A stretch of DNA of 64,000 nt from Truepera radiovictrix DSM 17093 (GTDB lineage: Bacteria > Deinococcota > Deinococci > Deinococcales > Trueperaceae): the NCBI RefSeq assembly GCF_000092425.1, contig NC_014221.1:625001-689000 (forward strand), written 5' to 3'. The notes under the pieces are model-generated. The model saw only the letters and a list, made by a program, of their open reading frames with translations, searched no databases and had not been told where the DNA came from. Position 1 is the stretch's first letter. Each line of letters begins with the position of its first letter. A program made the translations under genes and the position numbers. Below, piece after piece: positions 1 to 64,000 of the stretch.

Positions 1-2
1 TC

Positions 3-281
3 TTGGTGCACGCGGGGGGGGCGCTCGAGATCGAAACGCTGGGGATCATCTCGGGCGGTGCGGCGCGCGAGGTCGTCGCGGCCGCCGAGGCGGGGCTCGA
101 CGCCTTTTTGACCGGCGAGCCCAAGCACGAGGTCTTTTACGACGCCTTTGAACGCAAGATCAACGCGCTCTACGCCGGCCACTACATGACCGAGACGGTC
201 GGGGTGAGCCTCCTAGCGGACAAGCTCGAGCAGGAGTTCGGCCTCGCTACCGAGTTTATCCTGCTGCCGACCGGCCTTTGA
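3..281 (+). CDS. Nif3-like dinuclear metal centre protein, C-terminal part
   Basis: This is the last 92 codons of a gene that begins before the window. The residues GISGGAAREVV, DAFLTGEPKHEVFYDA and the late GHYMTE motif match the C-terminal metal-binding half of the Nif3/YbgI family, whose members form hexameric toroids with a two-metal site. In that family the TGE..H and GHYxTE histidines and glutamates bind metal, and they are present here. The biochemical role of the family is not settled. The stop overlaps the TTG start of tmk by 3 bases, so the two are probably co-translated. The family call is firm; the function is not. Confidence 0.85.
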   Translation: MVHAGGALEIETLGIISGGAAREVVAAAEAGLDAFLTGEPKHEVFYDAFERKINALYAGHYMTETVGVSLLADKLEQEFGLATEFILLPTGL

Positions 282-931
282 GCGGGGAGCCAGAGACCCG
301 GGGCGTCTTTATCGCCTTCGAGGGGCCCGAGGGGAGCGGCAAGACGACCCAACTGGGGCGCCTCGCCGCGCGCTTAGAGGCGCTCGGGCAGGTGCCTTTG
401 ACGACCAAAGAGCCGGGCGGCACGGCGGTCGGCGAGCGCCTGCGCGCGCTCGTCTTGGACCCCGCGCTGCGGATGCACCCCGAGACCGAACTCCTGCTCT
501 ACGCCGCCTCGCGCGCCGAACTCGTGGCGAGCGTTCTTAAACCGGCGCTCGCGGCGGGCCGCGTGGTGCTCTGCGACCGCTTTACGGGGGCGACCGTCGC
601 CTACCAGGGGGAAGGTCGGGGGTTGCCGAAAGACTGGATAGGGGTCCTTAACGCCCGCGTGACGGGGGGGCTCAAACCGCACCTGACGCTGCTCTTTGAC
701 CTCCCGCCCGAGGTCGGTCTGGCGCGGGTGGCGCGGCGCGGCGCGCGCGACCGGCTCGAGCAAGCCGCGTTCGCCTTTCACGAACGGGTGCGCAGGGGGT
801 TTTTGCAGCAAGCCGAGCAAGACCCGTCGTGGCACGTGCTCGACGCGTCACGCCCCGAGGAGGAGGTCGCCGGCGCGGTGTGGCGCCTCGTCGCGCCGCT
901 GCTCCGGGATAGGGGGGCTTTGGGGCGCTAG
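278..931 (+). CDS. tmk: Thymidylate kinase
   Basis: This gene encodes a 217-residue dTMP kinase, which makes dTDP for DNA synthesis in the cytoplasm. The P-loop GPEGSGKTT lies near residue 17, the DRF motif (CDRFTGATVAYQG) near residue 107, and a LID-like arginine-rich stretch (RRGARDRLEQ) near residue 155, all in family order. The length is normal. The start is TTG at 278, overlapping the stop of the Nif3-like gene (TTGA), which argues for translational coupling. Its TAG stop shares the palindrome CTAG with the stop of the convergent livF-like gene. Confidence 0.95.
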   Translation: MSGEPETRGVFIAFEGPEGSGKTTQLGRLAARLEALGQVPLTTKEPGGTAVGERLRALVLDPALRMHPETELLLYAASRAELVASVLKPALAAGRVVLCDRFTGATVAYQGEGRGLPKDWIGVLNARVTGGLKPHLTLLFDLPPEVGLARVARRGARDRLEQAAFAFHERVRRGFLQQAEQDPSWHVLDASRPEEEVAGAVWRLVAPLLRDRGALGR

Positions 932-1704
932 TTCCAGCGCCGTTTGCGTTTGACGAACGCGTCGCTCGCGTGCGCGCCCCCGACGCCCAGGTAGAGCTCG
1001 CGCACGTTTTCGTTGGCCAAGAGGTCTTGCGCGCCCCCCTCGAGCACGAGCCGCCCCGCCTCCAGCACGTAGCCGTAGTCGGCGATGGCGAGCGCTTGCG
1101 CGGCGTTCTGCTCGACCAACAAGACCCCGGTGCCCTCACGGTTGATGCTGCGGATGGTGCCGAAGATCTCCTCGACGAGGCGCGGCGCGAGCCCCAGGGA
1201 GGGTTCGTCGAGCATGAGAAGCGTCGGGCGGCTCATCAGGGCGCGGGCGATCGCTACCATCTGCTGCTCGCCCCCCGAGAGGGTGCCGCACGGCTGCTTG
1301 GCTCGCTCCGCGAGGCGTGGGAAAAGCGCGTAGATGCGCTCCAGGTCCCCGCGCACCGCCGCCGCGTCGCGCCGGTGAAAGGCGCCGAGCTGCAGGTTCT
1401 CGAGCACGCTCAGCTCGGGGAACATGCCGCGCCCCTCGACGACGTAGGCGATCCCCGCGCGGGCGATGCGCTCGGTTGCCCACCCCGCGACGCGCTCACC
1501 GCGCACGGTGACCTCACCCTTGCGCGGCTCGCCCTCTAAAAGCCCCATAATGGTCTTTAACAGGGTGCTTTTGCCCGCCCCGTTCGAGCCTAAAAGCGCG
1601 ACGCACTGGCCCGGGGCGACCTCCAACGACACGCCGTGAAGCACGCTCAGGCGGCGCAGATAGCCGCTCTCGACGCCGACGAGCTTGAGGAGCGCTTCGC
1701 TCAC
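928..1704 (-). CDS. livF: Branched-chain amino acid-type ABC transporter ATPase LivF
   Basis: This is a 258-residue ABC ATPase of the LivF type. It has Walker A (GSNGAGKST, near residue 38), the signature LSGGEQQ, Walker B (LLMLDEPSLGLAP) and the H-loop region (LVEQNA). I chose GTG at 1704, not the long upstream open frame, because it overlaps the livG stop in a GTGA and is preceded by GGAGG. It is the last gene of the ligase-livM-livH-binding protein-livG-livF operon. The substrate is not known; Liv systems carry branched-chain amino acids, but relatives beside acyl-CoA ligases may carry carboxylic acids, amides or aromatics. Confidence 0.92.
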   Translation of the reverse strand: MSEALLKLVGVESGYLRRLSVLHGVSLEVAPGQCVALLGSNGAGKSTLLKTIMGLLEGEPRKGEVTVRGERVAGWATERIARAGIAYVVEGRGMFPELSVLENLQLGAFHRRDAAAVRGDLERIYALFPRLAERAKQPCGTLSGGEQQMVAIARALMSRPTLLMLDEPSLGLAPRLVEEIFGTIRSINREGTGVLLVEQNAAQALAIADYGYVLEAGRLVLEGGAQDLLANENVRELYLGVGGAHASDAFVKRKRRWN

Positions 1705-2492
1705 GCGCTCACCTCCGCGAGGCGCGTGTCCCCCAAGTAGGCGCGGATCACCTCGGGGTCGCGCTGCACGGCCCCGGGGGGGCCGTCGGCGATCTTGACG
1801 CCGTAGTCGAGGACGATGATGCGCTCGGCGAGGCGGCTCACGACCCGCAGGTCGTGCTCGATCACGAGGAGCGTGATGCCGAGCTCCGCGCGCAGGCGCA
1901 GGAGCCGGAACATCATCTCGTCCTTTTCCTCGGCGGTCATCCCGGCGGTCGGTTCGTCGAGGAGCAGAAGCCGCGGCTCGGAGGCGAGCGCGCGGGCGAC
2001 CTCGATGAGTTTTTGCACCCCGTAGGGCAGCGCCAGCACGGGGAAGTTCCGGTAGGGTTGCAGCTCGAGCAGCTCCAAAAGCTCCTCGGCGCGCCGGCGC
2101 TGCGCGGTCTCGTCGCGCCACCAGGCGCGCGGGGCGAAAAGTGCCCCCAGAACCCCCGCGCGCACGTGCAGGTGCCGGCCCAAGAGCACGTTGTCGAGGC
2201 AGCTCAGCGTGCCGAAGAGCTCGATGTTTTGAAAGCCGCGCCCAACGCCTAGGCGCGCGACGCGGTGGGGCTTGAGCCCGCTCACCCGCGTTCCGCGCAG
2301 GCGGATCTCGCCCTCTTGCGGGGTGTAAAAGCCGCAGATGCAGTTAAAGACGCTCGTCTTGCCCGCACCGTTGGGGCCGATCAGCGCGGCGACCTCACCC
2401 TCACGTAAGGTGAAACTCACCTGGCTGAGCGCCTGAATGCCGCCGAAGCGGAGCGTCACCTTGGCGAGCTCGAGTAGCGGCGCCTCAGGCAC
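1701..2492 (-). CDS. livG: Branched-chain amino acid-type ABC transporter ATPase LivG
   Basis: This is a 263-residue ABC ATPase of the LivG type with Walker A GPNGAGKTS, a Q-loop in GFQNIELF, and Walker B LLLLDEPTAGM. The signature is unusual: it reads LPYGVQK instead of the usual LS(Y/G)GQQ, so the conserved Ser is Pro. It still has the C-terminal LivG-type tail (DYGVKIADGPP...YLGD). Start is GTG. It follows the binding-protein gene by 42 bases and overlaps livF by 4. The family is certain; the effect of the altered signature on ATPase activity is unknown. Confidence 0.92.
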   Translation of the reverse strand: MPEAPLLELAKVTLRFGGIQALSQVSFTLREGEVAALIGPNGAGKTSVFNCICGFYTPQEGEIRLRGTRVSGLKPHRVARLGVGRGFQNIELFGTLSCLDNVLLGRHLHVRAGVLGALFAPRAWWRDETAQRRRAEELLELLELQPYRNFPVLALPYGVQKLIEVARALASEPRLLLLDEPTAGMTAEEKDEMMFRLLRLRAELGITLLVIEHDLRVVSRLAERIIVLDYGVKIADGPPGAVQRDPEVIRAYLGDTRLAEVSA

Positions 2493-2534
2493 GGGGCGCC
2501 CCCGACGGCGAGCGAACGGGTGGGTGCGACGCCA

Positions 2535-3707
2535 TCAATAGGTCAGGTAGTCCGAGGCGGGGCGCAGCCCTTCGGGGGTCATCTGCAGGAGCATGACCGA
2601 GTTGTTGCCCTGGTAGCCCTCCGTAAAGTCGAGGTTGGGAAAGAGCCCCTCGTCGTAACCGGAGATGCCCCGAAGCGCCTCTAAAAGGGCCTCGCGGGTC
2701 AGGTCGGGGCCGGCGGCCTCGAGGGCGACGATGAGCGGCTGCGCGAAGCCGACCCCGGCGAGCGCGCGAAAGGGGTCTTGCGCCGCTTCGGGGGCGTAGG
2801 GGACGACGATGGTGTTAAAGACCTCGTCGGCGATGGGGTCGCCGTTGCCCTCACCCACGATGACGCTGGGTAGGCGCATAAAGGTCGCGACGAGCGCCCC
2901 TTGCATGCCGGGGTTGGCGAGCAAGCTAGGGTCGAGCAGCGTCGAGCTCGCCAGGATGCGGGGGGTGTACTCGAGGCGTCCAAATTCGGCGATGAGCGAA
3001 GCGGCCGCCCCCGGGGTGCTGTACATCACCACCGTGTCGGCCTCACCGCCGCGCAGCCGCAGCGCCTGCACCGCCATGTTGGTCTCGCCCCGCTCGTACG
3101 AGACGCGGTCGACGATGGTGACGTCGTGGCCGGCCTCTTGCAGCGCCGCGACCTCGCGCTCGAGGCCGCGCAAGCCCTCCTCGCCGTAGCCGTCGTTTTG
3201 GTAGAAGATGGCGATGCGTTCGCTTTCAAGGTCCTGCACCGCGTAACGGGTCATCAGCGCCGACTCGACTTCGTAGTTGGTGTACGTGGCGAAGATGAGC
3301 CCGTCACTCTGGGCGGCGAATTCGCTCGAGCCGCTCGAAGGGCTCACCCAGGGAATGCCCTCGCGTTTGACGATCGGCATCACCGCCAGACCGTTGGCCG
3401 TACCGACGCCCCCGACGAGCGCAAACACCCGCTCCCGGTCGATGAGTTCGCGCACCGCCGCCACGCTCCGCGCCGGGTCGTAGCCGTCGTCGCGGGTAAT
3501 CAAGACGAGGTTGCGCCCGTGAATCCCCCCTTGCGCGTTGACGTGGTCGAAGAGCGCCCCTATAGCCGTCATCACCGTGCCCCAAGCGGCGGCGGGCCCC
3601 GACTGCGGGCCAAAGGAGCCGATGCGGATCTCCGTGTCGCTGACGCCGGGCGTTTGGGCGAGGGCGACGCCGAACAGTGTCAGGAGGCTGAGGAAAAGTC
3701 GTTTCAT
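2535..3707 (-). CDS. ABC transporter substrate-binding protein, Liv family
   Basis: This gene encodes a 390-residue periplasmic binding protein. It begins with a signal peptide (MKRLFLSLLTLFGVALAQ) and continues with a Leu/Ile/Val-binding (Peripla_BP_6) fold: DTEIRIGSFGPQSGPAA, DDGYDPARSVAAVREL, GGVGTANGLAVMPI and PWVSPSSGSSEF are in the usual order. The start at 3707 was chosen because the signal peptide begins there and AAAGGA precedes it; the longer open frame upstream runs through livH. The ligand cannot be read from the sequence. It sits between livH and livG in one operon. Confidence 0.92.
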   Translation of the reverse strand: MKRLFLSLLTLFGVALAQTPGVSDTEIRIGSFGPQSGPAAAWGTVMTAIGALFDHVNAQGGIHGRNLVLITRDDGYDPARSVAAVRELIDRERVFALVGGVGTANGLAVMPIVKREGIPWVSPSSGSSEFAAQSDGLIFATYTNYEVESALMTRYAVQDLESERIAIFYQNDGYGEEGLRGLEREVAALQEAGHDVTIVDRVSYERGETNMAVQALRLRGGEADTVVMYSTPGAAASLIAEFGRLEYTPRILASSTLLDPSLLANPGMQGALVATFMRLPSVIVGEGNGDPIADEVFNTIVVPYAPEAAQDPFRALAGVGFAQPLIVALEAAGPDLTREALLEALRGISGYDEGLFPNLDFTEGYQGNNSVMLLQMTPEGLRPASDYLTY

Positions 3708-3784
3708 CACCGTGTCCTTTCTACGGAATCTACGTGAGGGTTGCGTCAAAAGGGTTTGCGTTTGGGGGCCGTCGACAGCCTTTG

Positions 3785-3812
3785 CTGGCTTCTGGCCCCT
3801 GACGGCTGATCT
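3785..3812 (+). repeat. Degenerate heptanucleotide tandem repeat, locus 1
   Basis: Four successive 7-base units, each starting CTG (CTGGCTT, then CTGGCCC, CTGACGG and CTGATCT), fill the gap between livH and the binding-protein gene. The same heptad pattern recurs at 4840, 22694, 41604 and 61725. Confidence 0.65.
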
Positions 3813-3814
3813 CG

Positions 3815-4825
3815 TTACACCCGCCGCACCTCCGGTTTGCCCAAAAGCCCGTGCGGCCGCAGCACGAGCACCACCAACACGGCCAGAAAGGCGAACGAGG
3901 CGCGGAACTCGTTCGAGAGGTAGACACCCACGAGAAGCTCCAACACGCCGAGCACGTAGCCCCCCAAGATCGCCCCCGGCAGGCTCGTCATGCCGCCGAT
4001 GACCGCCGCGACAAAACCCTTGGAGATGGGGTCGAGCATCATTGCGGGCGAGAGCAGCGTCGTCGGGGCGAGCAGCAGCGCGGCGGCGGCGGCGAGCAGC
4101 GCCGAGACGCCCCAGGTGGCAAACAGCACCGTGCGTACGGGCAGCCCCATCGCCTTGGCGACGTCCTCGCGTTGGGCGGTCGCGCGCATCGCCAGGCCGA
4201 TCTTGGTGCGGCTTAACAGGAGCCAGAGGAGCAGCATGAGCCCGACGCCGATCCCCGACGTGAGCAGCGACAGCTGACTCACCGCCGCGCCGCCGAGGCG
4301 CAGCGGCACGTCGGGCACCAAGGGCGGGATGACCTTGTTGTCGGTGCCGAAGTAGAGCGCGTAAAAACCGCCCAGCGCGAGGCTGACGCCCAGGGTCAGG
4401 ATAATGAGCCCGAGCGCGTTTGGCGTCCTCGCCGTGGGCTCCAAACGGGCAAAGGCCAGCACCCCCGTGAGGACGGCGACGAGCGCGGTGACCCACCACG
4501 CCGCCGCCAACCCGTAGGCGAGCGCGCCCGCTAAGACCCCTAAACCGACCGCGAGCGCCGCGCGGCCTGGTTTGACGAGCAAAAGCGAGTTAAAGCCGCC
4601 TAGGAGCAGCGCCGCCAAGAGCGAGAGGAGCAGCGCGAGCCCGTAGGGGAGCCCCGCGCCATGGAGCAGCGTAAAGGCGACAAAGGTGCCTAGGAGCCCG
4701 AACTCGCCGTGAGCGAAGTTGAGCACGTTGGTGGTGCGGTAGAGCAAGACGAGCCCGAGGGCGATAAGCGCGTAGATGCTGCCCGCTGCCAGGCCGCTCA
4801 CCAGCGCCTGCAAAAGCCCTGCCAT
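3815..4825 (-). CDS. livH: Branched-chain amino acid-type ABC permease LivH
   Basis: This is a 336-residue inner-membrane permease of the LivH family. It opens with the typical GLAAGSIYALIALGLVLLYRTTNVLNFAHGE and ends with IGGMTSLPGAILGGYVLGVLE. Between about residues 80 and 140 there is an extra hydrophobic stretch (VKPGRAALAVGLGVLAGALA, then AAWWVTALVAVLTGVLAF) that ordinary LivH proteins of about 290-300 residues lack, so it may have one or two additional membrane segments. It lies between livM and the binding-protein gene. Confidence 0.92.
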   Translation of the reverse strand: MAGLLQALVSGLAAGSIYALIALGLVLLYRTTNVLNFAHGEFGLLGTFVAFTLLHGAGLPYGLALLLSLLAALLLGGFNSLLLVKPGRAALAVGLGVLAGALAYGLAAAWWVTALVAVLTGVLAFARLEPTARTPNALGLIILTLGVSLALGGFYALYFGTDNKVIPPLVPDVPLRLGGAAVSQLSLLTSGIGVGLMLLLWLLLSRTKIGLAMRATAQREDVAKAMGLPVRTVLFATWGVSALLAAAAALLLAPTTLLSPAMMLDPISKGFVAAVIGGMTSLPGAILGGYVLGVLELLVGVYLSNEFRASFAFLAVLVVLVLRPHGLLGKPEVRRV

Positions 4826-4839
4826 CAGCTGGGCCCCTG

Positions 4840-4874
4840 CTGACTTCTGACTACTGACTCCTGAATGCTGACGC
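4840..4874 (+). repeat. Degenerate heptanucleotide tandem repeat, locus 2
   Basis: Five contiguous 7-base units of the form CTGACTN (the last two diverge to CTGAATG and CTGACGC) occupy almost the whole gap between livM and livH. This is the clearest copy of the heptad family. Confidence 0.8.
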
Positions 4875-4877
4875 CTC

Positions 4878-5855
4878 TCATAACGGCCACGTCTGCCAGT
4901 AGCGCCGCACCTTCTGCCAGCGCCCGTAGAGGCCCCTGGGCTCGAGCAGCATAATGAGGATCACCACGACCCCGAAAAGGAGCTGCGAGCGGTTTTGCTG
5001 CGCCGATAAGACCACCTCCAGACCCGTGATAAAGGCCGCGCCGAGGATCGCCCCTGGCAAAAAGCCGAGGCCGCCCACGACGATCATGAGAAGGAACTTC
5101 ACCGACAGGATGAGGTTAAAGCTCTCCGGCGTGATGTACCCCAAGAGCGCCCCGTAGAGCCCCCCCGCGACGCCCGTCATGGCGGCGGAGAGGGCAAACG
5201 CCAGCGTTTTAAAGCGTGCCACGTCGACCCCGCTCATCTGCGCGGCGAGCTCGGCGTCGCGGATCGCCACGAACGCCCGCCCGACGTGTGAGCGCTTGAG
5301 GTTAAAGGCCAACCAGACGAAAAACCCCACGATCACGAGGGTGAAAAAGTAGAAGGGCGTGTCGCCGAAAAAGTCGACGCCGAGCAGCCGGGGCCTATCA
5401 GCCAGCATCCCCGTCGAGGCGCCCACGAGGCGCCAGTTGTTGAGGATCTGCTGAATGGCGAGGCCAAAACCCAAGGTAGCGATGGCGAGGTAGGGACCCT
5501 CGAGGCGCAGCGCGGGGAGGCCGATGACGACCCCCAAGGCGCCGCTGACGAGAAGCGCGGCGACGAGCGCCAGCACAAAGGGCCACCCCACGCTCACCAG
5601 GTAGGCCGTCGTGTAGGCGCCCGCGGCCAAAAAGCCCGCGTGGCCCAACGAGACCTGGCCGGTAAAGCCGACGAGGATCATGAGCGCCACCGCTACGAGG
5701 CTAAAGACGAAAAACAGCGTGACGTTGTAGACGATGTACCCCGGGGCTACCAGGGGCAAGAGGACGAGGGCGGCCAAGAGCCCGAGCAGCAGCACCCACC
5801 CCTGGGCGTCCTTGATGTGCTGCAGGTCCTGCTCGTAGCGCTCTAGGAGCCTCAC
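4878..5855 (-). CDS. livM: Branched-chain amino acid-type ABC permease LivM
   Basis: This is a 325-residue LivM-type permease with about 8-9 membrane segments. Family landmarks are VGFTGQVSLGHAGFLAAGAY near residue 63, the EAA-like RDAELAAQMSGVDVARFK near residue 205, and VGGLGFLPGAILGA near residue 268. GTG at 5855 overlaps the TGA stop of the acyl-CoA ligase (GTGA), which ties transport and ligase genes together. Confidence 0.93.
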   Translation of the reverse strand: MRLLERYEQDLQHIKDAQGWVLLLGLLAALVLLPLVAPGYIVYNVTLFFVFSLVAVALMILVGFTGQVSLGHAGFLAAGAYTTAYLVSVGWPFVLALVAALLVSGALGVVIGLPALRLEGPYLAIATLGFGLAIQQILNNWRLVGASTGMLADRPRLLGVDFFGDTPFYFFTLVIVGFFVWLAFNLKRSHVGRAFVAIRDAELAAQMSGVDVARFKTLAFALSAAMTGVAGGLYGALLGYITPESFNLILSVKFLLMIVVGGLGFLPGAILGAAFITGLEVVLSAQQNRSQLLFGVVVILIMLLEPRGLYGRWQKVRRYWQTWPL

Positions 5856-7642
5856 GCGCGCCCCCCCACAGCGTCCTCGTAGAGGCTCTCGATGAGGTCG
5901 CGGTACCTCTCGGCGATCGCCCGGCGTTTGACCTTCATCGTGGCGGTGACCTCGCCGTCTTCAAAGTGCAGGCGCTTGGGCAAGATCGCGAAGCGCTTGA
6001 GGGTCTCCACGCGGGCGAGCCCCTTGTTGACCGCCGCGACCTCCCCCTCGATGAGCTTGACCACCTCGGGGTGACGCGTCAGGTCGGTGTAGGTGGTGTA
6101 GCTGACCCCCTTGTCGGTCGCCCAGCGGCCCACGTTGTCCTCGTCGAGGACCAAGAGGGCCACCAGGTACTTGCGCCCGTCGCCGATCACCACCGCGTCG
6201 CCGATAAAGGGGCTCGCTTTAAGGAGGTTCTCGAGCTTTTGCGGCGCGATGTTTTTACCGCCCGCGGTGATCAAGATGTCCTTTTTGCGGTCGGTGATCC
6301 TTAGGTGCCCCGCGTCGTCGAGCTCGCCGACGTCGCCGGTGCGCAGCCAGTCGCCGGCCATCGCCTCGGCGGTCGCTTCGGGGTCGTTCCAGTAGCCCTG
6401 GAAGGTACCGGGGCTGCGGGTGAGGATCTCGCCGTCCTCGGCGACGCGCACCTCGACCCCTGGAAAGGGGGTGCCGACGGTGCCCATCCGGAATTCGCCC
6501 TGGTGAATCGTCGCGAGGCCGCTGTTTTCGGTCATGCCGTAGCCCTCGCGCAGGTCGAGGCCGAGCGCGCGGAAGTAGAGCAGGATGCTCGGGCTAATCG
6601 GCGCCGCCCCAGAGATGGCGACGCGCACGCGGTCGAGCCCGAGCCGCAGCCTGAGCCAGTGGATCACGGTGAGGTCCGCCAGGGTCCGTTGGGCGCCGCG
6701 CCGGGGGCCGTGCGCGGCGCGCAGCGCCCAGCTGTAGAGGGCGCGTTTGAGGGTGTGGTTTTCGCGCATGTGCAGCTCGACGCGCGCGTGCAGCTTTTCC
6801 CACACGCGCGGTACGGCAAAGAGCACCGTCGGGCGGACTTCTTGGAGGTTTTGGGCAAAGGTCTCTAGGCTCTCGACAAAGGAGATGACAAACCCCGCGC
6901 GGAGCTGCGCGTAAGCGCCGTTGCGTTCGACGATGTGCGACAGAGGGAGGTACGAGAGCGCCTCGTCGCGCGCCGTGTAGCCGAGCGCTTGGGTCAAGGA
7001 CGCCGACGACCAGAGCAGGTTGCCGTGGCTGAGCTGCACCCCCTTGGGGTTGCCGGTGGTGCCGGAGGTGTACATCAGCAGGGCGGTGTCGTGGGGGGTG
7101 AGCGCCCGGACGCGCGCCGCGACCGGTTCGGGGTCGCGCGCGTAGAGCGCTTCGGCCTCCCGCATCAGCGCGTCCCAGGCGAGCGCGTCCGTGGCGCCCT
7201 CGGGCTCGAGCGCGATGGCAAAGCGCAGCGCTGGGAGCGAGGCGCGCACCTCGCGCCACTTCTCGAGCTGCTCGGCGTTTTCGAGAATGACCCCCACGGC
7301 GCCCGAGTGCGCCAAGACGTAGCGCACCCCCGCCGCGCTGTTCGTCGTATAGATGCCTACCGAAATACCCCCCGCGCTCTGGATGGCGAGGTCGGCCACC
7401 AGCCACTCGGGGCGGTTTTCGCTCAGGATCGCGACCCGGTCGCCCGGCTCCACGCCGAGCGCGATGAGCTGGCGCGCGAGCGCCCACACCGAGCGCGCGT
7501 ACGCCGACCAGGGGATGCGCTGCCAGAGCCCCAACCGCTTGACGCGGTGGGCGATGCCGGGGTCGTGCTCCCGCTGCGCGAGCAGGGCGGGGAGACACCT
7601 AGCTTCGGTCACGCTTACGCCATGGGGTGGAGCCTCGGTCAC
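5852..7642 (-). CDS. Long-chain fatty-acid-CoA ligase (AMP-forming)
   Basis: This 596-residue ANL-family enzyme activates a carboxylic acid with ATP and CoA. It shows the P-loop LMYTSGTTGNPKGVQLSH, the GYGMTEN motif, the TGDVGELD hinge region and the LITAGGKNIAPQKLE motif near the C-terminus. It resembles the FadD15/FAA1 branch of long-chain enzymes. I chose GTG at 7642 because a GAGGTG lies 4-9 bases before it and the length then fits the branch; the open frame continues upstream without conserved sequence. It leads the Liv operon, so its substrate may be what the transporter imports. Chain length or aromatic specificity is not readable here. Confidence 0.88.
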   Translation of the reverse strand: MTEAPPHGVSVTEARCLPALLAQREHDPGIAHRVKRLGLWQRIPWSAYARSVWALARQLIALGVEPGDRVAILSENRPEWLVADLAIQSAGGISVGIYTTNSAAGVRYVLAHSGAVGVILENAEQLEKWREVRASLPALRFAIALEPEGATDALAWDALMREAEALYARDPEPVAARVRALTPHDTALLMYTSGTTGNPKGVQLSHGNLLWSSASLTQALGYTARDEALSYLPLSHIVERNGAYAQLRAGFVISFVESLETFAQNLQEVRPTVLFAVPRVWEKLHARVELHMRENHTLKRALYSWALRAAHGPRRGAQRTLADLTVIHWLRLRLGLDRVRVAISGAAPISPSILLYFRALGLDLREGYGMTENSGLATIHQGEFRMGTVGTPFPGVEVRVAEDGEILTRSPGTFQGYWNDPEATAEAMAGDWLRTGDVGELDDAGHLRITDRKKDILITAGGKNIAPQKLENLLKASPFIGDAVVIGDGRKYLVALLVLDEDNVGRWATDKGVSYTTYTDLTRHPEVVKLIEGEVAAVNKGLARVETLKRFAILPKRLHFEDGEVTATMKVKRRAIAERYRDLIESLYEDAVGGRA

Positions 7643-7827
7643 GTACACCTCAACACCTGCACCTTCATCATGGGCACCTCGGTTACCCGCTCTTGGGTGA
7701 CCTGCCCCCGCAGCTCGGTAGCGTTCGCCGGGTCGGCGTAGGGAGCTGCCACGCAAGGGACGATTAAGGCGGGTCGGCGTCCCCATAGAGCCGACGGGAG
7801 CGGTTTGGTCGCGTTGCTGGTACCGAA

Positions 7828-7857
7828 AGTGTACCGACTGAGGCCGCGCTGAGGCAA
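7828..7857 (-). promoter_or_regulatory. Sigma70-type promoter for ligase-Liv operon
   Basis: On the minus strand TTGCCT (7857-7852) and TACACT (7833-7828) are separated by 18 bases. It would leave a leader of about 180 bases before the ligase start. Confidence 0.45.
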
Positions 7858-8010
7858 GTGCCCGGTCACCGGGGTGCGGCGCGCGGCTACACACCGGGTC
7901 GCTACACCGGAGCCCGGAGCGCTAGGCTCCGGCGCCAAGGCCCTCAGCCCTTACGCCTCAAGGACGCCTTGGGGCCGCCTGGCGCCCCGGAGGGGCTTCG
8001 GAGCCCGGTT

Positions 8011-8021
8011 TATACTGGCTC
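8011..8021 (+). promoter_or_regulatory. -10 box TATACT 5 nt before ATG (leaderless type)
   Basis: TATACT at 8011-8016 is followed by only 5 bases and then the ATG at 8022. No Shine-Dalgarno fits, so transcription probably starts at or next to the start codon. Confidence 0.65.
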
Positions 8022-8807
8022 ATGCGTTGTTCGGTTAAAAGCTTAGGGCGGCGCGTCGCCACGCTGGTCGCCGCGTCGCTGCTCGGCGGGTGCAGCGCGC
8101 AGGCGGCGGTGCCGCTCGTGCCCGAGGTGCTCGCGACGTACCCGCACGACCCGGAGGCGTTTACCCAGGGGCTGCTCTGGGACGGGGGGCGCCTTTTCGA
8201 GAGTACCGGCCTCTACGGCGCCTCGACGCTGCGCGAGGTGGTACCGGAGACCGGTGAGGTGGTGCGCCTCGTCGCGCTAGACGCGCGGTACTTCGGCGAG
8301 GGCTTGGCGCTCGTCGGTGACCGGCTGATTCAGCTCACCTGGCAGGAGGGGACGGCCTTTGTCTACGACCGCGCGACCTTCGAGCGCGTCGGGACGTTTT
8401 CGTACGAGGGGGAGGGGTGGGGGCTCTGCTTCGACGGCGAGGCGCTCTATATGAGCGACGGTAGCGCGACGCTGACGCGGCGCGACCCGGAGACCTTCGA
8501 GGTGTTGGAGACGGTCGAGGTGACCCTGCGCGGCGAGCCCGTAGCGCTCCTTAACGAGCTCGAGTGCGCCAAGGGGAGGGTGTATGCCAACGTCTTTACC
8601 ACGGACGTGATCGTCCGCATCGACCCCGCTAGCGGGCGGGTGCAGGGCGTCGTGGACGCGTCGGCCTTGCTGAGCGCCGAGGAGCGCGCGCGTCTCACGC
8701 GCGACGCCGTGCTCAACGGGATCGCCTACAACCCCGAAGCGGATACGTTTTACCTGACGGGCAAGCTGTGGCCCAAGCTCTTCGAGGTCCGCTTCGTCGC
8801 GCCTTAG
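8022..8807 (+). CDS. Glutaminyl-peptide cyclotransferase family lipoprotein
   Basis: This 261-residue protein matches the bacterial glutamine cyclotransferase family (five-bladed propeller type), which turns N-terminal Gln into pyroglutamate. Family landmarks are PHDPEAFTQGLLWDGGRLFESTG, YFGEGLALVGDRLIQLTW, GEGWGLCFDG, LNELECAKGRVYANVF and NGIAYNPEADTFYLTGK. The N-terminus is a signal peptide with a lipobox-like LLGGC, so it may be a membrane-anchored lipoprotein outside the cytoplasm. The stop overlaps that of the convergent FmdB-like gene by 4 bases. Confidence 0.9.
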   Translation: MRCSVKSLGRRVATLVAASLLGGCSAQAAVPLVPEVLATYPHDPEAFTQGLLWDGGRLFESTGLYGASTLREVVPETGEVVRLVALDARYFGEGLALVGDRLIQLTWQEGTAFVYDRATFERVGTFSYEGEGWGLCFDGEALYMSDGSATLTRRDPETFEVLETVEVTLRGEPVALLNELECAKGRVYANVFTTDVIVRIDPASGRVQGVVDASALLSAEERARLTRDAVLNGIAYNPEADTFYLTGKLWPKLFEVRFVAP

Positions 8808-9049
8808 TTGCCCTTGTCGCCCTTGCTGTCCGCGCTGCTCTCTTTGGCGCCGCCTTTGCCCTCTTGGCCGGTGCGGCGCGAGTCGGTGACGTAAAAGCCC
8901 GAACCTTTAAAGGCGATGCCGACCGGTTGCACAAGGCGCTTGACGGGGTCGCCCGTCTCGGGGTGGGTGCTCAGGGCGGGTTCGGTGATGCGCTGCTCGA
9001 ACTCAAAGGTTTCGCCGGTGCTCAGGTTGCGGTAGACATACACGGGCAT
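8804..9049 (-). CDS. FmdB-like small protein without zinc-ribbon cysteines
   Basis: This 81-residue protein has the FmdB-family layout: MPVYVY at the start, a short turn, FEFEQRI, and later the typical FKGSGFYVTDSRR. In most family members the region after PxYxY holds two CxxC pairs; here it reads RNLSTGETFEFEQ with no cysteine at all in the protein. The C-terminal 20 residues are Lys/Gly/Asp/Ser-rich. Start ATG has GGAGG upstream. The function of the family is not established; a regulatory or nucleic-acid role is often suggested. Confidence 0.75.
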   Translation of the reverse strand: MPVYVYRNLSTGETFEFEQRITEPALSTHPETGDPVKRLVQPVGIAFKGSGFYVTDSRRTGQEGKGGAKESSADSKGDKGN

Positions 9050-9112
9050 GTATGGGTTCCTCCAACGCGGTTTTAAGGTGGGGACGGGTGGGTGCTAGCC
9101 CACACCGACCTT

Positions 9113-9142
9113 ACTATAGCAGATTCTCATGGAAGTTGATAA
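9113..9142 (-). promoter_or_regulatory. Promoter of the FmdB-like gene
   Basis: Minus-strand TTATCA (9142-9137) and TATAGT (9118-9113) are spaced by 18 bases in an AT-richer patch upstream of the gene. Confidence 0.55.
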
Positions 9143-9251
9143 GAGCGCGCTAAGCCGCGGCGGGGGACGGGGCGACGGAAGCCGGGGGCGGGCGCTCATC
9201 GGGTGAGGGTAACACACGAGCACACCCGCAGATCAGCTGACGCGCGCCTGT

Positions 9252-9265
9252 TAAAGTGGGCGCGT
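9252..9265 (+). promoter_or_regulatory. -10 box TAAAGT 8 nt before gpsA ATG
   Basis: TAAAGT lies at 9252-9257 and the ATG follows at 9266. No Shine-Dalgarno is seen. Confidence 0.5.
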
Positions 9266-10288
9266 ATGGTGAGCGCCCATCACGACGCCTCTACGCCCCC
9301 CACGCGCGTCGCGGTTCTCGGCGCAGGGGCGTGGGGGACGGTCGTGGCGCGGCTTTTAACGCACCATGTGGGGCTTAGGGTCCGGTTGTGGGCGCGCCGC
9401 CCCGAAGCGGCCGAGGCGATGGCGCGCCTTCGCGAAAACGCCCCCTACGTGCCGGGGTTGCGGTTGCCCGAGAGCCTGCACGTTACCAGCGACCTCGCGG
9501 AGGCCGTGAGGGGGGCCGAGGCCGTCTTCGTAGCCGTGCCGAGCCGCGGCCTGCGCGAGGTGATGGCGCGGCTGAAGGCCCTCGGGGGCTCGAGCGCGCT
9601 CGTCAGCTGCGCCAAGGGGCTCGAGCTCGGCACCTTTAAACGCTTTAGCGAGGTCATGGCCGAGTACCTCCCCGAGGCGCCCTTGGCGGCGCTCTCGGGG
9701 CCCAACTTGGCGCTCGAGATCGCCCGCGGGCTCCCCGCTTCGGCAACCGTCGCCTCGCTCGAGGGCGCGCTCGCCCTGCGGGTGCAGGGGTGGCTCAACC
9801 AGCCGACCTTTCGGGTCTACACGAGCGGCGACCTCATCGGGGTCGAGATGGGCGGGGCGCTCAAAAACGTCGTCGCGCTCGCGGCGGGGATGAGCGACGG
9901 CCTCGGGCTCGGCGACAACGCCAAAGCGAGCCTCATCACCCGCGGCCTCGCCGAGATCGTCCGTTTAGGGGTGCACATGGGGGGGGAGGAAAAGACCTTC
10001 TACGGGCTTTCGGGTTTGGGCGACCTGGTGGCGACCTGCAGCAGCCGCGGTTCGCGCAACCACCTCGCGGGCGAGCGCCTCGCGCGCGGCGAGACCCTAC
10101 AGGACCTCGAGGCGAGCCGCCTCACGGCCGAGGGGATCCCCACGGTGCGGGCGGTCGTGGTGTACGCGCAGGAGGTGGGGCTCGAGCTGCCGATCGCCCG
10201 CGCGGTCTACGACGTCATCTACGAGGGCAAAGCGCCGCAGCGGGTGTTGGGTGAACTCATGGCGCGGGGCGCGAAGCCAGAGCACTAG
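9266..10288 (+). CDS. gpsA: Glycerol-3-phosphate dehydrogenase [NAD(P)+]
   Basis: This 340-residue enzyme reduces dihydroxyacetone phosphate to sn-glycerol-3-phosphate for phospholipid synthesis. The nucleotide-binding GAGAWGT sits near residue 18, followed by VFVAVPSRGLREV, VSCAKGLE, LSGPNLALEIARG, the catalytic-lysine region GGALKNVVALAAGMSDGLG, and the substrate loop GLSGLGDLVATC. The open frame extends 21 codons further upstream, but ATG 9266 gives the usual N-terminus directly before the Rossmann fold and lies 8 nt after a -10 box. Confidence 0.95.
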   Translation: MVSAHHDASTPPTRVAVLGAGAWGTVVARLLTHHVGLRVRLWARRPEAAEAMARLRENAPYVPGLRLPESLHVTSDLAEAVRGAEAVFVAVPSRGLREVMARLKALGGSSALVSCAKGLELGTFKRFSEVMAEYLPEAPLAALSGPNLALEIARGLPASATVASLEGALALRVQGWLNQPTFRVYTSGDLIGVEMGGALKNVVALAAGMSDGLGLGDNAKASLITRGLAEIVRLGVHMGGEEKTFYGLSGLGDLVATCSSRGSRNHLAGERLARGETLQDLEASRLTAEGIPTVRAVVVYAQEVGLELPIARAVYDVIYEGKAPQRVLGELMARGAKPEH

Positions 10289-10387
10289 CCTTGGCGTGAG
10301 GGCCTCATGGCGTCTCATGGCGCGCTCTGACCCCTGCTGCACCCCCGACGCCTGTTAGCCTAAGCACGGGCAGCTTCGAGGAGGGTC

Positions 10388-11299
10388 ATGTCGGCGATTA
10401 GAGCCACCCACTTAACCAAACGCTACCGGCGCGCGCACGCGGTCGATGACGTGAGCTTCGAGATCCAACCGGGGGAGATCGTCGGGTTTCTGGGGCCCAA
10501 CGGGGCGGGGAAGACGACGACGCTGCGGATGCTGGCGGGGCTCGTGCGCCCGACGGCGGGCGAGGCCCGCATCTTGGGTGCGCGGGTGCCCGGGCCGAGC
10601 CTGTTGTCGGTCGGTACGATGATCGAGGAGCCCTCCTTCTACCCCTACCTGTCGGGGTGGGACAACCTGCGCCACACGGCGCTCTTGCACGGCGCTCTGG
10701 ACGAGGCGCGCATCCGCGAGGTGCTCGCGTTTGTGCGGCTCGAGGACGCCGCGCGGAAAAAGCTCTCGGCCTACTCCCAAGGGATGCGGCAGCGTTTGGG
10801 GCTCGCGCGCGCGCTCCTGTCGCGCCCCAAGGTGCTGCTTTTAGACGAACCGACGAACGGCCTCGACCCCGTGGGCATCGCCGAGATCCGCGAGAACCTG
10901 CGGGAGGTGGCGCGCGGCGGGGTGACGATCCTCATCTCGAGCCACATCCTGGCGGAGATCGAAAAGCTCGTCGAGCGCGTGCTGGTGATCGAGCAGGGGA
11001 AGCTGCTCTTCGACGGGCCGCTGCGGAGCCTCACGGGGCGCTTGGAGGCGGCGTCGGTGACCTACGTGCTCGCCGCGACCGACCTCGCGGCGCTCCGGCA
11101 GGCGCTGCGGGGCTACGGCTACACCGTTGCCGAGGAGGCTGGCGGCCGCCTCAGCGTGCAGCTGCCCGAGGCGGACGCCGCCGGGTTGCTCGCGCGCCTG
11201 GCGAGCGACGGCCACAGCGTCACCGAGGCGCGGCGGCGCGAAGCGAGCCTCGAGGACGCCTACTTGCGCCTTGTGCGCGCCGACCAGCGGCCCGCTTGA
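10388..11299 (+). CDS. ABC-2 type exporter ATPase
   Basis: This is a 303-residue ABC ATPase with Walker A GPNGAGKTT near residue 39, signature YSQGMRQRLG, Walker B LLLDEPTNGLDPVG and switch His in SSHIL. The C-terminal 80 residues form the extra domain common in the bacitracin/lantibiotic (BcrA/NatA-like) exporter ATPases. GAGGAGGG precedes the ATG. Its partner permease follows 25 bases later. Substrate unknown. Confidence 0.9.
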   Translation: MSAIRATHLTKRYRRAHAVDDVSFEIQPGEIVGFLGPNGAGKTTTLRMLAGLVRPTAGEARILGARVPGPSLLSVGTMIEEPSFYPYLSGWDNLRHTALLHGALDEARIREVLAFVRLEDAARKKLSAYSQGMRQRLGLARALLSRPKVLLLDEPTNGLDPVGIAEIRENLREVARGGVTILISSHILAEIEKLVERVLVIEQGKLLFDGPLRSLTGRLEAASVTYVLAATDLAALRQALRGYGYTVAEEAGGRLSVQLPEADAAGLLARLASDGHSVTEARRREASLEDAYLRLVRADQRPA

Positions 11300-11324
11300 G
11301 GCCGCTCACCATAGGGAGCACTTC

Positions 11325-12284
11325 GTGAAAGGTTTTCTGAGTACCGTCCGCGCTGAACTCTTTAAGCTCGCCCGCAAACGCCGCACCGTCGTGCTCGCGG
11401 CGTTTCTCTGGCTGCTCGTGCCCGCGCTGTTGCTCTTTATCGGCTGGCTCATCCAGACGCGCGTCGCCGGGACCTTCGCCGACGGGGGGCTTAACGTCCG
11501 CGAGCTCGTGCAGCTCGTCGCCTCGCCCGTAAGCATCGCCCGCAACCTGCTGCTGCTGTTGGGCAACCTCTCGCCGAGCTTGCTCATCATCCTCGTGGCG
11601 CTCACGGCGGCCCTGCTTATGGGCGAGGAGCGGACGCAGAACATGTGGAAAACGGTCCTCACGGTGCAACCAAACCGCGTCGCGGTGCTCTCGGGGAAGC
11701 TGGCCGCCGGGATGCTCTACCTCGGCGCGCTGCTCTTTGGCATGTTCCTGAGCGGCCTCCTCTGGGGCGCGCTCGGGACGCTCTTTTTACCCACGACCTT
11801 CGGTGCGGGGCTCGGGGAGCTCGCGGGGCTCTACGCGCTGCAGTGGCTTTTCTCGCTTGCCGCGCTGCTCTTCGCCTTTTTGATGGTCTGGCTTTTGCGC
11901 TCGTTGACCTTGGGGATCGTCGCCATCTTTTTCTTACCGGCGCTCCTCGAGGGGGCGTACGGCTTTTACCAGGTGGTGGTGGGGTTCGAGCGGCTAAACC
12001 GCTTCAACGCCCTGTTGCAGGCGCTGCGGCTGCGGAGCACCTTAGAGGAGCTGCCGCGCTACTTTTTTAGCACCAACCTCTACGCCCCTGCCAGGGAGCC
12101 CGTCGCCGCGCTCGCGCGCCTTTTCGGCGGTTTGGGCGGCGACGCTGCGGTGCAGCCCGGCTCCACCCCCTTCGGCAACCTCCTCGCGCCCAGCTTGTCG
12201 CATGCGGCGCTCGTCATGGGGGTGTACGCCCTCATTTTCGGGGTGCTCCTCTTCTGGAGCTTTGCGCGCCGCGACATCGTCTAG
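11325..12284 (+). CDS. ABC-2 type permease
   Basis: This 319-residue membrane protein has about six hydrophobic segments (near residues 22, 75, 130, 170, 200 and 295) and the ABC2_membrane layout, with a soluble N-terminus (FLSTVRAELFKLARKRRTVV) typical of such permeases. I chose GTG 11325 because AGGGAG lies 7-12 bases upstream and the permease-like sequence begins there; the open frame upstream overlaps the ATPase gene. It pairs with the preceding ATPase. Confidence 0.85.
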   Translation: MKGFLSTVRAELFKLARKRRTVVLAAFLWLLVPALLLFIGWLIQTRVAGTFADGGLNVRELVQLVASPVSIARNLLLLLGNLSPSLLIILVALTAALLMGEERTQNMWKTVLTVQPNRVAVLSGKLAAGMLYLGALLFGMFLSGLLWGALGTLFLPTTFGAGLGELAGLYALQWLFSLAALLFAFLMVWLLRSLTLGIVAIFFLPALLEGAYGFYQVVVGFERLNRFNALLQALRLRSTLEELPRYFFSTNLYAPAREPVAALARLFGGLGGDAAVQPGSTPFGNLLAPSLSHAALVMGVYALIFGVLLFWSFARRDIV

Positions 12285-12287
12285 CCG

Positions 12288-13490
12288 GTGCGCACCCCCC
12301 CCGCCAGCGAGCACGCCACCGGCGCCGCGGCGGCGCTTGTCTACCTCGCGGTGCTGGCCGCCTTTATCAACATGTACCTGCCCCAGGCGATCTTGCCGGT
12401 GTTGGGGCGCGAGTTCGGCGTCTCGCCGAGCACCGCGAGCCTGTCGGTGAGCGTGATGATCCTCGGCATCGCGGTCTCGTCGCTCGTCATGGGGCCGCTC
12501 TCGGACCGGATCGGGCGCAAACCGCTCCTGGTAGGGTGCGCGCTCGCGCTCACGGGGCCGTCGCTCGTGTGCGCGCTCGCCCCCTCCTGGCCGGTGCTGC
12601 TCGCCGGCAGGTTGGTGCAAGGGCTCTTTATCCCCGGCCTCACGGCAGTCGGCGTCGCGTACATCGCCGAGGAGTTCCCCGAGGGCCGCGTCGGGCGGCT
12701 TTTGGGCGGCTACGTCGCGGCGACCGTCTTAGGGGGGCTTTTAAGCCGCGTGCTCGCCGGGCTGATCGCCGAGGCGGCGGGGTGGCGGTGGGCGTTCGTG
12801 TTGGGCGCGGCGAACGCGCTCGCGGTGGGCGGGGCGCTCACGCGGCTGCGCCCGTCGCGCCGCTTCGTGCCCTCGAGCGCCCTTAGAGGGGCGTACGCGG
12901 GGATGCTCGCGCACCTGCGTTCGCCGCGCCTCGTCGGTGGCTTCGCGGTCGGGTTCAGCCTCTTTTTCGCCTTTATGGCGGTCTTTACCTACCTGCCCTT
13001 CTACGTGGAGGCTCCCCCCTTCGGCTTCTCGCCGGGTGAGGTTGGGCTCGTTTACCTCGTCTACGCCGCGGGGGTCGTCTCGTCGCCGCTCGCGGGCGCC
13101 CTCGCGGCGCGCGTCGGGCCGCGCGGGGTGATGGTCTTGGGGCTCGGTACGGCGCTCGTCGCCGGCGGGTTCACGCTGCTGCCGAGCGCGCCGCTGCTGA
13201 TCGCCGCGCTTTTGGCGCTCTGCTTCGGCAACTTCGCCGCGCAGAGCACCGCGACGGCGTTCGTCGCGACCCAAGCCGAGGGGGAGCGCGCCGGTGCGAG
13301 CGCGCTCTACCTGTTCGCCTACTACGTCGGGGGGAGCCTGGGGGCGTTCGTCCCCGGCCTCGCCTTCGCGCGCTCGGGGTGGGGCGGGGTGCTGCTGCTC
13401 AGCACCGCGGCGCTGCTTGCAGGGATGAGCGCGGCGGCGCTGCTCTGCCGCGCCGACGAGCCCGTGTCCGGTACGCAACCGTCACCCTAG
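12288..13490 (+). CDS. MFS transporter (drug-efflux type)
   Basis: This is a 400-residue major facilitator with 12 predicted membrane segments. The loop 2-3 motif appears as GPLSDRIGRKPLL near residue 70, and the motif RLVQGLFIPGLTAVGVAYIAEE follows in TM4. The layout fits YnfM/Bcr-like proton antiporters. GTG start 3 bases after the ABC permease stop suggests one transcript with the ABC-2 exporter. Substrate unknown. Confidence 0.88.
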   Translation: MRTPPASEHATGAAAALVYLAVLAAFINMYLPQAILPVLGREFGVSPSTASLSVSVMILGIAVSSLVMGPLSDRIGRKPLLVGCALALTGPSLVCALAPSWPVLLAGRLVQGLFIPGLTAVGVAYIAEEFPEGRVGRLLGGYVAATVLGGLLSRVLAGLIAEAAGWRWAFVLGAANALAVGGALTRLRPSRRFVPSSALRGAYAGMLAHLRSPRLVGGFAVGFSLFFAFMAVFTYLPFYVEAPPFGFSPGEVGLVYLVYAAGVVSSPLAGALAARVGPRGVMVLGLGTALVAGGFTLLPSAPLLIAALLALCFGNFAAQSTATAFVATQAEGERAGASALYLFAYYVGGSLGAFVPGLAFARSGWGGVLLLSTAALLAGMSAAALLCRADEPVSGTQPSP

Positions 13491-13522
13491 AGGGACGCAG
13501 GGCGCGGTTTCACGATGGGCGC

Positions 13523-14077
13523 TCAGGGGAGGTCGCTCGGGGTGTTGGCGTTAAGCAGCACCTGCGCGCCGACGGCGGCGCGGACCCGCTCCCACGGCAC
13601 CTCGCGGGCGTTGACGCGCGCCACAAGCGCGTGCATGCGCCCCTCCCCGGCCTCTAACTGCTCGGTCACGGTGGGGAGCAGGGCGCGGTGGTAGAGGGCG
13701 GCCAAGGGCTCGAGCCGCCCCGCTGCGGAGCGCACGACGACGACCTCCGCCCCCGCGCGCTCCGCCCACAACAGCGACCAGTAGGTGGGAGTCAGGTGGG
13801 GCAGGTCGCACGCGGCCAGGGCTACCCAGTCGCGGGTTGCGTAGAGGAGGGCGGCGTGAAGGCCGCTCAAGGGGCCGCCTCCGGCGATCACGTCGGGGTA
13901 GACGGGCACCCCGACCGCGTAGGGGCGACCCGAGACGACGAAGCGCTCGTCGGCCCCTGAGAGGCTCGCCAAGGCGCGCTCGAGCAGCGTCTTCCCGCGG
14001 TAGCGGTAGCGCGCCTTGTCCGAGCCGAAGCGGCTCGAGCGCCCCCCCGCTAAGACCGCGCCGCTAAAGCCGCTCAC
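13523..14077 (-). CDS. mobA: Molybdenum cofactor guanylyltransferase
   Basis: This 184-residue protein transfers GMP to molybdopterin. The N-terminal LAGGRSSRFGSDKA is the nucleotide-binding motif of MobA, followed by VIAGGGPLSGLHAAL and the metal-binding ACDLPHL. Length is normal for MobA. The start is GTG, and the stop is close to the end of the convergent MFS gene. No other Mo-cofactor gene is in the window. A related nucleotidyltransferase role is possible but less likely. Confidence 0.85.
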   Translation of the reverse strand: MSGFSGAVLAGGRSSRFGSDKARYRYRGKTLLERALASLSGADERFVVSGRPYAVGVPVYPDVIAGGGPLSGLHAALLYATRDWVALAACDLPHLTPTYWSLLWAERAGAEVVVVRSAAGRLEPLAALYHRALLPTVTEQLEAGEGRMHALVARVNAREVPWERVRAAVGAQVLLNANTPSDLP

Positions 14078-14246
14078 GGTAGCGGCCCCCTAGCGGTTTC
14101 GGCCCCGCTACCGACGGCTCCCACGAGCCGCCCGTCCCGGAGGGTGCCTGCAGGGCCACGCGCTTTTTGTGGGTGCACCTCCTCGCCAACGTCGTGCCTC
14201 GCTCGCTAGATGATACCTGCGCTTGTTGCGTCCCCGAGTGAAGGGG

Positions 14247-14258
14247 CATGATAGACGG
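14247..14258 (+). promoter_or_regulatory. -10-like CATGAT 6 nt before ATG
   Basis: CATGAT at 14247-14252 resembles TATGAT and lies 6 bases before the ATG at 14259. No Shine-Dalgarno is seen. Confidence 0.45.
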
Positions 14259-15050
14259 ATGCGCACCCTCCGGAGGCTCCTCATCGGCTTGCTGGCCGCT
14301 CTCACCCTCACCGCACTCGCCGTGGCCCTCTCCATCCCGCTCGGGTGGGAGCTCGCGCCCGACCGCGTGGCGGCGCTCACCAACGTGCGGGTGCCGGGTG
14401 GGGGCGCGGGGGCGGTGGCGGCCTACCTCGCGCGCCCGCCCGGCGAGGGGCCCTTTCCCGCCGTGGTGATGATCCACGAGTTCTGGGGGCTGCGCGAGGA
14501 CATCGTTCGCAAGGCGGACGCGCTCGCCGAGGAGGGGTACGTGGTGCTCGCCCCCGACACCATGCGCGGGCGCAGCACGGCGTGGCTGCCGACGGCGATC
14601 TACCAGACGGCGACGCAAGCGCAAGAGGACGTCAACGCCGACCTGGACGCCGTTTTCGCCTGGCTTGCGGCGCGCCCCGAGGTGGACCCCGAGCGGGTCG
14701 CGGTGATCGGCTTCTGTTACGGCGGCCGGATGGCGCTGCGCTACGGCCTGCACAACCCGCAAGTGGCGCTTATCGGCAACGTCTACGGCGAGACCGAGAC
14801 CGACGTCGCGCGGCTGCGGGCGCTGCCGGGGCCGCTGCTGGGTATCTTCGGCGCCGAGGACCGGATGATCCCTTTAGCGGACGTGCGCGCCTTTGAGCGC
14901 GCTTTGGAGGCGGCCGGGGCGACCTTCGAGGTGACGGTCTACGAGGGCGTGGGGCACGCTTTTATTGACGCCGGTGACCCCCGCGCCGCGGGGGGCGCGC
15001 AGGCGGCGGCGTGGGCGCAGATCGTGCGGTTTTTGGCGCGCCACCTCTAG
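14259..15050 (+). CDS. Dienelactone hydrolase family protein, membrane-anchored
   Basis: This 263-residue alpha/beta hydrolase starts with a hydrophobic segment (residues 5-28), then a DLH domain. The nucleophile is Cys153 in GFCYGG, the acid is in GAEDRMIP and the histidine in VGHAF, the DLH-type Cys-Asp-His triad. An E near residue 74 (IHEFWG) matches the conserved DLH glutamate. The hydrophobic N-terminus suggests it acts outside the cytoplasm or is tethered. The natural substrate is not known. Confidence 0.88.
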   Translation: MRTLRRLLIGLLAALTLTALAVALSIPLGWELAPDRVAALTNVRVPGGGAGAVAAYLARPPGEGPFPAVVMIHEFWGLREDIVRKADALAEEGYVVLAPDTMRGRSTAWLPTAIYQTATQAQEDVNADLDAVFAWLAARPEVDPERVAVIGFCYGGRMALRYGLHNPQVALIGNVYGETETDVARLRALPGPLLGIFGAEDRMIPLADVRAFERALEAAGATFEVTVYEGVGHAFIDAGDPRAAGGAQAAAWAQIVRFLARHL

Positions 15051-15062
15051 GGCGCGTGGCGT

Positions 15063-16415
15063 CTAGAGGGTCTCGGCGAGCGCCTGGGCCGCGTCGCGCG
15101 CGCTCCGCACGGTGTCGTTGACGCCGACGCCGTCGTAGGCGTTACCGGCGAGCAGGAGCCCGGGAAAGCGCCCTAGCGCCGCGCGCGCCCTCCGGACGCG
15201 CTCCTGGTGCCCGAGGGTGTACTGCGGGATCCCCTTGGGCCACGGCACGCGCTCGACCCACTCGGGTTCGGCGACGACCCCCAAGGTCACGCGCAGGTCG
15301 CGCCGAACCGCCTCGAGCTGCGCCGCCTCGGAGAGCCCCCCGAAGTCGGGGTCGAGGCTGCCCCCGGCGATGACGCGCAGCAGCACCCGGCCCGCGGGCG
15401 CCTGGTCGGGGAAGATCGACGAGCTGTAGAGCACGCCCAAGACGCGCACCCCTTCGCCGCGCGGGACGAGGAAACCGAAGCCGTCTAGGGGGTTGGGGAC
15501 GTCGACGCGGTGGTAGCCGAGGCCGAAGACGGTGACGTCGGCGTAGGGGATGCTGCGCAGCAGGGAGCTCGCCTCGGCGCAAACGCTTTGGAGGAGCTCG
15601 GCCGCGACGAAAGCCGGCGCGGCCAGGATGAGCGCGTCGGCGGCCAAGCGCTCGCCGCCCCAGGCGACCTCGTACCCCGTCGCGGTGCGGCGGAGCGCGG
15701 TGACCTCCGCGCCCGTGCGCACGCAGTCCCCCAACTGCTGGCGCAGCCTCTCGGTCAAGCGGCTCATCCCCCCCCCGCGAAAGCTCGTGAGGCGCTCTGG
15801 TGTACCCGCCGCGCTCTTGGCGCGCCGCTGCGCGCGCAGGAGCCCGAGCAGGACGCTGCCGTGCTCGCGCTCGAGCGCCCGCAGGCGCGGAAAGAGGGCG
15901 TCGAGGCTGAGCGCCCCCGCGTCCCCGGCGGTGATGCCGAGGACGAAAGGCCCCGCGAACGCCTCGGCGACGCCGCGCCCGAAGCGCCGCGCCACAAACG
16001 CGTAGACGCTCTCCTCGCCGTCGGCGCGCCGCGCGAGGAGGGGCTCCAACGCTGCGCGCAGCTTCTGTGAGGGGAGTAGCAGGGGCGTGGTGAGCAGCTC
16101 GGGGGGCGAACTCGGCAGCGCCCTCAGCCCCCCCTCCCGGTAGAGAAAGCGTTTGGCGGCGACCGGCGAGGCCTCCTGCAGCTCGCCCGCTAGCCCGAGC
16201 GCGCGCGCTAGGTCCAAGGTCTCGGGGACCGGCAAAAAGCCGTTCGCGGCCCAGTCGACGGTGTAGCCCCCGTGGGTGCTCGAGCCGATCTTGCCGCCCG
16301 CGAGGGGCGCCTTTTCAAGGACCGTGAGGCGCAGCTCCGGCCGCGCTCGCCGCAGAAAAAACGCCGCGCTGAGCCCCGCGAGCCCCCCACCGACGATGAC
16401 GACGTGACGGTTCAT
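15063..16415 (-). CDS. hemY: HemY-type protoporphyrinogen/coproporphyrinogen oxidase
   Basis: This 450-residue FAD enzyme oxidises a porphyrinogen in late heme synthesis. It starts with the dinucleotide fold VVIVGGGLAGLSAAF, then EKAPLAGGKIGS, the family motif DWAANGFL near residue 55, PFVLGITAGDAGALSLDALFP near residue 155, and the C-terminal FAD motif LLLAGNAYDGVGVNDTVRSA. Whether it works on coproporphyrinogen III (CgoX type) or protoporphyrinogen IX cannot be told by eye. No other heme gene is nearby. The ATG is 6 bases after a TAGGCT box. Confidence 0.88.
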   Translation of the reverse strand: MNRHVVIVGGGLAGLSAAFFLRRARPELRLTVLEKAPLAGGKIGSSTHGGYTVDWAANGFLPVPETLDLARALGLAGELQEASPVAAKRFLYREGGLRALPSSPPELLTTPLLLPSQKLRAALEPLLARRADGEESVYAFVARRFGRGVAEAFAGPFVLGITAGDAGALSLDALFPRLRALEREHGSVLLGLLRAQRRAKSAAGTPERLTSFRGGGMSRLTERLRQQLGDCVRTGAEVTALRRTATGYEVAWGGERLAADALILAAPAFVAAELLQSVCAEASSLLRSIPYADVTVFGLGYHRVDVPNPLDGFGFLVPRGEGVRVLGVLYSSSIFPDQAPAGRVLLRVIAGGSLDPDFGGLSEAAQLEAVRRDLRVTLGVVAEPEWVERVPWPKGIPQYTLGHQERVRRARAALGRFPGLLLAGNAYDGVGVNDTVRSARDAAQALAETL

Positions 16416-16427
16416 GGCCCTAGCCTA
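16416..16427 (-). promoter_or_regulatory. -10 box TAGGCT 6 nt before hemY ATG
   Basis: Minus-strand TAGGCT at 16427-16422, then 6 bases, then ATG at 16415. No Shine-Dalgarno fits. Confidence 0.6.
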
Positions 16428-16461
16428 CGGCATGGGCGCGCGTCCCGGCGCTGCGCGGAAG

Positions 16462-17790
16462 CTACCTCGAGCGGTCCTTGGGCGCCGGTCGCCCGCCGCT
16501 CCGCGCCCGGCGCGCGGGTGTTTGCGCCCCCGAGCGGCCCGACCGTGGAGCGCCGCTCGGGGCGTGGCGCTTGTGCCCCGGCGACTTGCCGCGCGGGCCT
16601 TGCGGCCAGGCGGCGCGCGCCGCCTGGCCGCTTTCGGAGGGCGCTGCCACGGGGTCGAGGTAGGCGAAGCCCTCTAACCGCACGCGCCGCAGGGGCCCCT
16701 TGAGGGCGCGCTCGATCTGCCGCACCACCCCCTCGTCGTCCGGCGTGACGAAGGTGCAGGCTTCGCCGGTCCGCGCCGCCCGCCCCGTGCGCCCGATGCG
16801 GTGCGTGTACGCCTCGGCGGTCGTCGGCACGTCGTAGTTAAAGACGTGGGACACGCGCGCGACGTCGATGCCGCGCGCGGCGATGTCGGTGGCGACCAGC
16901 ACGTGCACCTCCCCAGCGCGAAAGGCGTCGAGGGCCTTTTGCCGCTTTGTCTGCGAGAGGTTGCCCTGCAAGGAGGTCGCGAAGAAGTTGTCCCGCTCGA
17001 GGCTCTCGGCGAGGCGCTTGGCGCCGCGTTTCGTGCGGGTGAAGACCAGGGCGCTCCGAATGTCGTGGTGCCGCAAAAGGTGTTTGAGGAGCGCCGTCTT
17101 CTGCTCCCGTGCGACGGGGTAGAGGGCGTGAGAGACGGTCGCGGCGGCCTCGGTGCGGCCGATCTGGAGCGTTACGGGCGCGCGCAGCAGCGCCTCGGCG
17201 AGGCGGCGCAGTTCGGGGGGCATGGTGGCCGAGAAGAGCAGCCGCTGGGCCCCTTCGGGGACGCGTCCGACGAGCTTGCGCACGGCGGGCAGGAAACCCA
17301 TGTCGAACATGTGGTCGGCCTCGTCGAGGACCAACACCTCGAGCTTGGCGAGCGTGCCGGTGCCGCGCTCGAGGTGGTCTAAAAGCCGACCGGGGCACGC
17401 CACGATGATCTCCGCGCCGCCGCGCAGCGCCCGCGCCTGCGGCGCCATCCCGACGCCCCCGTAGACGGTGGCGCTGCGTAAACCCGTCGCGCGGCCCAGC
17501 ACCCCGATCTCACCGTGGATCTGCTCGGCCAGCTCGCGCGTCGGCGCGACGACAAGGGCGCGGACGCAGCTCCTGGGGCCGTCCATGAGGCGGTGCAACA
17601 GGGGCAGGACGAAGGCGGCGGTTTTGCCGGTGCCGGTCTGCGCCAGGCCCAACAGGTCGCGCCCTGCGAGGGCCGCCGGGATGGCCGCTCGCTGAATGGG
17701 CGTCGGGGTGGTGTAACCCGCGGCCTGCAGCCCTTGGTCGAGGCGCGGATGCAAGTGAAAGCCGTGAAAACTGTTCTGTGGATCGGTCAT
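16462..17790 (-). CDS. DEAD-box RNA helicase
   Basis: This 442-residue ATP-dependent RNA helicase has all standard motifs: Q motif (GFHLHPRLDQG..TPIQ), motif I AQTGTGKT at 50-57, Ia PTRELAEQ, II DEAD, III SAT, V DIAARGIDV and VI HRIGRTGRAAR. The last ~65 residues are a low-complexity Arg/Pro/Gly/Ser/Ala tail that probably binds RNA. It resembles the RhlE/CshA group. ATG 17790 has AGGAGA upstream; a GC hairpin stands directly before that ribosome site. Confidence 0.93.
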   Translation of the reverse strand: MTDPQNSFHGFHLHPRLDQGLQAAGYTTPTPIQRAAIPAALAGRDLLGLAQTGTGKTAAFVLPLLHRLMDGPRSCVRALVVAPTRELAEQIHGEIGVLGRATGLRSATVYGGVGMAPQARALRGGAEIIVACPGRLLDHLERGTGTLAKLEVLVLDEADHMFDMGFLPAVRKLVGRVPEGAQRLLFSATMPPELRRLAEALLRAPVTLQIGRTEAAATVSHALYPVAREQKTALLKHLLRHHDIRSALVFTRTKRGAKRLAESLERDNFFATSLQGNLSQTKRQKALDAFRAGEVHVLVATDIAARGIDVARVSHVFNYDVPTTAEAYTHRIGRTGRAARTGEACTFVTPDDEGVVRQIERALKGPLRRVRLEGFAYLDPVAAPSESGQAARAAWPQGPRGKSPGHKRHAPSGAPRSGRSGAQTPARRARSGGRPAPKDRSR

Positions 17791-17810
17791 AAGGTCTCCT
17801 GGCGTGCAGT

Positions 17811-17830
17811 CGAGCACGCCGTGATCAAAG
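17811..17830 (-). promoter_or_regulatory. Hairpin just upstream of helicase ribosome-binding site
   Basis: Arms GGCGTGC and GCACGCC (7 bp, 6-nt loop) end directly next to the AGGAGA of the helicase gene on the minus strand. It could gate translation with temperature, as seen for other cold-response helicases; that role is inference. Confidence 0.4.
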
Positions 17831-18086
17831 GGGCGAAGGGAGCGGGCTACCGTAACGGCCTACCGTAAGGGTGTGGGCGCAAGCGGCCCGCTGCTCGCGG
17901 GCGAGGGTGAGGGGCGCAAGCGGTGCGCCTGCGCTCCGGTGACCAACGTGGCGGCAGCCAGCGACCTGGCGGGTCACAGAGGTAGCGCAAGGTGTGCAGC
18001 GTACCCCACATGGACGCCAAAAGGGGTCGCTAGCTTACCGATGGGTGTCGTTCGTCGGCGGCGGGGGCTAGGGCCCCGAGCCCCGT

Positions 18087-18869
18087 TTAGGTGAGCGTCG
18101 CCCGGATCTTTTCGACCAGCTCGCGCGGGTTAAAGGGTTTTTCGATAAACGCTTGCGCGCCGAGCGCCTGGCCCCGCAGCATCTGCTCCTCTTGCCGCAG
18201 CGCCGAGAGGATAAAGACGGGGGCGTCGGTGCGGTCGCGGATAAGCTTGAGGAGCTCGAAGCCGGTGCCCCCGGGGAGGTTGATGTCGAGCAGGATGAGG
18301 CTGACCAGGTGCGCCCGGCTTTCGATCAGAGCGCGCGCCTGCGGAACGGTCGCGGCGCTCTCGACGCGGTAGCCCTGACGGTGCAAGATGTCGCCGATCA
18401 GCCCGCGGAGCGCCGCCGAGTCCTCGATGACCATGACCGTGTGCTGCTGCACCGGGCCGCTCGGTGCCGGGGCGTCGAGCAGCGCTTCGACCGCCCCCCG
18501 GAGCTGGCCGCCGGTAAAGGGTTTGGGGAGCCGCGCGGCGGCGAGCTCGGTTGCGGGGGCCGTTTGGGCGCCCCCCAACAGCAGCAGCTTGGTCTGCTGC
18601 AGGCGCGGGACGCGGCGCAAGCGCTCGGCGAAGGCGCGTTGCGGGTCCTCGCCGCTGCGGTTCGGGTCGGCCTCGAGGTCGCCGACGATGACCAGCGCGG
18701 GCGTGCTGTCTTGCAGCTGAGCGAGCGCCGAGGCGCCGCTAGCGCAGTCCAGCACGGTGTAGCCGCGCGCGCGCAGGGTGAGCGTGACGAGCTCGAGGAG
18801 CCTAGCGTCGCGCTCGACGACCACGATGTGGGCGCCCTGCTTCGGCACCTCTTCGGGAGCACCCCTCAC
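18087..18869 (-). CDS. Double receiver-domain protein
   Basis: This 260-residue protein is two CheY-like receiver domains with no output domain. The second (residues 143-260) is canonical: E149-D150, phosphoacceptor D195 in ILLDINLPGGTG, Ser/Thr at 222, and K244 in EKPF. The first (residues 12-132) is degenerate: its acidic pocket reads ERD, the strand-3 aspartate is D64 in IVGDLEAD, and K116 is kept in LPKPF. It may act as a phosphorelay or adaptor. No histidine kinase is in the window. GTG 18869 is the likely start; a GTG 21 bases on is an alternative. Confidence 0.85.
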   Translation of the reverse strand: MRGAPEEVPKQGAHIVVVERDARLLELVTLTLRARGYTVLDCASGASALAQLQDSTPALVIVGDLEADPNRSGEDPQRAFAERLRRVPRLQQTKLLLLGGAQTAPATELAAARLPKPFTGGQLRGAVEALLDAPAPSGPVQQHTVMVIEDSAALRGLIGDILHRQGYRVESAATVPQARALIESRAHLVSLILLDINLPGGTGFELLKLIRDRTDAPVFILSALRQEEQMLRGQALGAQAFIEKPFNPRELVEKIRATLT

Positions 18870-19061
18870 GCGACCGCTCCCGGGTGTCGGGGGCGGGGCG
18901 GCGCGGGGACCGCGCGGTGCGCCCTGCGGTGGGTGGGGCGCGCTGCGGTCGGTAGGAGCGTCAGGGGGGCGCGGGTCATGTCCCCATTGTAGGTGCCCCG
19001 TCGCCTCGCTTCGGGGCAGCGCTCACGCGGCGTTCACGGGGCGCCGCCCCCCGACGCGCGC

Positions 19062-19952
19062 TTACTTGTCCGACGAGAGCGCGAACCCGCGCATGAACTG
19101 CTCTTGCAGCAGCCCGAAGACCACGAGGGGCGGCAAGATGGTGATGAGCGCTGCCGCCATCACCTGCCCCCACTCGGTGCGGTCGCTGGCGTTAAGGATA
19201 AACGAGAGCCCGACCTGGACGACCTGCGTCTCCTCGCGGCGGATGATGATGCGCGGCCAGAGGTACTGGTCCCAGACGTAGACGAACTGGATCACCGCCA
19301 AGGCCCCGATGGTGTTCCAGCTCATCGGTACGAGCACGTTGGCGAGAAAGCGTAGCGGCCCCGCCCCGTCGATCTTGGCGGCGTCGGCGAGGCTCCTGGG
19401 GATCGAGCGGAAGTGTTGGTGAAAGAGGAAGACGCCCGTCGCCGAGGCCAAAAAGGGGACGATGATGGCGAAGTAGGTGTTCGCCCAGCCGAACCCGAAG
19501 GGGCCGGGCTCGAGGAGCACCGCGCGCGGGTCCCTGAGCCACGCCCAGAGCGCCTCCCAGGAGGCCGGAGGCGGCTGCGAGACGAGGTCGAAAAGGGGCA
19601 GCACGAGCACCTCTAGGGGGGTGAGCAGCGTCAGCAGGATAAAGCCGAAGAAAAAGCGCTTGAAGGGAAACTGAAAGTAGACGAGCGCGGTCGCCGCCAT
19701 CAGCGACAGGAGGGTTTTGCCGAAGGTCACGGCGAAGGCCACGACGAGCGAGTTGCGCATGTAGACGCCCAAGTTACCCGTCGTCCAGGCGGCCCGCACG
19801 TTGTTGACGAGCTCGGTACCCGGGACCAGGCTCGGCGAGAGCACCTGCGCGCGCGTCTGCGTCGCCTTGACCATCGCAAAGACGATGGGCGCCGTGACGA
19901 TCACGCACGACAGCACGAGGAGCAGGTGGATCAGCCACGTGCGCCGGCTCAC
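19062..19952 (-). CDS. Sugar ABC transporter permease (UgpE/MalG type)
   Basis: This 296-residue permease of the carbohydrate-uptake-1 family has six membrane segments. The EAA loop reads IPRSLADAAKIDGAGPLRFLANVLVPM, which contacts the ATPase. GTG overlaps the upstream permease stop by 4 bases (GTGA). Together with the next permease and binding protein it makes an importer, but there is no ATPase gene in the operon; it may use a shared MsmX/UgpC-like subunit. Confidence 0.9.
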   Translation of the reverse strand: MSRRTWLIHLLLVLSCVIVTAPIVFAMVKATQTRAQVLSPSLVPGTELVNNVRAAWTTGNLGVYMRNSLVVAFAVTFGKTLLSLMAATALVYFQFPFKRFFFGFILLTLLTPLEVLVLPLFDLVSQPPPASWEALWAWLRDPRAVLLEPGPFGFGWANTYFAIIVPFLASATGVFLFHQHFRSIPRSLADAAKIDGAGPLRFLANVLVPMSWNTIGALAVIQFVYVWDQYLWPRIIIRREETQVVQVGLSFILNASDRTEWGQVMAAALITILPPLVVFGLLQEQFMRGFALSSDK

Positions 19953-20881
19953 GCCCCCTCCCCCCCGTAGTAGACGCGGCGGTTGCCGAAGCGGAACTGC
20001 AACAGCGCGAGCGTCGCTACGATAAAGAGCAAGATGATGCTCTGCGCGGCGGCGGCGCCCAAGTTGCCGGTGCCCGAAAAACCGTCCTGGAAGATCTTGT
20101 ACATCAAGGTCGTGGTCACCCCCGTCTCGTCGAAGGGGGGGCGGCCGATGGGCCCGCCGCGCGTCATGATGTCAATCAACCCGAACGAGTCGAAAAAGGC
20201 GAACGTCAGGTTGGTAAACACCAAAAAGAAGGTCATCGGCCCGAGCATGGGGAAGGTCACGCGCCAGAAGCGCCCCCACGCGCTCGCCCCGTCGAGCTGC
20301 GCCGCCTCGCCGAGTTCGGCGGGGATGTTGCGCAGCGCCGCTAGGTAGAACACGATGTTGTACCCCAGGTTTTTCCAGATGGCGGCGGCGGTTACGAGCG
20401 GAAACGTCAGGCTCGGGGTGTCGATCCAGCGCGGCCGGATCCCGAAGAGGCTGCCGAGGATGTCGTTGACGACCCCGACTTGGGGGTTAAACAGGAAGAG
20501 GAAGATGGTCCCCGCGACGGCGGGGGAGAGGGCAAAGGGCCAGATGAGGAGCAGGCGGTAGACGCGGGCGCCGCGCACGTTCTGGTTGGCTAGGCTCGCC
20601 ATCGCGAGCCCCACGGCGAGCCCGATGACGACGACCAAAACGCTAAAGACGAGGGTCTGCCCCATGGCCTGGTAGTAGGCGGGGGCGAGCGGACCGGCAA
20701 AGAGCGCCCGGAAGTTGTCCAGACCGACGAACTGCCGCGTGCCGAGGAAGAGGTTGCTGCGCGTGGTGCTCAGCACGAACGACTGCAGCAAGGGGTAGTA
20801 GATGAAAACGAGCAAGATAAGGAGCGTGGGCAGCAGCAGCAGCAGCGCCAGCCAGCGGCTTTTAAAAACGGGTTGGGTCAT
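19949..20881 (-). CDS. Sugar ABC transporter permease (UgpA/MalF type)
   Basis: This 310-residue permease has an EAA loop (IPAELGEAAQLDGASAWGRFWRVTFPML) and six membrane segments. I start it at ATG 20881 (TQPVFKSRWLALLLLLP). The open frame reaches 21103 but that extension only translates a 15-base tandem repeat and GC-rich spacer, so it is not protein-like. No clear Shine-Dalgarno is seen before 20881, so the start is moderately sure. Confidence 0.88.
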   Translation of the reverse strand: MTQPVFKSRWLALLLLLPTLLILLVFIYYPLLQSFVLSTTRSNLFLGTRQFVGLDNFRALFAGPLAPAYYQAMGQTLVFSVLVVVIGLAVGLAMASLANQNVRGARVYRLLLIWPFALSPAVAGTIFLFLFNPQVGVVNDILGSLFGIRPRWIDTPSLTFPLVTAAAIWKNLGYNIVFYLAALRNIPAELGEAAQLDGASAWGRFWRVTFPMLGPMTFFLVFTNLTFAFFDSFGLIDIMTRGGPIGRPPFDETGVTTTLMYKIFQDGFSGTGNLGAAAAQSIILLFIVATLALLQFRFGNRRVYYGGEGA

Positions 20882-21053
20882 GGCTGACAGCGCCCCGGGC
20901 GTTCGGGAGCCCGAGGCCGTTGCGCCCTCCGGCGCGGGCGGGGGGCAGGGAGCGTGGGGGAGGGTGGGGGTAAGAGGGTCGACGGCGCCCAGCTGGTGCG
21001 GGTGGGGCCTGCTACGCCGATGCGAAAACCGAGTTGGACCAAGGGTGCACCTC

Positions 21054-21098
21054 GAGAGTCTAAAAGGGGAGAGTCTAAAAGGGGAGAGTCTAAAGGGG
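21054..21098 (+). repeat. Three tandem 15-base repeats
   Basis: The unit GAGAGTCTAAAAGGG occurs three times in a row, the third with one change (A to G). It is not the heptad family. Confidence 0.85.
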
Positions 21099-21160
21099 TT
21101 CAAAACGCGTTGCTACCGGTATCGCCTGCGCGCCCAAGGCGCTTTCGGGGGTGACGCAAA

Positions 21161-21182
21161 GGGGGTGGCCGAGGCCACCCCC
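21161..21182 (-). terminator. Stem-loop after sugar-binding-protein gene
   Basis: Arms GGGGGTGGCC and GGCCACCCCC are perfectly complementary. On the minus strand it lies shortly after the binding-protein stop and is followed by only TTTG, so it is a partial terminator or mRNA-protecting structure between binding protein and permeases. Confidence 0.55.
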
Positions 21183-21200
21183 TCTGTTATCGGCAGCGGC

Positions 21201-22526
21201 TTAAAAGTTGCTGTTGTACTCGGCTAAGCGCGCTTCGGCTTGCGTCTTGGCGCGCTCGAGTTCGGCCTGCACGTCGGCGCCGTTAAAGATGCGCTGCATG
21301 GTCTCGGCGACGATGGTGCGCAGCTCCTGAAAGTTGCCCATGAGCCCCCCCGCGGTCGCGGGGCTCACCCGCGTGTTGAGGAGTTGGTCGAACGCCACGC
21401 GGTAGGTCGGGCGCTCGTCAAACCACCCTTCGGCCTCAAGCGCCTCCACGGCGCTCGTGCGCACGGGGTAGTAGCCGGTCGCCTTGTGCCAGTCGACCAT
21501 GTTCTCGGTGTTGGTCATGTACAACACGAAGTCGAGAGCGGCCTGCTGCTCCTCGGTGGGTTTGTCGGCCAGCAGCCAGAGGCTGGCGCCGCCGATCACC
21601 ACGCCGTTGCGCTCGACGCCGTCGGGGATCGGCATGAGCCCGGCGCCGAGCTCGAAACCGTTCTCCTCGGCGGCGGCACTCAGGTTGGCGAGGTCGGCGG
21701 TCGAGGTGATGTGAAAGACCACCTCTTGGTTGGCGAAGATGGCGTCCGAGCCGTCCCAGTCCTCGAGCCTGCCCGTGTACGTGTAGAAGCCGCGGTCGTT
21801 CATCTCCTTCATAAACTCGGCGACGCGCACGAACGCTTCGCTGGTGAGGTTGATCTCCGTGGCGCGGGCGCTGCGGCCGTTGTCGTTATTCAGCAGCGGC
21901 TCGCCCTGCTGCGCCATCCACTGCTCGAAAAACCAGCCGTTTAGGCTCATTCCGAAGCAGCTCGCGCTAAGGCCCGCCGCCTCGACCGCTTCGCACGCCG
22001 CTAAAAGCTCGCCGAAGGTCTCGGGCGGGTTCTCGGGGTCCAGGCCCGCCTCCTCCATGAGGTCGCGGTTAAAGTAGAGGATCGGCGACGAGCTGTTAAA
22101 GGGGATCGAGTTGACTTGCCCGTTGATGGTGTAGTAGTTGATCACCGGTTCGATGTAGTCCGACAGGTCGAACGCGCCCTCGACTTCGGCCACGGGGACG
22201 AAGATACCCGCGTCGAGCGCGAGCTGCGAACCGATCTCGTAGATCATCACCACGTGCGGCGTGTCGCCCTGGCGCGCGCCCAGGATGGTCGCCTGGAGCG
22301 TTTCGGCGTACGAGCCCTGCGAGGTGGTGTTCATGACGTACTCGGGGTTCATCTCGCTCCACTCGGCGGCGCGCTCGGCGATCCAGTTCGAGCGGGGCGC
22401 GTCGGAAAACGCGTGCCAGAAGTCGAGCTGCGTCTGGGCGTGGGCCACGCCGAGAGCGGCGGCCCCCAAACCGAGCGCGAGCACGCGGCGCGGCACCCCA
22501 CGGCGTTTCGTTACACGGCGTTTCAT
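21201..22526 (-). CDS. Sugar ABC transporter substrate-binding protein (UgpB type)
   Basis: This 441-residue family-1 solute-binding protein has an N-terminal signal peptide (basic KRRVTKRRGVPRR, hydrophobic VLALGLGAAALGVAHA). Mature-part landmarks are LDFWHAFSD, the hinge-like NSSSPILYFNRDLMEEAGLDPENPPETF, and WWLLADKP-like SLWLLADKPTEEQQAALDF. Such proteins bind oligosaccharides or glycerol-3-phosphate diesters; the ligand is not readable. AGGAGG lies about 10 bases before ATG 22526. Confidence 0.9.
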   Translation of the reverse strand: MKRRVTKRRGVPRRVLALGLGAAALGVAHAQTQLDFWHAFSDAPRSNWIAERAAEWSEMNPEYVMNTTSQGSYAETLQATILGARQGDTPHVVMIYEIGSQLALDAGIFVPVAEVEGAFDLSDYIEPVINYYTINGQVNSIPFNSSSPILYFNRDLMEEAGLDPENPPETFGELLAACEAVEAAGLSASCFGMSLNGWFFEQWMAQQGEPLLNNDNGRSARATEINLTSEAFVRVAEFMKEMNDRGFYTYTGRLEDWDGSDAIFANQEVVFHITSTADLANLSAAAEENGFELGAGLMPIPDGVERNGVVIGGASLWLLADKPTEEQQAALDFVLYMTNTENMVDWHKATGYYPVRTSAVEALEAEGWFDERPTYRVAFDQLLNTRVSPATAGGLMGNFQELRTIVAETMQRIFNGADVQAELERAKTQAEARLAEYNSNF

Positions 22527-22693
22527 CACACGGGTCCTCCTATGGGTTTGTACGCTCTGCCGGCCGTAGTGTAGCAGATGTGCGGTAGACGCTTGCCATC
22601 GTACCAAGCGCCCGTCAGGCGTTCGTCAGCTTGGGGCTAGCGACCTTCGCGCGCCACCTAACCGACGCGTTGGCCTTTAGCGCGGGCGCGGCT

Positions 22694-22728
22694 CGTGGCC
22701 CACAGGCTACGAGCCACAGGCCACCGAC
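22694..22728 (-). repeat. Degenerate heptanucleotide tandem repeat, locus 3
   Basis: Five 7-base units (for example CACAGGC twice) stand upstream of the binding-protein gene. On the minus strand they read as GCC/GGC-containing heptads like those at 3785 and 41604. Confidence 0.55.
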
Positions 22729-22775
22729 CGCTCTCGAAACGGTTTGTGTGGCAGCTGAAGCAGCGTCAACGGCAC

Positions 22776-24629
22776 CTAACGGTAAGCCCGCACCGTGCCG
22801 TCGAGGGCGGCCACGAGGAGCGTTTCGCCGAGCACCAGCGGGCTCGCCTGGATGGGGCTGGGCGCGACCTGGTCGCTAAAGAGGCGCGCGCCGGTGCGCG
22901 CGTCCAGGGCGACGAGCTCGCCCGCCTCGGTCGCGACGTAGAGCACCCCGCTCGCGAGCACCGGCGCGGCGGTGACGCGCGCGCCGAGGTCGGCCTCCCA
23001 GAGGTCGTCGCCGGTCTCGAGCGCCAAGCAGCGCATCACCCCCGCCCACGAGGCGCAGTACACGAGGCGCCCCCACAAGAGCGGGGAGGCCCAGAGGGGG
23101 CCCTCCATGTCGTAGCTCCAGCGCACCTCGAGGCGCTGCAGGTCAAACGCATGCAGGTCGCCCGAGCGCTCGGGCAAGAGCAGCACCTCGGGGGTCGCGG
23201 CGCACTGCGCGACCGTCTCGCCCAGGTGCAGCTTGAATCGCCCCGACCCGTCGCGGGCGTCCACGCAGTGCAGCCACCCCGAACGGGTGGTGAAAAAGAC
23301 CCCCCCCGCGACGGCCGTCGGGGCGGTCGCCGCTTCGTCGCTGGGGTAGCGCCAGCGCACCTCGCCGCTCAGGGTGCGGCGCTCGAGCCCGCTCTGGGTG
23401 GTGAGCAGGAGCTCCCCCGCGTAGGGCAGCAGCCCCACCGCGCCCGCGCCCTCGTCCGTCCAGGCCAGGTCGCCGCTCGGCCAGCGGTGGAGGCTGAGAG
23501 CGCCCGCGCGCGAGGTGTAGGCGAGGTGCTCCTCGCACCAGACGACCGCGCTGTTGACCTCGTCGTCGGCCGCAAAGCGCCCCTGCACGCTGCCGTCGGT
23601 CGGGTGCAGCACGATGACCTCTTCGCTGCGGGTGCCGAGCAGCACGAAGCCGTCGGCGGCGGTCAGCGCGGCGGGCCACTGTGGCCCCTCGGGGAGTTTG
23701 AGGTGCCACCGGCGCGTTAAGCGCACGGGGTGAAGTGGTCCCTCGGCGAGCACCCCGCGCTGCCCCGGCCCCCCGAGGCGCTGCGTGAGGCTGCGCCTGG
23801 CGACCTCCGCGCGCACGGTGCGCAAGGCGTCGGCGACCCGCTCCCCCGAGGCGGGGCGTTCCTCGGGGCGTTTGGCGAGGAGGCTCTCGATGAGACGAGC
23901 GAGGCTCGGCGGCAGCTCGGGGTTGAGCGCCTCCGGTGGCACGAGGTCGCTGTAGACGTGTTTGTAGAGGAGCGTGAGGTCGTTTTCCGCCTCGAAGGGC
24001 GCCTCCCCCGTGACCGTTTTGTAGAGCACCGCGCCGAGCGCGTAGAGGTCGGTGTGCGCGCCCGTCGCGCCCCCTTGGGCCTGCTCCGGCGCCATGTACT
24101 GCGGGGTGCCCAGGGTGAGGCCGGTGCGGGTGAGCTGCCGGCTCGCTTCGGCGAGCTGCACGAGGCCGAAGTCCATCACCTTGGGTTGGCCGGAGGGGGT
24201 GAGCAGGATGTTGCGCGGGGTGAGGTCGCGGTGCACCATGCCGAGGCGGTGCACGTAAGCGAGCGCGTCGGCGACGGCGATGGCGGCGTCTAAAAAGTCA
24301 AGGAGCGGCTCGAGGTCGCCCGTTAGGGGGCCGAGGTCGGTAAAGGCGCCGCCGGAGACGAGCTCCATGGTGAAGTAGATGTGCTCGCCGCGCCCGAGGT
24401 CGAAGATCGAGACGATGTTGGGGTGCGCGAGCTTGGCGAGCGTCATCACCTCGCGGCGGAAGCGCTCGCTGTCGGCTTCGGTGAGGTGCGGCCGCAGCAC
24501 CTTGAGGGCGACTTCGCGTTCGAGGTGCCGGTCGAGCGCGCGGTAGACCTGCGCCATGCCGCCGTGCCCCAAGCTGCCGGTAATCTCGAAACGCCCGTCG
24601 ATAAGCTCGCCTACGGAAAAGCGCGACAC
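22776..24629 (-). CDS. Ser/Thr protein kinase with C-terminal PQQ-type beta-propeller (RqkA-like)
   Basis: This 617-residue protein has a Hanks-type kinase domain (residues 14-270): Gly-rich GSLGHGGMAQV, K43 in VALKVL, catalytic HRD with D135, DFG at 153-155, APE at 180-182. In the catalytic loop HRDLTPRN the lysine usual after HRDL is Thr. Residues 310-617 form repeats like PQQ/quinoprotein propeller blades (for example GVLYVATEAGELVALDARTG). No membrane segment separates the two, so it is likely cytoplasmic. This architecture matches Deinococcus RqkA, a kinase linked to DNA repair after irradiation; that role here is inference. GTG start lies 6 nt after TATCCT. Confidence 0.9.
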   Translation of the reverse strand: MSRFSVGELIDGRFEITGSLGHGGMAQVYRALDRHLEREVALKVLRPHLTEADSERFRREVMTLAKLAHPNIVSIFDLGRGEHIYFTMELVSGGAFTDLGPLTGDLEPLLDFLDAAIAVADALAYVHRLGMVHRDLTPRNILLTPSGQPKVMDFGLVQLAEASRQLTRTGLTLGTPQYMAPEQAQGGATGAHTDLYALGAVLYKTVTGEAPFEAENDLTLLYKHVYSDLVPPEALNPELPPSLARLIESLLAKRPEERPASGERVADALRTVRAEVARRSLTQRLGGPGQRGVLAEGPLHPVRLTRRWHLKLPEGPQWPAALTAADGFVLLGTRSEEVIVLHPTDGSVQGRFAADDEVNSAVVWCEEHLAYTSRAGALSLHRWPSGDLAWTDEGAGAVGLLPYAGELLLTTQSGLERRTLSGEVRWRYPSDEAATAPTAVAGGVFFTTRSGWLHCVDARDGSGRFKLHLGETVAQCAATPEVLLLPERSGDLHAFDLQRLEVRWSYDMEGPLWASPLLWGRLVYCASWAGVMRCLALETGDDLWEADLGARVTAAPVLASGVLYVATEAGELVALDARTGARLFSDQVAPSPIQASPLVLGETLLVAALDGTVRAYR

Positions 24630-24641
24630 GCTAAGAGGATA
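24630..24641 (-). promoter_or_regulatory. -10 box TATCCT 6 nt before kinase GTG
   Basis: Minus-strand TATCCT at 24641-24636 then 6 bases then GTG at 24629. No Shine-Dalgarno fits. Confidence 0.55.
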
Positions 24642-24755
24642 ACGCGTTTCGCGGTTGCAGCGGCCTTCGGCGCTCTTGGGACGATGCTCTTAAAGCGGCG
24701 CGCCTCGGGGCGGTGGCCTAGGTGACGGTAGGCGTACGTGTGGTCGCGCGGCCCT

Positions 24756-24980
24756 TTACCCCTCCTCCCCTTCGCCCTCGCTTAAAGTCGCTAAGAGCTT
24801 GGGGTCGAGCTGCCCCTCCTCGACCGCGCGGTTAAGCATCTCGATGCCTAGGCGCACCACTTCGGATTTGGAGACGAGCCGCTCGGGGTTCGACAGCTGG
24901 TACGCCGTTTTGGTCAGCAAGGAGTCCTGTTTCTCGGTAATGACCACCTGGAGTCGCTTGCTCTTCTCGCGTTTGGGCAT
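24756..24980 (-). CDS. Small ribbon-helix-helix-like regulator
   Basis: This 74-residue protein starts with a basic patch (PKREKSKR), a short strand RLQVVITEKQ and two helices (DSLLTKTAYQLSN; SKSEVVRLGIEML), the layout of RHH/CopG-type DNA-binding proteins. The end is acidic (SEGEGEEG). GGAGG precedes ATG 24980; a longer open frame to 25046 lacks such a site. It is divergent from murA, and a palindrome (25165-25179) overlaps its own promoter, which suggests autoregulation. The fold call comes from the pattern only. Confidence 0.7.
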   Translation of the reverse strand: MPKREKSKRLQVVITEKQDSLLTKTAYQLSNPERLVSKSEVVRLGIEMLNRAVEEGQLDPKLLATLSEGEGEEG

Positions 24981-25113
24981 CCTTGAGCCTCCGTGAAAAA
25001 CCCGGGCGGGCCGCTGCGACCGGAGCCGAGGCCGCCGACTACGCACCGCGCGTTACGCGCCCACAGCGTCGCCGCACCACCCGATACCCTAGTGTAGCAT
25101 TAACTTACACACC

Positions 25114-25142
25114 TTGACAGTACGGAAGTCGGCACTTAAACT
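25114..25142 (+). promoter_or_regulatory. Consensus promoter toward murA
   Basis: TTGACA at 25114-25119 and TAAACT at 25137-25142 with exactly 17 bases between. The predicted start near 25149 gives a leader of about 150 bases that contains the palindrome at 25165. Confidence 0.7.
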
Positions 25143-25164
25143 ATGTTTGTGTAGCTCATGGAGA

Positions 25165-25179
25165 TGTGTAATTTACACA
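25165..25179. promoter_or_regulatory. Perfect palindrome TGTGTAA-T-TTACACA, likely operator
   Basis: The two 7-base arms are exact reverse complements. It overlaps the -10 of the RHH promoter (minus) and lies just downstream of the murA promoter start (plus). GTGTA half-sites also occur at 25092 and 25149. The core GTGTA-N3-TACAC is repeated at 31775-31787. Confidence 0.75.
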
Positions 25180-25199
25180 ATCCCATGATAATGTGTCAA
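25170..25199 (-). promoter_or_regulatory. Promoter toward the RHH gene
   Basis: Minus-strand TTGACA (25199-25194) and TAAATT (25175-25170) are 18 bases apart; the -10 is inside the palindrome. Confidence 0.6.
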
Positions 25200-25295
25200 G
25201 CAAAGGCCTGCACGGCGGCGTGCAATCTGCTAAGTTAAAGCACGCCCCGCAGGGTGCTTCGCGTACGGACCCTTGGGTAGGGTTGTAAGGAGACT

Positions 25296-26591
25296 ATGGA
25301 ACTTCATCATGACGCCTTTTTTGTGACGGGGGGCGTCCCCCTGCGCGGCGAGGTCGGCGTCCACGCAGCCAAAAACTCCGCGCTCTACCTGATGCTGGGT
25401 GCGCTCTTGACCCGCGACGAGGTCGTGCTCGAGGAGGTGCCGCAGCTCAGCGACATCCTCGCTCTCTGCGACCTGCTGCGGCACTTCGGCGCGCGCGTCA
25501 CCTGGCGCGGGCGTGACCTTCACCTCGACGCCGCAAAGCTCGTGACCTGCGAAGCGCCCTACGCCTTGGTGAGCCCCTTGAGGGCGAGCTTCGTGGCGAT
25601 GGGGGCGCTTTTAGGCCGCTGCGGCGAAGCGCACATGTCGATGCCGGGGGGGTGCGCCTTCGGACCGCGCCCGGTCGACCGCCACATCAAAGCGTTTCGG
25701 CAGCTCGGGGTCGCTTTCGAGGAGACCAAAGGCGACTTTCACGCGCGCCGCCTTCAGCCACTTAGGGGGCGGGTGCTCTTCGACGCGCCAACCGTTGGTG
25801 GGACGCAAAACGTCATTTTGGCGAGCGCCGTGGGCAGCGAGCGGGTGATCATCGAGAACGCCGCTTTGGAGCCCGAGATCGCCGACCTCGCGGCGATGCT
25901 GAACGGCATGGGGGCGCGCATCGCGGGGGCGGGCACGCCGACGATCACCATCGACGGGGTAAGCGCGCTGAGCGGGACGCGCTACCGCCCGCTACCCGAC
26001 CGCATCGAGGCGGGGACGCTGATGCTCGCCGCAGCGGCCACGCGGGGGCGGGTGACCCTCACGGGCGCGCGCGCCGAGCACCTGCGGGCCGTTATCGCCA
26101 AGCTCGAGGAGACCGGGGTGCGGGTGTGCGAGGAGGGGCCCGAGCGGCTCTCGGTCGACGCGACCGGTTCTCTCAAACCGACCGACATCACGGCGCTCGA
26201 GTACCCCGGTCTGCCCACGGATCTGCAGGCGCCGTTTGGCGCCTTTCTGGCGACCATCCCCGGCCGCAGCGTGGTCACCGACCGCGTCTACCCCGACCGC
26301 TTCACCCACGTCGGTGAACTTGCGCGCACGGGGGCGCAGCTCGAGCTCGATGGGCGCACGCTGGTGATTCACGGCGGGGTGCTGCGCGGCGCCACCATGC
26401 ACGCCGCCGACATCCGCGCCGGGGGCGCGCTGGTGATCGCCGCTTTGGCTGCTCACGGCGACTCGACGATCACCGGCGTGCAGTATATCCGCCGCGGCTA
26501 CGAGCGCCTCGCAGAGCGGCTCAACCTCCTGGGGGCCAGGGTGCGCCTCGGTGCGGCGCCCGCGCTCGCGGCCGGCCTCTGCGGCGACTAA
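25296..26591 (+). CDS. murA: UDP-N-acetylglucosamine 1-carboxyvinyltransferase
   Basis: This 431-residue enzyme starts peptidoglycan precursor synthesis by adding enolpyruvate to UDP-GlcNAc. Key residues are K26-N27 (HAAKNSAL), the active-site Cys120 in MPGGCAFGPRPVD (the fosfomycin target cysteine) and the later DLQAPF and GGALVIAALAA motifs. AAGGAG stands before ATG 25296. Its position opposite an RHH regulator with an operator suggests regulated expression. Confidence 0.95.
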   Translation: MELHHDAFFVTGGVPLRGEVGVHAAKNSALYLMLGALLTRDEVVLEEVPQLSDILALCDLLRHFGARVTWRGRDLHLDAAKLVTCEAPYALVSPLRASFVAMGALLGRCGEAHMSMPGGCAFGPRPVDRHIKAFRQLGVAFEETKGDFHARRLQPLRGRVLFDAPTVGGTQNVILASAVGSERVIIENAALEPEIADLAAMLNGMGARIAGAGTPTITIDGVSALSGTRYRPLPDRIEAGTLMLAAAATRGRVTLTGARAEHLRAVIAKLEETGVRVCEEGPERLSVDATGSLKPTDITALEYPGLPTDLQAPFGAFLATIPGRSVVTDRVYPDRFTHVGELARTGAQLELDGRTLVIHGGVLRGATMHAADIRAGGALVIAALAAHGDSTITGVQYIRRGYERLAERLNLLGARVRLGAAPALAAGLCGD

Positions 26592-26678
26592 AGGGTGCTG
26601 TTGCGGCGCAACGTCGGCGCGAACGTCGGCAAACCCGCGCCTTCTGGGAGGGTGGCGGCTTCCCGAAAGGTTCAACCC

Positions 26679-26706
26679 AAAAAAACCGGCAGCGCTAAGC
26701 TGCCGG
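26679..26706 (-). terminator. Rho-independent terminator after clpX
   Basis: On the minus strand an 8-bp stem (CCGGCAGC / GCTGCCGG, 5-nt loop) is followed by seven T residues. It ends the tig-clpP-clpX transcript. Confidence 0.9.
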
Positions 26707-26736
26707 CTGGCGTTATGGTTGCATGGTTGACGCCGC

Positions 26737-27933
26737 TTAGGCGGTGCGGCGCCTCTCGGCTTGTGCCAGGATGAGCTGCGGGTCGTCGAGGTTCTCGAGG
26801 GTGATGTTGACGGCCGTGATGTCGCTGCCCGGTACCTCGAACATCAGCTCCAAAAGCGTTTTTTCGAGCACCGAACGGAGCCCCCGCGCCCCCGTACCGA
26901 GCGCTTTGGCGCGCCGCGCGACCTCGTAGAGCGCCCCTTCGCTAAACGTCAGCTCGACCCCCTCGAGCCGAAACAGCTCCCGGTACTGCTTGACGAGGGC
27001 GTTTTTGGGTTGGGTGAGCACGTCGACGAGCGCCTCGAGGCTGAGCTCCTCTAAGGTCGCGGTGACCGCCAAGCGCCCGATCAGCTCGGGGATCAGCCCG
27101 AAACGCACGAGGTCTTCGGGGATGACCTGGGCGGTGACCGCACCCCGGTCCCCCTCACCGTCGTAGTTAAAGCCGACTTTGGAGACGTCGACGCGGTTGC
27201 GGATGATGTCCTCAAGCCCCTCGAAGGCGCCGCCGCAGATGAACAGGATGTTGGTCGTGTCGATCGCGACGAGCTCTTGGTGGGGGTGTTTGCGCCCCCC
27301 CTGCGGCGGCACGTAGGTGACGGCCCCCTCGATGATCTTGAGGAGCGCCTGCTGCACCCCCTCGCCGGAGACGTCGCGGGTGATGCTCGTGCCCTCGCTT
27401 TTGCGAGCGATCTTGTCGATCTCGTCGATGTAGATGATGCCCCGCTCGGCCGCCTCGACGTTGTAGTTGGCGGTCTGCAAAAGCCGCACGAGGATGTTTT
27501 CGACGTCGTCGCCGACGTAGCCGGCTTCGGTCAGGGTGGTCGCGTCGGCGATGGCGAAAGGCACTTGTAAGATGCGGGCGAGCGTCTGCGCGAGGAGCGT
27601 CTTGCCGGTGCCGCTCGGCCCGAGCAGCAAGATGTTCGCCTTTTGCAGCTCCGAGTCGGGGTGTTGCAGCCTGAGGTAGTGGTTAAAAACAGCGACCGCG
27701 AGCGTCTTTTTGGCGGCCTCTTGTTCGACGACGTAGGCGTCGAGCTGCGCTTTGACCTCGCGGGGGGTGACGAGCCGCGGGGGGGCGCTCGGACGCGCGC
27801 GCGCCTGCTCGAGCACCTGCGCGATGCGCGTGACGCAGTCGCCGCAGATATGCGTGATACCGCTCTCGGAGGCCACCAAGTGGCGCACCTCGGCGTGGGT
27901 GCGCCCGCAGAAGTTGCACCGCGCTTGCGCCAC
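26737..27933 (-). CDS. clpX: ClpX, ATPase subunit of ClpXP protease
   Basis: This 398-residue AAA+ unfoldase has a zinc-binding domain (C6, C9, C30, C33), Walker [11 protein letters not shown] near residue 112, Walker [12 protein letters not shown], and the C-terminal sensor region [21 protein letters not shown]. It feeds unfolded proteins to ClpP. GTG start shares one base with the clpP stop. Confidence 0.97.
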
Positions 27934-28562
27934 TACCCCTGGTCTCCGGGCAAGGGGGCGGGGCTAAAGCGTTTGACGCTGCGCGGTTCGATCACCCGGT
28001 CGATGAGGCCGTACGCTTTGGCCTGTTCGGGCGACATGAAAAAGTCGCGCTCCATGTCGCGCAAGATCTTCTCACGCTCCTGGCCGGTGTGGCGCTCGTA
28101 CAACCCCAAGATGGTGTCGCGCACGAACATAAACTCGCGCGCCTGCACCTCGAGGTCGGGCAGGCTGCTGCGCGGAAAGCCCGCCGAGCCCTGGTGGATC
28201 ATCACGCGGCTGTTGGGGAGCGCCGCGCGTTTGCCCTCAGCGCCCGCCATGAGGATAATCGAACCCATCGACATGGCGATGCCGACGCAGGTCGTGGCGA
28301 CGGGGGCGGAGATAAACTGCATGGTGTCGTAGATCGCGAGCCCCGCATAGACCTCGCCGCCGGGGCAGTTGATAAACAGGTTGATCTCCTGCTCGGAAGA
28401 CTGCGAGTCGAGGAGCAGCAGCTGCGCCACGACGACGTTGGCGACCTCCGAGTCGATGGGGGTACCCAGAAAGATGATGCGCTCTTTTAGCAGGCGGCTG
28501 TAGACGTCGTACATCCGTTCGCCGCGTCCGGTCTGCTCGATGACGTAGGGGACTAGGGGCAT
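27933..28562 (-). CDS. clpP: ClpP, proteolytic subunit
   Basis: This 209-residue serine peptidase has Ser98 in [10 protein letters not shown] and His123 in NSRVMIHQ; the third residue Asp is in the region before [15 protein letters not shown]. The ATG at 28562 has GAGGAG upstream and gives the normal length; the longer open frame overlaps tig. It lies 94 bases after tig and abuts clpX. Confidence 0.97.
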
Positions 28563-28656
28563 GAGCAAGCTCCTCGGGTCGAAGGGCCCGCACCCGCTGC
28601 CGGACACTGAGGCGACGGGTGCGGGGTGAGGTGTGTCGGTGCGCGCCTCGCTAGGG

Positions 28657-30096
28657 TTACTGGACGCTCTCGGAGGACGCGTCCTCGGCGGCGCCGCTCG
28701 AGGTGACCGAGACGGCCGTCTCGGGTGCCGTCTCGGCGTCCGCGTCGGCCCCCAAGAGTTCGCGCAGGCTCTCGCGGACGGCTTTGTCGCGGGTGAGCAA
28801 GAAGCGGTAGTTGGCGAGCCCCTGTTCGCCGAGCTCCTGGCGGAGTTTGGCGGGGGTGCTCCCCTGCTGCTGCGCCATAAAGGCCAGAGCCGCCTCGAAC
28901 TCCGCGTCCGAGAGCCGCGTACCGCGCGTTTCGAGGAGCTTCTCCAAGACCAGGTCGCGTTTGACGGCGTTCTCGGCGGCCTCTTCGAGCTCCGCTTCGA
29001 ACTCGGCGCGTTTCTCTTCCTGGTCGAGCTTTTCCAGGTACGCCTGCATGCTGAGGCCGCGCCCCTCGAGGTCGCGCGCGAGGTTCTGCAAGAGCACGGC
29101 CTTGCGGCGCTCTTTGAGGCTCTGTGGGACGTGCGGGTTGCTCTCCAGGGTGAGCTTCTCGGTGAACTCCTCCCGCTGCGCCGAGAACGCTTCCTGCTCG
29201 AGCTGCGCCGCCAAGGACTCGCGGACGCGCGCTTCGACCTCCGCCCAGGTCGCAAAGCCGAGCGTCTGGGCGAACTCGTCGCCCCTTTCGGGGAGCTCTT
29301 TGGCCTTGATGTCTTTGATCACGACGCGCAGCGTCGGGGGCGTAGCGGCGCCCTCGTTGCTGCCCGCGCCAGTGTTCGCGTCGGTCTCCGCGTCGACTGC
29401 GGCGGGCTCTTCGGACGTGTCAGCGGCGCGCGCCGCCTCTAGCTCCGCGTCCTCGCCGGCTTCGTTCTCGTCGGGTTGGTCGAGCGTCACCTCGACCTCG
29501 TCGCCGATGGCTTTGCCGTAAAGCTGCTCGGCGAACGCCGGTGAGACGGCGTCGAGGTCGACCGGGAGCGTCGAACCCTCCTCACCGCCCGCGAGCTCCA
29601 GGACGAGGTGATCGCCCGCCTCGGCGGGGCGCTCGACCGGGATCAACGTGGCGTGCTGGCGCTGCAGGTTCTCGATAGCCTCTTGCACCATCTCCTCGGT
29701 CAGGGGGGGCTTTTCCGTGTCGATGACGATTTCGGAGAGCTCGGGCAGGGTGACTTCGGGGTAGAGCTCGACGTCGACCTCGAAGCTGTAGGCCTCCCCC
29801 TCGACCGGTTCGTGAGCGTGTACGCGCTGCGCGATGGGGGTCAGCGAAAGCTCCCGCACGGCTTGGGGGAGGTGCAGGCGGACGAGCGCGTCGCGCACCT
29901 CTTGGGCGACCGCGTCTTTGCCGACGCGCGCCTCGATGACGCCGCGCGGCGCTTTGCCGGGACGAAAACCGGGGACGCGCACCTGCCGCGCGAGCTCGCG
30001 CAACACGCGCTCGTAGGTGTCGGTTACCGCCTCGGCGGGGACTGAAACCTTGAACTTCGCGCGGTGAGCGTCTTTTTCCAACATCTGCGTCTGCAT
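28657..30096 (-). CDS. tig: Trigger factor
   Basis: This 479-residue ribosome-bound chaperone begins with the ribosome-binding domain (signature GFRPGKAPRGVIEARVGKD near residue 43; E. coli has GFRKGKVP). The middle FKBP-like domain (about 155-280) carries a long acidic low-complexity insertion near residues 209-250 (GEDAELEAARAADTSEEPAA and on), where most proteins have a short loop. A helical C-terminal domain follows. It is about 45 residues longer than usual. ATG 30096 has GAGGAG upstream. Confidence 0.95.
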   Translation of the reverse strand: MQTQMLEKDAHRAKFKVSVPAEAVTDTYERVLRELARQVRVPGFRPGKAPRGVIEARVGKDAVAQEVRDALVRLHLPQAVRELSLTPIAQRVHAHEPVEGEAYSFEVDVELYPEVTLPELSEIVIDTEKPPLTEEMVQEAIENLQRQHATLIPVERPAEAGDHLVLELAGGEEGSTLPVDLDAVSPAFAEQLYGKAIGDEVEVTLDQPDENEAGEDAELEAARAADTSEEPAAVDAETDANTGAGSNEGAATPPTLRVVIKDIKAKELPERGDEFAQTLGFATWAEVEARVRESLAAQLEQEAFSAQREEFTEKLTLESNPHVPQSLKERRKAVLLQNLARDLEGRGLSMQAYLEKLDQEEKRAEFEAELEEAAENAVKRDLVLEKLLETRGTRLSDAEFEAALAFMAQQQGSTPAKLRQELGEQGLANYRFLLTRDKAVRESLRELLGADADAETAPETAVSVTSSGAAEDASSESVQ

Positions 30097-30249
30097 AGGT
30101 ACTCCTCGAAAGTAGCCTGGGGGGCCTGGTCGTAGCTGGGCCGCGACGCCTAGCAGCGGCCGCCAAACGGTCTAGTCTAACAAGCGGCGCGCACGTGTGA
30201 GGGTCGGCCGGGGCGCGTTTGGGCGTGCGCGGCAGAGCGGGGACGCTAC

Positions 30250-30275
30250 AAAAAAGGGCAAGCGTTAGCTTGCCC
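30250..30275 (-). terminator. Terminator after tRNA-Leu
   Basis: On the minus strand GGGCAAGC-TAAC-GCTTGCCC is followed by six T. It starts 4 bases after the encoded CCA. Confidence 0.9.
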
Positions 30276-30278
30276 GAG

Positions 30279-30363
30279 TGGTGCGAGGAATGGGACTTGA
30301 ACCCACACACCTTGCGGTACTAGATCCTAAGTCTAGCGCGTCTACCAATTCCGCCATCCTCGC
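30279..30363 (-). tRNA. tRNA-Leu(UAG)
   Basis: The minus strand folds as a tRNA with acceptor GCGAGGA/TCCTCGC, D-arm containing GGTAGAC, anticodon loop CTTAGGA (anticodon TAG at 30329-30327), a long variable arm as expected for Leu, GTTCAAGTC T-loop and an encoded CCA end. Confidence 0.95.
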
Positions 30364-30471
30364 CTGCAGCAGATGCCGTGTCGCAAGAACGAAGGTATCA
30401 CCTTCGCGTAGAAGATGATACCCCTTTAGCCTCGCGGGTACCACGGGTCGTGGGTGGTACCTGTACACCGT

Positions 30472-30549
30472 TGGGGTGGATGATGGGATTTGAACCCACG
30501 GCCCCCGGAACCACAATCCGGTGCTCTAACCGGCTGAGCTACATCCACC
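30472..30549 (-). tRNA. tRNA-His(GUG)
   Basis: The minus strand has acceptor stem GTGGATG/CATCCAC with an encoded G(-1) opposite C73, the identity pair of tRNA-His. The anticodon loop is TTGTGGT (GTG at 30514-30512), the T-loop is GTTCAAATC and CCA is encoded. It lies 108 bases before tRNA-Leu on the same strand. Confidence 0.95.
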
Positions 30550-30619
30550 GTGTAGGGTCGGCGACCCGCACCTAGGCGCAGCGGCGCGACCACCTAAGCC
30601 CTAACGCTTAGGGAAGTCT

Positions 30620-30648
30620 ACGCTAGCATCTTCCGCGCGCTTTTGCAA
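30620..30648 (-). promoter_or_regulatory. Promoter of the tRNA pair
   Basis: Minus-strand TTGCAA (30648-30643) and TAGCGT (30625-30620) are 17 bases apart, about 70 bases before tRNA-His. Confidence 0.5.
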
Positions 30649-30726
30649 TCGCTGCGGCGACCTGGCGCTGCCGCCCCGCGAGGACGCGCACGCGCTTGGC
30701 GCCACGGCGGGGTCGCGCCGTGGCCG

Positions 30727-31659
30727 CTAGTGGGCCGCGGAGATCACGCCGCGCAGCTCGGGTGCCCGCAGGAGCCGCAAGAGGGCGGCGTCCTTTTGCT
30801 TGGCCTCGAGCATGAGGTCAAAAGGGGCGTCGCCGCCAAACTGCGCGAGCGCGTCCGTGACCTGGAGAAAATCGACCGGCTCGACGAAGTCGGCGTGCGC
30901 GGTGGAGAGGTCGCGGGGTGATGAGAGGTGGAACTTGGGGACCTTGGCCGCTAGGCTCGAGGCGTCCCAGGTCGCCACCGCGCGCGCTAACAGCGGCACC
31001 AGCTCCGCTTCCCAGCTTTCTGAGACCGGGTTGAGCTTGTGGTGCAAAAAGTCGAAGACCATCGGCAGCTGGAGCGCTTCGCAGAGCTCTAAAACGTCGC
31101 CGGCGTGAAAGGTGCGGTCGTCGTTCTCCAGAATGAGCCGCGAGCGCGCCTCCGGGGAGAGCAGGGCGGCGTTCTCCGCAAAGCGCCGTTTGGCCGATCC
31201 CTTGTCGCCGTAAGCCCCGCCGACGTGCAGCGTCATGGTGCCGCTGCGGGGATCGGTAGCCGCGAGAAAGGCAGCGTGGTACTCGAGCTCGCGCACCGCC
31301 GCCGCGACGACCTCCGGGCGCTGGGCGTTGAGGATGGTGTACTGGCCGGGGTGCATCGAGAGCCGAAGGTGGTGCTCTGCGACGAGCGCGCGGACCTCGG
31401 CGAGCTCGGGGGCGAACTGCACCGGCCAGTCGAGGGGGAACGCTTCGTGCGAAGCGAGCGGGATCACCGACGAGGCGACCCGAAAAAATCGGATGCCGCG
31501 CTCTACGTTCCAGAGCAGCAGCCTCCGCAGCGTGGCGAGGTTTTCGCGGATCACCGCCGACAGGCGCGGCTCTTTAAGGTTGGCGAGCCTTAAGGTGCGC
31601 CCCGTCGTCGCGCCAAGCGTGACGTTGGTGCAGGGGTAGCCCAGGTAGCGGAGCTTCAT
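30727..31659 (-). CDS. uvsE: UV damage endonuclease (UvdE/UvsE)
   Basis: This 310-residue TIM-barrel enzyme nicks DNA 5' of UV photoproducts. It opens with LRYLGYPCTNVTLG, then FFRVASSVIPLASH, the metal-ligand region LSMHPGQYTILN, MTLHVGGAYGDK, LILENDDRTF and VFDFLHHKLNP; these supply the metal-binding His, Glu and Asp residues of the family. It is intronless and complete. AAGGGG precedes ATG 31659. The divergent upstream region carries the GTGTA-N3-TACAC palindrome shared with the RHH/murA region, so it may be under the same control. Confidence 0.93.
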   Translation of the reverse strand: MKLRYLGYPCTNVTLGATTGRTLRLANLKEPRLSAVIRENLATLRRLLLWNVERGIRFFRVASSVIPLASHEAFPLDWPVQFAPELAEVRALVAEHHLRLSMHPGQYTILNAQRPEVVAAAVRELEYHAAFLAATDPRSGTMTLHVGGAYGDKGSAKRRFAENAALLSPEARSRLILENDDRTFHAGDVLELCEALQLPMVFDFLHHKLNPVSESWEAELVPLLARAVATWDASSLAAKVPKFHLSSPRDLSTAHADFVEPVDFLQVTDALAQFGGDAPFDLMLEAKQKDAALLRLLRAPELRGVISAAH

Positions 31660-31774
31660 AGCCCCTTGTACGCCACGGGGCTTAGGAGTGCCCCGCGCCG
31701 CCCTACAAAGCCCCCCTGGCAGGGGCCGCCGACGCGCGACCCTCCTCACCCTTAACCTCGTTAATGTGTAACTT

Positions 31775-31787
31775 GTGTATTTTACAC
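31775..31787. promoter_or_regulatory. Second GTGTA-N3-TACAC palindrome, likely operator
   Basis: The 13-base core GTGTATTTTACAC differs from the site at 25165 by one central base. A further GTGTA lies at 31766, and TTACACAT at 31782-31789 pairs with ATGTGTAA at 31764-31771. It stands just before a TAGCCT (31798-31803) -10-like box of the plus-strand gene and upstream of uvsE. Confidence 0.7.
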
Positions 31788-31840
31788 ATCAACGTGCTAG
31801 CCTGGTGACGAGTCGGGGTGGCGAGGAGCAGGAGGACGAG

Positions 31841-32449
31841 ATGCGTCGGAAGAGCCTTGAGGTGTTCGTGTGGGGTGCTGCCGTGGCGTGGGTGGTCGCC
31901 TCGACCCCCTTGACGGTGGCGCGGGCTGGGGGCGAGTTGATGGAGCCGCTCGCCGCCGTGGAGCTCTACGGGACGGTCTGTGACGCGCGCGCCCTACGCG
32001 TCGGCGGCGAGACGGTGCACTTCGTCTGCGAGTTCGACCCCGCCTTTGAAGCGGGGCTCATCGGGATGCCGCGCATCACCGAGGAGACCGTCGCCGCCGT
32101 GACCCTCGTTCAGCGCCACGCCGCCAGTGGCGCACCCTTGGAGCGGCAGGCGGTGCAGGGGAGGGTGTCGCAGCTGCGCCTCTACGGCGGCACCGAGTGC
32201 CGCCACAGCGGGGAGGGTGAGGTGCTCGCCGCAGGGGGCGAGCGCCTCACCTACACCTGCACCAGCGCGGGCGCCGACGCGGGGACGGAGGTGGCGCTCG
32301 TGGGCCCGCTGCGCGTCGAGGGGGACGCCGTGCTCGCCGACCGGGTGGTGCTCGCGCGCACCGAGCGCGGCCCCTCGCCCCTGCGCAGCGAGCGCTTCGC
32401 GGTCGAAGCGCTGACCGTCGACGTCGAGGGGTACTTGCAGGGGCGCTAG
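31841..32449 (+). CDS. Secreted protein of unknown function
   Basis: I do not recognise this 202-residue protein. It has an N-terminal signal-like segment (VFVWGAAVAWVVASTPLTVARA) and then two similar halves: GTVCDARALRVGGETVHFVC and GRVSQLRLYGGTECRH...GGERLTYTC. Each half has paired cysteines, suggesting disulfides outside the cytoplasm and an internal duplication. GGAGG precedes ATG 31841. It is divergent from uvsE and behind the palindrome at 31775. Confidence 0.7.
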   Translation: MRRKSLEVFVWGAAVAWVVASTPLTVARAGGELMEPLAAVELYGTVCDARALRVGGETVHFVCEFDPAFEAGLIGMPRITEETVAAVTLVQRHAASGAPLERQAVQGRVSQLRLYGGTECRHSGEGEVLAAGGERLTYTCTSAGADAGTEVALVGPLRVEGDAVLADRVVLARTERGPSPLRSERFAVEALTVDVEGYLQGR

Positions 32450-32563
32450 GGGGTGTCACATACTACGCGCTAGGCTGCCCCTGCCGTTGCCGTGCGGCGG
32501 CCCTAGCACACGTTGCTTTCGGGGACTATCCAAGGGCCCACAGTTTGCCGCGCCGCCGCGTCC

Positions 32564-32575
32564 TACATTGGCACC
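32564..32575 (+). promoter_or_regulatory. -10 box TACATT 6 nt before ATG
   Basis: TACATT at 32564-32569, 6 bases, then ATG at 32576. Confidence 0.55.
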
Positions 32576-33445
32576 ATGACCGACAACCGTGTGACCCGCA
32601 CGCTGCTCGCGCTCGCGCTGCCGACGCTTCTCTTGGCGGCGTGCGCTACCGAACCCGCCGCTCCCGCCGAACCGACCCCGCCGCCGGGCGACGAGAGCCC
32701 GCAACCGCCCCCCGGAGACGGCCCTGGCGATGAACCCGGCGACGAACCCGGTGCTGACGCGCCCGACGCCGCCGAGTGGGTGCCGGTGTTCGCCGACGGT
32801 TTGGAGGGGTGGACGCCGCGCATCCGCAACGCCGCGCCGGGGGAGGATCCGGGCGGTATCTTCCGCGTCGAGGACGGCGTGTTGCACGTGCTCGAGGTGC
32901 CCGCTTCGGCGCGCGACCTGGGCTACTTGCGGAGCGAGGCGAGCTACAGCCACTTCCGGCTGCGCTTCGAGTATGCCTGGGGCGAAGCGGACTTTAGCGG
33001 CCCCGACGAGGGGCGTATCAGCGGGGTCTTCTACCTCGCCGACGACGTGGGCGGCAACTGGCCGCGCAGCGCCGAGCTCGACATCCAAGAGGGGGTTACG
33101 GGCGACCTGTGGCTTTTGAGCGGGGTGTCGGTCGACACCACCGTCGAGGACGCCTCGGCGACGCCGCTCGTCTACAGCGCTGGTGGCGAAGCCGTCACCA
33201 CCCCGCCCGGCAACTTCGTCCAGGTGGTGCGGAGTGCGACGCTCCAAAACGATGAGGGTTGGACCCAGGTCGAGCTCGTCGTGACGCCCGAGGAGATCGT
33301 GCACCTCGTCGAGGGGCAGGAGGTCGTGCGGGCGAGCAACCCGACGCTCGAAGGCTCACCCCGCACAGAGGGGTTTATCGCCTTTCAGGCGCGCAACACC
33401 GGGGTGCGCTACCGCAACGTCGAGCTGCTGGTGCTAGAAGACTGA
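32576..33445 (+). CDS. Lipoprotein with DUF1080 (3-keto-disaccharide hydrolase-like) domain
   Basis: This 289-residue protein begins with a lipoprotein signal (LLALALPTLLLAAC), followed by a Pro/Gly/Asp-rich linker to about residue 60. The rest matches the DUF1080/3-keto-disaccharide hydrolase lectin-like fold: WVPVFADGLEGWTPR, the core YSHFRLRFEYAWG, SAELDIQEG, and the last strands GFIAFQARNTGVRYRNVELL. Members act on or bind sugars outside the cell. ATG 32576 is preferred over the upstream frame because it starts the signal peptide. Confidence 0.75.
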   Translation: MTDNRVTRTLLALALPTLLLAACATEPAAPAEPTPPPGDESPQPPPGDGPGDEPGDEPGADAPDAAEWVPVFADGLEGWTPRIRNAAPGEDPGGIFRVEDGVLHVLEVPASARDLGYLRSEASYSHFRLRFEYAWGEADFSGPDEGRISGVFYLADDVGGNWPRSAELDIQEGVTGDLWLLSGVSVDTTVEDASATPLVYSAGGEAVTTPPGNFVQVVRSATLQNDEGWTQVELVVTPEEIVHLVEGQEVVRASNPTLEGSPRTEGFIAFQARNTGVRYRNVELLVLED

Positions 33446-33541
33446 TGACTGATTGAAGGTCGCACGCAAGGGGCGTGGGGTGCGTTCGGGTGAAGCGCAC
33501 TCCACGCGCCGCTTTAGGAGCACCTCGAAAGCCCAAGGTGC

Positions 33542-33554
33542 TAGGCTGTAGGGC
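33542..33554 (+). promoter_or_regulatory. -10 box TAGGCT 7 nt before helicase GTG
   Basis: TAGGCT at 33542-33547 then 7 bases then GTG at 33555. Confidence 0.55.
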
Positions 33555-35093
33555 GTGCTGTTTCCGTTCAAGGTCCCCCGCAAGGGCCAGCTCGAGGCGA
33601 TCGCCGCCGCGCGCGAGGCGTTCGCGCGGGGCAAACGTTTTGTGGTGATCGAAGCGCCGACCGGTTCGGGGAAGTCGGGGGTGGCGGTGACGCTCGCCCG
33701 CGAGGCGAGCAGCGCCTACCTTGTAACGGCGCAAAAACTCCTGCAAGACCAGTACGCGCGCGACTTTCCCGAGCTTGCCCTCATGAAAGGCCGCGCCAAC
33801 TACCGCTGCTTGGTGGCGCCGACCCACGCCGCCGCCGCCCCCTGCATCGCCGGTCGGAAGTTTCCCGAGTGCGACGACTGCCCCTACTTCTGCGCCAAGG
33901 AGGCGGCGATGGCGGCGTCTGGCACGCTGCTCAACTACGCCTACTACCTCACCGAACTCAACTACCAGGGAGGCTTCGGACCCCGCGAGCTGCTCGTGCT
34001 GGACGAAGCGCATAACGCCGAGGGGGCTCTTATGAGCTTCGTCGAGGTGAGCTTTTCCGACGCGCAGCTTAGGCGGGTGGGGATCGGTGAGGCGCTGCCC
34101 GTGGTGCTCGATGAGAACGAGTGGTTCGAGGTCGCCGAGGACCTCGTGCCGCTTTTTAGGAGCAGGCGCCGCGAGCTCGAGGCGCAGCTTAAAGGCGCTA
34201 GGCTGCCGACCGAGACGGCGCTCGAGCTGCTCGCTCACAAGGGGTGGTTGGAGTCGCAGCTGGCCCGCCTGGAGCTCTTGGCGTACAGCCGCGACGAGGA
34301 GAACGTCGAGTGGGTCGCGCTGCGCACGAGCGGCAGCGGCGGGCAGAGCGTCACCTTAAAGCCCGTCAAGGTCGCCGCCTTTGCCGAAGAGCTGATGTTC
34401 CGCTTTGGCGAGCGGGTTCTGATGCTCTCAGCGACCATCCTCGACCCGCCGACCTACCTGCGCAGCTTGGGCATCGACCCGGGCGACGCCGAGGTCATCA
34501 CCATCGCCTCGGACTTTCCGCCCGAAAACCGGCCCATCTACCCGCGGCCGGTCGCCCGGCTGACACGGCACCACCTCGAGCGCGACCTGCCCAAACTGGT
34601 CCACGAAATCATCGAGCTCCTCGAGGCGCACCCCGAGGACAAAGGGGTCATTCACACCCACACCTATAAGATCGCCGCCTATATCGCTCGTTACCTCCCC
34701 AAACGCCACGCCGCGCGCCTAGTCACGCACGACAGCGCCGAGGGGCGTGAGGCGGCGCTCGACAAGCACCTCCGGAGCCGCCAGCCGACCGTGCTCCTCA
34801 CCCCCAGCATGACCGAGGGGATCGACCTCCCCGGCGACCTCTCGAGGTGGCAGGTCATCTGCAAACTGCCCTACCCGTACCTGGGCGACCCGCAGATCGC
34901 CCGCCGCCGCGAGCTCGACCCCGCCTGGTACGACTGGCGCACCTGTCTGACCGTCGTGCAGGCGTACGGGCGGAGCGTCCGGAGCCGCGACGACTTCGCC
35001 GTGACCTACGTTTTGGACGCCGACTTCGGGGCGTTCGTGAGGCGGCAGCGCGCGCGGCTGCCGGGGTGGTTTTTGGAGGCGGTGCAAGGGTAA
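33555..35093 (+). CDS. XPD/DinG-like superfamily 2 DNA helicase
   Basis: This 512-residue helicase has motif I EAPTGSGKS near residue 33, motif II DEAH (VLDEAHNAEG), and the C-terminal QAYGRSVRSRDD (motif VI). Between motifs I and II four cysteines (in YRCL, APCIAG, ECDDC, YFCAK) are spaced as in the iron-sulfur cluster of XPD/DinG/Rad3 helicases. It likely unwinds DNA 5' to 3' in repair. It is shorter than E. coli DinG, lacking an exonuclease domain. GTG start is behind a TAGGCT box. Confidence 0.88.
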   Translation: MLFPFKVPRKGQLEAIAAAREAFARGKRFVVIEAPTGSGKSGVAVTLAREASSAYLVTAQKLLQDQYARDFPELALMKGRANYRCLVAPTHAAAAPCIAGRKFPECDDCPYFCAKEAAMAASGTLLNYAYYLTELNYQGGFGPRELLVLDEAHNAEGALMSFVEVSFSDAQLRRVGIGEALPVVLDENEWFEVAEDLVPLFRSRRRELEAQLKGARLPTETALELLAHKGWLESQLARLELLAYSRDEENVEWVALRTSGSGGQSVTLKPVKVAAFAEELMFRFGERVLMLSATILDPPTYLRSLGIDPGDAEVITIASDFPPENRPIYPRPVARLTRHHLERDLPKLVHEIIELLEAHPEDKGVIHTHTYKIAAYIARYLPKRHAARLVTHDSAEGREAALDKHLRSRQPTVLLTPSMTEGIDLPGDLSRWQVICKLPYPYLGDPQIARRRELDPAWYDWRTCLTVVQAYGRSVRSRDDFAVTYVLDADFGAFVRRQRARLPGWFLEAVQG

Positions 35094-35120
35094 GCTACCG
35101 AGCCCCCGAGGAGGGACCAC

Positions 35121-35157
35121 GACAGAGGGCGCCACCTAGCGTGTGGCGCCCTCTGTC
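35121..35157. terminator. Long perfect hairpin between convergent genes
   Basis: A 15-bp perfect stem (GACAGAGGGCGCCAC with its complement) and 7-nt loop stand between the helicase and the nucleoside hydrolase stops. There is no T tract; it probably halts both transcripts. Confidence 0.7.
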
Positions 35158-35179
35158 GAGCGTGGTGAAAGGGGAGCGC

Positions 35180-36337
35180 TCAGGGCGCCGCCGCAGCGCG
35201 CGGGGGCTGCACGAGCAGCTCGTCTAGGACGCTCTTGACGTCATCGGGGTCGGTTTGAAACGCCAAAAACGCCCGCACGGGGTCGGCCGCGCCGGGGTGC
35301 CAGCGGTGCGAGCCGTCCTCGAAGACCTCGATGTGCTCGTCTTCGAGGACGGTCCACAGCTCACCGGCGCCGCGCACCGCGTAGAGGACGGCCGTCAGGT
35401 CCCAGCTCTGGCGCTCGCCCAAAGCGTTCGTCCCGGGGTAGAGCTCGTAGGCGCGCGCGACGGGGTTGTCCGGGAGGGTGTCGGCGAGGCCGCTGCCGGT
35501 GAGAACGGCGTTGCCGATCTCCGCACCGCTAAAGACGATGCGCGTCGGCCAGTCGCGCACGACAGTCTGGGTGGCGCGGCCGTCGTTTTCGGGGCCGCCG
35601 CGAAAGTTGAACTCGATGTTCTCGCTGTCTTCGGGGTGCTCGCCGCCCATGACGACGAGCTCCTTGACCTTCTGCGCGACCAAGTCGGCGCCGCTAAGGG
35701 GGCTGTGCTCGTCGGGGCCCGAGGCCAAGAGGTCGGCGAGGTTCTGCAAAAACCCCACGGTAACGACTGTCACGCTGTTGTCGGGTTGCGCGGCGAGCGT
35801 CTTGCGGTAGAGCGACACCGCTTCATGTGCCTCGTCGCGCGTGCGGATCGGGCTCGGGTACTCCTCGACGAGGGGCTTTAAAAAGTCGCTGCCGTCTTCG
35901 AACCAGTAGGGGTAGGCGTCGAGCCAGCGCTCGCCCATGTAGGCGCCCACGGGGAGTTCGGGGCGGCCGTAGTAGGTGTTGATGACCGAGAGCGCGCCGG
36001 CGCTATAGGGGTCACCGACGACGGTGATGGTGGCGAGGATGTCGGCCTCGCCGTTGTCGGCCAGCGCGTGCAGCACCGCGAGGGCGCCCGCGTCGTCGGC
36101 GTCGTAACCGAGGTCGGTGTCGAAGATGATGCGCGGGCGGAGCCGGTCGAGACTCGTGTCCTGTGGCTCTTCGGGTTGTTCGGTGCTCGGCGGCGCCGTT
36201 TCATCGGGGGGGGGCGAAGCCGAGGGCGTCTGCGCGCAGGCGGCGAGCAGCGCGACGAGGCACGCGGCGAGGTATGGGGTGAGCGTCGACCAAACCCTGG
36301 CTGATCGTGTGGGGGGGGAGGCTTTTTGCGACATCAC
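35180..36337 (-). CDS. Nucleoside hydrolase-family lipoprotein
   Basis: This 385-residue protein has a lipoprotein signal (YLAACLVALLAAC), a Pro/Glu-rich linker to about residue 65, then an inosine-uridine hydrolase domain. The Ca-binding motif DTDLGYDADDAGAL fits the family pattern DTDxGxDDA with an inserted residue, and VVMGGEHPEDSENIEFNF matches the middle motif with the ribose-binding asparagine. It would cleave nucleosides to ribose and base outside the membrane, feeding the nucleoside permeases nearby. GTG 36337 lies 6 nt after a TAACGT box; ATG 36334 is an alternative. Confidence 0.85.
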   Translation of the reverse strand: MMSQKASPPTRSARVWSTLTPYLAACLVALLAACAQTPSASPPPDETAPPSTEQPEEPQDTSLDRLRPRIIFDTDLGYDADDAGALAVLHALADNGEADILATITVVGDPYSAGALSVINTYYGRPELPVGAYMGERWLDAYPYWFEDGSDFLKPLVEEYPSPIRTRDEAHEAVSLYRKTLAAQPDNSVTVVTVGFLQNLADLLASGPDEHSPLSGADLVAQKVKELVVMGGEHPEDSENIEFNFRGGPENDGRATQTVVRDWPTRIVFSGAEIGNAVLTGSGLADTLPDNPVARAYELYPGTNALGERQSWDLTAVLYAVRGAGELWTVLEDEHIEVFEDGSHRWHPGAADPVRAFLAFQTDPDDVKSVLDELLVQPPRAAAAP

Positions 36338-36349
36338 CCGTCAACGTTA
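36338..36349 (-). promoter_or_regulatory. -10 box TAACGT 6 nt before GTG
   Basis: Minus-strand TAACGT at 36349-36344 then 6 bases then GTG at 36337. Confidence 0.5.
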
Positions 36350-36443
36350 GGGGCTCTAGATGAGATCAGGGTGACTTGCTACTACATTTCGCTACGATAT
36401 TTCGCCAAGCGCGTGACCCCTTTACCACTGGGTCAGAAAAACG

Positions 36444-36475
36444 CCACGAGGCGGCGCGAGAGCGCCGCCTCGTGG
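36444..36475. promoter_or_regulatory. Perfect 14-bp hairpin abutting the moxR -10 box
   Basis: Arms CCACGAGGCGGCGC (36444-36457) and its exact complement (36462-36475), 4-base loop. The right arm ends one base before TAGGCT (36476-36481). It lies between divergent genes, so a terminator is not required; an operator is plausible. Confidence 0.55.
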
Positions 36476-36490
36476 TAGGCTGGGGCCATC
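36476..36490 (+). promoter_or_regulatory. -10 box TAGGCT 9 nt before moxR GTG
   Basis: TAGGCT at 36476-36481 then 9 bases then GTG at 36491. Confidence 0.5.
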
Positions 36491-37474
36491 GTGACGGAGA
36501 CCACCGGGCAGGGAAGAGCCGCACCGACCGTTTTCGCCGAGCGCTTCAAGGTCCTCAAAGACGCCATCGGCGAGGTGATCGTCGGCCAAGAGGCGATGAT
36601 CGAGGACCTGCTCATCGTCGTTCTAGCGGGGGGGCACGCGCTTTTGGAGGGGGCGCCGGGGCTCGGCAAGACCCGCCTCGTGCGCGCTTTTGCCGAGGCG
36701 ACTGACCTCTCGTTCGGGCGCATCCAGTTTACCCCCGACCTCATGCCGTCGGACGTGACCGGCACCGTGCTCTTAAGCGAGGAGCCGGGGCGCGCGCGGC
36801 TCGAGTTTCAACCGGGGCCGGTGTTTCACAACGTGCTCCTAGCCGACGAGATCAACCGCGCGACCCCCAAGACCCAGTCGGCGCTGCTCGAAGCGATGCA
36901 GGAGCGTTCGGTGACCGTCGCGGGCACCGTGCACCCGCTGCCGCGCCCCTTTTGCACGCTCGCGACGCAAAACCCCCTGGAGATGGAGGGCACCTACCCG
37001 CTCCCCGAGGCGCAGCTCGACCGCTTCCTCTTCAAGCTGCTCGTGCCGCGCCCCGACGCGGCCACCTTAACGCGCATCCTAGAGACCACCACGGGCGCCC
37101 ACGAGGGGCGGGTGCCGCGCATCTTCGGGCAGGGCGAGCTGTTGGAGCTGCAGCGCCTGTTGCGGGCGGTGCCGGTCTCGAGCCGGGCGCTCGCGTTTGT
37201 CGTGGAGCTGATCGAGGCGACCCACGCCCACCCCCTGGTGCGGCTCGGCGCCTCGCCGCGCGGCGCGCAGGCGATCGTCTTGGCGGCCAAAGGCTACGCG
37301 CTCGCCGCCGGTCGCCCCAACGTCGAGCTCGAGGACCTGCGCCGCGCGGCGCTGCCCGCCTTACGGCACCGGCTGCTGCTCTCCTTCGAGGCGGAGGTCG
37401 AGGGCGCGAGCAGCGACGCGGTGCTCGCCGAGCTGCTGCGCAAGGTCGGTGGGGTAGGCCGCGCCGGTCGCTAG
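36491..37474 (+). CDS. MoxR-family AAA+ ATPase
   Basis: This 327-residue ATPase has Walker A EGAPGLGKT, Walker B VLLADEINRATPKTQSALLEAMQE and the MoxR motif GRIQFTPDLMPSDVTG. MoxR proteins act as chaperones with von Willebrand-domain partners. The next gene is a DUF58 protein 2 bases after the stop, the usual MoxR partner. Confidence 0.92.
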   Translation: MTETTGQGRAAPTVFAERFKVLKDAIGEVIVGQEAMIEDLLIVVLAGGHALLEGAPGLGKTRLVRAFAEATDLSFGRIQFTPDLMPSDVTGTVLLSEEPGRARLEFQPGPVFHNVLLADEINRATPKTQSALLEAMQERSVTVAGTVHPLPRPFCTLATQNPLEMEGTYPLPEAQLDRFLFKLLVPRPDAATLTRILETTTGAHEGRVPRIFGQGELLELQRLLRAVPVSSRALAFVVELIEATHAHPLVRLGASPRGAQAIVLAAKGYALAAGRPNVELEDLRRAALPALRHRLLLSFEAEVEGASSDAVLAELLRKVGGVGRAGR

Positions 37475-37476
37475 CG

Positions 37477-38346
37477 GTGATCTCCGAGCGCACCCGCGCG
37501 CTGTTGCCCCGCTACACGCTCGCCTCGAGGGCAACGGGCACCCTCGTCGGCGAGCGGCTGGCGCACGAGGCGGGGCAGAGCCTGGAGTTTTTCGACGTCC
37601 GCCCCTACGGGCCCGGCGACGAACCCCGCTACGTCGACTGGAACGCCTACCGGCGGACGGGCCGCCTCTACACCCGGCTCTACCAGGCCGAGCGGACGGC
37701 GGCGGTGCACATCCTCCTCGACACGAGCGCGAGCATGGCCTTAGGCGGCAAGCTCGAGGCGGCGCGGCGCCTCGCGCAGCTTTTGATCTACGCCGCGCAG
37801 GGGGCGCGCACGCAGGTACACCTCTTTAGCGGGGTGCAGAGCCCGCCGGCGCACACGGGGGTGCAGCGGCAGGCGCTGGCGCGCTGGGTCGACGCGGCGG
37901 CCCCCGAAAAGCCGGGGGTGGCGCCGGACGTGGCGATCACCGACTTTGTGCGCCGCGCGCCGCGCGCCCCCGGGGCGGGGCTCGCGGTTGTGATCTCCGA
38001 CCTCTTTAGCGAGACCCCGCTGCGCAGCTCCTTCGCGGCGCTTCGCGCGCGCGGTTTCGACGCCTCGTTTTTGCACCTCGTGGCGCGCGCCGACCTCGAG
38101 CCCGAACCGGGGCTCTTGGAGCTGTTGGACGCCGAAGGGGAGGCGCGGCTCGAGGTCGGCCCCGACGAGGTGCGGCTCTACCGCGAGGCGGTGCGCGGTT
38201 TTGTGGCGCGCACCCGCGAGGCGATCCTGGGGGCGGGGTTTCGCTACCTGCTGCTGACCGAGGAGCCGGCGCCAGAGGACGCGGGGGCGCGCGAGCGGGC
38301 GCTTTTTGCCGCGCTCGTGCGCGCGGGCGTGCTCGTGCGGCGTTAG
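37477..38346 (+). CDS. DUF58 domain protein
   Basis: This 289-residue protein has the DUF58 signature RPYGPGDEPRYVDWNAYRRTGRLYTRLYQAER near residue 45 followed by a von Willebrand A-like DTSASM metal site near residue 82. It lacks the N-terminal membrane segments many homologues have, so it is probably cytoplasmic. GTG 37477 is chosen because it directly follows the moxR stop; the open frame extends back through moxR. Confidence 0.88.
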   Translation: MISERTRALLPRYTLASRATGTLVGERLAHEAGQSLEFFDVRPYGPGDEPRYVDWNAYRRTGRLYTRLYQAERTAAVHILLDTSASMALGGKLEAARRLAQLLIYAAQGARTQVHLFSGVQSPPAHTGVQRQALARWVDAAAPEKPGVAPDVAITDFVRRAPRAPGAGLAVVISDLFSETPLRSSFAALRARGFDASFLHLVARADLEPEPGLLELLDAEGEARLEVGPDEVRLYREAVRGFVARTREAILGAGFRYLLLTEEPAPEDAGARERALFAALVRAGVLVRR

Positions 38347-38388
38347 CGGTTTTCACGCCGACCTCAAGCGGCACCCCCGCCCGTACCG

Positions 38389-38400
38389 TAAAATGGTCGC
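38389..38400 (+). promoter_or_regulatory. -10 box TAAAAT 6 nt before permease GTG
   Basis: TAAAAT at 38389-38394 then 6 bases then GTG at 38401; a separate promoter within 55 bases of the DUF58 stop. Confidence 0.6.
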
Positions 38401-40668
38401 GTGAATGAACGCGCCCTTTTAGCAGCCCTCGCCGCGCTCACGCTCCTCAGCCTCGTCTTCGCCCCCTGGGCCGCCATCAACCGTGAGACCGGCGCGCGCG
38501 GCACGCTGCTGCTGCTGCCCAACCGCACGGTCGACTTTACCGGACGCACCGAAGGCGTGACGGTGCCGGGGCAGGGGGCGGTGCTCGCGATCTGCGCCCT
38601 CTCGCTCGTGGCGATCGCGGGGGGGGCGGCGCTGCCGGAGCGCCGCCGTCAAGCACTCTGGCTCGGCGCCGGGCTCGTGCTGCTGACGACGACGGTGGTC
38701 GGTCTGCAGGGGGTGTCGCGCGCGACCCAAGGGGCGCAGTTCGCGGAGCTCGTGCGCAGCGCCCAGCTCGAGCTCGCCGACCCGGGCCGCCGCGTCGACG
38801 CCGAGGCGCTGCGGGCGGTGTTGGCGGAGGCCGAGGGGTTGGAGGTCGACGAACTCGCCGAGGCGCTGCGCGGCGCCGGCCTGCGCATTCGCAGCCTCCC
38901 CTACGAAGCGACCTCGTCGGGGCTGGCGGCGGCGCTCTGCTTCGCGGTGGGGGGGCTCGCGCTCCTCTTGGGGCTCTACCGCTTCTCGTGGGCGCGCCGC
39001 GCGCTCGGCCGCGTCGGGGCGGCGGTGGCAGTGCCCGCGGCCTCGATCGCGCTCGCACTCGTGGCGGCGGCGGTGGTCATCTTGGCGCTGCAACCGACGC
39101 CCACGGGCGGCGGTGTCACGGTCTCTGGGCCGGTGATGTACCTCGCGGGGCGGCTCGACGTCCTCTGGTACGCCTACTTGAGCCTGTTCGCCTCGTCGCT
39201 CGGGAACGCGGCGGGGTTTATGGAGGCGCTCAAGTTCGCCACCCCGCTCATCTTTACGGGGCTCGCGGTGGCTTTCGGGTTTCGCGCGGGGCTCTTTAAC
39301 ATCGGTGCGCCCGGGCAGATGGTGCTCGGGGCGATCTTCGCCGCCGTGGTCGGGATCTACCTGCCGGGCCCGCGCCCTTTCGTGCTCCCTCTAGCGATCC
39401 TCGCGGCGGCGGTCGGGGGCGGTCTGTGGGGGGCGTTGCCGGGGTGGCTCAAAGCGCGTTTCGGGGCGAACGAGGTCATCAACACGATCTTGCTCAACTA
39501 CATCGCGGCCTCCTTGCTCCTGTTTTTGCTCTCGTCGCAGCAGGTGTTCGCCGCCCCCGTGCTGCGCATCTTTACCGCCGTGGGCCTTTTCGCGCTCGCG
39601 CTGGTAGCGCTCAGCCTCGCGCGGCCTATTCGGCGCCGTTTGGGGGCGGCGCCGCGGCGCTCGTTCGCCGTGCTAGGCGTTCTGCTGCTCTTGGTGATGG
39701 TCTTCGCCGGGCTCCCCCGCGAGGGGGACGCGCCGGTCAACCTGGGGCTGGCGTTTAAAGCGCCGGGCTCGGAGCCCAAAACGCACGAGCTCTCCGAGGC
39801 CGCGCGCCTGCCCAGGGTCCCCGACCTCGTCGGGGTGCCGCCCGGCACCTTCGGCGCGGCGGTGGTGCCCGTCAACGTCGCGCTGCCGCTCGCGCTCGCC
39901 GCCGTGCCTTTTGTGTTCTGGCTGCTCGGGCGCGCCCGCCGTCTGCGCTGGCCGCAGCGGCTCCTCCTGGCGCTCGGCCTCGGTGCGCTTTTCTACGCCC
40001 TCTTGGCCGCGCTCGGCCTCTCGGCGCGCCCCATGACGGTGCCCCCCTCCAACCTCAACGTGTCGTTTCTCATCGCTCTGGGGGCGGCCGCGCTGATGTA
40101 CGTGATCCTCTGGCGGACCAACTGGGGTTTCGAGCTGCGCGCGGTCGGTCTGGCGCCCAAAGCGGCCGAGTACGGCGGCGCCAACTTGCCGCGCAATATC
40201 GTCTGGACGATGGCGCTGAGCGGCGCCTTCGCGGGGCTTACCGCCTGCCACTACGTGCTCGGGGGCGCCTTGGAGGACTTCGCCCTGCGCCAGTCGCTGC
40301 CCACCTCCGACGGCTTTGACGGTATCGCCGTGGCGCTCCTTGGGCAGAACACCCCCCTCGGGGTGGTGCTCGCGGCGTTTCTTTTCGGCGTACTTAAAAA
40401 CGGCGGTTCGGTTTTAAATATCACCTTCCCCGACCTGACCCGCGATGTGGTGAACATGGTGCTGGCTTTGGTGGTGCTCTTTATCGCGGCGCGCGGCTTT
40501 TTGCCCGAGCGCCTGACCAACCCGCTGCGCCGCGCGCCGGGTCCTGCGGAGCCCGCGGCGACCGCGGCGGGTGTGGGGGCGAGCCCCACTCGCGAACCCG
40601 GGGTGCACGCGGTTGCCAAGGAGCCCCTGGACCCGCCTGGGGCACCCTCGAGGGGGGGCGGCGCATGA
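38401..40668 (+). CDS. Nucleoside-type ABC permease (YufP/BmpB-like), greatly enlarged
   Basis: This 755-residue protein contains the permease core of the BPD_transp_2 family (landmarks AVAFGFRAGLFNIGAPGQMV near residue 295, ARFGANEVINTILLNYIA near 352, and RAVGLAPKAAEYGG and GFDGIAVALLGQNTPLG later). Usual members have about 350 residues. Here there is an extra N-terminal region of about 200 residues with four to five membrane segments, and an inserted stretch of about 165 residues (380-545) with two or three membrane segments and a hydrophilic loop. Partner permease overlaps by 4 bases. Confidence 0.85.
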   Translation: MNERALLAALAALTLLSLVFAPWAAINRETGARGTLLLLPNRTVDFTGRTEGVTVPGQGAVLAICALSLVAIAGGAALPERRRQALWLGAGLVLLTTTVVGLQGVSRATQGAQFAELVRSAQLELADPGRRVDAEALRAVLAEAEGLEVDELAEALRGAGLRIRSLPYEATSSGLAAALCFAVGGLALLLGLYRFSWARRALGRVGAAVAVPAASIALALVAAAVVILALQPTPTGGGVTVSGPVMYLAGRLDVLWYAYLSLFASSLGNAAGFMEALKFATPLIFTGLAVAFGFRAGLFNIGAPGQMVLGAIFAAVVGIYLPGPRPFVLPLAILAAAVGGGLWGALPGWLKARFGANEVINTILLNYIAASLLLFLLSSQQVFAAPVLRIFTAVGLFALALVALSLARPIRRRLGAAPRRSFAVLGVLLLLVMVFAGLPREGDAPVNLGLAFKAPGSEPKTHELSEAARLPRVPDLVGVPPGTFGAAVVPVNVALPLALAAVPFVFWLLGRARRLRWPQRLLLALGLGALFYALLAALGLSARPMTVPPSNLNVSFLIALGAAALMYVILWRTNWGFELRAVGLAPKAAEYGGANLPRNIVWTMALSGAFAGLTACHYVLGGALEDFALRQSLPTSDGFDGIAVALLGQNTPLGVVLAAFLFGVLKNGGSVLNITFPDLTRDVVNMVLALVVLFIAARGFLPERLTNPLRRAPGPAEPAATAAGVGASPTREPGVHAVAKEPLDPPGAPSRGGGA

Positions 40669-41597
40669 TCGAGACAGCCCTTCTCGCGACCCTGATCGCC
40701 TCGGCGCTGCGCGCGACGACGCCGCTGTTGTTGGCCGCTCTAGGCGGCATGTTTAGCGAGCGTTCGGGGGTCGTGAACATCGCGCTCGAGGGCATTATCC
40801 TCTTCGGCGCGCTCGCCGCTGCGGTCACCGCCCGCTTCGCCGAACTCCCCGCGCTCGCGCAGAACCCGCAAGCGGCCGTCCCGTACGCGCCCTGGCTCGG
40901 GGTGCTCGCCGCGGCGCTCGTCGGCGGGCTCGTCGGTTGGCTGCACGCGGTCATCTCGATCCGCTTCAAAGCTGATCAGATCATCTCGGGGGTGGCGATC
41001 AACCTCATGGCCATCGGGCTGCCCGCAGTGATCCTGACTGGGCTCTACGACAACGCCACCAACAGCGAGCCCATCCGCAACCGCTTGCCGGAGTGGGGCG
41101 CGGGCGCTTTTTCGTTTTCGCCGATCGTCTACCTCGCCTTTGTGCTCGTCCCCGTCTCCTTGTGGGTGCTCTTCCGCACCCCCTTCGGGCTTCGGCTGCG
41201 CGCGGTCGGGGAGCACCCCGAAGCGGCCGACAGCGTCGGCATCGACGTGAAAAGGATGCGCTACTACGGCGTCATCATCTCGGGGGTCTTGGCGGGGTTG
41301 GGTGGGGCCTACTTGAGCATCGGTACGCTCAACCAATTTATCGCCGAGATGTCCGGCGGGCGCGGGTTTATCGCCTTAGCCGCGCTGATCTTCGGCAAGT
41401 GGCACCCTTTGGGGGTGCTCGGCGCGACGCTCCTCTTTGGCGCGTTCGAGGCCGCCGCGACGCTTTTGGGCGGGGGGCAGCTCATGCCGCCGACCATCGT
41501 GCAGAGCCTGCCGTTTATCCTCACGATGCTCGTGTTGGCCGGTTTTATCGGTCGCGCGACGGCGCCGCGGGCTATCGGCAAACCGTTTGAGAAGTAG
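40665..41597 (+). CDS. Nucleoside-type ABC permease (YufQ-like)
   Basis: This 310-residue permease has the family motif LLLAALGGMFSERSGVVNIALEGIILFGAL near residue 22 and LRAVGEHPEAADSVGIDVKRMRY near residue 180. ATGA overlap with the previous gene shows one operon. No binding protein or ATPase of this system is in the window; they must be elsewhere. Such importers take up nucleosides. Confidence 0.9.
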   Translation: MIETALLATLIASALRATTPLLLAALGGMFSERSGVVNIALEGIILFGALAAAVTARFAELPALAQNPQAAVPYAPWLGVLAAALVGGLVGWLHAVISIRFKADQIISGVAINLMAIGLPAVILTGLYDNATNSEPIRNRLPEWGAGAFSFSPIVYLAFVLVPVSLWVLFRTPFGLRLRAVGEHPEAADSVGIDVKRMRYYGVIISGVLAGLGGAYLSIGTLNQFIAEMSGGRGFIALAALIFGKWHPLGVLGATLLFGAFEAAATLLGGGQLMPPTIVQSLPFILTMLVLAGFIGRATAPRAIGKPFEK

Positions 41598-41603
41598 CGG
41601 GGT

Positions 41604-41645
41604 TGTGAGCCGTGGCCCGCAGCCAGTAGGCTTAGGCCGCAGGCT
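41604..41645 (-). repeat. Degenerate heptanucleotide tandem repeat, locus 4
   Basis: Six 7-base units (such as CGTGGCC, CGCAGCC, AGTAGGC, TTAGGCC on the plus strand) lie between the permease stop and malQ. The orientation is opposite to loci 1, 2 and 5. Confidence 0.6.
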
Positions 41646-41690
41646 ACGCGGGCCGCCGGCGGAGCCGGGCCCCACACGAAAAGAGGATCT

Positions 41691-43244
41691 ATGGAACGTG
41701 CAGCTGGACTCCTGTTACACCCCACGTCGCTCCCCGGCGGGCACGGTATCGGCGACCTGGGCGCCGCAGCGTACCGCTGGGTCGACTTTTTGGCGGCCGC
41801 CGAGCAGCACCTCTGGCAGGTTCTTCCATTAGGGCCGACCGGTTACGGCGACTCCCCCTACCAGAGCTTTAGCGCCTTTGCCGGCAACCCTTACCTGATC
41901 AGCCTGGACAAGCTCGTCGAGGCGGGGTTGCTGGCGGCGAGCGCGCTCGCCGACGCGCCCGCATTCCCCGAGGGGCGCGTGGACTACGGCCAGGTCATCC
42001 CCTTTAAGCTGGAGCTTCTGAGCCGCGCCTTCGAGCACTTTCGCGCGCACGCCAGCCCCTCGCAGGAGGCGTCGTTCGAGCGCTTTTGCGAGGCGCAGCG
42101 CTACTGGCTCGACGACTACGCGCGCTTTATGGCCCTTAAAGACCACCACGATGGGCGGCCCTGGAACGCCTGGGACGAGGACCTAAGGACGCGGAAAAAG
42201 CGGGCCTTGGCGCGTTTTGAGGCCGAGCATGAAGACGCCGTGCTGCGCTACAAGGTCTGGCAGTGGATGTTTTACGAGCAGTGGTTTGCGCTGCGGCTCT
42301 ACGCCAACGAAAAGGGCATCAAGATCATCGGCGACATCCCCATCTTTATCGCCTTCGACTCCGCCGACGCGTGGGCGAACCCCGAGCTCTTCTACTTCGA
42401 CAAAGCCGGTAACCCCGAGGTGGTCGCGGGCGTGCCGCCCGACTACTTTAGCGCCACGGGGCAGCGTTGGGGCAACCCCCTCTACCGCTGGAAAAAGATG
42501 GAGAAGCGCGGCTTCGCCTGGTGGATCGCGCGCTTTCGCTCGTCGCTCGACTTTTACGACCTCATCCGCGTCGATCACTTCCGGGGCTTCGAGTCGTACT
42601 GGGAGATCCCGGCCGAGGAGCCGACGGCGGAGCGTGGGCGCTGGGTCAAAGGCCCTGGCCAAGCCCTCTTCGACGCCCTCAAGGCGGCGCTCGGCGAGCT
42701 CCCCATCATCGCCGAGGACCTGGGCATCATCACGCCGGAGGTCGAAAAGCTGCGCGACGACAACGCTTTGCCCGGCATGAAGGTGTTGCAGTTCGCCTTT
42801 GCCGCCGACGGCGCCGACCCCTACTTGCCGCACAACTACACGCGCAACTGCGTCGTCTACACGGGTACCCACGACAACGACACCACGCTCGGGTGGTACC
42901 GCAGCGCGCCGGAGGCCGAGCGCGACTTTGTGCGGCGCTACTTAGGGCGCGACGACAGCGCCGTGCCGTGGGAGCTCATCCGCCTGGCCTACGGCTCGGT
43001 CGCCAAGTACGCCATCATCCCCCTGCAAGACGTCCTCTCGCTGGGTTCGGAGGCGCGCATGAACACCCCCGGGGCGGCGCAGGGCAACTGGAGCTGGCGC
43101 CTGCGTGAGGGGCAGCTCGCGCCGTGGGTCGCTCCGGCGCTCGCGGAGATGGCCGCGACCTACGGCCGCGTGCCGGGGCAGGAGCCCGAGGACACGCCCT
43201 ACCGGCAGTCGGCCACCGAGGCCGAGGTGGGGGCGCCGCGCTAG
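41691..43244 (+). CDS. malQ: 4-alpha-glucanotransferase (amylomaltase)
   Basis: This 517-residue GH77 enzyme moves maltosyl units between glucans. Family landmarks are LHPTSLPGGHGIGDLG at residue 9, GDIPIFIAFDSADAWANPELF, the nucleophile Asp in LIRVDHFRGF, the acid Glu in PIIAEDLG, and the transition-state Asp in GTHDNDTTLGWY. Length is typical. AAAGAGGAT stands before ATG 41691. Its stop shares CTAG with that of the convergent yceI gene. Confidence 0.96.
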   Translation: MERAAGLLLHPTSLPGGHGIGDLGAAAYRWVDFLAAAEQHLWQVLPLGPTGYGDSPYQSFSAFAGNPYLISLDKLVEAGLLAASALADAPAFPEGRVDYGQVIPFKLELLSRAFEHFRAHASPSQEASFERFCEAQRYWLDDYARFMALKDHHDGRPWNAWDEDLRTRKKRALARFEAEHEDAVLRYKVWQWMFYEQWFALRLYANEKGIKIIGDIPIFIAFDSADAWANPELFYFDKAGNPEVVAGVPPDYFSATGQRWGNPLYRWKKMEKRGFAWWIARFRSSLDFYDLIRVDHFRGFESYWEIPAEEPTAERGRWVKGPGQALFDALKAALGELPIIAEDLGIITPEVEKLRDDNALPGMKVLQFAFAADGADPYLPHNYTRNCVVYTGTHDNDTTLGWYRSAPEAERDFVRRYLGRDDSAVPWELIRLAYGSVAKYAIIPLQDVLSLGSEARMNTPGAAQGNWSWRLREGQLAPWVAPALAEMAATYGRVPGQEPEDTPYRQSATEAEVGAPR

Positions 43245-43828
43245 CCGGGCTCGAGGCGCGCTGTGATGTCGAACTCGAGCCGCACGGTGTCGTCGACGGT
43301 GACGAACAGAAAGCTCGGGCGGTGCATGTCGTAGTCGCTAAGCCGCACCGCGAACGCCCCCGTCGCGGTAAGGGCGTTCTGCGCCCGCCTCACCGTGACG
43401 GGGACGGTGATGGTGCGTTCGACGCCGTGCATGGCGAGGGTACCGGTGACGCGCGCCGCTTGGGTGCTGCCGGGGGGGAGGGGGCCCGCGAGCTCCGCTT
43501 GGGTCAGCGTAAAGGTGATAAGGGGGTACGCGTCGGTGCGAAAGACCGTGCGCTGCGCGTTGATGTCGCGAATCGCGATGCCCGAGCGGAAGGCGCCTGG
43601 CTCGAGCGTGACGGTCAGCCTTAGGCTCCCGGCGACGTCTCGGTCGTCAAACGACCCGCTGAGGCTCGCGACGGGGGCCTGTCCCCGCCACCTCTCGAAG
43701 GGGGTGGTCGCCTCGTACGTGATGACGCTCGCGGGGTCGAGGTGGAGGGTGTAGCTCTCGGCGTGCGCAAGCGCGCCCACGAGCCACCAGAGTGCGAGCC
43801 ACCGACCGGGACGCCGCCACGCCTGCAT
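43241..43828 (-). CDS. YceI-family periplasmic protein
   Basis: This 195-residue protein has a signal peptide (WLALWWLVGALAHA) and a lipocalin-like YceI domain with landmarks SGSFDDRDVAGSLRLTVTLEPG, YPLITFTLTQ and VTGTLAMHGVERTITVPV. Members bind long isoprenoid-type lipids in the periplasm. ATG 43828 is chosen because it starts the signal peptide and lies 5 nt after TATCGT; the frame runs 16 codons further. Confidence 0.88.
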   Translation of the reverse strand: MQAWRRPGRWLALWWLVGALAHAESYTLHLDPASVITYEATTPFERWRGQAPVASLSGSFDDRDVAGSLRLTVTLEPGAFRSGIAIRDINAQRTVFRTDAYPLITFTLTQAELAGPLPPGSTQAARVTGTLAMHGVERTITVPVTVRRAQNALTATGAFAVRLSDYDMHRPSFLFVTVDDTVRLEFDITARLEPG

Positions 43829-43839
43829 GCCGCACGATA
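43829..43839 (-). promoter_or_regulatory. -10 box TATCGT 5 nt before yceI ATG
   Basis: Minus-strand TATCGT at 43839-43834, 5 bases, ATG at 43828. Confidence 0.55.
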
Positions 43840-43903
43840 CGCCTTGCGAGCGCGCGACATCGCGGCGGCGCGCCACGTTTACGCGCGCCCGCCAAACGCC
43901 GCG

Positions 43904-44491
43904 CTAGGCGCTCTTGCGCGCGCGCTCGAGCAGCGCCTGCACCTCCGCGTCGCTCGTCTGCGGAAAGTGTTCGTACCAGCGCCCGACACCCCAAAAGGGT
44001 TCGGGGGAGAAGACGCACACGACCGCGTCGGCTTCGCGCCGCAGCGCCGTGACGGCCGCGCGCATCGTCGCCCCCGTCGCGAGGCCGTCATCGACGACGA
44101 TCACCGCGCGCCCCGTGAGGTCGGGAAAGGGGCGCGCGCCGCGGTAGAGCGCCTCGCGGCGGGCGAGCTCGCGCGCTTCGCGCGCCGCGGCCTCCGCGAC
44201 CGTACGCTCCGAAAGGTCGAGGCTCGAGATGATCTCCTCGTTAAGCACGCGGCTGCCGCCCGAGGCGATCGCCCCCATCGCCAGCTCCTCGTGCCCCGGC
44301 ACGCCGAGCTTGCGCACCACGAAGACGTCCAAGGGCGCGCCGAGCGCTCGAGCGACCTCGAAAGCGACCGGCACGCCGCCTCGCGGCAGCGCCAGCACGA
44401 AGACGTCTGGCCCTAGCGCGGCAGCGCCCAGGCGGCCGAGCTCAGCGGCGAGGCGACGCCCGGCGTCGCGGCGGTCGCGAAAAAGCGTCAC
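43904..44491 (-). CDS. Type I phosphoribosyltransferase-like protein
   Basis: This 195-residue protein has the PRPP-binding motif [17 protein letters not shown] near residue 130 and an early flexible-loop region ([43 protein letters not shown]). This long-loop type is a common uncharacterised PRTase, often of the predicted GMP/uracil kind. Base specificity is unknown. GTG start 44491 lacks a clear ribosome site. Confidence 0.8.
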
Positions 44492-44686
44492 GTGCCCGGA
44501 AAACGCGCCACATCTGAGCGCGTAGGCGCCCCTGTAGGGCGTTCAGCTAAAGGGAAGGGTGCGGCGGTGAGCGGCCGCCAACAGGGTGACATCTCCCATA
44601 GTCTACGCGTTTTCCTGCAGACGACGCCGTTAAGTGTAGGTGAGGGTACATGGCGCGCCCTTTGGTGACCCAGCCGCGTCCGCTAG

Positions 44687-45247
44687 TTAGCGTCTCATGT
44701 AACGCAGCAGCCGCACAAGGCCTGCGCCGAAGAGCGCAGATCCGGTGACGGTCAACAGCAACGCAAGCCCTCCCGAACGTCCTATCGGCAGCGCCGTGGC
44801 GACGCTACCCGAAGCGAGTGAAAGCAGAGCGTACACGTAAAAACGTTTTCCACCACGGTAGTTGTAAAGGAAGACGACCCCCATAAGAGCACCCAAGTAG
44901 ATGGGGAGCCCCTCATTGACGATAAACGCGTCGGGTAGCAAGAAGAACGGGGTCACAAAAAGCGCGAAGACTAGAGAGAAGCCTATGACGAAACCCCCTC
45001 TGTTGGAGGTCTGCCCGTCGCCGCCTTTTGTGGTCTGAGCGCCCTGTAACCGCCTCTGCAACGAGGCTGCTCCGCGAAATAGCAGAGAAGGGATGACGAC
45101 AAAGGGCACGAAAACGTAGGGACGGAAGGTCGTCGGTAAAAGTTCTACCAAGAGGACGAGGAGGGCGCAGAGTAGCAAGCTGACGCCAATGGTTGTCTCA
45201 AAAACACCATCGTAGTAGAGTTCATCGCTGAAAGTGGATTTCCACAT
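44687..45247 (-). CDS. Small integral membrane protein, unknown
   Basis: I do not recognise this 186-residue protein. It has about five hydrophobic segments (near residues 20-38, 43-58, 88-105, 113-130, 138-175) and a hydrophilic loop (QGAQTTKGGDGQTSNRGG). An AGAGGAGA is 12 bases upstream of ATG 45247. The region is poorer in G+C than its neighbours, which suggests acquired DNA. Confidence 0.65.
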   Translation of the reverse strand: MWKSTFSDELYYDGVFETTIGVSLLLCALLVLLVELLPTTFRPYVFVPFVVIPSLLFRGAASLQRRLQGAQTTKGGDGQTSNRGGFVIGFSLVFALFVTPFFLLPDAFIVNEGLPIYLGALMGVVFLYNYRGGKRFYVYALLSLASGSVATALPIGRSGGLALLLTVTGSALFGAGLVRLLRYMRR

Positions 45248-45841
45248 CGCCAGTTTTGTTCTCCTCTCCCGCTGGTGGTTTGTGTCCGTCTTTTGCGTAG
45301 CGGCGACCCCAGCTCACCGCCGCAGCCCTGTAAACGAGGTAGAGGTGGCGATGCTGCGGTCTGTCGGGGCGAACGCGATGCGTGCTCCTCTTAAGCGCAG
45401 CGAAGCCAGCCGGTAGCCCCGCTTCCAGCACGCTCCACTGTTTCGTTCTTTATCAACGAGAGGTCGTCATGGGATGGACGGCGTCTATATGGTTTTTTTG
45501 CGTCGGCAGTTACCGTAGCAGACACCCCGCGCAATAGACAATCCCGCAGGCAGCCGCACCTGGACGGATCACGATCCAGCCCCTTATCTCGCCCTAGGTT
45601 CGCCCTTGCAGGGAGCGTCCCTAGAGCCTCGAAGCGCTGCATTTCACCCTGCAAAAAAGCTTTCCCCGCAAGTTCGGGTGAGTGCAACCTCTGCTTGGGA
45701 CACGCTATGAGCAGTGAGGGGCAGAAAACTGTGAAGACAACGTACCGGTTTTTAGGTGCCGCCTCAGGGTTTTTCATGGCCGAACAGTACGCTTCTTTAA
45801 AAACCTTGCCAAGTGGCGGGTATCATGTGATGGGTCTAACG
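45248..45841. other. Region without a convincing gene
   Basis: Two minus-strand open frames exist (45391-45777, 128 codons, and 45222-45431, 69 codons, overlapping the membrane-protein start). Neither has a recognisable domain. The longer one starts with a weak hydrophobic stretch (VVFTVFCPSLLIAC). Both may be chance or decayed gene remains in lower-GC, probably foreign DNA. Confidence 0.5.
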
Positions 45842-46366
45842 TTACAAGTAGGTCTCTAAATAGTGCTGAGGACGCCAGCCGTGCTCTAGCTCCAGGATGT
45901 CCCAGCAACCGTAGTAGTAGAGGGCTAGTTTGACGTGCGAGTCGAGTTGGAGCTTGCTGTAGAGCTCGGAAACTGTGTTCCGGACGGAGTTAATACCCAC
46001 TCCGCGCCATCTGGCGATGTCACGCATGTGATGTCCCTGAGCGATGAGATGCAGCGTCGTACGTTCGGCCGCCGTCAGCGATGTCTTTAACGTTGGGTAC
46101 AACCGGGTTCCGCGCCGTACGGCGTCAAACGCGTCGATGACGTCATCAAGGACGAGGTTGCTCACCACCGCTGCGGGGCGCTGCTCAACCAGGAAGAGGC
46201 AGTACTCCGGACAGGGATTGTCGGTCACGACGATGGTTGAAGCGTCGAGGGCGGCTGCCTGCCTAACTGCCCACCCTATGGGAGCGTCGCATAAGAGCTT
46301 CCAGGTAGCGCCCGGATGAACCTCCACGGAGGCGGCTTGGAGCGCTCTTATAGAAGTTGGGGGTAT
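45842..46366 (-). pseudogene. LuxR-type regulator, 3' part, split by IS insertion
   Basis: The minus-strand frame encodes about 175 residues. It has a receiver-like N-terminal half without a clear phosphoacceptor (ASTIVVTDNPCPEYCLFLVE), then a LuxR-type HTH (LTAAERTTLHLIAQGHHMRDIARWRGVGINSVRNTVSELYSKL). The frame has no credible start; it continues into the left end of the IS element. The missing start with an in-frame 24-codon piece lies at 48759-48830. The open frame continues as TTG-CAG- into the IS arm, so expression of a shortened protein is possible. Confidence 0.7.
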
Positions 46367-46416
46367 GGGGGGCTGCAAAACCCACGTGCTTTAGCCGTGG
46401 GATGTAGCAGCCCCCC
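46367..46416. repeat. Nested stem at the left end of the IS
   Basis: A 10-bp outer stem GGGGGGCTGC/GCAGCCCCCC (46367-46376 and 46407-46416) encloses the CCCACG/CGTGGG hairpin (46381-46401). Confidence 0.75.
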
Positions 46417-46418
46417 AA

Positions 46419-46437
46419 CTAGCTCTGCAAGAGCTAG
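46419..46437 (-). terminator. Hairpin at the end of the XRE gene
   Basis: CTAGCTCT-GCA-AGAGCTAG overlaps the XRE stop codon. On the minus strand it is followed by TT only. Confidence 0.5.
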
Positions 46438-46658
46438 CTCTTCTGGCTGTTCGCAGTCGAGGGTTTTTCTCTGACGTAGAGTTCGAGGTTTAGAGCGTCA
46501 AGAAGTTGCTGCCAGCTTTCAGGAACCTCTCCAACGTGTTCGTTTAGCATTCGGCCTAGATACTGCCGCTGCAATCCTAGACTTCGCGCCACCTCGGCTT
46601 GGCTTTTCCCAAGCTCGTCAATTCGCCTTTTAACAGCTTGTCTAATGGAGTCAGTCAT
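46434..46658 (-). CDS. XRE/Cro-type regulator carried by the IS
   Basis: This 74-residue protein is a single helix-turn-helix domain: GKSQAEVARSLGLQRQYLGRMLN spans the recognition region. The C-terminal part (VPESWQQLLDALNLELYVRE) is as in phage repressor-like or antitoxin proteins. It lies divergent to the tnpA-tnpB operon. Its ATG is 6 nt after TATACT. By position it should control the transposase operon; that is inference. An antitoxin role without a toxin is less likely. Confidence 0.8.
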   Translation of the reverse strand: MTDSIRQAVKRRIDELGKSQAEVARSLGLQRQYLGRMLNEHVGEVPESWQQLLDALNLELYVREKPSTANSQKS

Positions 46659-46670
46659 GAAGACAGTATA
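46659..46670 (-). promoter_or_regulatory. -10 box TATACT 6 nt before XRE ATG
   Basis: Minus-strand TATACT at 46670-46665 then 6 bases then ATG at 46658. Confidence 0.65.
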
Positions 46671-46677
46671 GCAGCAT

Positions 46678-46708
46678 CGTCACCACAACATGTTGACAGC
46701 CGTCACCA
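46678..46708. promoter_or_regulatory. Candidate operator region between divergent IS promoters
   Basis: CGTCACCA is repeated at 46678-46685 and 46701-46708, 23 bases apart. A perfect palindrome CAACATGTTG (46686-46695) lies between and overlaps the -35 of the tnp operon promoter. Confidence 0.55.
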
Positions 46709-46721
46709 TATTGTGTATACT
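46693..46721 (+). promoter_or_regulatory. Consensus promoter of the IS operon
   Basis: TTGACA (46693-46698) and TATACT (46716-46721) are exactly 17 bases apart, the strongest promoter-like site in the window. Confidence 0.85.
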
Positions 46722-46787
46722 TAAAGCATCTGAGCGGCATAGCCGCCAAGCACACGCCGCTCAGAAATTCCGTTAAGGGGAATCAAG

Positions 46788-46943
46788 ATGAACGATAGCA
46801 CGAACCTCCCAACCGAAGCCGAGCAAGCATCACTCCGCGACTGGCGCACCTGGCAAGCCGAGCACCACGCTCGCCGCGAAGCCAAAGGCTACAACGAGCC
46901 GGTATCCGATGAAGAAGCTCTCGACATCCTGGGGTTGCTCTAA
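46788..46943 (+). CDS. Small acidic IS-encoded protein, unknown
   Basis: I do not recognise this 51-residue protein (starts MNDSTNLPTEAEQ, ends EEALDILGLL). It is charged and helical, with a Trp-rich stretch RDWRTWQAEHHARR. AAGGGG stands before the ATG. Its TAA overlaps the next ATG as TAATG, so it is coupled to the next gene. Confidence 0.65.
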   Translation: MNDSTNLPTEAEQASLRDWRTWQAEHHARREAKGYNEPVSDEEALDILGLL

Positions 46944-47149
46944 TGAGCAGCCCCATCAAACAGGCGGCCAATACCCTGCCGGGCTGCCATTGCACCCCAC
47001 TTGAAGCCCTCCTCGAGAACTGCACTGAACAGCTTGTGCAGGAGTACAAGTTCCTCTCCGACAACGACCTTCGTATTGTCGAACTGGTGCGAGAGGCACT
47101 GAAACGGGGCGTAGAACTCGCCAACAGCCGGGTAGGGGACTTTCTCTGA
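46943..47149 (+). CDS. Small IS-encoded protein, unknown
   Basis: This 68-residue protein (MSSPIKQAANTLPG..., ending LANSRVGDFL) is not recognised. It has three cysteines (CHC and NC) near residues 15-27 and a helical C-terminus (DLRIVELVREALKRGVELA). It overlaps tnpA by one base (TGATG). Confidence 0.65.
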   Translation: MSSPIKQAANTLPGCHCTPLEALLENCTEQLVQEYKFLSDNDLRIVELVREALKRGVELANSRVGDFL

Positions 47150-47544
47150 TGCCCCGCGCCTACCAGCACAAGACCACCTCGGTATTCCTCTTGAACTACC
47201 ATCTCGTGTGGATACCGAAGTACCGCAAGAAGCTGCTGGTAGGGCGCGTCAGTGACAGGCTCAGCGAACTGCTTAACGACAAGTGCGAACGGATGGGGTG
47301 GGAGGTCATCGCCTTAGAGGTGATGCCCGACCACCTCCATCTCTTCATCGGCGCTGACCCCAGCACCTCGGTGGATTGCATCGTTCGTCATCTCAAGGGC
47401 TACACCTCCTTCAAGTTGCGGCAGGAGTTTCCACATCTGGCGCGGTTGCGTAGTCTGTGGACGCGCTCGTATTTCGTTTCGACCGCTGGTAACGTCAGCT
47501 CCCAGACGATTGAGCGGTATATTGCAGAGCAGAGGAAACGCTGA
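47149..47544 (+). CDS. tnpA: IS200-type Y1 transposase TnpA
   Basis: This 131-residue single-strand DNA transposase has the HUH metal motif at residues 62-64 (PDHLHLFI) and the catalytic Tyr124 in the C-terminal helix (TIERYIAEQ). It cuts and rejoins the ends as single strands. The stop overlaps tnpB as TGATG. Confidence 0.93.
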
Positions 47545-48743
47545 TGCTGCTTCGCAAGGTCTACCGCTTCCAGATGCGCCCCACAAAGGCGCAGGAAGAA
47601 CTGCTGTGCCAGATGGCTGGGGCGAAACGCTTCGTGTTCAATTGGGCGCTGGCTAGGCGTCGTGACTTCTATGAGGCGAACAAGGAGGGCATCAGTGCCA
47701 AGCAGCTTTCAAGCGAGCTAACCGACCTGAAAAAGCAACCTGAAACCGGGTGGCTTAAGGGCGTTGACTCGCAGCTCCTTCAACAGGCGCTCAAGGACGT
47801 TGACCGCAGCTTCAAGAACTTCTTTGAGAAACGCTCGCGCTTTCCTCGGTTCAAGTCGCGCAAGCGAGAGATGCCGAGCTTCCGCATTCCGCAACGGGTC
47901 AAGGTTGAAGATGGCAAGGTCTACGTTCCTAAAATCGGCTGGGTACGCATCCGCCAGTCTCAAGACATTGACTGCAAAACCAAGTCGGCCACCTTCAAGC
48001 GCGACGCCACCGGCAAGTGGTATGTGACGCTGACGGCCGAGTTTGAAATGCCGGACGTGCCACTACCGCCCGCCAAGCCTGAGAACGTCGTAGGCATAGA
48101 CCTCGGGCTCAAAGACTTCGCTGTCCTTTCCAGTGGTGAACGGGAAGCGCCGCCCAAGCACTACCGCGCCGCCGAGAAGAAGCTGAAACGCGCACAAAGG
48201 GCGCTCTCTCGCAAGCAGAAGGGAAGCAAGAACCGTGATAGAGCCAGACAGCAGCTAGCTCGTATCCATCAGAAAGTCAGGAACAAACGTCAAGACTTTC
48301 TCCATAAGATGACCACCTCCCTAGTGAGGGGCTATGAGGGTATCTGTATCGAAGACCTATCGCTCAAAGGCATGGCGAGAACCAAGCTAGCCAAGAGCGT
48401 GTCTGATGCGGCCCTCGGAGAGTTCCGTAGGCAACTCGAGTACAAAACGGTGTGGCATCGAAAGCACCTGGCAGTCATAGACAGGTTTTTCCCAAGTTCC
48501 AAGCTGCACATGGAGTGCGGCGCTATCAACGACGCCCTGACACTCGCTGATAGGGTTTGGACGTGTGCCTGTGGTGCGGTGATAGACCGCGACCTGAATG
48601 CGGCGCACAACATCAAAGTAGAAGGACTTAAACAGCTTGTCGCGGCGGGGCACGCCGAGACGCTAAACGCTTGTGGAGCGCAGGTAAGACCGACCCTAAT
48701 CAGTCGGCACAGCGCTGTGAAGCAAGAATCCCACGTGCTTTAG
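47544..48743 (+). CDS. tnpB: TnpB RNA-guided nuclease (IS605 family)
   Basis: This 399-residue protein has the complete RuvC triad: D186 in GIDLGLK, E270 in CIEDLSLKG and D350 (D348 alternative) in [12 protein letters not shown] zinc-ribbon-like region lies at 319-344 (SSKLHMECG ... WTCACG); one of the four usual cysteines is replaced by Leu-His. TnpB proteins of this family are guide-RNA directed DNA nucleases that protect or home the element; activity here is inference. Its last codons run into the right-end hairpin, as expected for the omega RNA source. It is coupled with tnpA by one shared base. Confidence 0.93.
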
Positions 48744-48774
48744 CCGTGGGAGTGTCAAGAGTTCTTGCTCGAGC
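48600..48774 (+). ncRNA. Putative omega RNA overlapping tnpB 3' end and right end
   Basis: In TnpB elements the guide RNA comes from the 3' end of tnpB, the right-end hairpin and about 16 bases of flank. That stretch here ends in the palindrome and GTCAA, with flank 48759-48774 as the guide. Boundaries are approximate and rest on family knowledge, not on measured transcripts. Confidence 0.45.
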
Positions 48775-48830
48775 GAGGCTACGCCACAAGAGAGGCGTAG
48801 GCTCCTGCTTTGTGACCCTACCTGCAGCAC
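48759..48830 (-). pseudogene. LuxR-type regulator, 5' part (24 codons)
   Basis: The minus strand from GTG 48830 encodes a short receiver-like start (SLRLSCGVASLEQEL) that ends exactly at the IS right end. The frame phase matches the 3' part at 45842-46366. A consensus promoter stands upstream (48861-48889). Confidence 0.55.
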
Positions 48831-48860
48831 AGGGGCCCCCGTGGACGCGGACTAGGTTGC

Positions 48861-48889
48861 AGTATGACCAAAAAGTATGGGGGTGTCAA
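48861..48889 (-). promoter_or_regulatory. Promoter of the split LuxR-type gene
   Basis: Minus-strand TTGACA (48889-48884) and CATACT (48866-48861) with 17 bases between. Confidence 0.65.
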
Positions 48890-48925
48890 GGCGGCACGCT
48901 CGGTCCCTTGGCTTTGCGTTGGCTG

Positions 48926-50002
48926 TCAAACCACCCCATAATGCGCAAAAAAGCGCCGCACCTTGGGGTCTTTGAGGTAGGGGTGGAACATCTGCACGGC
49001 GGGGGAGGGGTTGTGGTTGGCCTCGAGGATCCACCATGTACCCCCGGAGATGAGCACGTCCCAACCGACGTAGCGCAAAAAGGGGAAGCGCGCGGCGACC
49101 TCGAGCAGCTGGTCTTGGAGCGTCCCCCAACCGGGGACCTTGACCCCCTTGATGGGGGCGGCCGTGTCGGGGTGGTGCGAGCACCAGAAGAGCTCGCCGC
49201 CCGTCTCGCGTGGGAACTTGACCGCTAACCCTAGCTCGCCCGTCTGGAGGTCGATAGGGGCCATTAGCCCGCCGCGCGAGACGTTGTCGGTGGGCCGCGT
49301 CGTGTTGGAGCCGAAGCGGTGTACGGCGACGGCGACGAAGGGCCGATGGCCGTCGTCCGGGTCCTGCATGGTGGTGACGCGGATGCTGTTGGCCGCTTCC
49401 GGAAAGATCGCCGCCGCGTAGCCCGTCTGCACCACGCGCTCCGTGACCAGGGTGCGGTCGCGCCCTGCGACGTGCGTAGCGACCGTCTCGGGGCTCACGG
49501 GTTGCCCGTTGAGGTAGGGGGTGCCGTCCGCTACCGTCAGGCTGGCGATCCCCTGACCCTGCCAGCCGTCGGTCGGTTTGAGGACGACGCCGGTGCCTCG
49601 GCGGCAAAACTCGAGCAGCGCACCTACGCTGCGCAGCTCAGCGGGGCCGCCCGGTAGGGGGAAGAGCTGCCCGCGTTCGATGAGCGCGACGACCCGGGGC
49701 ATCTCGAAGGTGCCCTCAAAGGCGTCGCCGAACACCCGCCAGAAGAGCAGCTTGTCGTGCAGGATGCGGCGGCAGAAGGGGCCGTTGATCAGCGTCGCCT
49801 CGCGAAACGCGCTGTCGGGGAGGTAGTCGTCGGGGTCGTTGTGATCAAAACTGTAAAGGGCGTACGAGGCGCTCCGGAAGCCGCGCCGGAACATCTCGAA
49901 ACGCTTGGAGAGCGGCATGCGCAGCGGCGCATCTTTCTGGTAGCTCACCGCCCGCCGCAGCTCTTTAAGCGGCCCGCGCCAGTGCCGTTTCGTCCGCGCC
50001 AT
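48926..50002 (-). CDS. ATP-grasp protein (sugar-transfer associated type)
   Basis: This 358-residue protein resembles the ATPgrasp_ST/alpha-L-glutamate ligase-like group. Landmarks are VVLKPTDGWQGQGI (ATP-binding Lys and glycine loop) near residue 140, RVTTM and VGWDVLISGGTWWILEANHNPSPAVQMFHPY at the C-terminus, where D and N/E residues bind magnesium. Such enzymes join carboxylates and amines, often in cell-surface biosynthesis; substrates unknown. ATG 50002 lies 6 nt after TAGACT. Confidence 0.82.
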   Translation of the reverse strand: MARTKRHWRGPLKELRRAVSYQKDAPLRMPLSKRFEMFRRGFRSASYALYSFDHNDPDDYLPDSAFREATLINGPFCRRILHDKLLFWRVFGDAFEGTFEMPRVVALIERGQLFPLPGGPAELRSVGALLEFCRRGTGVVLKPTDGWQGQGIASLTVADGTPYLNGQPVSPETVATHVAGRDRTLVTERVVQTGYAAAIFPEAANSIRVTTMQDPDDGHRPFVAVAVHRFGSNTTRPTDNVSRGGLMAPIDLQTGELGLAVKFPRETGGELFWCSHHPDTAAPIKGVKVPGWGTLQDQLLEVAARFPFLRYVGWDVLISGGTWWILEANHNPSPAVQMFHPYLKDPKVRRFFAHYGVV

Positions 50003-50014
50003 CGCTGTAGTCTA
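50003..50014 (-). promoter_or_regulatory. -10 box TAGACT 6 nt before ATP-grasp ATG
   Basis: Minus-strand TAGACT at 50014-50009, 6 bases, ATG at 50002. Confidence 0.6.
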
Positions 50015-50104
50015 CCCTTTGGCGTGCGCGCGGGCGCAAGCGGTCCTGCCGGGCGGTGTTCTTTGCGCGCCCGTGCCAGCGCTCTCGGGGGGCGCGCGCT
50101 CGCG

Positions 50105-50137
50105 TAAGATGAGCTTGTGCCGACGCGCAACCCGTAA
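50105..50137 (+). promoter_or_regulatory. -10 box and 6-codon mini-ORF in the aacS leader
   Basis: TAAGAT (50105-50110), 6 bases, then GTG-CCG-ACG-CGC-AAC-CCG-TAA (50117-50137). It could be the aacS promoter with a chance mini-ORF or a leader peptide. A stem CCCACACC/GGTGTGGG follows further on in the leader. Confidence 0.35.
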
Positions 50138-50289
50138 CCCTCGAGCTGAAGCCGTAGGTCGCTGCGCCCCGAGCTTGGAAGACGAGCGGGCGCGCGCAGG
50201 CGACCCCTAACCCGTCCCCACACCCCGGTGGGTACCTGCGGTGGTCACGGGCCCCCGCAAGGTGTGGGTGCGCCGCCGAAGGAGAGACC

Positions 50290-52215
50290 GTGGAACCGCT
50301 GTGGACCCCCTCCCCCGAACGCGTTGAACGCGCCGAGCTCACCCGCTTCCGCCGCGCCGCCGAGGCGCACCTCGGTCGCGCGCTACCCGACTACCGCGCT
50401 CTGCACGCCTGGACGGTCGCCGACCCCGCAGCCTTCTGGGCGTTTTACGCCGCCGACGCGGCGTTGCCATTAACGCCGCCCACAGGCGCCGTGATGAGCT
50501 CCGACCCGATGCCCTACACCCGCTGGTTCGAGGGGGCGACGCTCAACTACGCCGAGGCGCTCCTCTTTCCCCCTGCGCTGACCGACCCCGCGCAACCCGC
50601 GCTGATCGCCACCGATGAGACGGGCGGCGAGCGCACCCTGAGTTACGCGGAGCTGCGCCGCGCGGTTGCGCGCTGCGCGGCGGCCTTGCGGCGCAGCGGC
50701 GTCGGCCCCGGCGACCGCGTAGCGGGGGTGCTATGCAACATGCCCGAGGCGGTCGTGCTGCTCCTAGGCTGCGCGGCCGTCGGGGCGATCTTCTCCTCGT
50801 GCTCGCCGGACTTCGGTCTGGGCGCGGCGGGCGACCGCTTCGGGCAGATCGAGCCGAAGCTGCTCGTCGGGGTGAGCGGTTACCGCTACGGCGGCAAGGC
50901 CTTTTCGACGGTGGAGATGCTGACGGGGTTGCGCGCGCGGCTCTCACCCGAGGTCGCCGTCGTCATCGGGGAGGGCGCGCTGGAGGGCTGGGTCCCGTGG
51001 GAGAGCTGGCTCGGCGAGGCGGCGGCGCCCCAATTCACCCCACTCCCCTTCGACCATCCGCTCTACATCCTCTACTCCTCGGGGACGACGGGGCTCCCCA
51101 AGGCGATGGTGCACCGCGCGGGCGGCGCGCTCCTCGCGCACCACCGCGAACACCGCCTCCACAGCGACATCCGCGCGGGCGACCGGGTGATGTACTTCAC
51201 CACCTGCGGTTGGATGATGTGGAACTGGTTGATCTCCGCGCTCGCGCAGGGGGCGACGCTCGTGCTCTACGACGGCTCGCCCACCTACCCCGACCTCGGC
51301 GCGCTCTGGCGCCTGGCGAGCCGCCTCGAGGTGACGCACTTTGGCACCTCGGCGCGCTTTATCCACGCCTGCAAAGCGGCCGGGGAGCGCCCCGGCGACG
51401 CGTCGGCCTTTCCGGCGCTGCGCTGCGTGCTCTCGACGGGGTCGCCGCTCTCGCCCGCCGGTTTCGTCTGGGTCTACGAGGCGCTTAAGCGCGACGTGCA
51501 CCTGGCGAGCATCTCCGGCGGCACGGACATCGTGAGCTGCTTTATGGGGGGGGACCCGACGGCGCCCGTGTACGCCGGGCAGATCCAGGCGCCGGGGCTC
51601 GGGGTCGACCTGGCGATCTTCGACGAGCGCGGCGAGGAGACCGTGGGGCCGGGCGAGCTCGTGTGCCGCAAACCGCTCCCCTCGATGCCGCTCGCCTTCT
51701 GGGGGGACCCCGACTTCAGCCGTTACAAAGCCGCCTACTTTAGCGTCTACCCAGGGGTGTGGCGGCACGGCGACCTCATCGCTTGGGCGCCGGAGGGGGG
51801 GATCGTCGTCTACGGCCGCAGCGACGCCACCCTCAACCCCGGCGGGGTGCGCATCGGCACAGCCGAAATTTATCGCCCGCTCGAGACCGTCCCCGAGGTC
51901 GCCGACGCCCTAGCGGTCGGCAAGCGCGAGGACGGCGACGAGGTGATCTGGCTGTTTGTCGTGCTGCAAGCGGATGCCGTGCTCGACGAGGCGCTTAAAG
52001 AGCGGATCAAGGGGGCCATCCGCCGCCTCTCGAGCCCGCGCCACGTACCCAAGCGCATCTTCGCGGTGTCGCAGCTGCCGCGTACTAGAAGCGGTAAAAC
52101 GGTGGAGATCGCCGTCTCGCGGCTTTTAAATGGCCTCGAGGTGCCCAACCGGCAGGTGATGGAGAACCCCGAGGCGCTCGAGGAGATTTTGGGGGTCGTC
52201 GGCGGGGCACAGTAG
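50290..52215 (+). CDS. Acetoacetyl-CoA synthetase
   Basis: This 641-residue ANL-family enzyme activates acetoacetate with ATP and CoA. It has P-loop LYSSGTTGLPKAMVH, the family block TTCGWMMWNWLISAL, SGGTDIVSCFMGG, and the C-terminal lysine motif RTRSGKTVEIAV. The N-terminal part with PMPYTRWFEGATLNYAE is typical of acetoacetate-CoA ligases. GGAGAG precedes GTG 50290. The next gene is an SDR, so the pair may serve 3-hydroxybutyrate or ketone-body use. Confidence 0.9.
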   Translation: MEPLWTPSPERVERAELTRFRRAAEAHLGRALPDYRALHAWTVADPAAFWAFYAADAALPLTPPTGAVMSSDPMPYTRWFEGATLNYAEALLFPPALTDPAQPALIATDETGGERTLSYAELRRAVARCAAALRRSGVGPGDRVAGVLCNMPEAVVLLLGCAAVGAIFSSCSPDFGLGAAGDRFGQIEPKLLVGVSGYRYGGKAFSTVEMLTGLRARLSPEVAVVIGEGALEGWVPWESWLGEAAAPQFTPLPFDHPLYILYSSGTTGLPKAMVHRAGGALLAHHREHRLHSDIRAGDRVMYFTTCGWMMWNWLISALAQGATLVLYDGSPTYPDLGALWRLASRLEVTHFGTSARFIHACKAAGERPGDASAFPALRCVLSTGSPLSPAGFVWVYEALKRDVHLASISGGTDIVSCFMGGDPTAPVYAGQIQAPGLGVDLAIFDERGEETVGPGELVCRKPLPSMPLAFWGDPDFSRYKAAYFSVYPGVWRHGDLIAWAPEGGIVVYGRSDATLNPGGVRIGTAEIYRPLETVPEVADALAVGKREDGDEVIWLFVVLQADAVLDEALKERIKGAIRRLSSPRHVPKRIFAVSQLPRTRSGKTVEIAVSRLLNGLEVPNRQVMENPEALEEILGVVGGAQ

Positions 52216-52317
52216 GCCGCGGTAGGGACACGCGCGCCGAAGGGCACCGTCTAGCCCGCTTGGGAAGGTGGCCGCGTACGCCCGCCAGAGCGTTGTTGGG
52301 TTTTGGAAGGAGACGAC

Positions 52318-53079
52318 GTGAGACTAAAGGACAAAGTGGCTATCGTTACCGGCGCGGCCTCGGGGATGGGGCTCGCCATCGCCAAGCGTTTTGCGCAAGA
52401 GGGCGCTGCGGTCGTCGCCACGGACTGGAACGGCGAGCGGCTTGAGGCGGCTGTTGCGTCCATAGAGGGCGAAGGCGGCAGCGTCGTCAGCGTTCAGGGG
52501 GACATTGCCGAGCGCGCCACCGCCGAAACGCTCGTCGCGGAGGCGCTGACGCACTTCGGTCACCTCGACGTGCTCTGTAACAACGCTGGGGTGATGGACT
52601 ACATGCAGGGGGTCGGTGAACTCAGCGACGAGGTGTGGCGCCGGGTGTTGCGCATCAACCTAGATGGCCCCATGTACACGAGCCGCGCGGCCCTCCCGCA
52701 CCTCTTGGGGCGTGGCGGTTCGATCATCAACGTCGCCTCGACAGCTGGCATCAGTGGGGGGGCGGCGGGGGCCGCGTACACCGCGTCCAAACACGCCTTG
52801 GTCGGCCTGACGCGCAACACCGCCTGGATGTACGCGACCCGAGGGGTGCGCTGCAACGCCATCTGCCCAGGGGCGACGCGCACCAATATCGGGGAGAGCA
52901 TGCCGCAAGAAAAGCTCGATCCCGCCGGGGCAGCGCGCGCTCAGGCTTTCGCTGGTCTCATCCCGGCTGTGCTCGAGCCGAACGACATCGCCGAGCTAGC
53001 GCTCTTTTTGGCTTCAGACGCGTCGCGGCATATTAACGGTGCGATCATCCCTGCAGATGGCGGTTGGAAAGCGCTTTAG
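52318..53079 (+). CDS. Short-chain dehydrogenase/reductase
   Basis: This 253-residue SDR has the NAD-binding TGAASGMG, the NNAG structural motif, catalytic Ser (INVASTAG) and YTASK, plus the C-terminal PADGGWKAL. It is complete and classical. GTG 52318 has AAGGAG upstream. Its position after acetoacetyl-CoA synthetase hints at a hydroxy-acid substrate, which is inference. Confidence 0.9.
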   Translation: MRLKDKVAIVTGAASGMGLAIAKRFAQEGAAVVATDWNGERLEAAVASIEGEGGSVVSVQGDIAERATAETLVAEALTHFGHLDVLCNNAGVMDYMQGVGELSDEVWRRVLRINLDGPMYTSRAALPHLLGRGGSIINVASTAGISGGAAGAAYTASKHALVGLTRNTAWMYATRGVRCNAICPGATRTNIGESMPQEKLDPAGAARAQAFAGLIPAVLEPNDIAELALFLASDASRHINGAIIPADGGWKAL

Positions 53080-53127
53080 CGTTAGGGCGTCTTGCAGGGG
53101 TTTCAAAAAACAGCCGCTAAAACAACA

Positions 53128-53155
53128 AAAAAGAGGTGGACAAGCACCTCTTTTT
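53128..53155. terminator. Bidirectional terminator
   Basis: Stem GAGGTG/CACCTC with 6-base loop is flanked by AAAAAA on the left and TTTTT on the right, so it works for the SDR (plus) and the ABC permease (minus). Confidence 0.9.
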
Positions 53156-53175
53156 GACCGAAAGCGTAGCGCCTC

Positions 53176-54021
53176 CTACCCCTTGACGGCCCCCGCGGTG
53201 AGACCATCGACGATGCGCGCTTGAAAGATCAGCACGAGCGCGATCAGCGGCACGGTGACGACGATTGCCGCCGCCATGATCTCGCCGAACGGCTCCTGCC
53301 GGGCGATCTGACCGGAAAACTGTGCGATCGCTACGGGTACCGTCTGCGCTGGGCGGTTAAACGCGGTAAAGGTCAGCGCGAAGAGGTACTCGTTCCATGC
53401 AGCGATAAAGGCGAGCAAGCCGGTGGTGACCAGCGCCGGCGCGGTGAGCGGCAGCAGCACCTGCCAAAAGGTCTGCATCATGTTGGCCCCGTCGACCTGT
53501 GCAGCTTGGAGCAGGGAGGACGGCAGCCCCTTGAAAAACGCCGTCAGTACCCACGCCGTAAAGGGGAGCGAGAAGAGCAGGTAGGAGAGAATCAGCGAGA
53601 GCGTGGTCGGGATGTTTAAAAAGCGGATGACCTGGTACAACCCCGCGAGGATGGCGATCTGCGGAAACATGGTCATCGCGAGGATCGTATAGAGCGAGAT
53701 CGCCTTGCCGCGAAAGCGCAGCTTGCCGAGCGCGTAGCCCGCGAATGAGCCCACTAGAAGGCTTAGGAGCGTCGTCGACCCGGCGACGATGGCGCTGTTC
53801 AGTAGGCCGCGCAAAAACGCCTGGTTGTTAAACACCGCCCTAAAGTTCTGCAGGGTGGGGTTTTGCGGCCAAAGCGTCGCGGGGGTGCGGATAAGCTCGG
53901 GCTCCGCTTTGAGGGCCGAGACCGTCGCCCAGTAAAAGGGGAACATCAGGTAGAAGAAGATAATGATGACCAGGAGCCAGAAAAAGATCCGACCGATGGT
54001 TTGGCGCGCAGCTTTGCTCAT
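53176..54021 (-). CDS. Sugar ABC transporter permease (MalG type)
   Basis: This 281-residue permease has six membrane segments and the EAA loop LPSSLLQAAQVDGANMMQTFWQVLLPL. ATG overlaps the MalF-type stop (ATGA). As in the other sugar system, no ATPase gene is adjacent. Confidence 0.92.
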   Translation of the reverse strand: MSKAARQTIGRIFFWLLVIIIFFYLMFPFYWATVSALKAEPELIRTPATLWPQNPTLQNFRAVFNNQAFLRGLLNSAIVAGSTTLLSLLVGSFAGYALGKLRFRGKAISLYTILAMTMFPQIAILAGLYQVIRFLNIPTTLSLILSYLLFSLPFTAWVLTAFFKGLPSSLLQAAQVDGANMMQTFWQVLLPLTAPALVTTGLLAFIAAWNEYLFALTFTAFNRPAQTVPVAIAQFSGQIARQEPFGEIMAAAIVVTVPLIALVLIFQARIVDGLTAGAVKG

Positions 54022-55124
54022 TCTGTGTCCACCCTCAGGATGCGAATGTAGAGAAAAGCGAAGCCAAAGAGCAAAAAGAAGATGATGACCGAGGCGGCCG
54101 ACGAGAGCCCGACGTTACGGGCGCCGATCAGCTGAAAGTAGGCAAAGCTCGCCATCGACAAACGGCCTTCGCCGAAGATCACCTGAAAGGCGTCGAAGAT
54201 GCGGAGCGTATCGAGCGTTCTAAAGACGAGGGCGACGGCGAGGGTCGGCATCAAAAGGGGCAGGGTGATGGAGAAAAACTGCCGCACCTTGTTGGCGCCG
54301 TCGATCTCGGCAGCCTCGTAGAGCTCCCCCGAGATGGTCGACAGACCGGCGAGGAGCAAAAGCGCCATAAAGGGCGTTGTCTTCCACACCTCCATGGCGA
54401 TCAGGCTCGGGAGCTGCAAGCTGGGGTTGCCCGTCCAGTTGGTAAACCCGTCCGAGAGGCCCAGGTAGCTAAAGACGGTGTTAAAGAGCCCCTTGCGGTC
54501 GGGCTCTAACATCCACTCCCAGATGCGCGCCGAGACGACCGTGATGATCGCCCAGGGAACGAGCATCGCCGCGCGCATCACCCCGCGCCCGAGAAACTTG
54601 GTGGCCACGGTCAGCGCGATCACCATGCCCAGGATCGTCTGCAACGAAACCCCGATGACGGTGACGACCAGCGTGTCCCAGATCGCGCGGATAAAGTCGG
54701 GGCTGGTCGCACCTAAAACGTAGCGCCTGCCGCCGAAGCCAAACTGCCCGACGGCGCCGTAACGCACCGGTTCGCGGGGCAGGATGCGAAAGGGGCTTTC
54801 AAACTGCGTGACCCCGTCTTGGACGATGGGTTGTCCGGTCTCCTCGTCGATCCGCGGCGGCAGCTCGCGGATCGTCATGCTGAGCAGGTTGCGGTAGTTG
54901 CTAAAGCCGACGAACGAGGTTTCGTGACCGGCCGTGGCGAAGCGCGCGTCGGTAAAGCTCTGCACGAACACCTGGCCGAGCGGGTAGATGGCGAGCACGA
55001 GAAGGGTCAAAAACGTCGGCGCGAGGAGCCACAGCGCGGTGCGTTCTTCGGCGCGGGCGAGCGCCGAGGTGCCCTCTTTCCGCTGACGGATGACCTTGAC
55101 GGGTTGGCCTTGCGTTTGCGCCAC
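54018..55124 (-). CDS. Sugar ABC transporter permease (MalF type)
   Basis: This 368-residue permease has the EAA loop ISGELYEAAEIDGANKVRQFFSITLPLL. Between membrane segments 1 and 2 it has a periplasmic insert of roughly 60 residues (MTIRELPPRIDEETG to RRYVLGATS), reminiscent of the MalF P2 loop though shorter. GGAGG precedes GTG 55124. Confidence 0.92.
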   Translation of the reverse strand: MAQTQGQPVKVIRQRKEGTSALARAEERTALWLLAPTFLTLLVLAIYPLGQVFVQSFTDARFATAGHETSFVGFSNYRNLLSMTIRELPPRIDEETGQPIVQDGVTQFESPFRILPREPVRYGAVGQFGFGGRRYVLGATSPDFIRAIWDTLVVTVIGVSLQTILGMVIALTVATKFLGRGVMRAAMLVPWAIITVVSARIWEWMLEPDRKGLFNTVFSYLGLSDGFTNWTGNPSLQLPSLIAMEVWKTTPFMALLLLAGLSTISGELYEAAEIDGANKVRQFFSITLPLLMPTLAVALVFRTLDTLRIFDAFQVIFGEGRLSMASFAYFQLIGARNVGLSSAASVIIFFLLFGFAFLYIRILRVDTE

Positions 55125-55181
55125 CGCAGGACCTCCTCCTGAAACGTGAGGCGCCGGCTACGCCGGCTTGACGAAAGGTTG

Positions 55182-55212
55182 CAGGGGTTGGGGGGAGCCC
55201 CCCGAACCCCTG
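55182..55212 (-). terminator. Stem-loop between binding-protein and MalF-type genes
   Basis: CAGGGGTT-GGGGGG pairs with CCCCCC-AACCCCTG with one unpaired G and a 2-base loop. No T tract follows; it is likely a mid-operon mRNA-stabilising or attenuating hairpin. Confidence 0.55.
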
Positions 55213-55244
55213 TGACGTCCTGAAAGCGGGTTGTCGGCTGCTGT

Positions 55245-56585
55245 CTACCTCGAGGCGACGTCCTGCGCGCCGCCGGCGACCGGCAGGCCGGTGAGCTCTT
55301 CGAGGGTGAATTCAAGCTCGCCGAGCGCCGTTTCGGCGTCGGTCGTGCCCATCAAAACGCCGTGCACGGCGGTAAAGAAAGCGCGCGAAACCTCGTTGTA
55401 GCGCGGCGCGGTCGGCGTCGAGGGGCGCGCGACGGCCGACTGGAAGACCGGCAGCAGGTCGGCAAACCACGCTACCGGCGAGTTGAGAAGCCGCTCGTCT
55501 TCGTAGATCGCTTCGATGGTGGGTAGGTTGTTGACGACCAGCGCGCGCTGGAGCTGCTCTTCGTAGGAGGTGGCGAAGAGCGCGAAGTCGACCGCGACGT
55601 CGATGTTGCTGCTGTAGCGCGAGACGCCCATCTGCCAGCCGCCCAAGGTAGCCGCGGGGGTGCCGCCCTCTTCGCCGGCGGGCAGCGTGGTGACGCCGAC
55701 GTTCTCGGTCGTCACAGGGCCTTCAGCGTCGATGAGGAGCGAGTAGGCGTACGGCCAGTTGCGCATAAACACGGCGTTGCCGGCGGTGAAGATGCGCCTC
55801 GCGTCCTCCTCTTGAAAGCCCGTGACCGCCTGCGGCGAGATGGTGCCGACCCAACCGGCGGCCGTTTCCAGCGCGGCGATGGCTTGGTCGTTAAAGACCT
55901 CGATCTGCCCCTCTTGGCTGACGATGGTGCCGCCGCCAAACGAGGCGATCCACTCGAGCGCGTTGCAGGTCAGCCCCTCATAAGCTTCCCCCTGCCAGAC
56001 GAAGCCGGTGAAGTCGGGGTTGTCCGCGCGCTCACCCTCCATGATGGTGCGGGCCATCTCCTCGAGCTCGGCCCAGGTTTCGGGGGGGCCGTCGAAGCCG
56101 TACTCTTCCAGCAGGTCCGAGCGGTAGTACAGGAGCCCCGCGTCGGTAAAGGCGGGCATGCCCACCAAACGGCCATCGACGGTGTTGTTCTCGATGATCG
56201 CCGGGAAGTGCTCTTCGGCAGCCTCACGCGCGCCCTCGTACTCGTAGAGGTCGACGAGGTGCTCGGCGAGGTCGCCGGGCCAGATGACGTCGATCTCCAA
56301 AACGTCTGCCTCGCCCGACTGCGCCTGGAAGAACTGCAGGTACAAAGCGTAGCGGTCGGTCGCCGACTCGGGCCCCTGGATGATCTCGACGGTGACGTTG
56401 TACTCCTCGCCGCCGATGGTGTGCGGGTTGGCGTCCATGTAGCGCTGGGCTACCTCGTTGGCAAACTGCACCGACTGCGCGGTGTTCCCGGTCATCCAGC
56501 GGATGGTCGCGTTCTGTTGCGCGAAGGCGCTCGCGCTCAGGCTCGCGCACAGCCCCAAACCCACAACTGGCAGAAGTCGTTTCAT
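55245..56585 (-). CDS. Sugar ABC transporter substrate-binding protein
   Basis: This 446-residue family-1 binding protein has signal peptide LLPVVGLGLCASLSASAFA, then TIRWMTGNTAQSVQFANEVA, DVLEIDVIWPGDLAEHL, GLLYYRSDLLEEYGFDGPPETW and GGTPAATLGGWQMGVSRYS. It resembles trehalose/maltose/sucrose-binding proteins of Thermus-type systems. An AAAGGTGAG precedes ATG 56585. It is the first gene of its operon. Confidence 0.92.
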   Translation of the reverse strand: MKRLLPVVGLGLCASLSASAFAQQNATIRWMTGNTAQSVQFANEVAQRYMDANPHTIGGEEYNVTVEIIQGPESATDRYALYLQFFQAQSGEADVLEIDVIWPGDLAEHLVDLYEYEGAREAAEEHFPAIIENNTVDGRLVGMPAFTDAGLLYYRSDLLEEYGFDGPPETWAELEEMARTIMEGERADNPDFTGFVWQGEAYEGLTCNALEWIASFGGGTIVSQEGQIEVFNDQAIAALETAAGWVGTISPQAVTGFQEEDARRIFTAGNAVFMRNWPYAYSLLIDAEGPVTTENVGVTTLPAGEEGGTPAATLGGWQMGVSRYSSNIDVAVDFALFATSYEEQLQRALVVNNLPTIEAIYEDERLLNSPVAWFADLLPVFQSAVARPSTPTAPRYNEVSRAFFTAVHGVLMGTTDAETALGELEFTLEELTGLPVAGGAQDVASR

Positions 56586-56648
56586 CTCTCACCTTTCCCT
56601 AACGTGTCACAAACTTGTCAAAGCGACCGCTCGGACGAGCGTCTACCG

Positions 56649-56660
56649 CAACCATGGTTG
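56649..56660. promoter_or_regulatory. Palindrome CAACCATGGTTG, likely operator
   Basis: This perfect 12-base palindrome lies about 60-75 bases downstream of the promoter and upstream of the binding-protein gene. It looks like a LacI-family operator; no such regulator is in the window. Confidence 0.5.
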
Positions 56661-56723
56661 AGCGTCCTTCTTCGTAGCGGGCCCGCCGTGTAGACCCTGC
56701 GCCTTGCCGTCGTTTGATACGGG

Positions 56724-56752
56724 ATTCTAGCAACCCCACGCGTCTCATGCAA
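56724..56752 (-). promoter_or_regulatory. Promoter of the second sugar operon
   Basis: Minus-strand TTGCAT (56752-56747) and TAGAAT (56729-56724) with 17 bases between. Confidence 0.7.
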
Positions 56753-57001
56753 GCTATGCACCTCCCATTTGGGCGCTTCAGCACGGCACGTCAAACGTGT
56801 GACCGAAACGGTGCGTAAAGGGGACGGGTGAGGAGCGCCCCGGCGAGATGTGTCGCGTGAAGGTACAACGGTTTATGGCGAGCTACCCAGCACGGGCTCG
56901 ACCCCGTCTCGCCGCCCGCCACGGGGTGGGCCGCACCGAAAAACCCCGCCCGGAGAAGCCGAGCGGGGTAAGGGTGAAGGGCGAGGTTGGGCCGTGGAGC
57001 G

Positions 57002-58033
57002 CTAGTCGGCGCTCTCGGCGACGTCCTCTGCGAGGGGCGCGTCTTCACCCGCGCCGAAGAGGCTGGGTTGAGGCGGCGGGGTGTAGGGGTAGCCCAGGTG
57101 GGCGTACGCGCGCTCGGTCGCGACGCGCCCGCGCGGCGTGCGGCTGAGGAGGCCGTTTTGGATCAAAAACGGCTCGTAGACCTCCTCGAGCGTGTTGCCG
57201 TCCTCGCCGACGGCGGTCGCTAGGGTGTTCAGACCCGTCGGGCCGCCCGCGAACTTGGTGATGAGCGTCTCCAGAATGACGCGGTCGCGGGCCTCGAGCC
57301 CCAGTTCGTCGATGCCGAGGTCGTTGAGAGCGCTCTGGGCGCGCGCCAAGCTCACCTGCTGTTCGCCGGCGACCTCGGCGAAGTCGCGCACGCGGCGCAG
57401 GAGGCGTTTGGCGATGCGCATGGTGCCGCGCGCGCGCCGGCCGATCTCTAGCGCCGCGTCGTGATCGATGCGAAAACCCAAGAGTTGGGCGTCGCGCGTG
57501 ACGCCGGCGGCGAGCTCCGCGGCGGTGTAGTACTCGAGGTGCTCGATGATGCCGAAGCGGCTGCGCATGGGGCCGGTAATGAGTCCCGAGCGCGTCGTCG
57601 CGCCGATCAGGGTAAAGCGCGGCAGGTCGAGTCGGATGGTGCGCGCCGCGGGGCCCTGGCCGAGGATGATGTCGACCTTGAAGTCCTCCATCGCCGGGTA
57701 GAGGTGCTCCTCGGCGACGCGGCCCAAGCGGTGGATCTCGTCGATGAAAAGGACGTCGCCCTCGTCTAACGAGTTGGTCAAGATCGCGGCCAAGTCGCCC
57801 GGTTTTTCAATCGCGGGGCCGCTGGTGACCCGGATATTGACGCCGAGCTCGTAGGCGACGATGTGCGCCAGGGTCGTTTTGCCGAGCCCCGGCGGGCCGT
57901 AGAGGAGCACGTGGTCGAGAGCCTCGCCGCGGCTCTTGGCCGCCTCCAAATAGACCGCCAGCTTCTCTTTGAGTTTGGTCTGCCCGACGTAGTCCGCAAG
58001 AGCACGCGGGCGCAGGGCGCCGTCTAAGTCCAC
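57002..58033 (-). CDS. ruvB: Holliday junction helicase motor RuvB
   Basis: This 343-residue AAA+ protein drives branch migration with RuvA. It has [12 protein letters not shown] near the start, Walker [12 protein letters not shown] at 44-54, Walker [12 protein letters not shown] and [22 protein letters not shown] Pro/acid-rich tail ends it. GTG 58033 lies 6 nt after TACGCT. Confidence 0.97.
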
Positions 58034-58045
58034 CCGGTTAGCGTA
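58034..58045 (-). promoter_or_regulatory. -10 box TACGCT 6 nt before ruvB GTG
   Basis: Minus-strand TACGCT at 58045-58040, 6 bases, GTG at 58033. Confidence 0.55.
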
Positions 58046-58127
58046 GCACGTAAGGGGTTACTGGAGCGGCTGCCGGCCGACACGTCAGCGAACGCTGCAA
58101 GATACAAAAAGGCCCTTCTGGACGCGC

Positions 58128-59771
58128 TTAATCGTGCGCGTAGGCTGCCGCTTTGGGGCGTTTGGGCGCCGCCGCGCTGGACGGGTGCGGGAGGTGTTCG
58201 CGCCCCTCGGCGACCTCGAAGGTGCCCTCGCGAAACCGCACAAAGGCTGCTCCGCGCCCCTCGGGGAGGGTGTAGCGTACGCCCGCCTCCTCGACCGCTT
58301 CGCTCGCGCCGAGGCAGGCCATGAGCGGCGTGCGCACCTCCTGCAAAAAGCGCCGCTGCACCCTCTCGGAAAGCCCACCCAAGTGCCGCCGGTAGAGGGC
58401 GGTCTTGCGCAGCGCCACCCCCTGCCAACGCGTACCGCGCCAGCGCAGCGCCACCCAGAGCGCCTGGATGGTGGTGCCGACGCAGAGCGCCCACCACACG
58501 CCGACGACGCCGAAGTCTAGGGTCAGGGCCAAGAGGTGCGCGAGCGGCACCACGATGAGGCAGCGGCCGATCACCGTACCGACCAGGCCGGGCCGCGTGT
58601 CGCCGGCACCGCGCAGCGTCCCGTTGGTGACCATGGCGACCGCTAGGAGGGGGAGAAACAGGGCGTTGATGCGCAGGTACGACGTCCCCGCCGCGATGAC
58701 CGTCGGGTGCGCGCTCGGGTCGAAGAGGTGCAGGATCTGGGGCGCTAGGGCGAAGATGGGTACGGCGGCGAGCGACATCACCAAGACCCCTAAGACGATG
58801 GCGGTGTCCCCGCGTCGCCGGGCCTCCTCCGGATCCCAGCTGCCGAGCGCCTGACCGACGAGGCTGGTCGCTGCGACGCTGATGGCGAGCCCCGGCATAA
58901 AGGCGAGCGATTCGATCTGCAACCCGATCGCGAGCGCTGCTGCGCCGTAGGTGCCCGCCGCCGTCGAGGTGACGATGCCGAGCAGGAACACCTGCGCGCC
59001 GTTACGCGCGACCCCCTGAAGCCCCGAGGGCACGCCGATCGCCAGGATGTCGCGGAACATCCCCCAGTCGGGGCGGTAGCTGCCGGGCAGGATATGGACG
59101 GGGTTGCGGCCGGAGTAGAGGATCACGAGGCCGATGACGGAGGCGATAAAGCGGGCGATGAGCGTGCCGACCGCCGCTCCCGCGACGCCAAGGGCGGGCA
59201 GCGGCCCGGGGCCGAACATAAAGAGGTAGTTGAAGAGGATGTTAAGGACGTTCGCCCCCGCCGTGATGTATAGGGGCGTCACGGTGTCCCCCGCGCCCTG
59301 CATAAGGCTGTTGATCACCAGGTTGAGGGCCAAGAGGACGGTGCCGAGGAAGAGGATGCGGAGGTACGCCGCGCCCAAAGCCGCCGCCTGCGGGTCGCCG
59401 CCGCTGTTGAGGATGCGCAGCAGGGGTTCGGCGAGGAGCCAGCCGACGACGCTCAAAAGGAGCGCGAGCAAGACGGTGAGCGAGAGCGACTGCCGCGCGA
59501 CGTGCGAGAGCGCCCGCGCGTCGCGCGCCCCGTACGCCTGCGCCGCCAGCGCGATCGAGCCCGCCGTGACCGACATGATGCCGATGAGCACGAGCATCCG
59601 CACGCTCGTCGCCATCCCGACGGCGGCGATCTCCAAAGGCCCCAGGCGGCCGACCATAAAGATATCGACGACGTTGACGAGGCTGATGAGCAGGTTCGAC
59701 ACGATGACGGGCAGCGAAAGGCGCCAGACCGTACCGAGGAGCGGGAGGCGCGCGCGGAGACGGGGCAGCAT
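58128..59771 (-). CDS. MATE-family efflux transporter with long C-terminal tail
   Basis: This 547-residue protein has 12 predicted membrane segments in two MatE repeats (starting TVWRLSLPVIVSNLLISLVN and DILAIGVPSGLQGVARN). Typical MATE proteins have about 450-460 residues; here roughly 90 extra residues after GTRWQG (GVALRKTALYRRHLGGLSER on) form a soluble, partly Pro/Ala-rich tail. Drug or metabolite efflux by cation antiport is expected. ATG 59771 is 6 nt after TAGAGT. Confidence 0.92.
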   Translation of the reverse strand: MLPRLRARLPLLGTVWRLSLPVIVSNLLISLVNVVDIFMVGRLGPLEIAAVGMATSVRMLVLIGIMSVTAGSIALAAQAYGARDARALSHVARQSLSLTVLLALLLSVVGWLLAEPLLRILNSGGDPQAAALGAAYLRILFLGTVLLALNLVINSLMQGAGDTVTPLYITAGANVLNILFNYLFMFGPGPLPALGVAGAAVGTLIARFIASVIGLVILYSGRNPVHILPGSYRPDWGMFRDILAIGVPSGLQGVARNGAQVFLLGIVTSTAAGTYGAAALAIGLQIESLAFMPGLAISVAATSLVGQALGSWDPEEARRRGDTAIVLGVLVMSLAAVPIFALAPQILHLFDPSAHPTVIAAGTSYLRINALFLPLLAVAMVTNGTLRGAGDTRPGLVGTVIGRCLIVVPLAHLLALTLDFGVVGVWWALCVGTTIQALWVALRWRGTRWQGVALRKTALYRRHLGGLSERVQRRFLQEVRTPLMACLGASEAVEEAGVRYTLPEGRGAAFVRFREGTFEVAEGREHLPHPSSAAAPKRPKAAAYAHD

Positions 59772-59783
59772 AGTCCGACTCTA
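59772..59783 (-). promoter_or_regulatory. -10 box TAGAGT 6 nt before MATE ATG
   Basis: Minus-strand TAGAGT at 59783-59778, 6 bases, ATG at 59771. Confidence 0.6.
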
Positions 59784-59835
59784 CTGCGAAGCGCCCCGGG
59801 GCGTTTGTATCCTGTTTGGACAAACTTGCGCGCCG

Positions 59836-60732
59836 CTAGGCTGACGGCGCCGCTAGCGCCCGCACCCCCTCGAGCAAGCCCTCTAGCTCCCGTAGCACCT
59901 CGCGGCTCACGTCCTGCAGCGGGGCCCTCGGGTAGCCCGCCGGGAGCCCCTGGAGCCGCAGCGCCGCTTTAAGACCTGCGACGCCGAAGCGCACCGTCAC
60001 GGCGAGCGCCAGGGGGTCGAGTGCGAGCTGCAGCGCCCGCGCGCCCTCTAGGTCGCCCGCTTTAAAGCGCCGCAGGAGCGCCGCGTAGAGCGCCGGTGCG
60101 ACGTTGGCGACGGCTAAAATGCCGCCCCAAGCTCCCAAGCTCAGGGCGGGCAAAAGCGTCGGGGCGTTGCCGGTGAGGACCGCGAACTCCGGGCCGACGC
60201 GGCGCAGGGTCTCGCCGAGGGCGACGAGGTTACCCGACGAGTCCTTGAGCCCGACGACGTTGCCGTGCCCCGCGAGCTCGCCCACGAGGTTAGGGGAGAG
60301 CGACAGGGTGGTGTTGGCGGGCACGTTGTAGAGCAGCACGGGGAGCGGGCTCTCGTCCGCTAGCGTCCGGTAGTGCGCCCGCAAGGCGACCTCGTTCATG
60401 GCACCTAGGTAGTAGTGCGGCGGCAGCACGAGGACCGCGTCCGCGCCGACCTCGGCCGCGACACAGTTGCGCTTTAACACGGTGCAGGTCGCCTCGCCGC
60501 CCGTACCGGCGAGCATGGGCTTGGTAGTGGGGATCGCCGCGCGCGCCGCCTCCAAAACCAGCCGCCGTTCCGCCTCGGTTAGATAGACGGCCTCGCCGTT
60601 GCTGCCCAGCACGAGAAAACCGTCTACAAGGGGCTCGAGCGCGGCGATCAGGCCTTGGAGCCCGTCGAGGTCGAGCTCGCCCGCGGCGGTAAAGGGGGTG
60701 GGGAGGGGGGGGAAGATGCCTTGGAGGGTCAT
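59836..60732 (-). CDS. DapA-family aldolase/lyase
   Basis: This 298-residue TIM-barrel protein belongs to the dihydrodipicolinate synthase/N-acetylneuraminate lyase family. It has LPTPFTAAGELDLDGL, GSNGEAVYLTEAERR, the Tyr in LLYNVPANT and the Schiff-base Lys in VVGLKDSSGN. True DapA proteins usually read GTTGE where this has GSNGE, so a keto-acid aldolase role is equally likely. ATG 60732 lies 6 nt after TACACT; a GTG at 60750 is less likely. Confidence 0.85.
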   Translation of the reverse strand: MTLQGIFPPLPTPFTAAGELDLDGLQGLIAALEPLVDGFLVLGSNGEAVYLTEAERRLVLEAARAAIPTTKPMLAGTGGEATCTVLKRNCVAAEVGADAVLVLPPHYYLGAMNEVALRAHYRTLADESPLPVLLYNVPANTTLSLSPNLVGELAGHGNVVGLKDSSGNLVALGETLRRVGPEFAVLTGNAPTLLPALSLGAWGGILAVANVAPALYAALLRRFKAGDLEGARALQLALDPLALAVTVRFGVAGLKAALRLQGLPAGYPRAPLQDVSREVLRELEGLLEGVRALAAPSA

Positions 60733-60744
60733 GGTCGCAGTGTA
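60733..60744 (-). promoter_or_regulatory. -10 box TACACT 6 nt before DapA-family ATG
   Basis: Minus-strand TACACT at 60744-60739, 6 bases, ATG at 60732. Confidence 0.6.
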
Positions 60745-60822
60745 CGCCACCCCCTAACCCCACCCGCTAGGCCCCAGCCGCCTGGCGCCCGTCGTCCGCG
60801 CAGGGGGTATCGTTAGGGGAGC

Positions 60823-61683
60823 ATGACCGACGCCAACACCGCTAGGCTCCTGATCTCCTGCCCCGACCGCCCCGGCATCGTCGCCGCCGTCTCGCAGTTT
60901 CTCTACGCGCACGGGGCGAACATCTTAGACGCGCAGCAGCACTCGACCGACCCCAAAGGCGGCGAGTTCTTTATGCGGATGGTTTTCCACCTAGAGGACC
61001 TCGACGTGACCCGAGCGCAGTTCGAGCGCGCGTTCGCGGAGGTCGTCGCGCGCCCTTTTGGGATGAGCTGGCGCGTCGCCTACGCGGACCAGCGCAAACG
61101 CATGGCGGTTTTGGTCTCCAAGACCGACCACTGCCTATTGGAGCTCCTCTGGCGGGTGCGGAGCGGCGAGTTCGACGTCGACATCCCGCTGGTGATCTCC
61201 AACCACGACCTGTTGCGGGAGACGACCGAGGCCTTCGGCATCCCCTTTTACCACCTGCCGGTGACGCCGGAGACCAAGGCGGAGCAGGAGGCGCAGCTCT
61301 TGGCGCTCCTCGAGGGCCGGGTGGATCTGGTCGTGCTGGCGCGCTACATGCAGATCCTCTCGCCGGAGGTCGTGAGCCGCTACAGGGGCCGCATCATCAA
61401 CATTCACCACTCGTTTTTGCCGGCGTTCGTCGGCGCCAACCCCTACAAGCAGGCCTACGAGCGCGGCGTGAAGCTTATCGGTGCGACCGCTCACTACGTC
61501 ACCGATGAGCTCGACGAAGGGCCCATCATCGCCCAGGACGTCGCCCGCGTCTCGCACCGCGAGAGCGTGGCTGACCTCGTGGGGGTCGGGCGCGAGCTCG
61601 AGCGCACCGTCTTGGCCCGCGCCGTGGCCGCGCACCTAGAGGACCGCGTGCTCATCTTCGGCAACAAAACGGTGGTGTTTTGA
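60823..61683 (+). CDS. purU: Formyltetrahydrofolate deformylase
   Basis: This 286-residue enzyme splits 10-formyl-THF to formate and THF. An N-terminal ACT domain ([32 protein letters not shown]) precedes the formyltransferase-type domain with IISNHDLL-like [21 protein letters not shown] and [41 protein letters not shown] lies 9 nt before the ATG. Confidence 0.94.
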
Positions 61684-61724
61684 GTCCCAGACGTCAGGGG
61701 CCAAAAACCAGGGGGGTGCCGCTA

Positions 61725-61759
61725 CTGTATTCTGACTACTGGCTACTGACTGCTGACCG
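61725..61759 (+). repeat. Degenerate heptanucleotide tandem repeat, locus 5
   Basis: Five 7-base units starting CTG (CTGTATT, CTGACTA, CTGGCTA, CTGACTG, CTGACCG) lie between purU and the PRTase gene, in the same orientation as locus 2. Confidence 0.75.
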
Positions 61760-61789
61760 CTACCCACCCGCTCCCCAGGAGGCTCTACC

Positions 61790-62335
61790 ATGACCTACAC
61801 CATCCGCATCGGTACGCAAACGCGCGAGCTGCCCGTGATCAGCGTCGGCGACGTTTCAGTCGCGCTCCTGAACCTCTTGGGGGACACCGCGCTCACCGAA
61901 GCGGCCGCCGAGGAGCTCGCCAAACGCGCTCCCGAGGTTGACGTGTTCGTCACCCCGGAGGTCAAGGCGGTCCCTTTAGCGCACGCGCTCTCGGTGCGCA
62001 CGGGCGTGCCCTACATCGTCGCGCGCAAGACCCAAAAACCCTACATGGTCGACGCCGTGCAGAAGACGGTGCTGTCGATCACCACGGGCAAACCGCAGGA
62101 CCTCTTCCTCGACGGCTCGGACGTCCCCAAACTTCGGGGCAAGCGGGTCGCGGTCGTCGACGACGTGGTTAGCACCGGCGGCACGCTGCGCGCGCTCTCG
62201 GAGCTTCTAGGCGACGTGGGCGCCCAGGTCGTCGCGACGCTCGCGGTGTTTACCGAGGGCGAGGAGCGCGACGACGTGATCTCGCTCGGGCACCTGCCGC
62301 TCTTTGACAACGTCGGGGAGCCCGAGGTCCTCTAG
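61790..62335 (+). CDS. Adenine phosphoribosyltransferase-like PRTase
   Basis: This 181-residue type I PRTase has the PRPP motif [17 protein letters not shown] near residue 120 and [31 protein letters not shown]. The pattern resembles APRT-like purine PRTases of Deinococcus and archaea. Base specificity is unknown. CCAGGAGG precedes ATG 61790. Its neighbour purU also feeds purine metabolism. Confidence 0.85.
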
Positions 62336-62343
62336 GTTTCTCA

Positions 62344-62426
62344 TAAAATGTGCGTCTAGCACGCCGTTCGTGAGCTACCCGCAACCTGTGCGCGAGCCAC
62401 GTTTGGGGGCTCACGGCGTGCTAGAC
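62344..62426 (+). promoter_or_regulatory. Promoter-like TAAAAT and long inverted repeat upstream of dnaG
   Basis: TAAAAT (62344-62349) stands just before an inverted repeat with arms at 62354-62375 and 62409-62426. The arms match over about 18 bases with a 4-base bulge, and leave a loop of about 33 bases. It may terminate the PRTase transcript or regulate dnaG translation. Confidence 0.5.
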
Positions 62427-62536
62427 TGTGAGCCTTATAGCGCGGCGTTCTCTCTTGGCCGAGTAGCAGCTCGAGCCCGTCCCCGCGTCGCTCTCCCCAC
62501 AGACCGCCGCTTTCACCCGCGCGCCCCGAGGAGCCC

Positions 62537-64000
62537 GTGCCTGACGACGCCAAAGAACGCATCCGCGAACGCCTCGACCTCGCCGAGGTCGTCGGTGAGG
62601 TCGTGGCGCTGCAGAGCGCGGGGCGGGGGCGGCTCAAGGGGCTCTGCCCGTTTCACAGCGAGAAGACGCCGTCGTTTCACGTGCTGCAGGACCGCGGCTT
62701 CTACTACTGTTTCGGCTGCCAGGCCAAGGGTGACGTGTTCGATTTCGTCATGCGCACCCAAAACGTGGACTTTTACGAGGCGCTGCAGCTGCTCGGGCGG
62801 CGCGTCGGGATCGAGGTCACGCCCAGCACCCCGCAGGGGACCAAAAAGCGCGACCTCTATGAGATCAACAAGCTGGCCTTGGCCTTTTTCAAGGCGCACC
62901 TGCCGGGACCCGCGCGAGACTACCTCTTGGGGCGCAAGCTGACACCGGAGAGCCTCGAGGCCTTCGACCTCGGCTACGCCCCCGACAGCTGGGACGCGCT
63001 CCTCAAGCACGCGCTCAACAAGGGCTTTTCCGACGACGACCTCCTGCGCGCGGGGCTCATCGCCGAGTCCGATTCGGGGCGGCGCTACGACCGCTTCCGC
63101 CACCGCGTGATGTTCCCCATCAAAGACGCGCTCGGGCGCGTGGTGGGGTTTTCGGGGCGCGTCCTCGACGACGCGCTGCCCAAGTACCTGAACACCCCCG
63201 AGACCGAGGTGTTTAAAAAGGCCGAGCTGCTCTACGGGCTCGACGTCGCCAAGGGGGCGATCCGCGAGGCGGGCGAGTGCATCGTCGTCGAGGGCTACAT
63301 GGACGTCATTGCGCTCCACCAGTGTGGCTTTAAAAACGCCGTGGCGGCTCTTGGTGCGACCCTCACCGCCGAACAGGCGGCGCAGCTCGCGCGCCAGGGG
63401 GTGGAGCGGCTGCTCCTCGCTTTCGACGCCGACGAGGCGGGGCAGCGGGCGGTCTTGAGCGGGCTCGAGCAGTCGGTGGGGCGCAACTTCTTGGTGCGGG
63501 CGGTGAGGGTGCCTTTCGGCAAAGACCCCGCCGACGCGGTTTTGGCGGGGCACGTCGGCGCCTTTCGCGAGGCGCTGCGGGGCGGGCTCTCCGAGGTCGC
63601 GTTTCGCTTCGAGCGCGTGTTGGCGAGGTTCGACGTGAGCACCCTGGAGGGCAAAAAGGGCGCGCTGCAGGAGCTTCTGCCCGCGCTCACCCCCCGCGAC
63701 GTGTTCGACCCCGTGGCGAGCGAGATGCGGCGGCTGGTGATCGATCACCTAGGGATCGACGGCGCGCGCCTCGACGAGTGGGTGCGCGCGCGCACGCGGC
63801 GCAAGCTCGACACCACGCAGCTCAAGGGTATGCAGCGCGGCGAGGGGGCGTCGCAGCGGGCGATTATCGAGCTCGAGGTGATCGCGCTGCTGCTGCTCGA
63901 GCCGCACCGCTTGGCCGAGCGCCTCGAGGTCCTCGAGGCGGCTCTGCCCGAGGCGGGCGAGGACGCGCTGCTGCGCGAGTTCTGCGCGGTGTGCCGCGCC
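62537..64000 (+). CDS. dnaG: DNA primase, N-terminal part (runs off the window)
   Basis: The 488 codons present begin with the CHC2 zinc finger (CPFHSEKTPSF, YCFGC) that binds template DNA, then the Toprim core (ECIVVEGYMDVIALHQ and LLLAFDADEAGQRA). The N-terminal sequence PDDAKERIRERLDLAEVVG is standard for DnaG. GAGGAG precedes GTG 62537. The 3' end lies beyond the window. Confidence 0.96.
   Translation, partial: MPDDAKERIRERLDLAEVVGEVVALQSAGRGRLKGLCPFHSEKTPSFHVLQDRGFYYCFGCQAKGDVFDFVMRTQNVDFYEALQLLGRRVGIEVTPSTPQGTKKRDLYEINKLALAFFKAHLPGPARDYLLGRKLTPESLEAFDLGYAPDSWDALLKHALNKGFSDDDLLRAGLIAESDSGRRYDRFRHRVMFPIKDALGRVVGFSGRVLDDALPKYLNTPETEVFKKAELLYGLDVAKGAIREAGECIVVEGYMDVIALHQCGFKNAVAALGATLTAEQAAQLARQGVERLLLAFDADEAGQRAVLSGLEQSVGRNFLVRAVRVPFGKDPADAVLAGHVGAFREALRGGLSEVAFRFERVLARFDVSTLEGKKGALQELLPALTPRDVFDPVASEMRRLVIDHLGIDGARLDEWVRARTRRKLDTTQLKGMQRGEGASQRAIIELEVIALLLLEPHRLAERLEVLEAALPEAGEDALLREFCAVCRA

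What the first reader, a model, noticed from the sequence alone, without database searches (positions are those of the whole stretch)
46367..48758. IS605-type element with a divergent XRE regulator and a four-gene coupled tnp operon
The tnpA-tnpB pair is preceded by two small unknown ORFs, and all four are linked by TAATG/TGATG one-base overlaps behind a near-perfect TTGACA-17-TATACT promoter. A divergent XRE-type protein lies on the other side, with an 8-base direct repeat (CGTCACCA) and a CAACATGTTG palindrome between the promoters. Ordinary IS200/IS605 elements have only tnpA and/or tnpB. This looks like a self-regulated TnpB element with possible accessory factors.
Basis: partly seen in the sequence, partly recalled or inferred. 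Interest (0 to 1): 0.72.

Follow-up and report, generated by a model that had tools for sequence, protein, structure and literature searches.

The report
Jumping gene with its own repressor
A small mobile DNA element that carries an RNA-guided nuclease gene also carries what looks like its own phage-type repressor and two extra small genes, which suggests that it switches its own movement on and off; this is unusual for such minimal elements but has not been tested.

Summary
Window 46352-48758 is one complete 2407-bp IS200/IS605-family element with hairpin ends, tnpA and tnpB, a divergent 74-aa XRE gene and two small ORFs; the four rightward genes overlap by one base each. Three identical copies sit in this genome and one in a Mu-like phage contig, all after TTAT; cutting 2407 bp out of one copy leaves an open frame of 402 codons. 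So the XRE gene and small ORFs move with the element.

The closest relatives examined have plain LE-tnpA-tnpB-RE. One apparently independent parallel was found: a Deinococcus sp. QL22 plasmid element with a related XRE (45%), two unrelated small ORFs ahead of a tnpA, and a 46-bp palindrome forming two divergent promoters. [quoted passage not shown] Binding and repression are inferred, not shown; the small ORFs look coding but their function is unknown. New variant of a known kind.

The parts
46348..46351 (.). TTAT target motif left of the element (flank, not part of it); probable TAM for TnpB
   Evidence: Same four bases at 4 of 4 insertion sites
46352..46433 (+). Left end (LE), with hairpin 46381-46401 inside a longer stem, followed by a second hairpin that reaches into the 3' end of the XRE gene
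   Evidence: Predicted fold -54.9 kcal/mol over the stretch; similar layout in phylum and Deinococcus relatives, compared by eye
46434..46658 (-). XRE-family helix-turn-helix gene, 74 aa, divergent; candidate repressor
   Evidence: Pfam HTH_3 24.6 bits, cut-off 23; PHROG transcriptional repressor 1.3e-5; PDB profile hits include HipB and 434 repressor
46665..46673 (-). Extended -10 (TGC-TATACT) of the XRE promoter, six bases before the ATG: probably a leaderless transcript
   Evidence: Sequence; promoter assignment inferred
46678..46685 (+). CGTCACCA direct repeat, copy 1
46686..46695 (.). CAACATGTTG palindrome overlapping the -35 box of the tnp promoter; candidate XRE operator
   Evidence: ACATGT core shared with the QL22 palindrome
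46693..46721 (+). Promoter of the four-gene operon: TTGACA, 17 bp, TATACT
   Evidence: only match of its kind in the window
46701..46708 (+). CGTCACCA direct repeat, copy 2
46788..46943 (+). orf1, 51 aa, no known family; predicted helical
   Evidence: no Pfam family up to E 1, one PHROG hit at 0.29; AF2 single-sequence pLDDT 81.9
46943..47149 (+). orf2, 68 aa, no known family; predicted helical, low confidence
   Evidence: no Pfam family up to E 1, best PHROG hit 0.032; AF2 pLDDT 66.6
47149..47544 (+). tnpA, Y1 (HUH) transposase, 131 aa
   Evidence: Pfam Y1_Tnp 2.3e-39; H62, H64, Y124 invariant in A3; IS608 TnpA 2a6m 2.3e-26
47544..48743 (+). tnpB, RNA-guided nuclease family, 399 aa
   Evidence: NCBIfam guided_TnpB 8.4e-107; TnpB 8h1j 1.1e-90; D186, E270, D350 invariant in A2
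48720..48758 (+). Right end (RE): GAAT, hairpin 48730-48751, ending GTGTCAA
   Evidence: near-identical RE in relatives L021, L023, L024, L025, L048, L049

Best explanation
This is a mobile IS200/IS605-family element that has acquired a phage-type control module between its left end and tnpA. Shown by sequence: the XRE gene, two small ORFs and a divergent control region lie inside the element and travel with it. Inferred: a dimer of the XRE protein binds the ACATGT-core palindrome 46686-46695, which overlaps the -35 box of the tnp promoter and lies where the -35 box of the XRE promoter would be, and so represses both. The tnp promoter is close to consensus; the XRE promoter looks weaker (extended -10, no good -35). 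In a cell that already holds a copy, XRE keeps tnpA and tnpB low. In a cell without XRE, reached for example on a phage, the tnp operon fires first and the element jumps before repression sets in (zygotic induction). orf1 and orf2 are translated ahead of tnpA by coupling; they may be helper proteins, leftovers of a captured phage operon, or both.
For: Identical copies at four sites, each after TTAT, and an open frame of 402 codons when 2407 bp are cut out of copy 3. Intact TnpA and TnpB active-site residues. Some relatives of the XRE sit in phage-like or integrative settings: L055 and L058 beside an integrase-like ORF (judged by eye), D. aetherius beside a tape measure gene. Parallel in Deinococcus sp. 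QL22: XRE 44.6% identical, two small ORFs coupled to tnpA, a 46-bp perfect palindrome holding two divergent TTGACA-17-TATACT promoters, all between one left and one right end. The closest other plasmid hit of the QL22 XRE (D. aquaticus, 57.6%) has a 38-bp palindrome with TTGACG in the corresponding place. One copy sits in a contig with Mu-type phage genes. Precedent: type I-F3 CASTs are controlled by Xre proteins and show zygotic induction (PMC11406308, passage read).
Against: No binding or expression data. The window palindrome is short (10 bp; a 13-bp one with a 3-base gap lies farther upstream), and of 12 XRE upstream regions compared only QL22 and D. aquaticus have long perfect palindromes at the promoter; 7 of the 9 others gave no perfect palindrome with arms of 5 bp or more, and those found for L056 and L058 do not resemble this operator. 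Only 1 of the 4 plasmid records was seen to have the XRE beside tnpA. The small ORFs of the two elements are not homologous. The QL22 case was found by searching with the XRE, so it is not a frequency estimate, and only one copy of it is known to me. ISDra2 excision was reported to be limited by supply of the DNA substrate (PMC2806898, passages read), so transcriptional control might matter less than assumed.
Confidence: 0.67

Rival explanations
1. The XRE gene, promoter and small ORFs are passengers: a phage early region was captured by chance and its strong promoter now simply drives tnpA and tnpB; the XRE protein no longer controls anything, or controls only itself.
For: Some XRE relatives are in phage-like or integrase settings; small ORFs are unrelated between the two elements; the XRE layout is rare, 2 of 115 distinct tnpA starts examined, one of them the seed and one found through the XRE.
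Against: All ORFs are intact in 4 copies; two elements of different TnpA and TnpB type carry related XREs in analogous layouts with a palindrome on the promoter, which chance capture would not favour.
Confidence: 0.2
2. The XRE gene and small ORFs form a toxin-antitoxin-like addiction module that stabilises the element, with the XRE as the antitoxin and regulator.
For: XRE profile hits in the PDB include antitoxins HipB and HigA; two small proteins lie on the other side of the promoter; NCBIfam hits to antidote families are far below cut-off; orf2 has a non-significant hit to antitoxin RelB (E 0.81).
Against: No toxin family is recognised in orf1 or orf2; the candidate toxins are divergent from, not co-transcribed with, the XRE.
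Confidence: 0.06
3. orf1 and orf2 are leader ORFs whose translation sets tnpA and tnpB expression through coupling; their products have no function. (Compatible with XRE control of the operon.)
For: One-base overlaps at all three junctions, with purine-rich Shine-Dalgarno-like sequences before the starts by eye; no homologues outside the element found.
Against: GC3 and GC2 like the tnp genes and predicted helices suggest real proteins; two ORFs are more than a leader needs.
Confidence: 0.2

Closest known systems
IS200/IS605 family, IS605-type elements such as ISDra2 and IS608
   Same: Y1 HUH TnpA, TnpB, subterminal hairpins, insertion 3' of a short motif, overlapping tnpA and tnpB
   Different: Members are described as carrying tnpA and tnpB, or one of them alone (PMC8612924, passages); here an XRE gene, two small ORFs and a divergent control region sit between LE and tnpA
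IS605 elements in other genomes of the phylum (L021, L022, L023, L024, L025, L048, L049; genomes unnamed, Thermaceae is my inference) and on Deinococcus plasmids (QL22 unnamed4, D. wulumuqiensis pDrdI)
   Same: TnpA 57-62% identical; in the seven unnamed loci TnpB 66-78% over the aligned stretches and a very similar RE in six of seven
   Different: LE runs directly into tnpA; no XRE, orf1 or orf2 found
Element on Deinococcus sp. QL22 plasmid unnamed8 (NZ_CP097156.1, about 28272-31329)
   Same: Related XRE (44.6%), two small ORFs coupled to tnpA, divergent promoters over an ACATGT-core palindrome, all inside one LE and RE
   Different: tnpA is of another type (32% identical) and points the other way; XRE is followed by an HNH gene and tnpB; the small ORFs are unrelated
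Type I-F3 CRISPR-associated Tn7-like transposons with Xre regulators RtaC and RtbC
   Same: Mobile element controlled by an independently recruited Xre protein, zygotic induction (PMC11406308, passage)
   Different: Unrelated transposition machinery; only the mode of control is compared
Phage CI/Cro-type repressor regions
   Same: Small HTH repressor gene facing an early operon across neighbouring promoters (general knowledge, recalled)
   Different: Here it would control a transposase operon of an insertion sequence

Membership tests
IS200/IS605 | Y1 transposase with HUH motif and catalytic tyrosine | tested here: met
   Pfam Y1_Tnp 134.7 bits; H62, H64, Y124 invariant among 8 aligned TnpA; their catalytic role is recalled
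IS200/IS605 | Subterminal hairpins at both ends | tested here: met
   Folds and shared ends
IS200/IS605 | Insertion 3' of a specific short sequence without target duplication | tested here: met
   TTAT before, and not after, the element at 4 of 4 sites; cutting out 2407 bp leaves a 402-codon open frame at copy 3
IS200/IS605 | Gene content tnpA and/or tnpB only (typical, not strictly defining) | tested here: not met
   Three further genes inside the ends
TnpB RNA-guided nucleases | RuvC D/E/D residues | tested here: met
   D186, E270, D350 invariant in 7 aligned TnpB; equating them with the catalytic set of ISDra2 TnpB is recalled
TnpB RNA-guided nucleases | reRNA (omega RNA) made from the right end | tested here: inconclusive
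   No Rfam match up to E 0.1 in 46000-49000; no RNA data
XRE-family regulators | HTH_3-type DNA-binding domain | tested here: met
   24.6 bits against cut-off 23
XRE-family regulators | Binds an operator and controls transcription | not testable with these tools
   Needs binding and reporter assays
Xre-controlled transposons (I-F3 CAST mode of control) | Repression by Xre and burst on entry into a naive cell | not testable with these tools
   Analogy only; no shared machinery

The most novel reading that the evidence does not exclude
Some IS605 elements of the Deinococcota have more than once taken up a phage-like immunity switch (XRE repressor, palindromic operator on divergent promoters, early small ORFs), which gives an RNA-guided-nuclease insertion sequence copy-number control, exclusion of incoming copies and zygotic induction on phages and plasmids.
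Probability: 0.35. Interest if true: 0.72.

Novelty: new variant of a known kind. Interest (0 to 1): 0.56.

Why it matters
IS200/IS605 elements are described as among the simplest mobile elements, with tnpA and tnpB or one of them alone (PMC8612924, passages read), and TnpB is described as a functional ancestor of CRISPR-Cas nucleases (abstract starts listed). An element with its own transcriptional repressor would mean that such a minimal element can acquire a lysogeny-like switch, would give a natural means of controlling TnpB expression, and would parallel the Xre control of CRISPR-associated transposons. It also makes a clean test possible of whether transposase level or single-stranded DNA supply limits peel-and-paste transposition.

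Tried and rejected
Chance ORFs: rejected on the coding statistics and four identical copies.

XRE and small ORFs as host genes flanking a plain IS: rejected, since four copies with different flanks contain them and one excision leaves a long open frame.

L051 (a viral contig with a 75-aa ORF ending near tnpA) as a further example: rejected on reading the sequence, because a hairpin like a left end lies between the ORF and tnpA, so the IS seems inserted in a phage gene. L091 (131-aa ORF, profile E 0.0084; same locus as L013): judged by eye to be a flanking gene.

Homology between the small ORFs of the two elements: not supported; the best pair was equalled by 13 of 300 shuffles, the other five comparisons (HNH included) by 64 to 268 of 300.

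Rfam for an omega RNA: nothing. PDB search with orf2: best hit 1.4e-4 to a designed protein, with no stretch passing on its own, the rest weaker. orf2 has a weak PHROG hit (0.032) to a family that also matches TnpB; not followed.

Sample of another phylum (396 genomes, around an Actinomycetes genome) with the XRE profile: 146 of 396 hit, best 9.6e-9, most far weaker, listing capped; I take them as general HTH matches. Of the 58 loci numbered L151-L208 (best matches), tnpA was found only in the own-genome locus L181.

A genome-contig scan with TnpA gave 10 loci at 27-54% identity and none with the extra genes.

Literature: (open-access PMC library only; 76 and 83 listed no paper) listed no report, judged from titles, abstract starts and the passages read, of an XRE gene inside an IS605 element. 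Subscription papers and ISfinder itself were not available.
Full report
What is there. The window is bases 625001-689000 of a single-contig 3,260,398-bp genome. The size fits Truepera radiovictrix, which I recall and no call names. At 46352-48758 lies a 2407-bp element. From left to right it holds a left end with hairpins, a leftward 74-aa XRE gene, a control region, orf1 (51 aa), orf2 (68 aa), tnpA (131 aa), tnpB (399 aa) and a right-end hairpin ending GTGTCAA. The three junctions between the rightward genes are one-base overlaps. GC content is 56% against 67.8% for the window, which suggests foreign origin.

Boundaries and mobility. A DNA search of the own genome gave three full-length copies, at about 603.0, 671.3 and 696.5 kb, all reported as 100% identical, plus two short matches to the right end. 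A viral contig (IMGVR_UViG_3300045912_000463) holds the same stretch with no mismatch over 2411 bases; its flanks encode Mu-type portal and F-like proteins. All four sites read TTAT just before the element. Removing exactly 2407 bp from copy 3 leaves an open frame of 402 codons, stop to stop, across the join. The join at the window copy leaves a 200-codon frame that joins 31 codons to the LuxR-type ORF; the other two joins give only short frames. The XRE gene and the small ORFs are therefore part of the mobile unit.

The transposition genes. TnpA is a Y1 transposase (Pfam 2.3e-39) with the HUH histidines and the tyrosine invariant among eight aligned proteins. TnpB matches a solved TnpB (8h1j, 1.1e-90; ISDra2 by recall) over nearly its full length, and three acidic residues that I equate with the RuvC site are invariant in seven aligned proteins. 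The RE ending TCAA and the GAAT before the hairpin resemble IS608 as I recall it.

Relatives without the extra genes. In 111 phylum genomes (own included, genomes unnamed, so I cannot say how many are Deinococcus) TnpA matches were found in 27. The closest, at 57-62% identity, have a left end of similar build followed directly by tnpA, then tnpB; six of the seven looked at show an almost identical right end, the seventh lies on a short contig. Two Deinococcus plasmid elements at 61-62% TnpA identity are also plain. tblastn of the XRE, orf1 and orf2 against the 41 loci L009-L049 found them only in the own-genome copies and the viral contig; one orf1 hit at E 0.30 is chance.

Are the extra genes found elsewhere? 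orf2: 1 of 111 phylum genomes, the own one; none in 72,556 plasmid records; none in 50,697 phage records; one locus in IMG/VR, the identical element. orf1: no plasmid record, only hits of E 0.0123 or worse in the other phylum genomes, and the same single viral contig. XRE: 6 of 111 phylum genomes at E<=0.001, the other five at 30-44% identity; 4 plasmid records, all Deinococcus; no phage record; the same single viral contig.

The parallel in Deinococcus. The best plasmid hit of the XRE (44.6%) lies on a 188,830-bp QL22 plasmid with a phage tape measure gene. Leftward run two small ORFs and a tnpA, each overlapping the next by four bases; rightward run the XRE, an HNH gene and tnpB. Between them is a 46-bp perfect inverted repeat that holds two divergent TTGACA-17-TATACT promoters sharing their -35 region. 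Compared by eye, the sequence outside tnpA matches the left end of D. wulumuqiensis, D. aquaticus and D. taeanensis TnpB elements, and the sequence after tnpB matches right ends of that group. So the XRE module again seems to lie inside one element, about 28272-31329 of the record. Its TnpB is 34% and its TnpA 32% identical to the window's, and its small ORFs are not detectably related. I have only one copy of it and no empty site. One search reports four XRE places in this record; I looked only at its first 50 kb, which hold one. The other three plasmid records have no transposase annotated in the stretches fetched, one of which is cut at the record start. The nearest other plasmid relative of the QL22 XRE, in D. 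aquaticus, has no match to the two TnpA queries in the stretch fetched (transposase genes of unstated family lie about 3 kb away), but has a 38-bp perfect palindrome with TTGACG in the corresponding place.

How common. Among 115 distinct tnpA starts in the 267 loci held at that time (105 with at least 700 bp upstream; mostly best matches from this phylum, samples of two other phyla, a few plasmids, genome contigs and viral contigs), an XRE-profile hit below E 0.001 within 1.2 kb upstream occurred at 2, the window element and QL22; a third at 0.0084 I judged a flanking gene. ORFs ending within 8 bases of the tnpA start numbered 15 (loci with under 300 bp upstream left out); apart from these two elements I judged them by eye to be left-end read-through or flanking genes, L225 resembling IscB (recalled). 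The sample is not random, and QL22 was found through the XRE. TnpA matched 2665 plasmid and 101 phage records, of which I opened only two, so further cases are not excluded.

Control region. CAACATGTTG (46686-46695) overlaps the first three bases of the TTGACA of the tnp promoter. The XRE promoter seems to be an extended -10 (TGCTATACT) six bases before its start codon. QL22 has TTGACATGTCAA at the matching place, so both share an ACATGT core. Of 12 XRE upstream regions compared, only QL22 and D. aquaticus have long perfect palindromes at the promoter; 7 of the 9 others besides the window had none with arms of 5 bp or more. The operator claim thus rests on few cases. The CGTCACCA pair, 23 bp apart, flanks the palindrome and could be extra half-sites; this is inference.

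Mechanism. The simplest reading is autorepression plus operon repression by the XRE, giving low transposition in settled cells and a burst in naive ones. [quoted passage not shown] Against it, ISDra2 activity was suggested to be limited by the supply of a correct DNA substrate (PMC2806898, passages read). The roles of orf1 and orf2 are open: helpers, leaders for coupling, or captured phage ORFs.

Verdict. It is a member of the IS200/IS605 family with non-standard gene content, a new variant of a known kind. I found no report of an XRE gene inside an IS605 element in the open-access library (titles, abstract starts and passages only).

Noticed in passing
window 45842-46378 (-): A LuxR-type HTH ORF (GerE, 2.8e-5) whose listed start lies in the element's left end; with the flanks joined the frame runs on 31 codons past the join, so the insertion may have cut off its N-terminus.
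   Followed up: partly
L003 (genome 695006-700417): Copy 3 interrupts an open frame of 402 codons whose translation contains a GDSGSP motif, so perhaps a trypsin-like protease (motif recalled).
   Followed up: partly
L272 and L273 (genome about 2400.7 and 194.5 kb): Two identical 1353-bp stretches with a TnpB of 37% identity over the matched part and no tnpA found; the right end is 93% identical over 42 bp to this element's, so they might be moved in trans by its TnpA.
   Followed up: partly
window tnpB, residue 322: The first cysteine of the presumed zinc ribbon, present in all six aligned relatives, is a histidine here (HMECG); a histidine could still bind zinc.
   Followed up: no
genome 603.0, 671.3 and 696.5 kb: The three identical copies lie within 96 kb of a 3.26-Mb genome, a clustering not explained.
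   Followed up: no
L125 (Deinococcus aquaticus plasmid pDATS03): An XRE gene with a 38-bp perfect palindrome holding TTGACGCGTCAA upstream, same design as in QL22, without a TnpA match in the stretch fetched.
   Followed up: partly
genome 600741, 1012653, 1283072, 1526107, 2018798, 2638616, 2939273: Seven copies of a different Y1 transposase gene with equal scores, one about 2 kb from copy 2 of this element.
   Followed up: no
L019 5813-7039 (-): In the viral contig the element sits at the 3' end of a Mu F-like phage gene (Phage_Mu_F and PBECR2 domains); the listed stop codon of that ORF lies in the last bases of the element.
   Followed up: partly
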